Shown here one piece after another: positions 1 to 41,925 of a stretch of DNA of 41,925 nt (positions are counted from its first letter, which is position 1; the number at the start of each line of letters is the position of its first letter). This stretch comes from a virus. Location of the stretch: IMG/VR virus record IMGVR_UViG_3300045996_003277, positions 1 to 41,925 of that record; one strand, given 5' to 3'. Made by a program: the position numbers and the translations under genes. The notes under the pieces are model-generated. The model had not been told where the DNA came from. It saw nothing but the letters and a program-made list of their open reading frames with translations, and searched no databases.

Positions 1-127
1 CGCTCTCCCTCGCTAGCATGTATACGGTACGCCGTAAGCCAGTGCAACCAGAATCGACAGGGGACCGACCCGAAGGCCGGCCCCCCGCCGGGCCCCTTAG
101 ATCCGCCCCACCCGCATCGCCTTGATC
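1..127. repeat. Terminal direct repeat, left copy
   Basis: Bases 1-127 are identical to 41799-41925. A perfect repeat of exactly 127 bases at the two ends is what a de Bruijn assembler leaves on a circular or circularly permuted molecule (127 is a common k-mer size). I therefore read it as an assembly overlap rather than a biological terminal repeat. The non-redundant genome would be 41798 bases. The repeat contains one operator/promoter box, a hairpin and the 3' end of the 86-residue gene. Confidence 0.9.
63..82 (-). terminator. UUCG-loop hairpin after the 86-residue gene
   Basis: On the minus strand an 8-bp stem (GGCCGGCC pairing with GGTCGGTC, two G-U pairs) closes a TTCG tetraloop. It lies 15 bases past the stop codon of the leftward gene at 97-357 and before the next promoter. 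The T run typical of intrinsic terminators is missing, so it may be a weak terminator or an RNA 3'-end stabiliser. The same hairpin recurs at 41861-41880 as part of the end repeat. Confidence 0.5.
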
Positions 128-357
128 ATCGCCTCGAGGCAGCGCCCGCGGAGCGAGTGGTCCCGCACCTCGCGGGTGGTGCACTTGCCCCAGCTCGCGT
201 CACCCACCCACATCCGCCACACGTCCGGCACCCCGTGGCCAGCGACCGAGCCCTGCAACGTCACGATGCCCCACTTGACGATCATGAAGGTCACGTCGTC
301 GCTCGCGTTGTAGCGGGTGGTCACCTTGATGTTCTGGGCTCGCGTCGTCGTCTTCAT
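97..357 (-). CDS. Unknown 86-residue protein, operator-controlled, leaderless
   Basis: I recognise no family. The product is 86 residues with a basic N-terminus (MKTTTRAQ), a hydrophobic, aromatic and Gly-rich middle (around residues 22-50) and a basic C-terminus. No signal peptide or clear membrane span is visible. The ATG is preceded only by ACTCTC after a TATATT -10 hexamer, so the mRNA should begin at or next to the start codon and needs no ribosome binding site. A perfect TACGG-N4-CCGTA operator lies in the promoter spacer. The gene is monocistronic and followed by a UUCG hairpin. Because its own promoter carries the operator, it could be the repressor of the set or one of its targets; the sequence does not decide this. 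Confidence 0.6.
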   Translation of the reverse strand: MKTTTRAQNIKVTTRYNASDDVTFMIVKWGIVTLQGSVAGHGVPDVWRMWVGDASWGKCTTREVRDHSLRGRCLEAMIKAMRVGRI

Positions 358-392
358 GAGAGTAATATACGGCGCGCCGTAACAATACGCAA
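358..392 (-). promoter_or_regulatory. Leftward promoter of the 86-residue gene with internal operator
   Basis: On the minus strand, -35 TTGCGT (392-387), a 17-bp spacer and -10 TATATT (369-364), followed after six bases by the ATG. The spacer holds the perfect 14-bp palindrome TACGGCGCGCCGTA (368-381), which overlaps the -10. A protein bound there would block RNA polymerase. The sigma70-like layout is seen directly; the repression is inferred. Confidence 0.75.
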
Positions 393-400
393 GGTCTTTT

Positions 401-414
401 TACGGTCGACCGTC
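401..414. promoter_or_regulatory. Additional TACGG-N4-CCGT operator
   Basis: TACGGTCGACCGTC matches the operator consensus in all but the last base and includes the perfect inner palindrome ACGGTCGACCGT. It lies midway between the leftward promoter at 358-392 and the rightward promoter at 440-468. I see no good -35/-10 pair around it. It may serve as an extra site for cooperative binding. Confidence 0.6.
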
Positions 415-429
415 ACTTTATCTTTGGTG

Positions 430-495
430 TCGAATCTGGTTGCACTGGCTTACGGCATGTCGTAAACATGGTAGCGGGGCAGAGCGCGCGCTTCC
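430..495 (+). promoter_or_regulatory. Rightward copy of the repeated promoter/operator box
   Basis: -35 TTGCAC (440-445), a 17-bp spacer and -10 TAAACA (463-468), with operator TACGGCATGTCGTA at 451-464. The box is a diverged inverted copy of those at 41471 and 41799. Similarity runs from an upstream TGTCGA-like element to about 25 bases past the -10, including a conserved ATG (468-470). It fires to the right, yet the next genes to the right lie on the opposite strand. Its transcript would therefore be antisense to 547-1730 or a short non-coding RNA. Confidence 0.65.
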
Positions 496-546
496 TACTG
501 GGTCGACCCGGTCCTTGCGCCTCGCCCGCGCCTGCCCTGCGGGGAC

Positions 547-1071
547 CTACCAGCCGAACCGCGCGGTGGCTCCGGGCTCCCAGCTGACGCCCTCCCAGGC
601 CAGAGAGTTCACGTAGCGGACCCCCAGGCCCAGGCTCGCCGACACACCCGGCGACGCCTCGTACGTCACGCCCGCCCTCGCTCGCGGGAACAGCCCCCAG
701 TACCGCAGGCACAGGTGCCACGCGTTGCAGACGGGGATGCGGCCGACGTCGAGCGCGAGCTCTCCGCCGGCGCGCCAGCTCCTGCTGAGCCGGTAGTCGC
801 CGCCGACCTCCGGGCCGGCCATGAACCCGAGCCAGTGCAGGGAGCGGAAGTCGAACGCGACGGCGCCGAGCCCAGCGGAGACGCGGGCGCGCTCCGAGGC
901 GAACCACCATCGCCGTCCGGCGAGCGTGGGCGTCCACCCACCCGTCGTGTGCTCGTCGCCGAGCATCACGTACGTCGCGCCGACGTCGACGGACCAGAGG
1001 CGCTGCTGCTCGACGGCTGCGGCGGGGCTCGCGAAGAGCAGTGCGACGACGAACGCTGCGGCGGCCCTCAC
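547..1071 (-). CDS. Outer-membrane beta-barrel-like protein with signal peptide
   Basis: The 174-residue product begins with a typical Sec signal (MRAAAAFVVALLFASPAAA). The rest shows alternating aromatic/hydrophobic and Gly-rich stretches such as SAGLGAVAFDF and RARAGVTYEASPG, and it ends in RFGW. An aromatic C-terminal residue is a hallmark of outer-membrane barrels, so a small surface barrel is likely. The GTG start overlaps the stop of the upstream lipoprotein gene (GTGA), so the two are co-translated. Neither resembles a virion or replication protein. Placed next to attP, they look like lysogenic-conversion cargo. The function is unknown. Confidence 0.6.
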   Translation of the reverse strand: MRAAAAFVVALLFASPAAAVEQQRLWSVDVGATYVMLGDEHTTGGWTPTLAGRRWWFASERARVSAGLGAVAFDFRSLHWLGFMAGPEVGGDYRLSRSWRAGGELALDVGRIPVCNAWHLCLRYWGLFPRARAGVTYEASPGVSASLGLGVRYVNSLAWEGVSWEPGATARFGW

Positions 1072-1730
1072 CGATCACCCCCGGGCGGGTTCTCGCCGGG
1101 CGCCTGCCCTGGAGGGCCGCCAGGGCTGTCCGGGCAGCCCCACGCATCCGGGTGCTCCGCGAGCGGGCACAGGAGCGGCAAGAGCCCGGCAGGCAGGCCG
1201 CCCGGTAGTGGGGGCGGCACGTCGGAGGCGATCATCGCGTCGATGGTGTCGTCGATCGTGACGGCGTCCGGGTCGGTGCACTCCGGCGGCAGCTTCTCCG
1301 GCTCGTAGCGGAAGTCCCAGACGAAGCGGCACTCGCCGTTGAAGCCCGTGCGCTTGAACGCCGCGTCGGCTCGCCGCTTCATGACGAGCTGCCACGCCTC
1401 GGCGCAGTTCACGTACTGCGCTTCCACCATGCTGGTGCGCAGGCACTTCAGCATGGCCTGGACCGTGAGGGAGTCGCCGAACTGCTGCCATGACCCTTGC
1501 GCGCCGCCGTTGAGCACCCGGCACTCGTACTTGCCCACCTGGTCGTTCTCGTCGCGGGTGTTCAGGTACTGGATCGTCTTGGCGTTCATCGTCATCAGCG
1601 TCATCGTGTCCGCCTGCGGAGGCGGGAGCGCGGCCAGCCTCTCCCGCAGCCCCGCGCGATCGTCCGGGTCCACCACCGTGCACGCGAACGCACAGCTCGC
1701 CGCCATCATCCAGATCATCAGGCTCTTCAT
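1068..1730 (-). CDS. Predicted lipoprotein, unknown function
   Basis: I chose the ATG at 1730 because it gives a proper signal sequence (MKSLMIWMMAASCAFAC) with GGAG nine bases upstream. An upstream GTG at 1754 in the same frame would add eight residues. The lipidated Cys would be C13 or C17. The mature part of about 200 residues contains several Cys (near YECRVLNGG, MLKCLRTSM, NCAEAW and GECRFVWDF). The tail is rich in Pro and Gly. The stop overlaps the start of the beta-barrel-like gene downstream, so this is a two-gene envelope operon. It lies beyond int and attP, so in a lysogen it would sit at the prophage end, cut off from the phage leftward promoter. Confidence 0.6.
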   Translation of the reverse strand: MKSLMIWMMAASCAFACTVVDPDDRAGLRERLAALPPPQADTMTLMTMNAKTIQYLNTRDENDQVGKYECRVLNGGAQGSWQQFGDSLTVQAMLKCLRTSMVEAQYVNCAEAWQLVMKRRADAAFKRTGFNGECRFVWDFRYEPEKLPPECTDPDAVTIDDTIDAMIASDVPPPLPGGLPAGLLPLLCPLAEHPDAWGCPDSPGGPPGQAPGENPPGGDR

Positions 1731-1873
1731 CCCGATCGTCTCCATCTCCCGCACACGCGGGCGCCCACCTCCGCACGCAGAGGCAGACGGCCGCGGATGC
1801 CGGCGGCGTCAACGCGCGAGCTCGACCAGCTACGGCTCGAGCAGCTCGAGCGTGGGGCCGGCGACGTACGGCT
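1731..1873. other. Spacer between integrase and lipoprotein genes
   Basis: These 143 bases hold no gene I can support. A 15-codon ATG frame on the minus strand starts inside the int stop codon (1875) and ends near 1828, but it is too short to call. No hairpin with a T run separates int from the lipoprotein gene, so transcription could continue through on the circular form. Confidence 0.4.
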
Positions 1874-3430
1874 TCATCGCGAGCCCCCTTCGCCGCCCAG
1901 GTCGGCCTCGCCCAGGAAGGCGTCCAGCCGGTCCCATCCCGAGCTCAGCGCGGCCAGCGACGTCCGCAGGTCGGCGAGCTCGCGCGGCACCTCGCCCGTG
2001 GTGGCGGCACCAACCACCCCATGGTGGAGCGCACCGTTGGTGTCTGGTTTACCGTTGGCCGATCCGGCCACGGTCGGCCGCAGAGACACCGATTCTACGC
2101 CATCGGACCGGGCACGACACCAACTGCCACCGTTTTCGTAAACCGTAGGTCTCGAGTTCAAATCTCGAAGGTGGCTCTGGGGATATGCTTCGTTTGGTGT
2201 CGCTGGCACCAAGCCTGACACCAAGTTAGGCACCACGAAGTCCAGGTCGATCCTGTTGACCGCATCACGGTCCGTTTCCACCTGAGCCGCCGTGTAGTGC
2301 TTGGCCGTGACCGTCGTCGGGCGGTGGCCCATGAGCCGGCCCCGTTGCTCCTGATGGACGCCGGCGGCGTCGAGCCAGGTCGAGAAGCTCCGACGGAGCG
2401 CCTTCGCGTCGATGCGGGCCCCGTGCTGCTTGTCGGGGCAGCCGGCCGCGCGGAGGTCTTGGCGGAGCTGCGCTGCGCTCTTCGGGCGCGCCGCCTTGCC
2501 GGACGCGCTGGGGAAGATCGGGTCGTTGTGGCGCGGCGGGCGCCCGACGTACATCGCCCACCCCTCGGCGTGCCACCAGCGCAGCGCCTCGGCGGCGGCC
2601 CGGTGCAGCGGGATCGTCCGCGCGCGGTACTCGTTCTTCGTGCTCCCCATCGACGCCCACCCATCCTCGCCGCGGGTGGCGAGCACGGTGTGGATGCGGA
2701 GGGTCGGCTTCGTGCCCAGGTCGGCGTCGGTCCAGATGCGCCCGGCGAGCTCGCCATCGTCGATCCCCGTCGTCCCGAGGACGAGCCAGCGAACGCGGCG
2801 GTGGTCCGGCACGTCGTCGCAGGCGAGCACCTTGCGGAGGTGCTCGAGCTCCACGAAGACTGGGATCGGACCGCTCTTCGCCTTCCTCGCCGGGAGCTCT
2901 TTCGTCACAGCAGGGTGCTTGAGCGGGTTCGCCGGGAGCTTGACCCAGCCCTCGCCCATGGCGTCATCGACCATCGTCCGGAAGGTCGAGACGATGTTGA
3001 GGACGCGGTACGCGGAGAGCTTCCCGCGCAGCTTTCGGATCCACCCGCGGAGGTCCTGCAGCTCGAGGCGACTGCATGGGGTGTCGCCGAACGCGGGGAG
3101 GATCTCGAGCTTCAGATGCGACTCGTTGTCGCTGATCGTCGACGGCTTGAACCGCGGCTTGCCGTCCTCCTTTGCGTCCTTGCGCAGCTGGATCCACCGC
3201 TGATGGATGTCGCGCGGCGTCGGGCCGGCCTCCCTGCGCACGACCGGCGCCGAGCCGTTCGCGGCGCGCGCGCCGAGCCACCCATCGGCCCACACCTCGG
3301 CCTCGGCCTCGGTGCGCACCTCCTCCGGGATGCTCTTCTGGCGCCACTCGTTCAGGTCCTTGTACTTGAGGACGAAGAACGTGCGCCGGTCCTTCTTGCG
3401 CTTGAAGATGGTCCAGCCGCGGTCGCTCAT
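1874..3430 (-). CDS. int: Tyrosine site-specific integrase
   Basis: The 518-residue protein catalyses integration and, with a directionality factor, excision at a tRNA-Thr gene. It has an N-terminal arm-binding region, a core-binding domain (about 70-180) and a catalytic domain (about 190-395). Visible active-site residues are K265 in STKNEYRART, R346 in KALRRSF (the usual His is Lys), H369 in LMGH and nucleophile Y379 in AKHYTAA. The first catalytic Arg, normally in TGLRxGEL, is replaced: the sequence reads TGIDDGEL (D224). After residue 418 the frame runs through the attP core (residues 419-432) and continues for 86 more residues that integration would remove. The ATG overlaps the stop of the excisionase-like gene (ATGA). 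Confidence 0.93.
   Translation of the reverse strand: MSDRGWTIFKRKKDRRTFFVLKYKDLNEWRQKSIPEEVRTEAEAEVWADGWLGARAANGSAPVVRREAGPTPRDIHQRWIQLRKDAKEDGKPRFKPSTISDNESHLKLEILPAFGDTPCSRLELQDLRGWIRKLRGKLSAYRVLNIVSTFRTMVDDAMGEGWVKLPANPLKHPAVTKELPARKAKSGPIPVFVELEHLRKVLACDDVPDHRRVRWLVLGTTGIDDGELAGRIWTDADLGTKPTLRIHTVLATRGEDGWASMGSTKNEYRARTIPLHRAAAEALRWWHAEGWAMYVGRPPRHNDPIFPSASGKAARPKSAAQLRQDLRAAGCPDKQHGARIDAKALRRSFSTWLDAAGVHQEQRGRLMGHRPTTVTAKHYTAAQVETDRDAVNRIDLDFVVPNLVSGLVPATPNEAYPQSHLRDLNSRPTVYENGGSWCRARSDGVESVSLRPTVAGSANGKPDTNGALHHGVVGAATTGEVPRELADLRTSLAALSSGWDRLDAFLGEADLGGEGGSR
2134..2176 (+). other. attP core: 3' half of tRNA-Thr(CGU)
   Basis: Read on the plus strand this folds as the 3' half of a tRNA. 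Anticodon loop TTCGTAA (2135-2141), stem ACCGT, variable AGGTC, T-arm TCGAG/TTCAAAT/CTCGA (2152-2168), acceptor strand AGGTGGC (2169-2175) and base 73 T. Anticodon CGT corresponds to threonine (ACG). The matching 5' half is absent: the bases before the loop do not pair with ACCGT. That is the normal form of a phage attP that restores a host tRNA on insertion. The core lies inside int on the opposite strand. Confidence 0.85.
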
Positions 3431-3777
3431 TGCAGCGCCCTCGCGTGCGCGTCTGCACCGAGCTTCCGAATGGCTTTCGCGGGGCCGCCGTCCTCGATCC
3501 AGAGGAGAGCGGCGGCGACGTTGATCCGGCAGTTCCGGCCGGACCCGACGTGAGGCATTCCGAGCTTGACCCAGCGAGACACCGAGCGAGTGGAGTACTT
3601 GTACTCCTTAGCGAATCGACCGATCGCGAGCCATCGAGGCTGCTCGCCCGGGGCAGGTTGTGCCGGAGTGCGTGGCGCAGCTCCGAGCTCCGCGACGGCG
3701 CGCGCGATGGCCAAGCCGAGCGCCTCGATCGCGTCCTGTGGGGCGAGCGTGCTGGGGTCGGCGACGCTGGTTTTCAC
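3427..3777 (-). CDS. Excisionase-like winged-HTH protein
   Basis: The 116-residue protein probably controls recombination direction or early transcription. The C-terminal half contains an excisionase/MerR-type HTH: WLAIGRFAKEYKYSTRSVSR followed by WVKLGMPHVG and CRINVAAALLWI, that is, helix-turn-helix then a wing. The N-terminal 45 residues are Ala/Pro-rich. The GTG start overlaps the stop of the upstream gene (GTGA), and its own stop overlaps the int start (ATGA). Position directly before int is typical of xis. A general AlpA-like regulator is the alternative. Confidence 0.7.
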   Translation of the reverse strand: MKTSVADPSTLAPQDAIEALGLAIARAVAELGAAPRTPAQPAPGEQPRWLAIGRFAKEYKYSTRSVSRWVKLGMPHVGSGRNCRINVAAALLWIEDGGPAKAIRKLGADAHARALQ

Positions 3778-4907
3778 TGGGCGCGCGCCTCCACGATGCC
3801 GCGGCGGCGCGCGGGCGGGAGGAGCTCCGGGGAGAGACCGGGCTCGGGGGTCGCGGAGAGTTCCGGAAGCACGCGACGCTGGCGGATCAGCTCGTTGACG
3901 GTCAGCCCGCTCGACTCGTCGACGGACTCGCCCACGAAGGCCTCCTCGAACGTCTCGATCTTGTAGTCGACCAGCACGAGCTTCGCTTTGATCGCGGCGT
4001 AGAGTGCTCTCCATCTACCGCGGAGCGCCTTGTCGTGGCGCTTCTTCAGGAGCTCCGCCGACGGCCTCCCCGTGCGGTCCGGCATCTCGGCCAGCTGCTC
4101 GACCTCGGGCAGCTCCAGGACGAAGCGGATCGTCCTCGAGCGGCACCTGAACTGCACGGTCGACTTGTTCGTCGCGGAGTCGTTGACGAAGCCAAATCGA
4201 CTGCAACCGTACCTGGCGAGCAAGGCCTCTATCTGCTCGCGTGTCTCGGCCACGGTGCGCTTGGTGCCTGTCCCGTACTGCCCTTGCCCGAACTTCTGGC
4301 GGGTGCGCTTCTTCGCCTTCTTCTTTACCGGCTTCTCGGGCGCCGGCGCAGTCTGGATCTGCGGCGCCGCCGCCGCGGTGGACGTCTTCTTCGTCGTCGC
4401 CATCGTCCTGCCCTTCCTCTCCTGCTTCAGCCTCTTGCCGCTCCGCGCCCGTCTCCGGGCTGCCCATTGCTCCAGCGCGTCCTTGTGTGCGTGTCCCTGC
4501 GCCTCATCGAAAGCCTCCAGGACCTCGGCGCGCAGGTCGCGCGTGCCCGTATCGGCCTCGAGCTCTTCCGGCGCCGCGCCGCCGCGGGCCTCGTCGAGGT
4601 AGCCGACATCGGCCTCCTCATCGCTCACCAGGGCGACGAGCGCGCGTGCCGGGTCGGCCTCGCGCACCTCGTCGCCTCGAAACCCGAACCCGAGATCCAG
4701 CAGCCGCGCCGCGAAGGGCGCGGGCATCACGGCGAACACCACATCACCGGCCGACTGCGCGCCCGGCATCCGCACGACGTCCGCCGCGATCGCCTGCGAG
4801 CTGCGCGCGACAATGAGGACCTGGTGAGCGCGCGCCGGGCGGCGCGACGCCCATGCGTCCGCGAGCGCCACGCGGGATTGCTCGTCCAGGCCCTCCAGCG
4901 CGCTCAC
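3774..4907 (-). CDS. Unknown phage protein with internal start at 4403
   Basis: One open frame of 377 residues starts at a GTG overlapping the previous stop. The first 165 residues are unrecognised (VLIVARSS..., later acidic). Residues 169-377 begin MATTKKTSTAAAAPQ, then a Lys-rich stretch, then a part resembling a widespread small phage protein of unknown function. Its motifs are an IEALLARYG segment, a QFRCRSRTIRF strand and the RWRALYAAIKAKLVLV helix. That relative is usually a stand-alone protein. The ATG at 4403-4401 has a purine-rich site (CAGGAGAGGAAGG) upstream, so a separate 209-residue product from within the frame is likely. Its stop is coupled to the excisionase-like gene. Confidence 0.65.
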   Translation of the reverse strand: MSALEGLDEQSRVALADAWASRRPARAHQVLIVARSSQAIAADVVRMPGAQSAGDVVFAVMPAPFAARLLDLGFGFRGDEVREADPARALVALVSDEEADVGYLDEARGGAAPEELEADTGTRDLRAEVLEAFDEAQGHAHKDALEQWAARRRARSGKRLKQERKGRTMATTKKTSTAAAAPQIQTAPAPEKPVKKKAKKRTRQKFGQGQYGTGTKRTVAETREQIEALLARYGCSRFGFVNDSATNKSTVQFRCRSRTIRFVLELPEVEQLAEMPDRTGRPSAELLKKRHDKALRGRWRALYAAIKAKLVLVDYKIETFEEAFVGESVDESSGLTVNELIRQRRVLPELSATPEPGLSPELLPPARRRGIVEARAQ

Positions 4908-6154
4908 TTCGCCGCGCCCTTCGTCATGGCCGCACGCTTCACGGCGCTCGCAGCGGCCGCGCTCTCGCGCGCCTTCCGGAGCTCTCCCTGCGCCCTGAGC
5001 ATCGCGCCGCAGGCCTTCATCCGGCGATCGCGGCGGCGAAACCGGGTTTTCTCGATCTGCTCGGCCGCGGCATCAACGCCGTCAATGGCCCAGCGGATAC
5101 CGTCGATGACGTCCACGAAGCGGAGCTGCTCCTCGGTCGTACTCGCCTGCTTCGCGTCCATCTCGGCGATCACAAGAGCCTGCCGGAGCATCTCGCGCGC
5201 GGTGTCCCCGGCTGCCCTCACCTCGAGCCGCGTCGCCGCGACGACGTTCTCCTGGTCGAGGGCGGTCCGCCGATCCACCAGCTCTGCGAACGTGTCGAGG
5301 AAGCGGGCGGCCCGCTCGATCATGTCCTCCGTCTGCCACCGGACGACGGGCACCGAGGACGTGGCCGGCTTGGGCGGCGCGGGGCGCGCGGTCGCTGTGG
5401 GCACGTCGCCGCTGTCGATCGCGGTCATCACCCGCTCGTGCAGCATGGCGGCGACCTTCAGGCGGCTTTGCGCGCGCCAGAGCTGGCGGTCGATCACGGG
5501 TTCGTGCTTGAGGTCGCGGCCGAGGATGCTCAGCACGACGTCCAGGTCGTCGTAGATCGTGTCGAGGATCGCGGTGACCGGATCCTCGCCGGCGAACGAG
5601 TACGCGAGGAGCTCCATCGCGCTCGCGTGACGCAGCGTCTCATTCTCATGCACGTATTCGCACCCGAGGATGTGGAGGGAAAGGCGCTCCTGGCGAGGGG
5701 CGTCGATGAGCGCGGGCGCAGTGGCTGGCGCGGGCGGAGCGTCGGCCGGGCGCGACGCCGCGGGCCCACTCGCCGACTGCCCGTACGCCGTCCTCTCACC
5801 CCGCTCGATGGCGCGCGCCGCGTCGCTGAGCAGGTCGACCTGGCCCTCTATGAAGCGGGCCAGCGGCGTGCCGGGCGCCCGGATCATCATCACCAGGACC
5901 GACAGCACGTAGAAGCAGGCGTCTGCGGCTGCGTTCTCGCCCGGTGTCGTCCGGTCGATGTCACGCGACTGCCAGCGCTCGTGGAGCGCGAGCACTTCGT
6001 CGAGGAGGGCACGCGGCGGGTACTCGCGCAGCGGCGCCGGCGGTGCGGCCGAACCGGGCCCGGTCGAGGCCGGCTGCGGCGTGGACGGCGGCGCGGCGGG
6101 GCGGCGGCGGGATGAGGCGTTGCGCATGGGGTCACTGGCGGCTAAGGTTTCCAT
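4904..6154 (-). CDS. Unknown early protein, 416 residues
   Basis: No family is recognised. The start is ATG at 6154, which has AGGAG eight bases upstream; the frame stays open further back but would overlap the preceding gene. The N-terminal 50 residues are Ala/Pro-rich and probably disordered. The rest looks helical, with a hydrophobic stretch FYVLSVLVMMIRAPG near residues 80-95, an acidic DDLDVVLSILGRDL region and a highly charged C-terminal helix bundle. No nuclease or ATPase motif is visible. The stop overlaps the GTG of the next leftward gene, consistent with the same polycistronic message. Confidence 0.6.
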   Translation of the reverse strand: METLAASDPMRNASSRRRPAAPPSTPQPASTGPGSAAPPAPLREYPPRALLDEVLALHERWQSRDIDRTTPGENAAADACFYVLSVLVMMIRAPGTPLARFIEGQVDLLSDAARAIERGERTAYGQSASGPAASRPADAPPAPATAPALIDAPRQERLSLHILGCEYVHENETLRHASAMELLAYSFAGEDPVTAILDTIYDDLDVVLSILGRDLKHEPVIDRQLWRAQSRLKVAAMLHERVMTAIDSGDVPTATARPAPPKPATSSVPVVRWQTEDMIERAARFLDTFAELVDRRTALDQENVVAATRLEVRAAGDTAREMLRQALVIAEMDAKQASTTEEQLRFVDVIDGIRWAIDGVDAAAEQIEKTRFRRRDRRMKACGAMLRAQGELRKARESAAAASAVKRAAMTKGAAK

Positions 6155-6231
6155 CGGAAGATCTCCTGCTGGCATGCGGGTTGGTCGGTAGGGCTCGGTC
6201 GGCGGTGGCACGCTGACCGAGCCCGCTTTGC

Positions 6232-7110
6232 TCAAGCGGCGGTCGGGTCCTCCTTCCCCGGCGCGTCGTTCGCCGGGGCCGGGTCGGTGGGGAGCGAGGC
6301 CTGCACGGTGGGCGCCTTCTTCTTCGGGCGCTTCGGCGTCCACGGGTTCGCCGCGATCCACTCACGGATCTCGGCCACGGCCGCCTCGCAGTACTCGAGG
6401 CAGTCGACCGTGCCGTGGCCGTGCGACTTCAGGTCGCGCACCACGCGGTGCATGTCGCTGCGCTCCTTCTCGCGGAGCTTGAGAGCGGTGAGCGCCCGGC
6501 TCACCTCGTAGCGCGTGACCCCCAACTCCGCCGCGATCTCGTCGGGCCGCTTCCAGCGCTCCTCCTGCACCGGGAGGAGCCGCTTCGCGTCGAGCCCCGT
6601 GCAGAGCGCTACGATGTGCGCGCGGATCGCGTCCTTCTGCGCGGGCGCGATGTGGTCGCCCATGCCGCGGAGCGCCTCAGCGGTGAGCTCGGCGCGGCGG
6701 AGTGCTTCCGGAGTCTGCTGTGGCGCTGGTGCGGTCGGCCCTGGAAGCTCGCCTCGCCGGGCGGCCATGTAGACCGCGATCATCTCGTCGAGCAGCTCGT
6801 TGGCGATCTCGGTCTCGGACCGCGCAGCGACCTTGAGCGCCTGCGCCTCCGTGAGCCAGTACTCGTCGCCCGTCTCCTCCCGGAAGCCACCTTTCGGCAT
6901 GGATGTGCGCCCCGTGGCGGGGCGCACGTGGACGTTCACGAGCTGGTCGGCCGCGATCATGCGCTCGATGAGCTCGCGCACCTTGCGCGGACGCGGGTAG
7001 CGCAGCCTCGTGCCAAGATCGATGTCGCGCACGAGTGGCGTGGTGTCACCAGGGCGGAAACCAACAGGCCACCCGTTGAATTCTTTCAGAATCAGATCGG
7101 CGTCACTCAC
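6232..7110 (-). CDS. Bro/antirepressor-like phage regulatory protein
   Basis: The 292-residue protein begins with a region like the Bro-N/antirepressor group. It has LVRDIDLGTRLRYPRPRKVR, later GDEYWLTEAQALKVAARSET, and a helix ending AVYMAARRGELPG. Such proteins bind DNA or other regulators, and several interfere with CI-type repressors. A second HTH-like segment (RPDEIAAELGVTRYEVSRAL, about 188-207) lies in the middle. The C-terminus is Lys/Pro/Ala-rich. The GTG start overlaps the stop of the J-domain gene (GTGA). It is an early leftward gene, possibly an antirepressor in the lysis-lysogeny decision. The exact role is inferred. Confidence 0.6.
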   Translation of the reverse strand: MSDADLILKEFNGWPVGFRPGDTTPLVRDIDLGTRLRYPRPRKVRELIERMIAADQLVNVHVRPATGRTSMPKGGFREETGDEYWLTEAQALKVAARSETEIANELLDEMIAVYMAARRGELPGPTAPAPQQTPEALRRAELTAEALRGMGDHIAPAQKDAIRAHIVALCTGLDAKRLLPVQEERWKRPDEIAAELGVTRYEVSRALTALKLREKERSDMHRVVRDLKSHGHGTVDCLEYCEAAVAEIREWIAANPWTPKRPKKKAPTVQASLPTDPAPANDAPGKEDPTAA

Positions 7111-8162
7111 GCAACAGCTCCCTTCACCGCGCCGAGTGCGCGGTCACGAATCCTCACCAGCTCGGCCATGTCGCCCGAACCGCCCTGGTCCGGGTGTTCG
7201 GTCTTTGCGCGCTTCCTGAATGCGCTCTGCACGTCTGCGGCCGTGGCGCTCTCGTCCAGGCCGAGCGCCCGCAGCGCGTCGAGCCCTTCCGCGCGCCGCT
7301 GCGCCTCCGGGTCGACAGCCCGGCGGAACGCGTTGAAGAAGCTCTCGGCCTCCCGCTTGTACCGTGCGTCCTGCGCTACCCTCTCCGCATGCTCGCGCCA
7401 GAGCTGCTTGAGCTCGGCCTGCGGCGGCGGGTCGAGGTACAGCCGCACGCCGCCCGGACGAGACCCGACGCTGCTCCAGCCCTGCTCGGCCAGGTCGTAC
7501 AGGTTCGGGGCGCAGATCTCGGCGCACCATTTGCCTCGCGGACGCCGGACGTCGAGATCGTACCTGCTGCCGAAGTCCCGGAACCCATCCGGCCGGCGGA
7601 TCTGCACCTTCTCGACGCAGTAGCGGCCCTCTCCAGGGCTCGCGAGATACGCGTGCTTCGGCGTCCGCTTGAGCATAGCGGAGAGGCGCCGCCGCACCTC
7701 GAGCCAGCGCGCGCGCTCGTCCTCGGTCGGCTCGTGGTCGAAGACGTCGATCTCGAGGTCGCAGCCATAGAAGAAGCCGCAGATGGGCGGTTCCTTCCGG
7801 CAGTCGAACCGGCTTGACCCAGTGGTCCGGGCCCGCCCCCCTCCCTCGACGCTCGACAGGTCGTCTCCATTGACGGACGCGTCCCCTCCAGGCGTCTCGA
7901 TGTACATGTACCCGGCGTCGCCCTCCGAGAGCACGCGGCGCCGGACCGCGAGCGGCGGTCCGTCGAGGCGCCCGGGTACGCGGTGCAGCGTCCAGACGTA
8001 CCGCGGCGTCCATCGGCTGGTGAACTCCTGCTTGATGCCGGAGCGCGGCCGGGCCGTGACGGTCCGCGGCGAAACGGGAGGCGCCGCCCACGGCATGCAC
8101 GCCTGCGCTGCCCGACGAGCGGGACGGCGCCTCGTGCGCTGCGCAGGGCGGCGGCGGCTCAC
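7107..8162 (-). CDS. Protein with C-terminal J-domain
   Basis: The 351-residue product ends in a J-domain at about residues 293-351: helix I (LDALRALGL), helix II (ADVQSAFRKRAKTE), the invariant HPD at 323-325 and a helix III (MAELVRIRDRALGAV). J-domains stimulate the ATPase of DnaK-type Hsp70. The N-terminal 280 residues are unrecognised, with a basic start and Trp/Tyr-rich beta-like segments (KEPPICGFFYGCDLEIDVF, KWCAEICAPNLYDLAEQG). The GTG start overlaps the stop of the upstream gene with GGAGG four bases before it. A role in steering host DnaK to a phage complex, as lambda does in replication, is an inference from the motif. Confidence 0.7.
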   Translation of the reverse strand: MSRRRPAQRTRRRPARRAAQACMPWAAPPVSPRTVTARPRSGIKQEFTSRWTPRYVWTLHRVPGRLDGPPLAVRRRVLSEGDAGYMYIETPGGDASVNGDDLSSVEGGGRARTTGSSRFDCRKEPPICGFFYGCDLEIDVFDHEPTEDERARWLEVRRRLSAMLKRTPKHAYLASPGEGRYCVEKVQIRRPDGFRDFGSRYDLDVRRPRGKWCAEICAPNLYDLAEQGWSSVGSRPGGVRLYLDPPPQAELKQLWREHAERVAQDARYKREAESFFNAFRRAVDPEAQRRAEGLDALRALGLDESATAADVQSAFRKRAKTEHPDQGGSGDMAELVRIRDRALGAVKGAVA

Positions 8163-8632
8163 GCGGCCTCCAGGAGGCGCGGCAGGCCGGCGCTCGCCAG
8201 CTCGGCCATGATGAAGAGGAAGCGCGCCGCCGCCTCGTGCGAGGCGACGCGGGTCGTCTGCCCATCGACGAGGAGGATGTCGCGCGCGAGGTCGCGGCCG
8301 CTGCCGATGAGGCCGGCGGCGTCGATCGCCTCGTGCACCTCCCCGTGCTCGTCGACGACCTCCAGGCGGAGCCGAGCGGCCCTGCGAGGGTGCTCCACCG
8401 CGAACTGGTCGAGCAGGACGTGAGCGGGCCCCCTCAGGAGAACGAAGCGCCCGCCGTCGCGGAGCCGGGCGCAGCGGAGGTTCCACTTGCCGAGGTAGAC
8501 AGGGGTCTCGATGCGCGGGAGCGCGTGCGAGGCGCCACGCGAGCGTCGCGGCGCATCAGCGGCGAGCCGGCCCTGGCGGGCGCGGCGGGTAGTGGACGGT
8601 GCGGAGCGTCTCGGGCGGGCAGCGTCAGGCAT
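8159..8632 (-). CDS. First gene of the leftward early operon, unknown
   Basis: The product has 157 residues and no recognised family. The first 38 residues are Arg/Ala/Pro-rich. The rest (from about IETPVYLGKWNLRCARL) resembles a compact alpha/beta domain with LLRGPAHVLLDQFAV and a C-terminal FLFIMAELASAG helix. The ATG lies seven bases after a TACAAC -10 element, so the message should start at the initiation codon. It opens an operon in which each following gene is coupled or close by (J-domain, antirepressor-like, others, xis, int). Confidence 0.6.
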   Translation of the reverse strand: MPDAARPRRSAPSTTRRARQGRLAADAPRRSRGASHALPRIETPVYLGKWNLRCARLRDGGRFVLLRGPAHVLLDQFAVEHPRRAARLRLEVVDEHGEVHEAIDAAGLIGSGRDLARDILLVDGQTTRVASHEAAARFLFIMAELASAGLPRLLEAA

Positions 8633-8677
8633 ACCCGGAGTTGTATTGCCTAAGCTCTATCGTGTCAAGGCTACAAC
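8633..8677 (-). promoter_or_regulatory. Leftward early promoter (pL-like) with repressor site
   Basis: On the minus strand, -35 TTGACA (8668-8663), a 17-bp spacer, -10 TACAAC (8645-8640) and seven bases to the ATG. The segment 8657-8677 resembles the operator at 9316-9337: both carry AGC-N-TTGACAC followed by an ATAG end, and both cover the -35. One repressor could therefore shut off both early promoters, as OL and OR do in lambda. Promoter elements are seen directly; the shared control is inferred. Confidence 0.75.
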
Positions 8678-8691
8678 TTGACGTGTCGTCG

Positions 8692-9267
8692 CTATAGTCC
8701 GCGAACGTCCCCCAGGGCGTATTGTAACAGCGCCAACATCGTTGGCTCCTGTCCTCTCGCGCGGAGCGAAGCGGCTGCCTCGAGGATGCGCCGGGCGGCG
8801 GACGTGGGCATGTCCTGGACCACCCCCTCCAGGTTTGCGAGCTGCTTCATCAGATTGAACGTCTGCAGGACGGAGTCGCGGTTCGGATCAAACGCGGCCG
8901 AGAAGCTCTTGTCCAGCGCCCGCATTCGCTCCTCATGGTCCTGGTCGTGCGACTTATCCGGCTCGCGGGCCACCGGCTGAACCGCCTCTGCCTCCTCTAG
9001 TTCCTGCGCTTCAAGTGGGCGGACTTGCGCGCGCTGCATGAGCAGGTGCCAGATCCTCTTCTTTTCGTCTTCTGTCAGGCTCAAAAGCGTAATGATCTGG
9101 GAGACCTTGTCGTTCGTGGGGCGCGCGCCCTCTCGCTCCCACGCGAGAACCGTCGTGTACGACGCCCCCAGAAGCTTGGCGAAGCGGTGCCTGGAGAGGC
9201 CGCGCGCCGTGTACAGCTTGCGGATGTACTCCCCCACTACGTTGAGGTCCTCGTTCGCGTTGGTCAC
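8692..9267 (-). CDS. CI-like XRE-family repressor
   Basis: The 191-residue protein has an N-terminal XRE HTH at about residues 10-60. The HTH contains GLSRHRFAKLLGASYTTVLA with recognition-helix-like YTTVLAWEREG. An acidic linker and a helical C-terminus follow (SAAFDPNRDSVLQTFNLMKQ). There is no S24 peptidase motif, so RecA-driven self-cleavage is not expected. I chose GTG 9267 because GAGGTG stands six bases upstream. ATG 9303 would add 12 residues (MATACGACEVWP) and lie only about four bases from the predicted transcript start. The gene is divergent from the Cro-like gene across a palindromic operator, the standard arrangement of a lysogeny repressor. Confidence 0.75.
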   Translation of the reverse strand: MTNANEDLNVVGEYIRKLYTARGLSRHRFAKLLGASYTTVLAWEREGARPTNDKVSQIITLLSLTEDEKKRIWHLLMQRAQVRPLEAQELEEAEAVQPVAREPDKSHDQDHEERMRALDKSFSAAFDPNRDSVLQTFNLMKQLANLEGVVQDMPTSAARRILEAAASLRARGQEPTMLALLQYALGDVRGL

Positions 9268-9359
9268 TGGCCACACCTCGCACGCGCCGCAGGCTGTTGC
9301 CATCCGGCGCGGACACTATAAGCGTTGACACTTATAGCTCCGACCGTACAATATAACGC
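9268..9359. promoter_or_regulatory. Immunity switch: divergent promoters and operator
   Basis: Rightward promoter: -35 TTGACA (9325-9330), 16-bp spacer, -10 TACAAT (9347-9352), then seven bases to the GTG of the Cro-like gene. A perfect inverted repeat covers the -35: arms CTATAAG (9316-9322) and CTTATAG (9331-9337) with eight bases between. Leftward, TATAGT (minus strand, within 9320-9313) is a plausible -10 for the repressor with only a weak -35. Occupation of the palindrome would block the rightward promoter. Confidence 0.8.
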
Positions 9360-9602
9360 GTGCGAGTTGGCGAATTTTTGACGAGCCGCGGCATGTCGAT
9401 CCTTGCTCTGTCCAAGGCAACCGGCATCTCCTACACGACCCTCCATCCCCACGTGCGTCACGGGAAGGCCGTCTCGCTGGAGACGGCGAAACGCCTGGAG
9501 GCGTGGTCTGCCGGCGGCATCAAAGCCGCCGAGGTCCTTGGGATCCAGGACCACGCCTCTGCGCCCCAGGACCTTCAGGCCCCCGCCCCGCCCGCCGCCT
9601 GA
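9360..9602 (+). CDS. Cro-like HTH protein, leaderless
   Basis: The 80-residue protein carries an HTH at about residues 11-50, with MSILALSKATGISYTTLHPH and a following VSLETAKRLEAWS helix; a Pro/Ala tail ends the chain. It stands opposite the CI-like gene and opens the rightward early operon, as cro does. The GTG start begins seven bases after the -10 hexamer with no ribosome binding site, so initiation should be leaderless. The first HTH gene of the operon probably represses both early promoters late in the decision. Family-level assignment is firm; the cro role is by position. Confidence 0.75.
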   Translation: MRVGEFLTSRGMSILALSKATGISYTTLHPHVRHGKAVSLETAKRLEAWSAGGIKAAEVLGIQDHASAPQDLQAPAPPAA

Positions 9603-9603
9603 C

Positions 9604-10212
9604 GTGCCGGCGCAGGCCTCCCCCATCGTCCCCGGCGCTCGCATCGGCGAGCTCACCGTCGAGCGCCTCTACGGCCGCCGGAGCGGCGCCCGGCTGTGGA
9701 CCTGCCGGTGCGACTGCGGATCGGCGGTCGTCCGCTCGACCGGGGAGCTACTCCGCTACCGCCGGCTTGGGCAGACGCCGTGCTGCCGCCGCTGCTTCGA
9801 GGAGCTCCGCGCCGGCCGCTCGCTGGCTCGGCGCCGTGAGCTGTGCCGGTTCTTCGCTGACCTCTGGGAGAGCGAACGCACCCTCTACACCGAGGCGACG
9901 CTCGAGCGCATCGAGGAGGACATCCGCGAGCAGGTCGGCCAGCGGCTCGGCGGATGGCGCGACGACGCCGACGCGCCCGCGTCGCTCTGCATCGACCCGA
10001 CCTGGTGCGAGCGCCCGCGCCGCCGGCTGGACGACGCACCGGAGGTCGAGGCCGAACACGAGGACCATGCCGCCGCGCCACCCGTCGCCACCGTGGACGA
10101 GCGCCGCACGCGAGCCCTCGACGCCGCCCTGGCCCGCGCGCGCTCGCCGCGACCGCTGCCTCAAGAGGCGCGAGGCCCCTGGCTCGCCTGGTTCGCTTCC
10201 GCGGCGCCCTGA
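9604..10212 (+). CDS. Cys-rich, Zn-finger-like early protein
   Basis: The 202-residue product starts at a GTG one base after the cro-like stop. A central region reads WTCRCDCGSAVVRSTGELL, then LGQTPCCRRCFEELR, giving paired Cys clusters (CRCDC and CCRRC) that suggest a Zn-ribbon. Similar short Cys motifs occur in small phage and homing-associated DNA-binding proteins. The C-terminal half is charged and helical and holds no catalytic motif I recognise. A DNA-binding or regulatory role in the early operon is plausible, not shown. Confidence 0.55.
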   Translation: MPAQASPIVPGARIGELTVERLYGRRSGARLWTCRCDCGSAVVRSTGELLRYRRLGQTPCCRRCFEELRAGRSLARRRELCRFFADLWESERTLYTEATLERIEEDIREQVGQRLGGWRDDADAPASLCIDPTWCERPRRRLDDAPEVEAEHEDHAAAPPVATVDERRTRALDAALARARSPRPLPQEARGPWLAWFASAAP

Positions 10213-10254
10213 CGCCGCCGCCCGCCGGCGCGGAGCCGGCCTGGAGAGATCGAC

Positions 10255-10953
10255 ATGACCGATCAGCAGCACCCGCCCACGCCGCCGCCTGAACATCCGT
10301 TCCAGCGTCACGAGAACCACGAGCCCGCGCCGAACCCGGTCCGCGCGCTCTTCGGTGGTGCCGACCCGTGCCTCGTCGATGCCGTCGACGCCGGGGCCGC
10401 CGCCGTCGCCATCGAGTGCGCGGCCACCCAGCTGGCCCTGTCCCTCGCTGGTGGCCCGCCTGCTGACGTGGACGCCTCGCCGCGTGTGGTGCGGGTGAGG
10501 GATGCCGCCGTCGCTCTCGCCCGCGCAGCGGTGCTCGGGGCTCACGCGCTGGGCGCGACGGAGCGCCCCTCGCCGTCGTCGCACGGCGCAAGCGTCGATG
10601 CGGCCGTGGCGCGGCTGGCCGAGGTCATCGTCGGCTTCGACGCCGCCGGCGGCTCGGCCATCCTCGCTCCCGCCGACCCGGAGGAGCCGATCGAGGCGTA
10701 CGGGCAGCGGCGCCATCTGGAGGCGCGTGACGGACTGCTCGAGCTGGTGCGCGCCGTGGCGGCGTCGGCGGCCGCGGGCAACCCCGCGCCGCGCGTGGCG
10801 GCCGGCACGGCGGAGGAGCGGTATCGGCGCGCGGTCGACGCCGAGGCATATGCGGAGCGCGCCTATCGCGCCGCACGCGAGGCGACGGATGTCGCCCGCG
10901 ACGCGGTGCTGAGCGCCCGGGCGCGCACCATCACCGCGGAGAACGCGAGCTGA
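10255..10953 (+). CDS. Unknown Ala-rich early protein
   Basis: The 232-residue product has GGAGAG at a good distance from the ATG. A Pro/His-rich N-terminus (HPPTPPPEHPFQRHENHE) is followed by a strongly Ala-rich, helical body and a C-terminal charged helix (YRRAVDAEAYAERAYRAARE). No domain is recognised. It lies between the Zn-finger-like gene and the replication initiator, so involvement in DNA metabolism is only a positional guess. Confidence 0.5.
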   Translation: MTDQQHPPTPPPEHPFQRHENHEPAPNPVRALFGGADPCLVDAVDAGAAAVAIECAATQLALSLAGGPPADVDASPRVVRVRDAAVALARAAVLGAHALGATERPSPSSHGASVDAAVARLAEVIVGFDAAGGSAILAPADPEEPIEAYGQRRHLEARDGLLELVRAVAASAAAGNPAPRVAAGTAEERYRRAVDAEAYAERAYRAAREATDVARDAVLSARARTITAENAS

Positions 10954-10974
10954 TGAGCTGGAGGTCCTGACCGC

Positions 10975-12252
10975 GTGGCGACGCCGCTCGTTAACGTGAT
11001 CCGCAGGCTCTACGAACTCGACGAGCGGGTCGGTCGGGCGATGCCCCAGGCTCACCGGCTGATCTTGCTCTGCATCGCCGAGCATCAGCGGGACAACGCG
11101 TACGCGTGGCCGAGCGTCGCCACGCTCGCGCGCTTCGCCTGCATCGACAAGCGCGACGCGCGGAGGTACCTGCGCGATCTCGAGCGCGAATGCTGGATCA
11201 GGTCGACGCGGCGGAGCATCGGCGGGGAGCAGTCGTCGTCGGGGTACGAGCTCACGCCTGGAACCGGCCGCCCGTTCGGCTCATCGAGGAAGGCCCCGGA
11301 GAGGGGGCAGGTCCCCGGGGGGGATGCGACCCCTAGGGGGTCCAGGCCCCGGGGGTGCGGGGTCCAAGCCCCGGGGGGTGGGGGGTCAGAACCCCGGGGG
11401 GTGCGGGGGCTGGCCCCCTCCGAAGAGACCACTGAAAAGACCAGGGAAGAGACCAAGGAAGAGATACACGCCGCCTGCGGCGGCGTGGTCGCGCCGCCTG
11501 ACGGCGGACGCGACGTGGGTGGCCCCTGGGGCCTCTGCTCGGGTGACCCGGACGAGCATGCGCCTCCCCCGCCGACGGCTCGAAGCCCCGAGGTGCCGCC
11601 GACGGCGAGCGGCGGCGCGCTAGGACCGCTCGGAGCGACGCCCGATGTGGAGCTTGAGGTTGAGGATGCCCAGCAGCCGGTCCAGGCGCCCCGTGGCGAG
11701 GCGATCGCGACCCCGGACGCCTGTCCGGTCGTCCAAGGGACGATCCCCGGCCTCCTGAGCCAACCAGGGTCCGCGACGGCGCGCGCGGCGAAGCCGGGAC
11801 CGCGGAAGGCCAGGACCGCCGAGACGAAGCCGCCGAAGCCACCCAAGGGGCCGACGGCGAGGGAGCGCTACAAGGCAGCCTACGAGGCCGGCATGCGCGA
11901 CGCGGCGCCGGATGCGCGCTTCGTGCTGGCCGGGAGCTTCGAGAGCACCCTGGGGCCGACGCTCACGGCTCACGCCCGCGACGCCGAGGGGAACGCGCTG
12001 CGCGGTCCCGAACTCGATGCGTGGCTCCGTGCCCGGGTCGCCGCGTTCCGGCGCGACACGGCCGATGAGTCGGGGCGCTTCGGAGGCTGGGCGCCGTACG
12101 GCTTCCAGAAGTGGCTCAACGAGGGCGCTGAGAAGCGCCAGCGCTTCGGGCAAGGCGGCGGCCGTCCCTTCCTGAAGCAGCCGTACAACGGCATGCCGGC
12201 CGCTGTCGTGCAGTTGCGACCTGAAGAGTACGAGGGCGAATGCCCGCTGTGA
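10975..12252 (+). CDS. O-like replication initiator
   Basis: The 425-residue protein has an N-terminal winged-HTH of the HTH_36 type (about 22-75): LILLCIAEHQRDNAYAWPSV, then LARFACIDKRDARRYLRDLE. Phage initiators of this design bind origin repeats and recruit a helicase loader. The middle (about 80-290) is low-complexity Pro/Gly/Arg and contains the iteron array at DNA level. The C-terminal domain (ERYKAAYEAGMRD to FQKWLNEGAEK) probably contacts the loader. Start GTG 10975 has GGAGG ten bases upstream. The next gene, a DnaC-like ATPase, begins inside its 3' end, supporting a replication module equivalent to lambda O and P. Confidence 0.75.
   Translation: MATPLVNVIRRLYELDERVGRAMPQAHRLILLCIAEHQRDNAYAWPSVATLARFACIDKRDARRYLRDLERECWIRSTRRSIGGEQSSSGYELTPGTGRPFGSSRKAPERGQVPGGDATPRGSRPRGCGVQAPGGGGSEPRGVRGLAPSEETTEKTREETKEEIHAACGGVVAPPDGGRDVGGPWGLCSGDPDEHAPPPPTARSPEVPPTASGGALGPLGATPDVELEVEDAQQPVQAPRGEAIATPDACPVVQGTIPGLLSQPGSATARAAKPGPRKARTAETKPPKPPKGPTARERYKAAYEAGMRDAAPDARFVLAGSFESTLGPTLTAHARDAEGNALRGPELDAWLRARVAAFRRDTADESGRFGGWAPYGFQKWLNEGAEKRQRFGQGGGRPFLKQPYNGMPAAVVQLRPEEYEGECPL
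11313..11469. other. Candidate replication origin inside the initiator gene
   Basis: Five units starting with CCCC and a G run (CCCCGGGGG or CCCCTAGGGGG) begin at 11313, 11330, 11347, 11369 and 11392, spaced 17, 17, 22 and 23 bases. They are followed at once by four tandem 12-base purine-rich repeats (consensus GAAGAGACCANN) at 11422, 11434, 11446 and 11458. Iterons within the initiator gene followed by an easily melted strand-biased block is the plan of lambda ori in O. The repeats are visible; origin function is inferred. Confidence 0.6.
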
Positions 12253-13433
12253 GGTGGTCAGTGCAGCAAGAGATACATGAGTCAGGTGACGAGCAGAGCG
12301 GAGCCGAGGCCCACATGGACGGCGCGGGCGACTGGGGCGATGACGCTGGCCCGGACGAGGCCTGCGTGGAGGGGTCGGGCTCGACCGTTCACGAGGCGAT
12401 CGAGCCGCTGTTCCCCGGTCTGCTCGCAGGTGGACATCGTAGTGGAGAAGGTCAGTCGGTCGGGGACATCCTCGGAGGTGAATTCCTCGCCTACCTCCAG
12501 GCGCGCTCGGCCGAGATGGAGGCGCGGCGGGCTTCTGGATGCCAGCGGATCCGGGATGGCGTGCGCTGCGCGCGGCCGGTGCCGCCGGCTCCGAAGCCTC
12601 CGGAGTCGGTGGTCGAGTGGCGGGAGAGTCGGCGCGACGTGAAGGTGAGCCCGGTGGATCGGGCCATGGGCTTGCGCCTCCCGTGCGACCGCTGGGGCGA
12701 GCGGCCGCGGGTTGCCGTCGAGGCGTGGTGGCACGACTTCTTGTGCCAGGACTGCGAGGCCGACGCGCTCAAAGCGATCGAGCAAGCGCACAGGGCACGC
12801 CTCGCGAATCACCTGTCGTCGCTCGACGCGGAGCTGCCCTACATGTTCCGGTGGGCAAAGCCGAAGTCACCGGAGGTCGAGCAGCGGATCCCGCTGCGTG
12901 CAAGGCAGGAGGCGGCGCGGATCCTACCGCTCATGCTGAAGCCGGAGCCTGAGGTCGCGACCCTGACCCTGGCCGGGCCGGCGGGGACCGGCAAGACCTC
13001 GCTCGCGATCGTGCTCCTGCGCCACGTGTTCGCGATGGCGCTCGAGGGGCCGCTCGACTCGGACATCGTGGAGATCGCGTGCGGCGCGAAGTACGTGTCG
13101 GCCTGGGACCTCTCCGGTGAGGGCGGGGAGAAGGGAGCCCCAGAGGCGGTTTTCAAGGCGGTTGCGAACGCACCCCTCGTCATCCTCGATGACTTCGGCG
13201 CGGAGCGGCACGGCGTCGAGACCGTCTTCAAGGACCTCACGTCGAAGCTGATCTCGGTCCGGTTTCACCGCGGCGGACGCCCGCCGCTCCCGACGTGGGT
13301 CACGACCGGACTCGACGAGCAGTCCGCCGGCCGCCTCTACGGCGGCGGGGTGGCGCGGCGGGTCTTGTCCGACGACGGCGGCCTGGTGCGCGTCGTGCGC
13401 TTCGCCCCGAAGCAGACTGCGAGGGCTGCGTGA
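12240..13433 (+). CDS. DnaC/IstB-like helicase-loader ATPase
   Basis: The 397-residue protein is an AAA+ ATPase. Walker A GPAGTGKT is at 246-253, Walker B LVILDDFG at 313-320, a sensor-1-like TWVTTGLD follows and an Arg pair in GGGVARRVL fits an arginine finger. The long N-terminal part contains Cys pairs (C101, C110; FLCQDC at 169/172) that may bind zinc, as in DnaC-type loaders with N-terminal metal sites. It lies directly after the O-like initiator, overlapping it by 13 bases, so it probably loads host DnaB at the origin. No phage helicase is encoded nearby. Confidence 0.8.
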   Translation: MPAVRWSVQQEIHESGDEQSGAEAHMDGAGDWGDDAGPDEACVEGSGSTVHEAIEPLFPGLLAGGHRSGEGQSVGDILGGEFLAYLQARSAEMEARRASGCQRIRDGVRCARPVPPAPKPPESVVEWRESRRDVKVSPVDRAMGLRLPCDRWGERPRVAVEAWWHDFLCQDCEADALKAIEQAHRARLANHLSSLDAELPYMFRWAKPKSPEVEQRIPLRARQEAARILPLMLKPEPEVATLTLAGPAGTGKTSLAIVLLRHVFAMALEGPLDSDIVEIACGAKYVSAWDLSGEGGEKGAPEAVFKAVANAPLVILDDFGAERHGVETVFKDLTSKLISVRFHRGGRPPLPTWVTTGLDEQSAGRLYGGGVARRVLSDDGGLVRVVRFAPKQTARAA

Positions 13434-14110
13434 TGGATCAGCAGGAGTGGAAGCGTGTCCAGATGACGCCGCCGCCGGTGTACGCGTGGTCCAGGTTCGA
13501 GCGTCCGGAGCTCCGAGAGCTCGTCGTGAACGAGAGCGCCGTCGACCTGGCGCTCGTGAGCCTCGACGCCAGCGTGGTGACGCTGATCGGCGCGACCGGG
13601 AGCGGCAAGACGATCCTGGGGGTCGCCATGACGAGGGCGGTCCCGAACCCGGCCGGGCGGGTCCTCGTGCGGCGGTACACCCACGAGCGCCACGTGAACC
13701 CGTGGTCGTCGCCGGCCGATGTCGAGCGCGTCTTCGCGGAGGTCGAGGCGGCCGACGTGCTCTTCCTCGACGATCTCGGGTACCGCGGCGGATGCAAGGG
13801 GGAGCCGAAGGCCATGGCGATCCAGCAGGAGCTCGATCGACAGTGGGCGGCCGCGCTCCTCAAGCGGCCGCCTGGCCGGACGACCATCATCACGCTCTAC
13901 TGCGACGCCCGGCGCGACGGGATCGCCGCCCAGTTCGGGGAGGAGCTGGCCGCGATGGTCTTCGGGGGCGTGGTCATCCGTTGCGACGTCGACGGCTGGC
14001 ACTGGAGGCAGCGACCGAGGCGAGAGCGCATCAAGTCGGGGATGGAGCCAGACATGACCCTGGACGCGCTGTACAGCGACGTCGCTGGCCAGAGGGAGGC
14101 GTGGACGTGA
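13433..14110 (+). CDS. Second P-loop ATPase, loader-like
   Basis: The 225-residue protein starts at an ATG overlapping the previous stop (TGATG). Walker A GATGSGKT is at 53-60 and Walker B VLFLDDLG at 109-116, followed by YRGG and an RTTIITLYCDARRDG segment resembling sensor 1. It is shorter than its neighbour and lacks the Cys-rich N-terminus. It looks like a minimal DnaC/IstB-type ATPase. Two adjacent loader-type ATPases could form a mixed assembly or act on different partners; sequence alone does not tell. Confidence 0.75.
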   Translation: MDQQEWKRVQMTPPPVYAWSRFERPELRELVVNESAVDLALVSLDASVVTLIGATGSGKTILGVAMTRAVPNPAGRVLVRRYTHERHVNPWSSPADVERVFAEVEAADVLFLDDLGYRGGCKGEPKAMAIQQELDRQWAAALLKRPPGRTTIITLYCDARRDGIAAQFGEELAAMVFGGVVIRCDVDGWHWRQRPRRERIKSGMEPDMTLDALYSDVAGQREAWT

Positions 14111-14586
14111 GCCGATTCGCCGTCACCGCCCTCACCTTCCTCGTCGCACTGCTCCTCCTCGGCGGGTGCGCCGCCGGGGTCCAGGATGTCGGCCAGCGGG
14201 ATCTGCCGGCTGCGACCGAGCCTGCCGATGCGCTGATCAGGGCCAGCGCTCTGCTCGAGGAGGTCCACGCCACCCTCGACGCCATCCACCGCGACGCTGC
14301 CGCGCGCGCGCGGCTCGAAGCCCCGACCGAGGAGGAGAAGCACAAGGCGATCGACGAGGTCCATCGGCAGCTCCTGCCTGCCTGGAACGCGTACGATCGG
14401 GCCCGGACCCTCTACCTCGCCGCCGCGACCGCCGTCCGCGCCGCGGAGCTGACCAGGCTCGCGGGGCGTGAGCCCGACCCGGGTCGGATCGCCACCGCGC
14501 TCATCGCCCTCATCGACGCCTGCGACGAGCTCGCGCGCGCCGCCGAGGCCGTTGGTGTCCCGGCGCCCGGAAAGGCGGGGTCATGA
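14107..14586 (+). CDS. Lipoprotein of the lysis cassette, spanin-like
   Basis: The 159-residue protein has a clear lipoprotein signal: MSRFAVTALT, a hydrophobic core and lipobox LLGGC with C21 as the acylated residue. The mature part is Ala-rich and helical (ALIRASALLEEVHATLDAI and similar). GTG 14107 is preferred because GGAGG stands seven bases before it and it overlaps the previous stop (GTGA). It precedes a holin-like protein and the lysin, so an outer-membrane spanin or lysis accessory is likely. It is longer than typical Rz1 proteins. Confidence 0.6.
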   Translation: MSRFAVTALTFLVALLLLGGCAAGVQDVGQRDLPAATEPADALIRASALLEEVHATLDAIHRDAAARARLEAPTEEEKHKAIDEVHRQLLPAWNAYDRARTLYLAAATAVRAAELTRLAGREPDPGRIATALIALIDACDELARAAEAVGVPAPGKAGS

Positions 14587-14876
14587 CGACGATCGACTGG
14601 AGCGCGGTCATCCTCGCCGCCCTCGGGCTCGGGACCGCGATCGTTCGCGCCGTGTCCCGCCGGAGAAGCGCCGCGCCAGCGGCGCCGACGACCCCCGCCG
14701 CGCCGGCGAAGCCAGCGCCCATGCCGCCTGCGCCGCCCGGGCGCACCGACGCCGCCATCACCGCCGCCGAGCACGAGAAGGCCCGCCAGGAGGCCGCACG
14801 GCGCGCCCCGGTGGCCGACATGACCAAGCCCGCGCCGTCGAGCGACGACGCCATCGAGTCGAGGGACATGCAATGA
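14583..14876 (+). CDS. Holin-like single-span membrane protein
   Basis: The 97-residue protein has one N-terminal hydrophobic span (WSAVILAALGLGTAIVRAV, residues 6-24) followed by a basic RRR and a long Ala/Pro-rich, then charged, hydrophilic tail. The ATG overlaps the lipoprotein stop and its own stop overlaps the lysin start. A short membrane protein immediately before the lysin is usually the holin, though a span plus long tail also suits an inner-membrane spanin. Assignment rests on position and topology. Confidence 0.5.
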   Translation: MTTIDWSAVILAALGLGTAIVRAVSRRRSAAPAAPTTPAAPAKPAPMPPAPPGRTDAAITAAEHEKARQEAARRAPVADMTKPAPSSDDAIESRDMQ

Positions 14877-16348
14877 CCGCCCGCATCATCTCCGCCGGAT
14901 CGGGCGAGCGCCGCGCGCTCGTCCTGCTCTACTTCGTCCCGCCCATCCGCCGACCCGGCGATCCGCACATCGACGACCAGATCCGGGCCGCGCTGCCCGG
15001 CGCGTGCGTCATCGCGTACAGCGACCAGGACGGCGAACCCATTGCCCTGGCCGATGCGCGTGCGCGCGCAGTGGGCTGGACGGCCGGCCCTCTGGTGCTC
15101 GGTGGCTTCTCCGCCGGGGTCCTCCGCGGCGTCCGGAAGCGGTTGCTGGAGGGGGCCAATCCGGACGCCGTGATCGCGATCGACGGCACGCACGCCGACC
15201 TGCCGCCGGCCGCGTGGCAGCTCGACGTCTGGCGCCCGGTCATCACGGACGCGCGCGCCGGGCGTCGGCTGTTCGTGGCCACCGCGACGCAGCAGCTCTA
15301 CGTCGAGAGCCTGCCCGGGGAGGCGCGGTACATGGCGACCATCACGCTGCTCCGCCGGCTGACCGGCTGGCCGCTTGCGAGCCCCGGGCCGCTGCCGCTC
15401 GGGGAGCACGTCTCCGAGGGAGACTGCCACGTCCACAGCTACGCGAGCGCGAAGATGGACGGCCGCGCCCACAGCGACCAGCAGACCCGCGTGCTCCCCG
15501 AGATGCTCCGGCTGCACCTCGCTCCGTGGCTCGCCCGGGCCGGAGGCGCCGCGCCCGCTCCGGCCGAGGACCGCGTGACGCCCGAGCCGCCGACGCCGGA
15601 GGCGCCCGCGGTGCTGGCCCCGCGCGTGCTGCGCCTCGGCGCGAAGGGCGACGACGTGGGCGACTGGCAGCGGCGCCTGATCGAGCTGGGCTACGACCCT
15701 GGGGCCCCGGACCACGACTTCGGCAGGCTGACGGATGCGGCCACGCGGGAGTTCCAGCGCGACGCCCGGCTCACCATCGACGGCGTGGTGGGGCCGAGGA
15801 CGCGCGCCGCCGCCGAGTCCGCGGCCCCGACGACGATCCCGCCGTCTCCCCCAGCCGGCCTCCCCGCTGCCTTCCTCGCGCGCGCCCGCCGCGACCTCGC
15901 GGCCGGCGTCCGCGAGACCGCGCCGAACGACGGCCCCCGCATCCGCGAGATGCTCGCCGCCGTCGGCGTGGCGGACCCAGCGAACTGGTGCGCTGCCGCC
16001 GTCACCACGTGGCTGCTCGATGCCGCCTGGGAGCTCGGTGTCGAGCCGCCGATCCGCGGGAGCGCCGGGGCAAAGGCCCTGATGGCGCAGTTCCAGCGGG
16101 CCGGCCGATGGGTCTCCGCCGATGAACTCCGGCGCGATCCGAGCCTGCTCCAGCCGGGTATGGTCGCCGTCTGGCACCGGGGCGCGCCGGGCGCCTGGAC
16201 CGGGCACGTCGCCGTCGTCGCGAGCGCCACCATCGGGACGCGCTTCGTCAGCATCGACGGCAACGGCGGGCCCGCGGGAGATCGCGTGGCGGATACACGA
16301 CGCGAGCTGAACGACCGGCTCTTCCTCGGCGTCGGGCGGGTGGGCTGA
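14873..16348 (+). CDS. Three-domain lysin: GxSxG hydrolase, PG-binding, CHAP
   Basis: The 491-residue protein opens with an alpha/beta-hydrolase-like domain (about 1-220): GFSAG at 78-82 with nucleophile S80, an AIDGTHAD segment and late histidines in DCHVHSY and GRAHSD. Next comes a PG_binding_1 domain (about 251-316: LRLGAKGDDVGDWQRRL, then VGPRTRAAAE). The last is a CHAP-like domain (about 335-491) with C373 in NWCAAAVTTW, H445 in GHVAVV and N464 in IDGNGG. CHAP and PG-binding make a peptidoglycan-cleaving endolysin. The hydrolase domain suggests an added ester-cleaving step, perhaps on an outer-envelope lipid or O-acetyl group. No signal peptide is seen, so export would depend on the holin. 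Confidence 0.75.
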   Translation: MTARIISAGSGERRALVLLYFVPPIRRPGDPHIDDQIRAALPGACVIAYSDQDGEPIALADARARAVGWTAGPLVLGGFSAGVLRGVRKRLLEGANPDAVIAIDGTHADLPPAAWQLDVWRPVITDARAGRRLFVATATQQLYVESLPGEARYMATITLLRRLTGWPLASPGPLPLGEHVSEGDCHVHSYASAKMDGRAHSDQQTRVLPEMLRLHLAPWLARAGGAAPAPAEDRVTPEPPTPEAPAVLAPRVLRLGAKGDDVGDWQRRLIELGYDPGAPDHDFGRLTDAATREFQRDARLTIDGVVGPRTRAAAESAAPTTIPPSPPAGLPAAFLARARRDLAAGVRETAPNDGPRIREMLAAVGVADPANWCAAAVTTWLLDAAWELGVEPPIRGSAGAKALMAQFQRAGRWVSADELRRDPSLLQPGMVAVWHRGAPGAWTGHVAVVASATIGTRFVSIDGNGGPAGDRVADTRRELNDRLFLGVGRVG

Positions 16349-16379
16349 GCTTCCCGGCGTGGCCGGGAGAGGAGGGATC

Positions 16380-16559
16380 ATGGTCCAGGAGAAGAACGAC
16401 GTGGTGCTGCCGGAGCTCCCGGTCGAGGTGGCGGAGGCGGTGCTCGACGAGCTGCGAGGCGTGCAGGTGGCGCTGGAGGGGGCGGCGAGGACCGCCGAGG
16501 CCGCGGCGGATAGTCTGAGGGCATGCGCCGGTGATGCGTCCAGGCGAGAGGTGGCGTAG
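16380..16559 (+). CDS. Small unknown acidic/helical protein
   Basis: The 59-residue product starts at ATG 16380 with a strong AGGAGGG site four bases before. The body is one predicted long helix (VAEAVLDELRGVQVALEG and a following Ala-rich part), possibly a coiled coil. No family is recognised. It follows the lysin by 31 bases, in the same direction. Confidence 0.5.
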   Translation: MVQEKNDVVLPELPVEVAEAVLDELRGVQVALEGAARTAEAAADSLRACAGDASRREVA

Positions 16560-16605
16560 GTTTGGCCGGGCCCGCCGTGGGCACTCTTACACAGGAGATG
16601 GCGCG

Positions 16606-16860
16606 ATGGCTGTGAGATCTGACACGAAATGGGAGCCTGAAGAGTATCACAAGGACCCGATGGTGAACGCCGTCCTGAATGTGGCGCATGAGCTGTGCCG
16701 ACTGGCAGACGCGACGAACGGGCTCCTCTACGGGCTCAAGTACGGGAAGCAGGAGGGCATGAGCATCGCCGAGGCGGTCGAAGTGGGCTGCAAGGCGGCA
16801 GGCGAGAGCATCGCGACGGCGATCCAGCAGGCCGCCGAGACGCTGAGCGACTCCGAGTAG
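16606..16860 (+). CDS. Small unknown protein
   Basis: The 84-residue product begins at ATG 16606, eight bases after AGGAG; earlier in-frame starts lack a site. It has a charged N-terminus (MAVRSDTKWEPEEYHKD) and two helices with regularly placed Ala and Leu (VNAVLNVAHELCRLADATN and later EAVEVGCKAAGESIATAIQQ). No signal or membrane span. No family is recognised. Confidence 0.5.
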   Translation: MAVRSDTKWEPEEYHKDPMVNAVLNVAHELCRLADATNGLLYGLKYGKQEGMSIAEAVEVGCKAAGESIATAIQQAAETLSDSE

Positions 16861-16924
16861 ACCGCGCTTCCGGCTTCTCCGGACTCAGCCGGGCAGGTAG
16901 GATCGTCCCCGCCGGGAGGACGTC

Positions 16925-17716
16925 ATGGAGTTGCTCGTGCTGCTGATCGTGCTGCTCGCGGGGCCATGCTCGTCCGACGACGACGAGCCGCTCTTCTGCG
17001 ATGGCGATGCGTGCGCCGAGATCGCAGGTGCTGGAGGGGCCGGCGGAGCCGGGGGTGCGGGAGGTGCCGGGGCGAGCACCACGGCGTCCAGCTCGGCCTC
17101 GTCCAGCTCCTCGTCGGAGAGCACGCCGGGCGCGAGCTCGTCAACGTCGGCCGGCGCCGGAGGTGGCGAGGGCGGGGCTGGAGGCAGCAGCGCGGAGGGT
17201 GGTGGAGGCCCGGCCTCGACGACCTCGACGACCACGACCACGACGAGCGCGACCGGCGGCCCCGTGGGGCCCGCATGCGCGAGCGACGCCCAGTGCAGCT
17301 ACCAGACCGCCGGGTGCTACCCGCCACGCTGCCACGAGTGCCTGGAGGGGCGCTGCGTCGATGGTCACTGCGAGCTGCAGGAGGTCAACGACGACGTGTG
17401 GGGATGCATCGTCACCGACGCGGACTCCCCCCGGCACGGCAAGGAGGGGAGGTGCGGCAGCGGGACATGCCTCGACTTCACACCCGTCCGCTGCCAGACG
17501 GACGAAGGGACGTACCAGGGTTGCGACGGGACCGAGCACCAGTCGAGCGAGTATCTCCAGATCAGGTTCGATTCGGGGCCGCATCAGGTGGACAGGGAGT
17601 GCATCGGTTCCCCAATCGAGGTGGAGTACTGCCCGCCCGGTACCTTCTGCTTGGTGGACTTCGCCTACGATCCTGTGGCCGGGGTGCAGCGCACGATCGG
17701 CGGAAGGTGCCTCTGA
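16925..17716 (+). CDS. Secreted Cys-rich cargo protein, lipoprotein-like
   Basis: The 263-residue product begins with a hydrophobic leader (MELLVLLIVLLAGPC) that may be lipidated at C15, although the lipobox has Pro at -1 and the leader lacks a positive start. A long Gly-Ala, then Ser/Thr-rich, linker follows (about 35-110). The C-terminal half has about a dozen Cys (SDAQCSYQTAGCYPPRCHEC, CVDGHC, GTCLDF and others) and probably folds as a disulphide-rich extracellular domain. GGGAGG five bases before the ATG supports the start. The linker style is typical of surface proteins of Polyangiales, so this looks like a host-derived conversion gene carried among phage genes. Confidence 0.65.
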   Translation: MELLVLLIVLLAGPCSSDDDEPLFCDGDACAEIAGAGGAGGAGGAGGAGASTTASSSASSSSSSESTPGASSSTSAGAGGGEGGAGGSSAEGGGGPASTTSTTTTTTSATGGPVGPACASDAQCSYQTAGCYPPRCHECLEGRCVDGHCELQEVNDDVWGCIVTDADSPRHGKEGRCGSGTCLDFTPVRCQTDEGTYQGCDGTEHQSSEYLQIRFDSGPHQVDRECIGSPIEVEYCPPGTFCLVDFAYDPVAGVQRTIGGRCL

Positions 17717-17951
17717 GGTCGGGCAGGTGTAGGTGCCACGGACCGGCGTTCCAACAGTGTTGGAGGGGGGTCGAAGCGGCAGGGCCGGCTGCGTGTGATT
17801 GGACCTGGATCTGAGCGGGATTTTTTATTCCTGGCGGCACTGGGCCACGCTGACCAGATCGCAGATCGGAGGTCGCGATCACCGGTGTTCGGTGCGGGTA
17901 TGCCCTGCCGAATATTCCTCCACGAATGCCGGCGGACGCTACAGTTCAACC
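17717..17951. promoter_or_regulatory. 235-base control region before the small HTH gene
   Basis: No gene is supported here. A 15-base palindrome TCCAACAGTGTTGGA lies at 17750-17764, 34 bases past the cargo gene stop. A T6 run (GGATTTTTTATTCC, about 17819-17832) follows. It could close a weak terminator or form part of a promoter. The right end holds the GAATATTC promoter described separately. Confidence 0.4.
17910..17951 (+). promoter_or_regulatory. GAATATTC-type promoter of the HTH gene
   Basis: GAATATTC at 17910-17917, then TCCA two bases on (17919-17922), a -10-like TACAGT (17940-17945) and six bases to the GTG at 17952. The distance from the first base of the box to the GTG is 42, the same as at terS (18966 to 19008). 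There is no consensus -35, so an activator or alternative factor probably recognises the palindromic box. Confidence 0.6.
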
Positions 17952-18161
17952 GTGCGCAGCAAAGGCATGGTGGCGTTGCGGAACGCGGGGCGGCAGGAGG
18001 ACATCGCGCGGAAGCTCGGTGTCTCACAGGGGACGGTGAGCAAGTGGGGCTCCGGCACCAAGCCGCTGTACGAGAACCGCATCCTCATGCGGGACCGGCT
18101 CAAGATCCCGGTGCAGGCCTGGGACGAGCCGGCGGAGACCTCGCCGCAGGTGGCAGCTTAG
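17952..18161 (+). CDS. Small HTH regulator, candidate late activator
   Basis: The 69-residue protein is nearly all HTH: MVALRNAGRQEDIARKLGVS then QGTVSKWGSGTKPLYENRIL. The fold is XRE/Cro-like with recognition helix QGTVSKWGS. I start it at GTG 17952 because this lies six bases after a -10-like hexamer, giving a leaderless message; longer versions in the frame lack any start signal. The same promoter box occurs before terS, so the protein may control both its own gene and the late operon. The activator role is inferred from the shared site. Confidence 0.6.
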   Translation: MRSKGMVALRNAGRQEDIARKLGVSQGTVSKWGSGTKPLYENRILMRDRLKIPVQAWDEPAETSPQVAA

Positions 18162-18163
18162 CA

Positions 18164-18403
18164 ATGGAGAGCTCTGTACTCCTGATGTCCGCCGCACATC
18201 TGGCGGAGAGGGCCGTGCGCTGTGCTGTTCGCGGCGCGAGTGAACTGCCGGTCCGTGCCGCGCTGCGCCGGTTCCGCGAGGCGATGGCCAGGGCCGAGAT
18301 CGGCGTCTGGCCGGTTACGGTGCGTCTCGACCAGCCAGCGCAGGAGCGCCAGGAGCCCCGCATCAAGGCGGGGTATCTCGTCGTCGAGCGCCCTGAGCCG
18401 TGA
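18164..18403 (+). CDS. Unknown 79-residue protein
   Basis: Starts at ATG 18164, just after the HTH gene. The product is Arg/Ala-rich and helical at first (AAHLAERAVRCAVRGASELP), then has a short beta-like end (IGVWPVTVRLDQ and IKAGYLVVERPEP). No family is recognised. The stop overlaps the GTG of the next gene (GTGA), indicating coupling. Confidence 0.5.
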   Translation: MESSVLLMSAAHLAERAVRCAVRGASELPVRAALRRFREAMARAEIGVWPVTVRLDQPAQERQEPRIKAGYLVVERPEP

Positions 18404-18930
18404 CCAGCGTCTCGGACCTCTACACGCCCGCGGACGCGGCGCAGGTACGTTGGGCTCGCGAGGTGGACCGGGCGCTGCGGGCGCGCGAGGGCATGGCCGT
18501 CCGTGCGGCGTGTCTCCGGCTCGCGCGGCAGCTCCGCGGTGAGACGATCCTCGGCGCCGATGGGCGGCCGTACCTGGTCCGCTACCAGCTGGCCGAGTAC
18601 CCCCGCGGCGGGCCGCGCGTGTACCTCCACCACTTCCAGCAAAGCGACCAGGCCGAGAAGCTGCACAACCACCCCTGGGACCGCTCCGTGAGCCTCATCC
18701 TCGCCGGCGGGTACCGCGAGCACCGGCACCGCGCGGCCTCTCGCCTGCTCCGGCCCGGCGACACGAACGAGATCCGCGCCTCGGACTTCCACCGCATCGA
18801 GCTCGTCGAGGCGGACGCCTGGACCGTGTTCCGCACCGGCCGCTACGTGGGGACCTGGGAGTTCCTCGACGTGAAGACCGGCCGCCGGATCCCATGGAGG
18901 GAGTTCGCAAGTCGCCGAGAACACGCGTGA
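18400..18930 (+). CDS. Cupin-like phage protein
   Basis: The 176-residue protein belongs to a cupin-like group common in phages. It has YLHHFQQSDQAEKLHNHPWD, then SLILAGGYREHRHR, a turn LLRPGDTNEIRASDFHRIEL and an end WTVFRTGRYVGTWEFLDVKT. The His residues in HNHPW and FHRI are placed to bind a metal. Cupin-type phage proteins may modify small molecules or be structural; the substrate is unknown. The GTG start is coupled to the preceding stop. It is the last gene before the late promoter. Confidence 0.65.
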   Translation: MTSVSDLYTPADAAQVRWAREVDRALRAREGMAVRAACLRLARQLRGETILGADGRPYLVRYQLAEYPRGGPRVYLHHFQQSDQAEKLHNHPWDRSVSLILAGGYREHRHRAASRLLRPGDTNEIRASDFHRIELVEADAWTVFRTGRYVGTWEFLDVKTGRRIPWREFASRREHA

Positions 18931-19007
18931 TATTCGGTCTCGAATAATCGACCCCTCCGCGGGGTGAATATTCGTCCAAGCATACGTCGCCGCCTCACGA
19001 TTGAGGC
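18930..19007 (+). promoter_or_regulatory. Late promoter region upstream of terminase genes
   Basis: Contains an inverted repeat ATATTCG-GTCT-CGAATAAT (18930-18948), a short GC hairpin ACCCC/GGGGT (18951-18965) that may end the upstream message, and then GAATATTC (18966-18973) with TCCA two bases on. A -10-like CACGAT (18996-19001) stands six bases before the GTG at 19008. Box, spacing and lack of a leader match the promoter at 17910. The half-site ATATTCG recurs in the inverted repeat, suggesting cooperative binding by one regulator. Confidence 0.6.
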
Positions 19008-19631
19008 GTGTCGTGTTGCCCGGTCGGCAAGCACAAGCAGCGCTCGGAGATCGAGACGCTCATCGCGTCGTGCGATGACGACCTCGCCGTTGCTGACCGC
19101 TTCCGGGGGGTGACTCGCGCGGCGGTGAAGAAGCACCGCGCGCACATGCCCACCGCGGAGCCAGCGCCGGCGCCGCCGCCCGCACCGGCCGCGGCCAGCT
19201 CCGCGACGGCGCGCGTGGTTCCGATCCGCGGCAAGCGCGCCGCTGCTCCCGAACCGGAGTTCGACGAGGAGGCTCCGGCATCGGAGCCCGCGCCGAAGCG
19301 CGCCGGGCGCGGCATCACCGACGAGGACCTGGAGACCGCGTACCGCCGGGCCGTGCGGTTGCTCGAGGCGCTGGAGAGGCTCGTCGAGAAGCTCGAGGGC
19401 GATGCGCTCGCGAGCCACCGCGATCTGCTCGGCGCCTACAAGGAGCTCCGCGAGAGCATCACCCTGATGGCGCGTCTGACCCGCGAGCTCGGCCCCGAGC
19501 GCGAGGTCGTCATCGTCCAGAGCCCGCAGTGGAAGAAGGTCGAGGCGGCCCTGTTCCAGGCGCTGCGTGCCTTCCCGGAGGCCGCGAAGGCGGCGGGCAA
19601 GGCGCTCCAGGCGCTCGAGGAGGCCGCTTGA
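19008..19631 (+). CDS. terS: Terminase small subunit (probable)
   Basis: The 207-residue protein precedes the large subunit and overlaps its start. The N-terminus (CCPVGKHKQRSEIETLIASC then RFRGVTRAAVKKHRAHMP) matches the Cys/His plus HTH start of small terminase subunits in Mu-like and related phages. These bind the packaging site and hand DNA to TerL. A Pro/Ala-rich linker (about 48-90) joins a helical oligomerisation region (AYRRAVRLLEALERLVEKLE). The GTG start is leaderless after the late promoter. Identity rests on the motif and on position. Confidence 0.7.
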   Translation: MSCCPVGKHKQRSEIETLIASCDDDLAVADRFRGVTRAAVKKHRAHMPTAEPAPAPPPAPAAASSATARVVPIRGKRAAAPEPEFDEEAPASEPAPKRAGRGITDEDLETAYRRAVRLLEALERLVEKLEGDALASHRDLLGAYKELRESITLMARLTRELGPEREVVIVQSPQWKKVEAALFQALRAFPEAAKAAGKALQALEEAA

Positions 19632-21322
19632 ACGGCGGGCTCGGGCGCGTCGAGAAGGCGACGAAGCACGCCACGATGGCGGGCGCGCTGGCCGCCGGGC
19701 TGCTCGCAATTGCGCATGCCGCGACCGTGCCCTCGTGGCCGTCGGAGAAGTACCGCAACGACCCGGTCGCATTCTTCCGGGAGGTCCTCGGGATCGAGCC
19801 GTGGGACCGACAGCTCGAGGTCATTGAGGCGATCCGCGACCACGACCGCGTGAGCGTGCGCGCCGGCCAGAAGGTCAGCAAGACGAACACGGTCGTCGGC
19901 GCAGCGCTCTGGTTCTACTGCTCCTACGAGCCGGCCCTCGTGCAGATGACCTCCGTCACCGCGCGGCAGGTGAACACCATCCTGTGGCGCGAGCTCAAGT
20001 TCGAGGTCGCGCGCTCCGGGCGCTGCGCCGAGTGCCGCGCGCGGGACTTCACCGGGTTCAGCCGATGCGAGAGGTGCTCACCGGCGCCGCTGATCGACGG
20101 TGACCTCTCCGAGGTCCCGGCGACCGGTCTGCGTACCGCGGGCGAGCGCCGCAAGATCTCCGGCTTCACCGCGAAGGAAGCGGAGGCCGTACAGGGCGTC
20201 TCCGGCAACGTCCTCTGGATCATCGACGAGGCCAGCGGCGTTCCCGAGCCCATCTTCGAAGCGATCGAGGGCAACTGCGCCGGTGGGGGCAAGATCCTCC
20301 TGACGGGCAACCCGACGAAGATCGAGGGGACGTTCTTCCGGTCCCACAACGAGGGAAAGGAAGCCTGGCACTGCATCCACATCCCGAGCACCGACAGCCC
20401 GAACGTGCGTGAGGGGCGGACGGTGATCCCCGGGCTCGCGACGAGGCACTGGGTCGAGCTTCAGGCATCGAACTACGGCGAGGATTCGGCCTGGTACTAC
20501 GCTCGTGTCAAAGGCGAATTCCCGATCGCGGACTCGACGAAGGTCGTCCCGCTGTACCTCATCAACGAGGCTCACGAGCGCTGGGAGGACTTCCTCTACC
20601 AGCACCGCGAGCTCGGCAAGGAGTACGAGGGGCGGCTCCAAGTCGGAGTCGATCCCGCAAGCACCGGCGACGACGAGTCGATCTGCGTCCTTCGCCGCGG
20701 GGACATGGTGCTCGGTGTCCCCCGCGCCTGGCGGGGGCTCGACGCGGACCGCGTCGCTGCCGAGGTGATGCAGGTCATCCGCGCTGAGCTCGCGGAGCGT
20801 GCCGCGCGTCGCGGGCGCCCGGAGGCGCAGAAGCCGCTCCTCAAGTTCGACAAGTGCGGGACCGTGGGCGCCGATTTCTACGCGGCGATCCGCGAGTACA
20901 AGGACGAGATCGATATCCTGCCGGTCGACGCCTCGCAGCCGTCGTCCCGAAAGGGCGAGTACAAGCACCTCCGCGACGAACTGTGGTTCGGAGTCGCCGC
21001 GTGGTTGCGGGAGGGCGGCGCGATCCCGGAGGACAAGAAGCTCGACGTCGAGCTCATGACACCGAGCTACGAGTTCGACGATCGACAGCGGCGAGACGTC
21101 GAAGCCAAGGACGACATCAAGAAGAAGATCCGCCGCTCGCCGGACCGCGCGGACGCCCTCGCGCTCGCGGTCTACGAGCCAGCGATGGTGCGCGCGGAGG
21201 ACTACCTGAATGGGCCCGCCGCGCCGCCCAGGGACGGCACGCAACGCGCCTTCGACCCGTACGCCGCGAGCCGGCAGATGAACCCGTACGCCGCGAGCCG
21301 AGCCTTCGGGAGGCGCTCATGA
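19628..21322 (+). CDS. terL: Terminase large subunit
   Basis: The 564-residue packaging motor has an ATPase domain with a Walker A-like RAGQKVSKT (about 78-86) and Walker B VLWIIDEAS (about 195-203, D200/E201). The RNase H-like nuclease domain contains GVDPASTGDDES and later FDKCGTVGADF and RADALALAV acidic positions. It cuts concatemeric DNA and pumps it into proheads. I use TTG 19628: it overlaps the terS stop (TTGA) and has GAGGAGG four bases upstream. Between the Walker motifs sits a Cys4 insertion (C133, C136, C147, C150) that could bind zinc. The C-terminus repeats PYAASR twice. Confidence 0.88.
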   Translation: MNGGLGRVEKATKHATMAGALAAGLLAIAHAATVPSWPSEKYRNDPVAFFREVLGIEPWDRQLEVIEAIRDHDRVSVRAGQKVSKTNTVVGAALWFYCSYEPALVQMTSVTARQVNTILWRELKFEVARSGRCAECRARDFTGFSRCERCSPAPLIDGDLSEVPATGLRTAGERRKISGFTAKEAEAVQGVSGNVLWIIDEASGVPEPIFEAIEGNCAGGGKILLTGNPTKIEGTFFRSHNEGKEAWHCIHIPSTDSPNVREGRTVIPGLATRHWVELQASNYGEDSAWYYARVKGEFPIADSTKVVPLYLINEAHERWEDFLYQHRELGKEYEGRLQVGVDPASTGDDESICVLRRGDMVLGVPRAWRGLDADRVAAEVMQVIRAELAERAARRGRPEAQKPLLKFDKCGTVGADFYAAIREYKDEIDILPVDASQPSSRKGEYKHLRDELWFGVAAWLREGGAIPEDKKLDVELMTPSYEFDDRQRRDVEAKDDIKKKIRRSPDRADALALAVYEPAMVRAEDYLNGPAAPPRDGTQRAFDPYAASRQMNPYAASRAFGRRS

Positions 21323-22716
21323 GCCTGCTCTCCCGCCTGCGCTCCGCGGCCGGGGCTGCCGTCATCCAGGCGGTCGGCAAGGAGCGCGTCGCCCGCGCCC
21401 TCGGCGTTCCCCTGCCGGAGAACGTCGAGCGGGTGCGCAAGATGTTCGGCGGGCAGCTCGCGCCGCCGCCCGTCTCGATCCTGGAGTGGTTCCAGGACGA
21501 CATCCACACCGCGAAGCGCGCGGCTGACACCGGCGATCTCAAGCTCGCCGGGCAGCTCTGTCACGCCCTTCGAGGTGACGGCATGGTGCTCGGCCTACTC
21601 AAGGCGCGCACCGGCTACCTCGTGCGGCTCCCCAAACGCTTCACGGGCAACGTGGAAATGCGTGCCGCCCTCGAGGGGCCGGACCACCGCCGCGGCGTGT
21701 TCGAAGCGATGTTCCCCGCGAAGGAGCTCGCCGCGCTCGTGGCCGACGGCATCCTGCTCGGGGTAGGTGTCGCCGAGCTCCTTCCGGTGGAGGGACGGAG
21801 CTTCCCCGTTCTTCGCCGGCTCGATCCTCAGTACCTCCGGTATCGCTGGAACGAGGGGGCCTACTACTACGACTCCATCGCCGGCCCGCTGCCGATCACG
21901 CCTGGTGATGGGCGGTGGATTTTGCATTCGCCAGGCGGGGAGGTTGCGCCGTGGAACGGAGGGACGTGGTTCGCGCTCGCGCGGGCCTTCGTCTCTAAGG
22001 ATCACGCCTTCATGTACGAGGAGGCCTATGCGGCCAAGCACGCACACCCCGCCAGAGTCGCGCGGACGGCGGCGGGTGCAACGAACCAAGAGCGCCTTGG
22101 CTTCCTCGAGCAGCTGATCGCCTGGGGGATCAACACCGTGATCGAGATGCCTCCCACCTGGGAGCTCGACCTCATCGAGTCGAACGGCGTCGGCTACGAG
22201 GTCTACAAGCAGCTCACCGAGCGACGCAATGAGGAGATCGCCCTCATCCTGGCGGGTAGCAAGGTCCTCGTCGACGGCGGGAGCGCTTTCTCGAACGACA
22301 AGGTCTACGAGTCGATTCGAGCTGACCTCGTGCAGGAGGACGCCGATGGGCTCGGGCACACACTGAACACCCAGGGGATCCCGCCGTGGGTCAATGAGAC
22401 GTACGGGGCCGACGCACTCGAGGAGGCTCCGCTCGTCGAGTACGACGTCACGCCACCGACCGACCTGAAGTCGGAATCGGAGGCGCAGAAGGCTTCTGCT
22501 GAAGCGATCTCCGCGTGGAATGGCCTGACCGGCCAGCGCGTGGACATCGACAAGATGGCGGTGCGCTACCGCGTCCCGATCCGTGGTGACGTGGATGGCG
22601 ACGGCGCGGCCGATGACGGCGCGCCGGGAGTCGAGATCGCGGAGCCTGACGAGGGCGACGACGCACTCCCGGTGGCCGCTGCCGACGACGCGGAAGACAT
22701 CCCGGAGGCTGCATGA
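21319..22716 (+). CDS. Portal protein, DUF935/Mu gp29-like
   Basis: The 465-residue protein forms the dodecameric portal through which DNA enters and leaves. It has the features of the DUF935 family of Mu-like phages: an early VSILEWFQDDIHTAKRAADT region, LVRLPKRFTGNVEM, a central LDPQYLRYRWNE strand and GFLEQLIAWGINTVIEMPP. The acidic C-terminus (VAAADDAEDIPEAA) is typical of the tail of such portals. ATG 21319 overlaps the terL stop, and the stop overlaps the protease start. Confidence 0.85.
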   Translation: MSLLSRLRSAAGAAVIQAVGKERVARALGVPLPENVERVRKMFGGQLAPPPVSILEWFQDDIHTAKRAADTGDLKLAGQLCHALRGDGMVLGLLKARTGYLVRLPKRFTGNVEMRAALEGPDHRRGVFEAMFPAKELAALVADGILLGVGVAELLPVEGRSFPVLRRLDPQYLRYRWNEGAYYYDSIAGPLPITPGDGRWILHSPGGEVAPWNGGTWFALARAFVSKDHAFMYEEAYAAKHAHPARVARTAAGATNQERLGFLEQLIAWGINTVIEMPPTWELDLIESNGVGYEVYKQLTERRNEEIALILAGSKVLVDGGSAFSNDKVYESIRADLVQEDADGLGHTLNTQGIPPWVNETYGADALEEAPLVEYDVTPPTDLKSESEAQKASAEAISAWNGLTGQRVDIDKMAVRYRVPIRGDVDGDGAADDGAPGVEIAEPDEGDDALPVAAADDAEDIPEAA

Positions 22717-23930
22717 CGACCCGGAAGCGCAAGGACTACCGCGCTCTCCTGCTTGACGACAGCAGGCTCGTCGAGCGCCCGGCGCCGGGCAAGGCGCCGA
22801 CGGCGTTCCGCATCTGGGCCGCAGGACCCAACCCCACGGACCACGGGCCCACGGTGTTCTCGCCGCGCTCCGCGGAGTGCCTCATCGAGCAGCAGGCGAC
22901 GCGGGGGAACCTCTACTCCATCGACCTCGACCACCTGTCTCTCGAGACGAACCGGCCGGCGGAGGCCGGGCGCGCGGCGGGGTGGCACAAGCTCGCGGTG
23001 AGGCCGGACGAGAACGGCGCTCCGGAGCTCTGGGCCGTGGATGTCGAGTGGTGTCCCGACATCCGCGAAGGGCTGGAGATGGATCCACCGAAGTGGCGGT
23101 ACTTCAGCCCTGCTTACACGACCAACGCCGAGACAGGTGAGGTGATCAGCTACCTGAACACCGCGCTCTGCATCAACCCCGCGACGTGGAGCAATACCCA
23201 GCTCGCGACGAGGGCACGAAAGGACAGGACAGTGAACGAGAAGGAATTGCTCCTTGCCCTCAAGGCGATGACGGGTGGCGAGGACGACAAGGCCAAGCAG
23301 GCGGCGGCCATGTTCGCGGCCATGGGCGGTGAAGAGCGCCTGGCGGCGCTCGAGGGCGAGGACAAGCCGGCGGCGGACGCCGAGGGCGAGGACGAGGAGC
23401 CCGAGAGCGAGAAGAAGCCCGAGGCTGACGCACAGGAGCGCCCGGAGACGCCCTACGGCATCGCCGCGCCCAAGGGCGGCAAGCAGGCGCAGGACGCGAC
23501 CGTGCAGCTCGCTGCCCGCGTGGCGAAGCTCGAGGCGCAGGTGCAGCGCAACGCGGTGAAGAACCTCGTCGAGAAGCACAAGGACCGCTTCACCCCCGCC
23601 ACCCGCGACTGGGCGCTCGCGCAGCCCATCGAGGTCGTGCAGAGCTACGTGAAGGCCGCGCCGAAGCTCGACATGCGCGCGCCGGCCACCACCCAGGCGA
23701 CCCGCGGTGACAAGCAGGGCGAGGGGGCCGCGCCGCGCCTCCCGAAGCACGAGGAGGAGCGCATCGACGCCGTGCTCGGCATCACCTCTCCCCGAACCGG
23801 CAAGCCCGGGCTCGGGGAGTACGACCCCAAGATCGGCGGGCGCGTCATCAACGCCCTCCGGCCCTCGGAGTACCGCGCGCAGAAGGCCGCGCAGAACGCC
23901 GCCCAGAGGGGCGAGCAGAAGGGAGCGTGA
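22713..23930 (+). CDS. Head maturation protease with scaffold, Mu gpI-like
   Basis: The 405-residue protein resembles Mu gpI. The first 170 residues are the protease (FRIWAAGPNPTDHGPTVFSP, YSIDLDHLSLETNRP, KWRYFSPAYTTNAETGEV, and SYLNTALCINPATW near its end). The remainder is acidic and helical with low complexity, as in a scaffold (GEDEEPESEKKPEADAQ). A GTG at 23232 (residue 174, VNEKELLLALKAM) follows a purine-rich AGGACAGGACA. A scaffold-only product, like Mu gpZ made from within I, is possible. ATG 22713 has GGAGG four bases before it. Confidence 0.8.
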   Translation: MTTRKRKDYRALLLDDSRLVERPAPGKAPTAFRIWAAGPNPTDHGPTVFSPRSAECLIEQQATRGNLYSIDLDHLSLETNRPAEAGRAAGWHKLAVRPDENGAPELWAVDVEWCPDIREGLEMDPPKWRYFSPAYTTNAETGEVISYLNTALCINPATWSNTQLATRARKDRTVNEKELLLALKAMTGGEDDKAKQAAAMFAAMGGEERLAALEGEDKPAADAEGEDEEPESEKKPEADAQERPETPYGIAAPKGGKQAQDATVQLAARVAKLEAQVQRNAVKNLVEKHKDRFTPATRDWALAQPIEVVQSYVKAAPKLDMRAPATTQATRGDKQGEGAAPRLPKHEEERIDAVLGITSPRTGKPGLGEYDPKIGGRVINALRPSEYRAQKAAQNAAQRGEQKGA

Positions 23931-23933
23931 GCC

Positions 23934-24350
23934 ATGGCGGCCACGACCACGATCCGAATCACAAGGCAACGCGAGGGCACCTACGACACGCTGCTTCTCG
24001 AAGAGGACGCGGTCATCCTCGGCGGAACCATCGTGTGCCTCAACGCCGCCGGGTACGCGGTCCCCGGCACATCTGCGACCGGCCTGATCGCCTGGGGCAT
24101 CGCCACGGAGAGCGTCGACAACACTGACGGCGCCGACGGTGCGAAGAAGGTTGCGGTCGAGACCTCGCGCGGTCGCAAGGACTTCTTCTTCCTGAACGAC
24201 ACCGGTACCGCGGTCGCGCAGGCGGATGTTGGCAACGACTGCTACGTGCTGGACAACCAAACCGTCACCGGGGACAGCACCGGTCGCAGCGTCTGCGGAA
24301 TCGTGATCGAGGTCACGTCCACCGGCGTGTGGGTGCGCTTCAAGCAGTGA
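23934..24350 (+). CDS. Head decoration-like protein
   Basis: The 138-residue protein sits between protease and major capsid genes, the usual place of a decoration or stabilising protein. It is beta-rich and Gly/Thr-rich (VILGGTIVCLNAAGYAVPG, TGTAVAQADVGNDCYVLD, VCGIVIEVTSTGVWVRF), resembling DUF2190-type capsid accessory proteins. It probably binds the outside of the shell. Start ATG 23934 lies three bases after the protease stop. Confidence 0.65.
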   Translation: MAATTTIRITRQREGTYDTLLLEEDAVILGGTIVCLNAAGYAVPGTSATGLIAWGIATESVDNTDGADGAKKVAVETSRGRKDFFFLNDTGTAVAQADVGNDCYVLDNQTVTGDSTGRSVCGIVIEVTSTGVWVRFKQ

Positions 24351-24403
24351 GGACAGCGCCGCAGGCGCGGCGGTAAAGCCGCTTCACGCGGCGGGAGACG
24401 AAC

Positions 24404-25360
24404 ATGGCTCAGTGGACAGTCGCCCACGTCCTCACGACGGAGGACAGGCTCACGAAGATCCAGAACAACGCCTACGCGCTCGCGCTCGAGAACGCGTGGT
24501 GGGATCGCATCATGGTCGAGAAGCCCTCGACTGGTCAGGATGAAAACTACGAGTGGCTCCTCACGACCGCTGGGATCGAGCGGTTGAACAAGGGGCAGAT
24601 GGTCTACGAGGACATCGCAACGGCCTCGTGGGCGATCGAGAACACGGACTGGGGCAAGGGATTGAAGATCCCGCGCAACAAGTTCATGGACGACCGCTTC
24701 CAGTTCGCGTCCGACTGGATGGCAGACATCGGCGGGGCGATGGCGCTCAACCCGCAGTACATCGCCGTCGACCTGATCAACAACGGGGAAACTGGCCTGT
24801 GCTGGACCGGCAAGGCGTTCTTCGCGGCGGACCATCCGGTCAACAAGTACGACACCTCCAAGGGCACCTACCGGAACCTGGTCACCCAGGTTGGGCAGAT
24901 CATCTCGGGTGGTGGCACGGGCGCGCCGTCCCTCACGGTGGCCAACTTCGCCGCCGGCGTAGCCCACATGCAGGGCTACGTGATGGAGAACGGACGGAAC
25001 CGGAACCTCCAGCCGAAGCTGCTCGTCACCGGGCCGAAGCTGCGGAAGGAAGCCGTCGAGATCACCGGCGCTCGGTTCATCAGCTCGACCGAGAACGTCA
25101 TCGCGAGCTCGTACAACGTCGAGCCGATGGTCATCAACGAGATCACCGGCCTCGACTGGTACCTCGTCGCGGGCAACGTCGGTTCGAACCTCGGCGGTCC
25201 TCTCATCTACCAGGTGCGCGAGCAGTTCTGGATGACGTCCTACGAGGGCACGACTCAGGCGCAGCTCAACCAGTCGAATGAACTCGAGTGGCAGGTGCGC
25301 GGCCGCGGAGAAGGTTCGTACGGCCACCCGTTCCACATGATCAAGTTCAAGGTGACCTGA
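24404..25360 (+). CDS. Major capsid protein, Mu gpT-like
   Basis: The 318-residue protein shows the Mu gpT/HK97-fold pattern: an N-terminal region with YEWLLTTAGIERLNKGQMVY, GLKIPRNKFMDDRFQF, a MADIGGAMALNPQYIAVDLI helix and GKAFFAADHPVN. The last of these is a signature of gpT-like capsids. The C-terminal part has YNVEPMVINEITGLDWYLV and FWMTSYEGTTQAQLNQSN. It builds the icosahedral shell after the gpI-type protease acts. A GC hairpin follows the gene, which would limit read-through to the connector genes. Confidence 0.88.
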   Translation: MAQWTVAHVLTTEDRLTKIQNNAYALALENAWWDRIMVEKPSTGQDENYEWLLTTAGIERLNKGQMVYEDIATASWAIENTDWGKGLKIPRNKFMDDRFQFASDWMADIGGAMALNPQYIAVDLINNGETGLCWTGKAFFAADHPVNKYDTSKGTYRNLVTQVGQIISGGGTGAPSLTVANFAAGVAHMQGYVMENGRNRNLQPKLLVTGPKLRKEAVEITGARFISSTENVIASSYNVEPMVINEITGLDWYLVAGNVGSNLGGPLIYQVREQFWMTSYEGTTQAQLNQSNELEWQVRGRGEGSYGHPFHMIKFKVT

Positions 25361-25410
25361 CGCGCGAGTCGCGCTGCTGCGAAGGCGCCCCAGGAGTGGC
25401 GCCGCCCGAA

Positions 25411-25440
25411 CCCCGACCGGCCCAGCGCCGGCGGGGCTTT
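25411..25440 (+). terminator. Hairpin after the major capsid gene
   Basis: CCCCG and CCGGC pair with GCCGG and CGGGG around a CCAGC loop (25411-25436, one bulged A), followed by CTTT. It lies 50 bases after the capsid stop in the 94-base gap before the next gene. It resembles a weak intrinsic terminator that would raise capsid mRNA over downstream genes. Confidence 0.55.
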
Positions 25441-25454
25441 GGGGTCAGGAGACC

Positions 25455-25931
25455 ATGGCGCAGTACGGTACCATCGAAACGGTCAAGGACTTCGGGGTGA
25501 TGCTCCCCGAGGACGTCGACGCAATCGAGAGTCGGTATCCTGGCCTGGTCCTTCGTCGCCTGGAGTTGGCGTCTGCGCACATCGACGCGCGCCTCCCGAA
25601 GCGCTACGCGACACCGTTCGTTGAGCCGTATCCGCACAAGGTCATCGGCTGGGCTGCGGTGATTACGTCCTATCAAATGCTGGTGGATCTCCAGGGGGTG
25701 AACCCGGAGTCATCGCAGCATGTCAGCCCGAAGGAGCGTTACGACGAGGCTCTGGCCGAGGTCAAGGAGGCCGCCGACGCGAAGGACGGACTCTTCGAGC
25801 TCCCGCTTCGGCAGGAGGACCCGCGCGGCGCGACGGCGATCAACGTGGGTGGTCCGCTCTCTTACAGCGAGCAGAGTCCGTACACGTGGATGCGGCGCCA
25901 GCGCGAGCGCGCACGATCGGAGGGGCGGTGA
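25455..25931 (+). CDS. Head-tail connector, Mu gp36-like (DUF1320)
   Basis: The 158-residue protein matches the DUF1320 pattern: an early ESRYPGLVLRRLELASAHID helix, ARLPKRYATPF and then VIGWAAVITSYQMLVDLQG with an acidic middle (PKERYDEALAEVKEAADAKD). Family members adapt the portal to the tail. It stands just after the capsid gene, as in Mu-like phages. The ATG has AGGAG three bases upstream. Confidence 0.8.
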   Translation: MAQYGTIETVKDFGVMLPEDVDAIESRYPGLVLRRLELASAHIDARLPKRYATPFVEPYPHKVIGWAAVITSYQMLVDLQGVNPESSQHVSPKERYDEALAEVKEAADAKDGLFELPLRQEDPRGATAINVGGPLSYSEQSPYTWMRRQRERARSEGR

Positions 25932-26326
25932 GCGGCATCGATGGGATCGAGGGCGCGCGCGCGCTGGCACAGTTCCTCCGCGAGCTCGCGCCTCGCCTGC
26001 TCTCGCAGGGCGCCGTTGAGGCCGCCAAGGACCTCAGCGCGGTGGCAGCCGACCAGTACGCGGCCGGCAAGGGGCCGGACGACAAGGTCTGGCCGCTGCG
26101 CAAGAAGGACAACGCGATCGCCCTCCGGCGGCCGACGTCCGAGATCACGTGGCGCGGCGGCGGCGGGCGCGTCATCGCGACGGCGGACGACGTGGTGAAG
26201 CACCACCGCGGCAAGCGACCGGTCTTCCCCTTCTACGCCAAGAAGCTCCCTCCGGCCTGGGAGAAGGCCGTAGAGGCGGCGCTCCGGCGCGTGGCCGAGA
26301 AGGCCGTGAAGGCGGTGCCTCGATGA
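25928..26326 (+). CDS. Head-tail joining protein, gpG/HK97 gp10-like
   Basis: The 132-residue protein starts at a GTG overlapping the previous stop. It shows the small basic alpha/beta pattern of the gp10/Mu gpG group: EGARALAQFLRELAPRLLSQ, then DKVWPLRKKDNAIALRRPTS and FPFYAKKLPPAWEKAVEAAL. These close the head-tail joint or complete the tail. Position between the gp36-like and the next connector gene agrees. Confidence 0.6.
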   Translation: MSGIDGIEGARALAQFLRELAPRLLSQGAVEAAKDLSAVAADQYAAGKGPDDKVWPLRKKDNAIALRRPTSEITWRGGGGRVIATADDVVKHHRGKRPVFPFYAKKLPPAWEKAVEAALRRVAEKAVKAVPR

Positions 26327-26976
26327 GCCTCTCGGTCGACTGGCTGCGCGATCGGGTCGCGGAGTACTTCGCCGCGCACGACATCGCGGTCCCGGTGGTC
26401 TACGGGGTCGAGCGGGACTGGCGCCACCCGGACACCGCCGCGCGCGTCGTGCTCGGCGTGAAGACGGGCCCGGGGTCGTTCCGCCTGCTCCCCGCCGGGC
26501 CGCCCGGCGCGCCGGGGCACCGCCCGGTCGCCATCGACGAGCTCGGCGCGCTCATCGACCCAGCCGCCTTCCCTGGCTTCTCCGGGCGTCCGATCGCGAC
26601 CTGGCGGCAGTGGGTGTGGATCGCGGTCCGCGCGGTCGCGCCCGCTCCGGAGGTGGAGGACCGCGTGCGTGTGGCGCAGGCGGCCGCGTCGCAGCTGCTC
26701 CACCAGGTCGTGAGGGCCATCCACGAGGTGGCGCATGGGAGCCACGGGTTCAACGAGTCCGCCGAGGGCGAGTGGGTCGACGCGGACATCGCCCACCACC
26801 GTCACGGGGCGATGGCGAAGCTCACGAGCTGGATCGACATCCCGGTGATGCGCCGCTCGCGCCCGCGGATCGGCCTGGCGAAACCCTCGGCGCCGGACGT
26901 CACGAAGGTCAACCCGGCTCTGGAACTCGAGGCCTGCAACGCAGATGGTTGCGAGCCTGTCGTATCGACAGCCTAG
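26323..26976 (+). CDS. Tail terminator/completion protein (probable)
   Basis: The 217-residue protein starts in an ATGA overlap and lies directly before the sheath gene, the place of a tail terminator. It contains a beta-rich WRHPDTAARVVLGVKTGPGS section, RQWVWIAVRAVAPAPEVEDR, a long helix (ASQLLHQVVRAIHEVAHG) and a late strand SWIDIPVMRR. This order of strand, helix, strand suits minor tail proteins that contact neighbouring subunits. No specific family is recognised; assignment is positional. Confidence 0.5.
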   Translation: MSLSVDWLRDRVAEYFAAHDIAVPVVYGVERDWRHPDTAARVVLGVKTGPGSFRLLPAGPPGAPGHRPVAIDELGALIDPAAFPGFSGRPIATWRQWVWIAVRAVAPAPEVEDRVRVAQAAASQLLHQVVRAIHEVAHGSHGFNESAEGEWVDADIAHHRHGAMAKLTSWIDIPVMRRSRPRIGLAKPSAPDVTKVNPALELEACNADGCEPVVSTA

Positions 26977-26985
26977 GAGAAGAGC

Positions 26986-28743
26986 ATGGCATTGCAGCTG
27001 CCTTCAGCATCAATCACAGTCCGGTCGCAGCGACAGCCCGCCGCGCCGTCGAGCAGGATCCACGCCTGCGCCGGGGTCGCGTCGAAGGGTCCGTTCACGC
27101 CGACCAGCGTTGGGAACCTCGACGCGCTCACCGAGACCTTCGGCTTCGGACCGGCCGTCAAGGCGGCCGCCTACCAGCTGGGCAAGACGGGTGCTCCCGT
27201 CGTGTTCCGTCGGGTCGCCCCCACCGTCGTGGCCGCGGACATCGGCGATCCTACCCTCGACGACTGGACCGGCGCGAACCCGCCGGCGCTCTCGGGCACG
27301 CCGAACGACCATTACAACGTGGTGTTCGAGATCGTGACGGGCACGGTGCTCGGCACGGCGACGTACCGCGTTTCGACGAACGGCGGAGAGGACTACACGT
27401 CCGCCGTGGCGACGCCGGGGGACGGCATCATCACCCTGACCGGAACGGGGATCACGGTGACGCTCACCGGTGCCGTGGGCGGGTCGTTTACGTTCGAGGG
27501 ATATCCAGCGTCTCAGTCGATCATGCCGGTCGTCGCAACCCGCGTCGGCTCCTCGACGAGCGTCGTCACCATCACCGGCACGCCGCTCGACGCGTACGAG
27601 ATCGTGCTCGAGACCCTGACGGGCGGCACGATCGGTACGGCCGGCATCGTCGTGCGCGTCTCCCTCGACGGCGGGCGCACGTTCACGAAGGCCCTCCGCC
27701 TCGGGACGGCGAACACGCTCCAGATCGACGACGGCGAGGAGGACAGCGGCCTCGACTTCGCCTTCGCTGCGGGGACGCTCGACACCGGCGACGAGTTCGC
27801 CTCTTCGACGACCGAGCCGGCCGTGCAGGCGAGCGACGTGGTCACGGCCGTCAACCAGCTGAACGACAGCGTCCTCGACTGGAGCTTCGTCCACGTCGTC
27901 GGGGCCGTCACGCAGAGCGCCGCCTCGAGCATCGCCGGGCGCTTCACCGCGTTCGCGGCCGACCAACTGGGCAACGCCCGCTTCAGCTGGGCCCTGATGT
28001 CCTACCGCTATCGCTACACGAACGAGACCGAGACGGCGTGGGAGAACGCCTTCGCCGAGGAGTTCGACCAGTTCGAGAACGCGCGCGCGGCGGTGGGCTT
28101 CGGGTACGCCCGGATCACCTGCCCGATCACAGGGCGCCGGAACCGCCGGCCGGCGACGTTCGTCGCGGTGCCGGAGCTCATCGCCCGGCCCATCGAGGAG
28201 TCGATTGCCAGGAAGGCGACGGGGCCGCTCTCGAGCGACGTGCAGCTCTACGAGGACGGCGAGCGGGTCGAGCACGACGCGCGGATCAGCCCGACGGCGC
28301 AGGGCGCGCGCGCGCTCACGCTCCGCACCTACAAGGGGCAGGGCGGCGTCTACTTCACCCGCGACAGCACCTTCGACGCGGAGGGCGGCCTCGAGGGGCT
28401 CATCGCCCGGCGCCGCGTGCTCGACGCGGCCAGCGAGATCTTCCGCCAGACGCTCGAGAACCTCCTGATGGACGGCGTCGAGGTCAACGCGCCCGACGAG
28501 CCGAACCCGGGCTGCATCACCGAGGAGGGCGCCGCCCGGATCGATGCCGAGGTGGAGACGCAGATCCGCTCGGTGCTGCAGGGGAAGTTCTCGGACCTGA
28601 CGGTCTACACGTCGCGCACGACGGTGCTCGCTCCGGGTGTGCGGCTCCCGTGCAAGGTGGCGATCACCGGCCTGGAGTACCTCGACGGCGTCGAAGGCGA
28701 GATCGGATACGTGAGCGCGGCCCTCGCCGCCCTCGCAGCGTGA
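26986..28743 (+). CDS. Contractile tail sheath protein
   Basis: The 585-residue protein is a sheath subunit. The N-terminal region has GVASKGPFTPTSVGNLDALT and FGFGPAVKAAAYQLGK, typical of the wedge-like start of sheath proteins. The variable beta-rich middle (about 110-270) is surface-exposed. The conserved C-terminal part contains RKATGPLSSDVQLYEDGERV, TYKGQGGVYFTRDSTFD and a final VAITGLEYLDGVEGEIGYV strand that links subunits. It shows that the virion is a myovirus. Confidence 0.9.
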   Translation: MALQLPSASITVRSQRQPAAPSSRIHACAGVASKGPFTPTSVGNLDALTETFGFGPAVKAAAYQLGKTGAPVVFRRVAPTVVAADIGDPTLDDWTGANPPALSGTPNDHYNVVFEIVTGTVLGTATYRVSTNGGEDYTSAVATPGDGIITLTGTGITVTLTGAVGGSFTFEGYPASQSIMPVVATRVGSSTSVVTITGTPLDAYEIVLETLTGGTIGTAGIVVRVSLDGGRTFTKALRLGTANTLQIDDGEEDSGLDFAFAAGTLDTGDEFASSTTEPAVQASDVVTAVNQLNDSVLDWSFVHVVGAVTQSAASSIAGRFTAFAADQLGNARFSWALMSYRYRYTNETETAWENAFAEEFDQFENARAAVGFGYARITCPITGRRNRRPATFVAVPELIARPIEESIARKATGPLSSDVQLYEDGERVEHDARISPTAQGARALTLRTYKGQGGVYFTRDSTFDAEGGLEGLIARRRVLDAASEIFRQTLENLLMDGVEVNAPDEPNPGCITEEGAARIDAEVETQIRSVLQGKFSDLTVYTSRTTVLAPGVRLPCKVAITGLEYLDGVEGEIGYVSAALAALAA

Positions 28744-28753
28744 GGAGTCGGCC

Positions 28754-29215
28754 ATGGGCATGTACATCAACGGCAACTTCCACAACCACGCGTCGGCCGA
28801 GATCTCCTTCAAGGGGAAGCCGTACCTGGGCGTATCGGCCATCAACTACTCCGACGAGATCGAGCGAGAGCTCCAGTACGGCACCGGCCGCGAGCCGCTG
28901 GGGTTGGCAGACGGCACGTACAAGCCGAGCGCTGACGTGGAGCTCCTCAAGACGGAGTTCGACCGCCTCATCAGGGACCTTGGCGACGGGTACGGCGAGC
29001 AGCTGATCAGCATCGTCGTTTCGTTCCGCGAGGCGAGCGGCACGATCGTGGACACGCTCGGCGCCTGCAAGATCAGCAAGGTCGAGGACGCCTCCCAGCA
29101 GGGCGCCTCGGGCAACAAGACGAAGCTCACGCTGACGGTGACCGGGGTCATCAAGCGGAACGGCAAGGGCCTGATCAAGACCAAGGACCGTCCGCGGGTC
29201 GCGATCCGGTCGTAG
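28754..29215 (+). CDS. Tail tube protein
   Basis: The 153-residue protein follows the sheath gene, as tube proteins do. It is beta-rich (AEISFKGKPYLGVSAINY, SADVELLKTEFDRLIRDLG, QLISIVVSFREASGTIVDTL, ASGNKTKLTLTVTGVIKRNG), fitting the barrel fold of Mu gpM-like tubes. It forms the inner channel around the tape measure. ATG 28754 has GAGGAG upstream; a second Met two codons on is possible. Confidence 0.8.
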   Translation: MGMYINGNFHNHASAEISFKGKPYLGVSAINYSDEIERELQYGTGREPLGLADGTYKPSADVELLKTEFDRLIRDLGDGYGEQLISIVVSFREASGTIVDTLGACKISKVEDASQQGASGNKTKLTLTVTGVIKRNGKGLIKTKDRPRVAIRS

Positions 29216-29223
29216 AGGGCAAC

Positions 29224-29760
29224 ATGGCGAAGGTCGATATGTCGAAGTGGAGCGCGGAGCAGGTCAAAGCCTATGAGGCCGCGACTGCCGCGCTCAAGTC
29301 CGAGGAGGACGCGACCGCGCAGGAGGCGGCGCGCATCAAGGCGGAGGAGACCTCGCCGGAGGCTCTCATCGCAGCGGCGCGCGAGCAGGCCGAGGAGCTG
29401 AAGGCCGAGCGGGAGCGTGCGGCGCGCGAGCGTGCCGACGACCGCGCATACGCGGCCGCGGTGAAGGCCGAGGGCGGAGACCACCGGGTCGCCCGCGTGC
29501 GCACGCACGAGGGGAGCGTGCTCCTCCGGCCGATGACGGCCGCGGCGTGGGAGGAGTTCTGCGAGCGACTCGAGGAACTCAAGGAGGAGAGCGACAAGCG
29601 CCGGATCTCGAGAGAGACGGTGATCTCTACGCGCATCCACCCGGACCGCACGCGCTTCGACTACCTCGTCGAGCGGTTCCCATTCCTCTGGACGCACCTC
29701 TACATGGCCCGGGACGCGCTCATCGACGGCGTGAAGCAGGAGGCGAGGGGAAAAGGGTAG
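29224..29760 (+). CDS. Tail assembly chaperone, frame-0 product
   Basis: The 178-residue protein is highly charged and helical (KAYEAATAALKSEEDATAQE and on). It then has a compact region (VRTHEGSVLLRPMTAAAWEE ... RIHPDRTRFDYLVERFPFLW) ending just before its TAG. It lies between tube and tape measure, where contractile phages encode the two-part chaperone. The last codons contain a slippery GGGAAAA, so a fraction of ribosomes would make a longer form continuing into 29754-29933. Both forms should bind the tape measure during assembly. Confidence 0.75.
   Translation: MAKVDMSKWSAEQVKAYEAATAALKSEEDATAQEAARIKAEETSPEALIAAAREQAEELKAERERAARERADDRAYAAAVKAEGGDHRVARVRTHEGSVLLRPMTAAAWEEFCERLEELKEESDKRRISRETVISTRIHPDRTRFDYLVERFPFLWTHLYMARDALIDGVKQEARGKG
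29748..29754 (+). promoter_or_regulatory. -1 ribosomal frameshift site
   Basis: The heptamer GGGAAAA is in the frame-0 phase G-GGA-AAA, a canonical X-XXY-YYZ slip site close to lambda's GGGAAAG in G/GT. Two codons later comes the frame-0 TAG. After a -1 slip reading continues from 29754 as RVALYEAARGD for 59 residues. Position, phase and the open -1 frame all fit programmed frameshifting of the tail chaperone. Confidence 0.85.
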
Positions 29761-29933
29761 CCCTCTACGAGGCGGCCCGCGGCGACTTCGAGAAGACCGC
29801 GGACCACCTCGCCGCGCTGCTGCCGGCGAAGCTGCGCGGGGATGATCGGGCGAGGGCGGCGCTGTTGTGGATCGCCGAGGTCGGAAGCAGCCTTATCGGT
29901 TTCGTGCATAAGAGTCGCGCGAAGGAGACGTAA
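29754..29933 (+). CDS. Tail assembly chaperone, -1 frame extension
   Basis: A 59-residue segment (RVALYEAARGDFEKTADHLA ... FVHKSRAKET) lies in the -1 frame, directly after the slip site. It has no start codon or ribosome site of its own. The full fusion would be 177 plus 59 residues, 236 in all. Its stop is followed three bases later by the tape measure GTG. This is the GT-type half of the chaperone known from lambda, P2 and Mu. Confidence 0.8.
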   Translation, partial: RVALYEAARGDFEKTADHLAALLPAKLRGDDRARAALLWIAEVGSSLIGFVHKSRAKET

Positions 29934-29936
29934 GCG

Positions 29937-31667
29937 GTGGAGTTCCCGATCAAGCTTGAGCCGACAGGGACGGAGGAGGTCGAGAAGGCCGCCGCCGGGC
30001 TCGAGCATTTCGAGGCCGCCACCACCAAGGCGGACGCCGCGCTGAAGGCGATGGACATCTCCCAGCAGAAGGCCGCCGCGCGCGCGGTGAACTCTGCGAA
30101 GGCCTTCAACCCCGAGGCGTACAAGAAGCAGATCCAGGCGCAGGAGGCGCTCAAGGCGTCGCAGGAGAAGGCGCTGCAGCAGCTCGGCCTCGGGCTCTCC
30201 AAGAAGGAGCAGGAGCAGAAGGCCTCCGCGGCGGCTGCCGAGAAGGAGAAGAAGCGCGCCCGCGAGCTCGCCACGCTCCAGGCCGGAAACCAGGCTTCGG
30301 CCGGCGCGTCGCTCCTCGCCTCCCGGGTGAAGGCCGCGACGGCGGCGTTCGTCGCCCTCGGCGTGGCGTCGGCCGGCGTGTCCTTCGCCACGATGGTGAT
30401 CGGGTGGCAGTCGGCCGCGCGGCTCCAGATGATCTCCTACAAGCTCGGCCAGAACTTCCGGGCGATGTTCAAGGGGGTCGACGCCAAGCCGCTCGAGCGC
30501 GCGTTCCTGCGGCTGACCGACATGTTCTCGATGACCAGTGTGTTCGGGCGGAACGCGTCCGGACTCCTGACCCGCACGTTCAACTCGTTCTTCCGGAGCG
30601 CCGAGAGCGGCGTCCCGGTCATCGAGGCGATCGCCGACGGCCTCCTGCTCGCGGGGATGCGCGGCGAGAACGCGTGGCTGCGCGCGAGGATCGCCCTGGT
30701 GCCGTACACGAGCGCGATCTCCCGGGCGCTCGGCAAAGTCGAGACCCTGAGCGCGGTGAGCTACCTCGTGGCCGGCGCGGTGACGGTCCTCGGGGCCAAG
30801 ATGGCGTGGACCGCGTCGATCGCCACGGGTCGTTTCGTGCTCGGGATGCTGACCGGCGCGGGCGCGGCGCTTCGAATGGGGATCGCTGCGATCCTCTCGG
30901 CAGCGAGGGTCGTGACGATGGGCGTCGCCGCGACTGGCGCGGCCGCGCCGTTCCTCGCCCTGGCCGCCGCGATCGCTGCTGTCGTCGTCGCTGCCGACCA
31001 GTTCTCAAAGCTCTCGAAGGAGTGGGACGGGGATCTGCTGCTGCGCTCTCTCGGGTTCGGGGAGAGCGACGCGGACAAGATGAACCGCAAGTTCGACGAG
31101 GAGGCCGCGGCGCGCAAGAAGGCCGGCAAGAAGTCCCTCGTGCGGGAGGTCGCCCAGCTGCCCGCCGCAGCTGGCCAGGCCGCCCCAACGCGCGCTAAGG
31201 GGGCCGAGAGCGGCAAGGCGCTCGCCGACGGGCTCGTGGCCGGCATGAAGGCCAAGGAGGCCGAAGTCGCTGCGGGCGGCGCGGGGCTCGCGAAGGCGGC
31301 CGACGCTGGCGTCCGGGCCGCAGCGCAGATCCGGAGCCCGTCCCGCCTGATGGCGAAGGAGGCGGGCTACATGGGGGAGGGCGTCGAGCAGGGCCTTGAG
31401 CGCAGCAAGCCCGGCGTCCAGCGCGCCGCGGAGCAGTCGCTCGTCCCCACCATCGCCTCCCCTGTCCGCGCGCAGGGGGCCGCCGTGGGCGCCGCGGGCG
31501 CGTCCACCAGAGGGCTCGGCAGCGTCACGGTGACGATCGGGACCCTGGTCCTGGGCGAGGCGCCGCGCGGACGCTCGCGGCTCCGGGAGACCTTCGAGCC
31601 GCTGCTCGAGGAGCTCTGCATGCAGGTCGAGATCGCCATGGGCGGCCCTGTTGCCGAGGAGGACTGA
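29937..31667 (+). CDS. Tape measure protein
   Basis: The 576-residue protein sets tail length and probably aids DNA ejection. It starts at GTG 29937. The first 120 residues are charged coiled coil (Ala/Lys/Glu). Several hydrophobic stretches follow (AAFVALGVASAGVSFATMVI; SYLVAGAVTVLGAKMAW; APFLALAAAIAAVVVAA), typical of membrane-active tape measures. Near the C-terminus is the common RSPSRLMAKEAGYMGEGVEQ motif. At about 1.5 A per residue the tail would be roughly 85 nm, which is an estimate from known phages. Confidence 0.85.
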   Translation: MEFPIKLEPTGTEEVEKAAAGLEHFEAATTKADAALKAMDISQQKAAARAVNSAKAFNPEAYKKQIQAQEALKASQEKALQQLGLGLSKKEQEQKASAAAAEKEKKRARELATLQAGNQASAGASLLASRVKAATAAFVALGVASAGVSFATMVIGWQSAARLQMISYKLGQNFRAMFKGVDAKPLERAFLRLTDMFSMTSVFGRNASGLLTRTFNSFFRSAESGVPVIEAIADGLLLAGMRGENAWLRARIALVPYTSAISRALGKVETLSAVSYLVAGAVTVLGAKMAWTASIATGRFVLGMLTGAGAALRMGIAAILSAARVVTMGVAATGAAAPFLALAAAIAAVVVAADQFSKLSKEWDGDLLLRSLGFGESDADKMNRKFDEEAAARKKAGKKSLVREVAQLPAAAGQAAPTRAKGAESGKALADGLVAGMKAKEAEVAAGGAGLAKAADAGVRAAAQIRSPSRLMAKEAGYMGEGVEQGLERSKPGVQRAAEQSLVPTIASPVRAQGAAVGAAGASTRGLGSVTVTIGTLVLGEAPRGRSRLRETFEPLLEELCMQVEIAMGGPVAEED

Positions 31668-32251
31668 TGGCGCTCGTCGACACGCCCTTCGAGAACCCGA
31701 CGGCGTACAACTCGATCACCATCGAGGGCGTCGACACGCCTGGACTCTGCACCTTTAAGGGTGGCGGGGACCGGAAGCTCAAGATCGAGGGACAGCAGGC
31801 GCCGGGATTCACCGGGGCTTTCACGGTCTGCCGCGGCGAGGAACTGCCCACGATCGACTACGAGATCCACGTCTGGACGAAGGAGGATTACCGGGCGCTG
31901 CAGGAGCTCGCCGCCAAGCTGCGCGCCGCCCAGAAGAAGCGGCCACCGAAGATCCTGGAACTCGTCGATCTGGCGGTGGCGCACAACGAGATCGCGCGCG
32001 TGGTCGTCGCGTCGGTCGGGGCCTTCACGAGCCCGAAGACGGGCAAGTGGTTCCTGCCGGTCAGCTTCGCCGCGTGGCAGAAGCGCAAGCCGATCGGCGG
32101 CGTCCCGAAGCCTCCCCTGACGGAAGCCCAGATGGAGATCGAGCGGCTGGGACAGGAGAACCCTCGCCTGGAGCAGCAGCTGCGAGCGGCGGAGATCGCG
32201 GCGCAACGAGAGGGCGGCGGCGGAGGCCTGCTCGGCTTTCTGGGGAACTGA
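31667..32251 (+). CDS. Baseplate/tail connector protein, unknown family
   Basis: The 194-residue protein starts in a TGATG overlap after the tape measure. The first 130 residues are beta-rich (SITIEGVDTPGLCTFKGGG, DYEIHVWTKEDYRALQELA, ARVVVASVGAFTSPKTGKWF). A charged coiled coil and a Gly run (GGGGGLLGFLGN) end the chain. Genes in this place in Mu-like and P2-like phages code for proteins joining the tube end to the hub. The exact family is not recognised. Confidence 0.5.
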   Translation: MALVDTPFENPTAYNSITIEGVDTPGLCTFKGGGDRKLKIEGQQAPGFTGAFTVCRGEELPTIDYEIHVWTKEDYRALQELAAKLRAAQKKRPPKILELVDLAVAHNEIARVVVASVGAFTSPKTGKWFLPVSFAAWQKRKPIGGVPKPPLTEAQMEIERLGQENPRLEQQLRAAEIAAQREGGGGGLLGFLGN

Positions 32252-32919
32252 TGGCGTACACCATCGACAACATCGAGATCTCGAAGGCGCGTGCGGCGCT
32301 CACCGAATACGGGGTGTGGTCGGTCCGCGCGGATCTCGTCGGGGGCAAGGCTCCGGCGCGCGGCGCCCGGGTGGTGGTGGGCCTCGGAGATCTCCAGCTC
32401 TCGGGGACCGTGCGGCTCGCGGACGTGTACGTCGAGCGCGCCGAGGTGCTCGTCGTGGCCGGCGCGGACGGCTGGAGCAAGAACGTCAAGCAGCGCCCCT
32501 ACCGGTCTGACAACGGCGTGAGGCTCTCGCTCGTTGCCGGTGACCTCGCGCGCGACGTCGGCGAGACGCTCGGGCCGCTAGGGAGCCTCGAGACGCAGGT
32601 ACTCGGCTACGGATGGGTGAGGCCTGCCGGGCTCGCATCGACTGCTCTCAGCGAGCTGTGGAAGCCCTGGTACGTCGACATCGACGGTACCACGCGCCTC
32701 GGAGAGCGCCAACGCGTCCAGCGTTCCGGGCTCCGGCTGGGGGTCCTCGGCTACACGCCTTCGCTTCGACGCGTGGAGCTCACGACCCCCGATGATCGGT
32801 TTTCGTCGTTCGTGCCCGGAAGCGTCATCTCTGGTGAGGGCATCCCGCAGCTTCGCGTCCGAGCGGTGTCCGTGCACGTGCAGGACCAGAGCGCGTGGGT
32901 GGAGGTCGAGCACGCATGA
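32251..32919 (+). CDS. Baseplate hub-like protein (probable)
   Basis: The 222-residue protein starts in another TGATG overlap. It is almost entirely beta strand (ARVVVGLGDLQLSGTVRLAD, VERAEVLVVAGADGW, VRAVSVHVQDQSAWVEVEHA), with no coiled coil or membrane part. It precedes the spike-like gene, where the hub (gp27/gpD/gpP-like) is expected, but it is shorter than those. Assignment is by order and fold pattern only. Confidence 0.45.
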   Translation: MAYTIDNIEISKARAALTEYGVWSVRADLVGGKAPARGARVVVGLGDLQLSGTVRLADVYVERAEVLVVAGADGWSKNVKQRPYRSDNGVRLSLVAGDLARDVGETLGPLGSLETQVLGYGWVRPAGLASTALSELWKPWYVDIDGTTRLGERQRVQRSGLRLGVLGYTPSLRRVELTTPDDRFSSFVPGSVISGEGIPQLRVRAVSVHVQDQSAWVEVEHA

Positions 32920-33431
32920 GCGTAGTGGATAGCGTCCGTCGGCTGCTGCAGCTCGTAGAGGACCGGTTGACCCGGCGCATGGTGTTCTCCTCGCTGCACC
33001 CGTACCGCGTTCAGAGCCAGAACCTCGCGACCGATCGGCTCAACCTGCAGGCGGTGAACGAGGGCGCCGTGCTGCTCCCGCAGCTCGTGGAGATCCCGAA
33101 GGCGCACGGGCTCCAGGGGGCGCGCGAGCGCTGCCGCCCGGGATCGATCGTCCTCGTGGGCTTCCAGGGCGGCTCCCCCGGCGCGCCCTTCGTCGAGGCC
33201 TACCTGCCGGCCACGCCGCTCGAACTCGAGCTCGACGCGCAGACCGAGATCCGGCTCGGCGAGAACGCGACGGCCGGGGCCGCCCGCGTCGGAGACACCG
33301 TGACGGTGCTGCTGCCGCCCGCCACCTTCGTCGGGACGATCGGCGGCTCGCCAGCGTCTGGGATGGTCATCTGGAGCGGGCAGACCACCGGCACGATCAC
33401 CACCGGCAGCGCGAAGGTGAAGGTCGAATGA
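32916..33431 (+). CDS. Baseplate spike-like protein, gp45/gpV type
   Basis: The 171-residue protein starts in an ATGA overlap. A helical start (VDSVRRLLQLVEDRLTRRM) leads to an OB-fold-like middle (GSIVLVGFQGGSPGAPFVEA). Repetitive Thr/Gly-rich strands end the chain (GDTVTVLLPPATFVGTIGGS, TGTITTGSAKVKVE), as in the beta-helix of membrane-piercing spikes. Position between hub-like and gp25-like genes supports a spike or spike-carrier role. Confidence 0.6.
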   Translation: MSVVDSVRRLLQLVEDRLTRRMVFSSLHPYRVQSQNLATDRLNLQAVNEGAVLLPQLVEIPKAHGLQGARERCRPGSIVLVGFQGGSPGAPFVEAYLPATPLELELDAQTEIRLGENATAGAARVGDTVTVLLPPATFVGTIGGSPASGMVIWSGQTTGTITTGSAKVKVE

Positions 33432-33940
33432 TCACCGACCTCGGCACCTTCACCCTGGCCGTTGCGGTGCCCGCCGCAGCGAGCGCGGCCGCGGCCGTCG
33501 ACGTGGCGTGCGGGGTCGCCGCGCCGAACGTCAGCGCGCAGCTCTCCGCCATGGCGAGCTTCACCCCGAGCGCGGGCCTCACGCTCGCGCAGCAGCTCAG
33601 CATCGCGCAGGACATCGTCTCGAACATCCAGAACGCGATCTCCCTCGGGCTGGAGTCCCCGAGCCTGGAGGCGCAGGTCGCCGCCGCGGCGGCAGTCACG
33701 GCGCAGCTGACGGCCATGCTCGCGACGGTGCAGGCGCAGCTGGACATCGCCGTCGAGATCCAGGGCCTGCTCGCCACCGGAGGCGCCCGGCTGCTCACGT
33801 ACACCGGGCAGCAGGACGACTTTGGTGCGGAGCTCGCCGTGGAGCTCGGCCCGGCCCCGACGAACTGCAACGCGCTGGTGCTGCTCACGACGAGCGGCGC
33901 GACGTGGACCGCCATGCAGGGGGTGTTCAAGACGTCATGA
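33428..33940 (+). CDS. Unknown Ala-rich baseplate-region protein
   Basis: The 170-residue protein starts in an ATGA overlap and ends in one with the gp25-like gene. The first 100 residues are Ala/Val/Ser-rich helices (VAVPAAASAAAAVDVACGV, SIAQDIVSNIQNAISLGLE, AAVTAQLTAMLATVQAQLD). The end is beta-like (GARLLTYTGQQDDFGAELAV). No family is recognised. Coupled translation inside the baseplate block suggests a structural role. Confidence 0.5.
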   Translation: MITDLGTFTLAVAVPAAASAAAAVDVACGVAAPNVSAQLSAMASFTPSAGLTLAQQLSIAQDIVSNIQNAISLGLESPSLEAQVAAAAAVTAQLTAMLATVQAQLDIAVEIQGLLATGGARLLTYTGQQDDFGAELAVELGPAPTNCNALVLLTTSGATWTAMQGVFKTS

Positions 33941-34332
33941 GCAACCTGTACGGCGAGTCCATCAACATCGACAGCCCGACGTTTCGGCGGCTCACCGATG
34001 ACGCGCAGATCCTCACGCAGGCGCTCGAGATGCGTCTCTCGACCGCCGCGGGGACGTACTTTGACGAGCCGGAGTACGGGCTCGACCTGTCCGATCTACA
34101 GCTCGAGCACGCGACGCCGGCGACCGTGGCGCGCCTCGGGTCGCGCATCGCCGCGCAGCTCGAGCAGGACGAGCGCGTCGAGAGCGCCTCCGTTCGAACC
34201 TCGACGACGCCATCCGGCGCGGGGGTGAAGTTCGTGTTCTTCGCCGATGTCACCCCGAGGACCGGTGAGCCGCTGTCGCTCGTGATCTCTGTCCAGGACC
34301 TCTCGATTGAAGTCCTGCTGCGAGGTGCTTGA
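33937..34332 (+). CDS. Baseplate wedge protein, GPW/gp25 family
   Basis: The 131-residue protein fits the gp25-like family: TFRRLTDDAQILTQALEMRL, FDEPEYGLDLSDLQLEHATP, ARLGSRIAAQLEQDERVESA and final strands FVFFADVTPRTGEPLSLVI. In T4 and Mu-like tails this protein links sheath and baseplate. It precedes a baseplate J gene, the conserved order. ATG 33937 overlaps the upstream stop. Confidence 0.8.
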   Translation: MSNLYGESINIDSPTFRRLTDDAQILTQALEMRLSTAAGTYFDEPEYGLDLSDLQLEHATPATVARLGSRIAAQLEQDERVESASVRTSTTPSGAGVKFVFFADVTPRTGEPLSLVISVQDLSIEVLLRGA

Positions 34333-35573
34333 TGGTCGCGCTGTCCGACCTGCTGAAGGAATTGACCCCTGAGGACCTCCTCGAGGACTTCGTCGAGATC
34401 GCGAAGGCGCTCGGGCTCTCCACGACGGCTTGGCAGCCCGGGGAGCCGATCCGCGGGTTCGCCTCGATCTTCTCGCGGTGGCTCTCGCCGCTGTGGAACA
34501 CGCAGGTGTTGCCCGCGCTCAAGGCGCTCTTCCTCGACCACGCCGAAGGCGACTGGCTCACGCTCGGCGCGTGGGTGTTCTACGGGGTCAAGAGGAAGGA
34601 AGCCACCTTCGCGACCGGTCCGAAGCTCACGGTTGAGAACCAGGCCGGCGGGTTCTGGACGATCAACCCGGGCGACATCCGCTTCGAGAACGAGGATGGC
34701 TATACGTTCGCGAACATCGACGGCGGCACGCTCGCCGCGTGGAACGGCGTCGACGCATTCCCGATCGTCGAGCTCACCTTCGTCGCGGACGAGGCGGGCA
34801 GCGACAGCGACACTCCGCCCGGCGGGGTTCCGGCATATCCGAGCGCTCCGCTGCAGGCCCCCGGGGAAGGCATCTACCTTCGCACGAACACCGCCGAGCT
34901 TGTCGGGCAGGACAGGGAGACGGATCCGGAGCTGCGACAGCGGTGCCGCGACTCGGCCGGCCCTCTCTCCCCCGCCGGCCCGCCGGACGCGTACCGCTTC
35001 GTGGCGCTCTCGACTCGCCGCATTCCTGAGGACGACCCCGAGCCTCAACGGCTCCTGGTGGGGAAGGACGGCGACACCGCAGTGAACGTCAATCGCGCGT
35101 TGGTGTACACTCTCGGGCCGGGCGTCGCTGCCGTGCGCCTCGCGTCCCCGAGCGGCGCAGCCGCGGGCGATCCGGTCACCGAAGGGAGCGATGTCTACCT
35201 GGTCAACCAGGCGATACAGCTGCTCGTGGTCCCGGTGGGATTCGCCGCTGATGTGCAGTCCGCGGACGAGCAGACGGCCACGATCGCGCTGCATCTCCTG
35301 GTGCGCCGGGACGCGAACCTGACCACCGCCGCGGCCATCGCAGCGGCCGATAGCGCAGTGCGCGCGTTCTTCCGCACGTTCCCCATCGGGGGGCGGAAGC
35401 TCCCAGCGACCTCGACGAGGTACATCGTCATGGAGGAGGTGCGGGGGATCGCGCAGGCCGCTGCGCCAGGCATCTTCAAGGTCACCTCGGACCCGTCCCC
35501 GGACGTGGCCATCCCGCTTACGTCGGTAGCGGTGCTGGACCTCACCATCACCGCGGAGCTGGTGACGCAGTAA
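34332..35573 (+). CDS. Baseplate J-like protein, Mu gp47
   Basis: The 413-residue protein has the baseplate J pattern: an N-terminal helical arm (LSDLLKELTPEDLLEDFVEI), a middle ending RTNTAELVGQDRETDPELRQ-RCRDS, which is the family signature, and a late DVYLVNQAIQLLVVPVGFAA and LDLTITAELVTQ. It forms the wedge core with the gp25-like protein. I use ATG 34332 with GAGG six bases upstream rather than the TTG one codon earlier. Confidence 0.8.
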   Translation: MVALSDLLKELTPEDLLEDFVEIAKALGLSTTAWQPGEPIRGFASIFSRWLSPLWNTQVLPALKALFLDHAEGDWLTLGAWVFYGVKRKEATFATGPKLTVENQAGGFWTINPGDIRFENEDGYTFANIDGGTLAAWNGVDAFPIVELTFVADEAGSDSDTPPGGVPAYPSAPLQAPGEGIYLRTNTAELVGQDRETDPELRQRCRDSAGPLSPAGPPDAYRFVALSTRRIPEDDPEPQRLLVGKDGDTAVNVNRALVYTLGPGVAAVRLASPSGAAAGDPVTEGSDVYLVNQAIQLLVVPVGFAADVQSADEQTATIALHLLVRRDANLTTAAAIAAADSAVRAFFRTFPIGGRKLPATSTRYIVMEEVRGIAQAAAPGIFKVTSDPSPDVAIPLTSVAVLDLTITAELVTQ

Positions 35574-36469
35574 TGGCCCTCATCGACTACCTCGAGCGGA
35601 TGCTGCCACGGTGGGCGATCGAGCGCTCCCACTGGCTGCAGCTGGGCGCGACGATGGCGCTCATGATCGATGCCCTCATCGAGGGAGCGCGGGATGGCGT
35701 GCTCGCCGCGATGCCGGGCCAGGTCGACGACCTGCCCGACCTTGGAGGGTTTCCGGCGACGGACGGGCACCCGCTCATCGGCCGCGACCGTGGGATCGTG
35801 CGAGGCCTCGCCGAGACGCACGGCTCCTACGCCACGCGCCTACGGCACTGGCACGCGCTCCGGCGCCGCACCGGGCTGGCGTTCGGCCTGCTCGATCAGG
35901 TGCGCGCGGTCCTGGGGTCTTCGCCGCCCCGTGTGCGCCTCGTGAACTCGTTCGGGCTCTGGCACACCGTCGAGGCCGACGGCACGCGGAGGCTCCACAC
36001 GCCAGGAGGCCAAGGATTCGAGATCACGCCGGAGGGCGTATCCTCGCCGCTCACCGCCCTGCCGCACCCCTGGGATTGGGACGGCACATCGGAGAGATTC
36101 CGGGCCTGGCTGATCATCTATGCGCCGGTCGCCGGGCTCATCCCAGCGAACGAGGGCGAGTGGGGAGACGGTACGACGCAGTGGGGCGCCGAGGGGTCGC
36201 CTGGGGGCGGGCTCGTCGGCGTCGACTCGACGAAGGCGCTCATGGAGCAGCTTCGGTCGCTCGCGGCTTCGTGGGCGCCCCTGGGCGTGACGATCCCATG
36301 GATCATCGTCGCCTTTGACGACAGCAGCTTCGACCCGGAGACCCCCGGGCCCTACCCAGCCGCCGGCATGCCCGACGGCACATGGCACCGCGCCGGCCGG
36401 CTCGTCGGCAGTGACTACGTGAGGACGCGCCTGAGCACAGCGCGGTACGTGAGAGGTACACCCCGATGA
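35573..36469 (+). CDS. Tail protein I/gp48-like baseplate protein
   Basis: The 298-residue protein starts in a TAATG overlap with baseplate J and precedes the fibre genes, matching the gpI/gp48 position. It is Trp-rich (PRWAIERSHWLQLGATMALM, YATRLRHWHALRRRTGLAFG, GTSERFRAWLIIYAPVAG) with a helical first part and mixed second part. Such proteins close the wedge and carry the fibres. Family match is partial. Confidence 0.6.
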   Translation: MALIDYLERMLPRWAIERSHWLQLGATMALMIDALIEGARDGVLAAMPGQVDDLPDLGGFPATDGHPLIGRDRGIVRGLAETHGSYATRLRHWHALRRRTGLAFGLLDQVRAVLGSSPPRVRLVNSFGLWHTVEADGTRRLHTPGGQGFEITPEGVSSPLTALPHPWDWDGTSERFRAWLIIYAPVAGLIPANEGEWGDGTTQWGAEGSPGGGLVGVDSTKALMEQLRSLAASWAPLGVTIPWIIVAFDDSSFDPETPGPYPAAGMPDGTWHRAGRLVGSDYVRTRLSTARYVRGTPR

Positions 36470-37365
36470 GCCTTATCACCGGCGACGGCACGACTTACCC
36501 CGCATCGTTCGAGGCGCCGGACGACGGCGACGACCGCGATGCAGCGGCCATCCTCGTTGGGCTCGAGGCTCTCGCCGACCGGACAGAGCACCTGAAGGAC
36601 CGCATCATCGATGGGACGTCGGGAGTTACCACCCTCGAGTTGACGGTCGTCGGTGACGCCTTGATCGGAGACGACCTGACAGTCAACGACAACGCCACTA
36701 TTACCGGCAACCTGACGGTCGGCGGGGAAGTGCTCGGCGGCCTCGACATCATCGGGGGAAACCTGACAGTCGACGGCGCCATCGAGGGAGCTGGTGACAT
36801 CACCGCCGCGGGGGATGTGGAGGCGGCTGGGTACCACCTGCCTGCGGCCCGAACCGTGACCGTCGCCATCGACGCCCCCGCCGATGCAATGAACGGGTGG
36901 GAGCCTGACTTCGACCTCCCGAGCGACTTCAGCTGGATCACCACCGTCGCGTCCACGCTCGGGCGCCCGCTGCGCTTCGCGCTGAACGCCTTCATTCCAA
37001 GAAACGCCAATATCACGCAGATCGTCGCCACGTACCAGGCCGCTTCGGGACACGCCAACCTCCCCGACACCATGCCGCTGATGGTGCTGTACCGGAAGCG
37101 GATCGGCACTAGCGGCGCGGCGTCGGCGAGCGTCGGAAGCGTGTCCGACGGAGACACGAACGGGGTGGATACCGTGCCAGAGTACGAGGCGGAGCACGAC
37201 ATCACCCTGACCATCGGCGGCAGCGGACACACCGCCGACACGTCGACGGCCGTCTACTACGTCCTCTTCTTCAGCGAGGCCGACGCTGGCGCGGACGCGA
37301 TCGTCGGAGCGAAGCTGCACGGCCTCAAGGTCACTTACACATACACGAGGGTCGATAAGACATGA
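36466..37365 (+). CDS. Tail fibre/adaptor protein with repeats
   Basis: The 299-residue protein has a central stretch of short repeated strands (VVGDALIGDDLTVNDNATIT, GNLTVGGEVLGGLDIIGGN, LTVDGAIEGAGDITAAGDVE) resembling the beta-helical stems of fibres. A beta-rich globular end follows (TRVDKT tail). The N-terminus (SLITGDGTTYPASFEAPDDG) may attach to the baseplate. Low GC for this genome in places (AACGACAACGCC...) fits a locus under host-range selection. Confidence 0.6.
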   Translation: MSLITGDGTTYPASFEAPDDGDDRDAAAILVGLEALADRTEHLKDRIIDGTSGVTTLELTVVGDALIGDDLTVNDNATITGNLTVGGEVLGGLDIIGGNLTVDGAIEGAGDITAAGDVEAAGYHLPAARTVTVAIDAPADAMNGWEPDFDLPSDFSWITTVASTLGRPLRFALNAFIPRNANITQIVATYQAASGHANLPDTMPLMVLYRKRIGTSGAASASVGSVSDGDTNGVDTVPEYEAEHDITLTIGGSGHTADTSTAVYYVLFFSEADAGADAIVGAKLHGLKVTYTYTRVDKT

Positions 37366-38123
37366 GCTGGATCACTGAAAAGCTCCTCGGCCTCCGGGAG
37401 GTCTTCTTCGGCGGGTCGCAGCTGCCCGAGCGCGGGGCGCTGGAGTTCGCCGGCGACGGCGTCGAGGTCGCGGACGACACGGTCAACAAGCGCACGGTGA
37501 TCACCATCTCGGGCGGCGAAGGCGACGTCGACCCCACGCCCGACACGCTCGTCCAGCGCGGCGAGGACGGCGAGATCAGGGCGGTGCGGGTCGAGCTCGT
37601 CGGCGCGCGTGTCTTGTCGGGCGACCCAACACAATTGGGCGACCTGGGGATCGACACGTCAACCGGTCATCCGTACGTGTACATCGACGGGCTCGGCGAG
37701 ACGCCAATATTTCGAGAGTCTGTGCGCTGGTCGAAGACATCGCCGGATGCAGCAGCATCCGACACGCTGTCGTCCCCTATCTTCGACGCGCCTGGATATC
37801 TCTGGACGATTACCGGCGTTAGGTTCATTCCGAGAAACGACGTGACGGCGGACGGAACGGACTACGCCGACCTGATAGTTCAGATCATGAACGGATCGTC
37901 GCTCGTTGGTACCGCAGCCAGAGCGGACACGAAGCCTAGCGGCGCAAACGCAACCGGTCCGTGGTTCAGCGACGAGCCCGTATCGTTCGTCCTTGACCCG
38001 TCTTTGGCGTTCCCGCTCAACGGGGCGTATTATGCGCGCTTGACCATAAACAAGCAAGGAGCCGGGCGCATCATCCCAGATGGCCTGCTGACCATGACCG
38101 TCGTCCCGTGGAAGGAGCCGTAA
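37362..38123 (+). CDS. Second tail fibre-like protein
   Basis: The 253-residue protein starts in an ATGA overlap. The N-terminus (SWITEKLLGLREVFFGGSQL, VEVADDTVNKRTVITISGG) looks like an attachment domain. The C-terminal part is beta-rich (YLWTITGVRFIPRNDVTADG, FPLNGAYYARLTINKQGAG) and resembles the end of the preceding protein: compare RFIPRNDVT with AFIPRNANIT. The two probably arose from a shared receptor-binding module. Confidence 0.55.
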   Translation: MSWITEKLLGLREVFFGGSQLPERGALEFAGDGVEVADDTVNKRTVITISGGEGDVDPTPDTLVQRGEDGEIRAVRVELVGARVLSGDPTQLGDLGIDTSTGHPYVYIDGLGETPIFRESVRWSKTSPDAAASDTLSSPIFDAPGYLWTITGVRFIPRNDVTADGTDYADLIVQIMNGSSLVGTAARADTKPSGANATGPWFSDEPVSFVLDPSLAFPLNGAYYARLTINKQGAGRIIPDGLLTMTVVPWKEP

Positions 38124-38680
38124 TGGCGATAGCAGGAGACATCGGCGGGAGGCGTGGACCGCAAGGCCCCGCGGGACCCGAGGGCGACCAAGGCGAGCAG
38201 GGCCCGATCGGTCCGGCGGGATCGGACGGCGCCACGGGCGCTACCGGTCCCACTGGGCCCGCGGGCGCGGACGGGACGAGCGGCGGGCAGATGATGTCCT
38301 TCGGGGGCGGTACGCTGGGAACCAGCGGCACGCGGTACGTGTACCCGTGCTACAACCCCTCGGGGTCGGCGACCGCGATCCGAAAGCAGCCGACCGGCAT
38401 CGCGGCAACGCGCGTGCGGATCCGCATGAGCGCCGCCGGCGCGGGCAGCGGCACCGGGAGCTACGCGCTCGCGCTCTGCACCGTGTCGGGGGGCGTCGCG
38501 ACACCCACCGGCCTGGGGACGACGTTCCTGGCGACCGACACCGCCTTCGGGTCGCCGGGCTACATCGAGGCGAACATCAACATCCCCGAGGGGACGGAGA
38601 TCGCCCTACAGCTCACGATCTCTGGCACGGTCAGCGGGAGCCCGCTCGAGGTCATGTTCACAGTCACCCTGTTCCCGTAG
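38123..38680 (+). CDS. Collagen-like tail fibre protein
   Basis: The 185-residue protein begins at ATG 38123 in a TAATG overlap. Residues 7-55 are Gly-X-Y repeats (GPQGPAGPEGDQGEQGPIGP and on), which form a collagen-type triple helix. The C-terminal 125 residues are a beta-rich tip (ATRVRIRMSAAGAGSGTGSY, TEIALQLTISGTVSGSPLEV). Trimeric stalk plus tip is the usual build of receptor-binding fibres. Confidence 0.75.
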   Translation: MAIAGDIGGRRGPQGPAGPEGDQGEQGPIGPAGSDGATGATGPTGPAGADGTSGGQMMSFGGGTLGTSGTRYVYPCYNPSGSATAIRKQPTGIAATRVRIRMSAAGAGSGTGSYALALCTVSGGVATPTGLGTTFLATDTAFGSPGYIEANINIPEGTEIALQLTISGTVSGSPLEVMFTVTLFP

Positions 38681-38689
38681 GAGAAAGTC

Positions 38690-38899
38690 ATGCCCAGGTA
38701 TCGATTCGAATTGAACGGTCCCACCGATGCGGAGCTCACGGACGCCTGCGGCTTCGCCGTGGTTGGCGAACCGGTCTCGCCGCAGTCGACCAAGGTGTAT
38801 TTCCTGGCCGACGCCGCGGCGCTGTCCGACCTCATCTCACGCGCCGCCTTCCACGGCTGGAAGTTCGTGGAAGAGGTGGTGGAGGATCCGACCCCGTGA
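38690..38899 (+). CDS. Small unknown protein in fibre region
   Basis: The 69-residue protein has a strong AGGAG before ATG 38690. It is compact and acidic (MPRYRFELNGPTDAELTDAC, AALSDLISRAAFHGWKFVEE) with alternating strand and helix. No family is recognised. It may be a fibre chaperone by position. Its stop overlaps the next GTG. Confidence 0.5.
   Translation: MPRYRFELNGPTDAELTDACGFAVVGEPVSPQSTKVYFLADAAALSDLISRAAFHGWKFVEEVVEDPTP

Positions 38900-41925: not shown

Follow-up and report, generated by a model that had tools for sequence, protein, structure and literature searches.

An arrangement of the design analysed here has been described for the controller (C) protein C.Csp231I, whose leaderless gene is preceded by two dyads, the distal of which activates, whereas the proximal one, positioned over the -35, represses (PMC4824078). 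A second point of reference is provided by the Rpp proteins of Gram-negative PICIs, in which a free TerS-like domain of the lambda-TerS type can re-aim TerS (PMC6739421). Descriptions of late regulation and of packaging control in myxobacterial phages appear to be scarce, and one search of the literature on late promoters of myxobacterial prophages gave no result.

The DNA analysed here, referred to as the window, is the whole IMG/VR record IMGVR_UViG_3300045996_003277 (41,925 bases, 70% G+C). Judged from its sequence, the genes are arranged as in a temperate phage with a contractile tail: integrase, repressor, cro, replication O/DnaC-like genes, endolysin, a Cys-containing protein, a helix-turn-helix (HTH) protein, a 79-aa ORF, a cupin, terS and terL, followed by the head and tail genes, a sheath gene among them. 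Most of the relatives found belong to genomes of the order that includes Sorangium cellulosum, which makes a host from the Polyangiales likely. The features relevant to the following analysis are:

8692-9303, minus strand: repressor (CI) gene.
14468-16348: endolysin gene, upstream of the HTH gene and the terS boxes.
16925-17716: low-complexity Gly/Ser/Thr-rich, Cys-containing, apparently secreted protein, directly before the candidate cos.
17751..17771, plus strand: CCAACAGTGTTGGAGGGGGG, candidate cos core common with related prophages upstream of terS.
17952..18161, plus strand: XRE-type HTH gene, 69 aa, probably starting at a leaderless GTG; its homologue in related prophages is the N-terminal domain of TerS.
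18164..18403, plus strand: ORF of 79 aa of unknown function, behind the HTH gene.
18400..18930, plus strand: cupin/cysteine-dioxygenase-like protein, 176 aa (phrog_4786), between the HTH gene and terS.
19008..19631, plus strand: terS, with a Cys-rich HTH-like N-terminus and a C-terminal domain conserved in related TerS.
19628..21322, plus strand: terL.

The 16925-17716 protein shares 57% identity with its positional counterpart in a prophage of Sorangium cellulosum (L197, 8681-9457), and different lipoprotein- or protease-like genes occupy this position in other relatives (L187, L188).

An earlier note on this DNA had drawn attention to a box, GAATATTC, located before the HTH gene and again before terS, and had interpreted the two copies as parts of promoters with leaderless GTGs, the HTH protein probably being an autoregulated activator of the late operon and of a new type. 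The box is indeed found at 17910 and 18966 and nowhere else in the 41,925 bases (0.05 copies expected; two copies in 0 of 100 shuffles), and the distance of 42 bases from box start to GTG is exact in both cases (GTG 17952 and GTG 19008). The tetramer TCCA follows each box as claimed, after a gap of one base rather than two. With two instances only, the shared 42-base distance (by our own estimate about 1 in 50-100) is suggestive and not proof. The inverted repeat ATATTCG...CGAAT previously pointed out 36 bases before the second box was likewise recovered, at 18930. Comparison of both boxes, their flanks and this nearby repeat revealed that the boxes are not full sites but single arms of an 18-bp dyad, ATATTC-N6-GAATAT:

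17898..17915: O1a, GTATGC-N6-GAATAT, two of 12 arm bases off; centre at -45.5 from the HTH GTG; right arm common with O1b.
17910..17917: first GAATATTC box, with arms shared by O1a and O1b.
17912..17929: O1b, ATATTC-N6-GAATGC, two bases off; centre at -31.5 from the HTH GTG.
18930..18947: O2, ATATTC-N6-GAATAA, one base off; centre at -69.5 from the terS GTG; fully independent of the boxes described earlier.
18966..18973: second GAATATTC box.
18968..18985: O3, ATATTC-N6-GCATAC, two bases off; centre at -31.5 from the terS GTG.

When computed across the window, dyads with at most two mismatches comprise only these four (0.05 expected), all of which are confined to two gaps, with O1a and O1b overlapping before the HTH gene (14 bp centre to centre) and O2 and O3 lying before terS (38 bp). 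Since the dyad model had been derived from these very sites, it was put to a held-out test with a matrix built from the arms of O1b (17912) and O3 (18968) only. Under these conditions, O1a (20.5 bits) and O2 (20.3 bits) ranked third and fourth in the genome, the next site reached 13.4, and the top score in 60 simulated genomes was 18.5. As O1a shares an arm with O1b, only O2 counts as a truly independent site. On these sequence statistics, the four dyads are a real, phage-specific and operator-like set.

The dyads are probably the binding sites of the 17952 HTH protein, as suggested by the proximity of its gene, which lies directly behind one of the two pairs. Because it is this proximity that points to the 17952 product, another protein, namely a host regulator or the phage CI or Cro, may be envisaged as the binder, which we regard as very unlikely: the dyad in the repressor/cro intergenic region is a different one (CTATAAG), and the host order shows no apparent regulon for the dyad, as it is rare across 184 genomes of the order (with one mismatch, 0-3 per genome in most and at most 12). 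In some of these genomes the count exceeded that of a reversed-pattern control. An operator common to CI/Cro and HTH/terS was ruled out, the PR promoter carrying the different dyad.

The PR region also provides an internal reference for the architecture of starts in this phage:

9316..9362, plus strand: PR/cro, with TTGACA at 9325, TACAAT at 9347 and a leaderless GTG at 9360; the dyad CTATAAG-N8-CTTATAG (9316-9337) lies on the -35.
17940..17945, plus strand: -10-like TACAGT, ending six bases before the HTH GTG, assigned by analogy to PR.

The cro gene begins with TTGACA-16-TACAAT-7-GTG and no Shine-Dalgarno sequence, and this leaderless arrangement behind a normal promoter renders leaderless starts plausible in this phage. 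A Shine-Dalgarno sequence is present before most other genes of the phage, and none at usable spacing precedes the HTH and terS GTGs (before terS, a GAGG is located only one base away). For terS, an in-frame TGA at 19002 leaves GTG 19008 as the only possible start. The leaderless GTG starts previously proposed are therefore probable, given the lack of a usable Shine-Dalgarno and the same layout, with a canonical promoter, at cro. The absence of a -35 consensus was confirmed, as no canonical sigma-70-type promoter was found in 16800-19700. Of the -10-like hexamers previously described as ending six bases before each GTG, the one before the HTH gene (TACAGT, 4/6) can be retained, and the one before terS (CACGAT, 3/6) is indistinguishable from chance. 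A search for known RNA elements gave no Rfam match.

The position of the dyads relative to these putative promoters bears directly on the sign of the regulation. Expressed as promoter positions, the centres at -31.5, -45.5 and -69.5 assume that transcription starts at the GTG. On this assumption, O1b and O3 would cover the -35 and spacer, which is where the PR dyad (centre -33.5, on the -35 and of different sequence) and the right-hand, repressing C-protein operator sit, and the position of the PR dyad is one expected for repression. With proximal dyads that would lie over the -35, as in C.Csp231I and at PR, such a layout gives no preference to pure activation: repression, or activation at first and repression thereafter, is at least equally compatible with it.

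Accordingly, we consider it distinctly unlikely that the HTH protein serves the late operon as its dedicated, autoregulated activator and acts on promoters of a new type. This proposal would account for the missing -35 consensus, for the identical distance of the boxes, and for the lack of any other recognised late regulator among the phage proteins scanned, with its own gene and terS as the only two targets. However, an XRE activator would not usually have its site centred at -31.5, the -10 of terS matches at only three of six positions, and the arrangement is not conserved: the search of relatives for the 42-base arrangement, which had been suggested as a check, did not find it in related prophages. 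Moreover, no box precedes the endolysin gene (14468-16348), which is located upstream, and the boxes are therefore without support as the promoter of all late genes. What stands of the earlier interpretation is that the HTH gene and terS have operators in common, with the HTH gene directly behind one pair; the terms "activator" and "new type" are not supported. In viral contigs, GAATATTCNTCCA followed by GTG showed no preference for 42 bases among the matches listed, none of which encodes relatives of HTH, terS or terL, and these were treated as chance.

The computed relationships of the HTH protein agree with a regulatory function. An XRE fold is predicted (AlphaFold pLDDT 90), the profile match to P22 C2 is among the best (E about 6e-4), and the fold matches comprise DdrO, P22 C2, C.BclI, C.AhdI and C.Esp1396I (none with E <0.001, probabilities near 1); Cro is also among the profile and fold matches. 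The late activator families Q, Ogr and Mu Mor/C gave no profile match for this protein. The gene lies outside the immunity region, 8.6 kb from CI/Cro, and its neighbours are the unknown ORF, the cupin and terS/terL, with no linked restriction-modification genes.

A further relationship leads to the terminase. In related Polyangiales prophages (G121, G173, G071, G183), the N-terminus of TerS is homologous to the HTH protein (about 34-41% identity over the domain), with the G/L/W/IP..AW positions common to both. The TerS C-terminal domain is common to the window and these relatives, and the N-terminus of the window TerS is a different, Cys-containing and HTH-like one. The HTH protein ends at residue 69 and lacks a C-terminal oligomerisation/TerL-contact domain, which is encoded by the 19008 gene. 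In another prophage (L188, 12082-12399), TerS has 106 aa and consists of the C-terminal domain only, without a DNA-binding domain; no stand-alone HTH relative was found in that genome. Stand-alone homologues are located directly behind terL in G001 and G178, without a visible promoter of their own, and an HTH-family tandem pair precedes a replication-type gene in G074. The TerS-fused, behind-terL and replication-side copies indicate that the family serves more than one role. At L182 16993-17417, two tandem genes of the family precede a replication-type gene. No new relatives were found in 379 genomes of the phylum.

This homology to TerS DNA-binding domains raises the main alternative, namely that the HTH protein is a freed small-terminase DNA-binding domain or a partner of TerS, and that the dyads are cosB-like packaging sites to the right of cos, any promoter effect at terS being secondary or absent. 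Among 22 loci, seven (the window plus six relatives) carry the motif AACAGT/GACAGT followed within seven bases by GGGGG on the coding strand ahead of terL, and the motif has no further copy on that strand; in two loci it is found on the opposite strand, and looser forms precede terS in G073, G178 and G183. The form ACAGT-N-GGGGG was noted in L180, L188, L197, L187, L186, L182 and L178, besides the window. In the related Polyangiales prophages, the fused HTH-TerS is the first gene after this candidate cos, and the window HTH gene occupies the same place, about 200 bp after the candidate cos at 17751. In addition, the window TerS keeps the family C-terminal domain with a different N-terminus, and the Rpp proteins set a precedent for a free TerS-like domain that re-aims TerS (PMC6739421). 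Nevertheless, the second dyad pair is separated from the candidate cos by 1.2 kb and immediately precedes a gene, to whose start it keeps the spacing that the first pair has to the HTH gene; the window TerS already carries its own HTH-like N-terminus; no such dyads were recognised near cos in relatives; and the cos itself is a candidate only. We consider this alternative doubtful.

Taken together, we favour, with a probability of about 0.52, a model in which the 17952 product regulates terS and its own gene in the manner of a Cro or C protein, acting via the four dyads. In this model, for which we infer the identity of the binder, the promoters and the sign of the effect, the protein would bind the four 18-bp dyads as a dimer, the overlapping pair before its own gene and the pair 38 bp apart before terS placing both transcription units under its control. 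The putative promoters would lack a -35 consensus and start at leaderless GTGs. Binding at the proximal O1b and O3, over the -35 and spacer, would block RNA polymerase, and the distal O1a and O2 could recruit it. The likeliest outcome would be a Cro/controller-type autoregulation, either by repression or by activation that turns into repression as the protein accumulates, which would time terminase synthesis. Against this model stand the lack of a relative with the same arrangement, the very poor -10 before terS, the homologous domain in relatives being part of the packaging protein TerS, the stand-alone homologues behind terL in G001/G178 without a visible promoter of their own, and the endolysin gene upstream of the boxes. 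A more far-reaching view, which we hold to be rather improbable, is that a TerS DNA-binding domain was split from the packaging protein and is now the operon's switch, or serves as a packaging-specificity factor as well, which would couple terminase synthesis to the recognition of cos.

If the favoured model is true, terminase synthesis would be governed, through a compact, defined operator set, by a small XRE protein with kinship to terminase DNA-binding domains, and TerS DNA-binding domains and transcription regulators would be interchangeable.

Compared with known systems, the proposed role is that of the late activators lambda Q, P2 Ogr and Mu Mor/C and of lambda CII, and CII likewise acts on a site around -35; there is no family match, and the CII profile match is insignificant (E 0.17-0.25). 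With the Rpp proteins, the HTH protein would share the nature of a free TerS-like DNA-binding domain, its action in packaging being putative, but Rpp is a winged HTH with a dimerisation part and has no significant sequence relation (RppC, E 0.11). It resembles the TerS N-terminal domain of Polyangiales prophages in sequence, conserved positions and place relative to the candidate cos, and differs in being a stand-alone 69-aa gene next to a TerS that carries another N-terminus. With P22 C2 and Cro-type repressors, it has in common the XRE fold and a P22 C2-like sequence, and the 18-bp dyad with 6-base arms and N6 has what we take to be the length of the P22 C2 operator; unlike these repressors, it is encoded outside the immunity region of a phage that has its own CI and Cro with a different operator-like dyad. 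Finally, while the relationship to the C proteins (C.Csp231I, C.AhdI, C.Esp1396I) is at the level of the fold, with no restriction system and with other dyad sequence and spacing (14 and 38 bp), the locus shares with them a small XRE-fold protein with a putative second target gene, two dyads upstream of a gene that is probably leaderless, the proximal one of which would lie over the -35, and the existence of a fused regulator-enzyme form, whose counterpart here is HTH-TerS.
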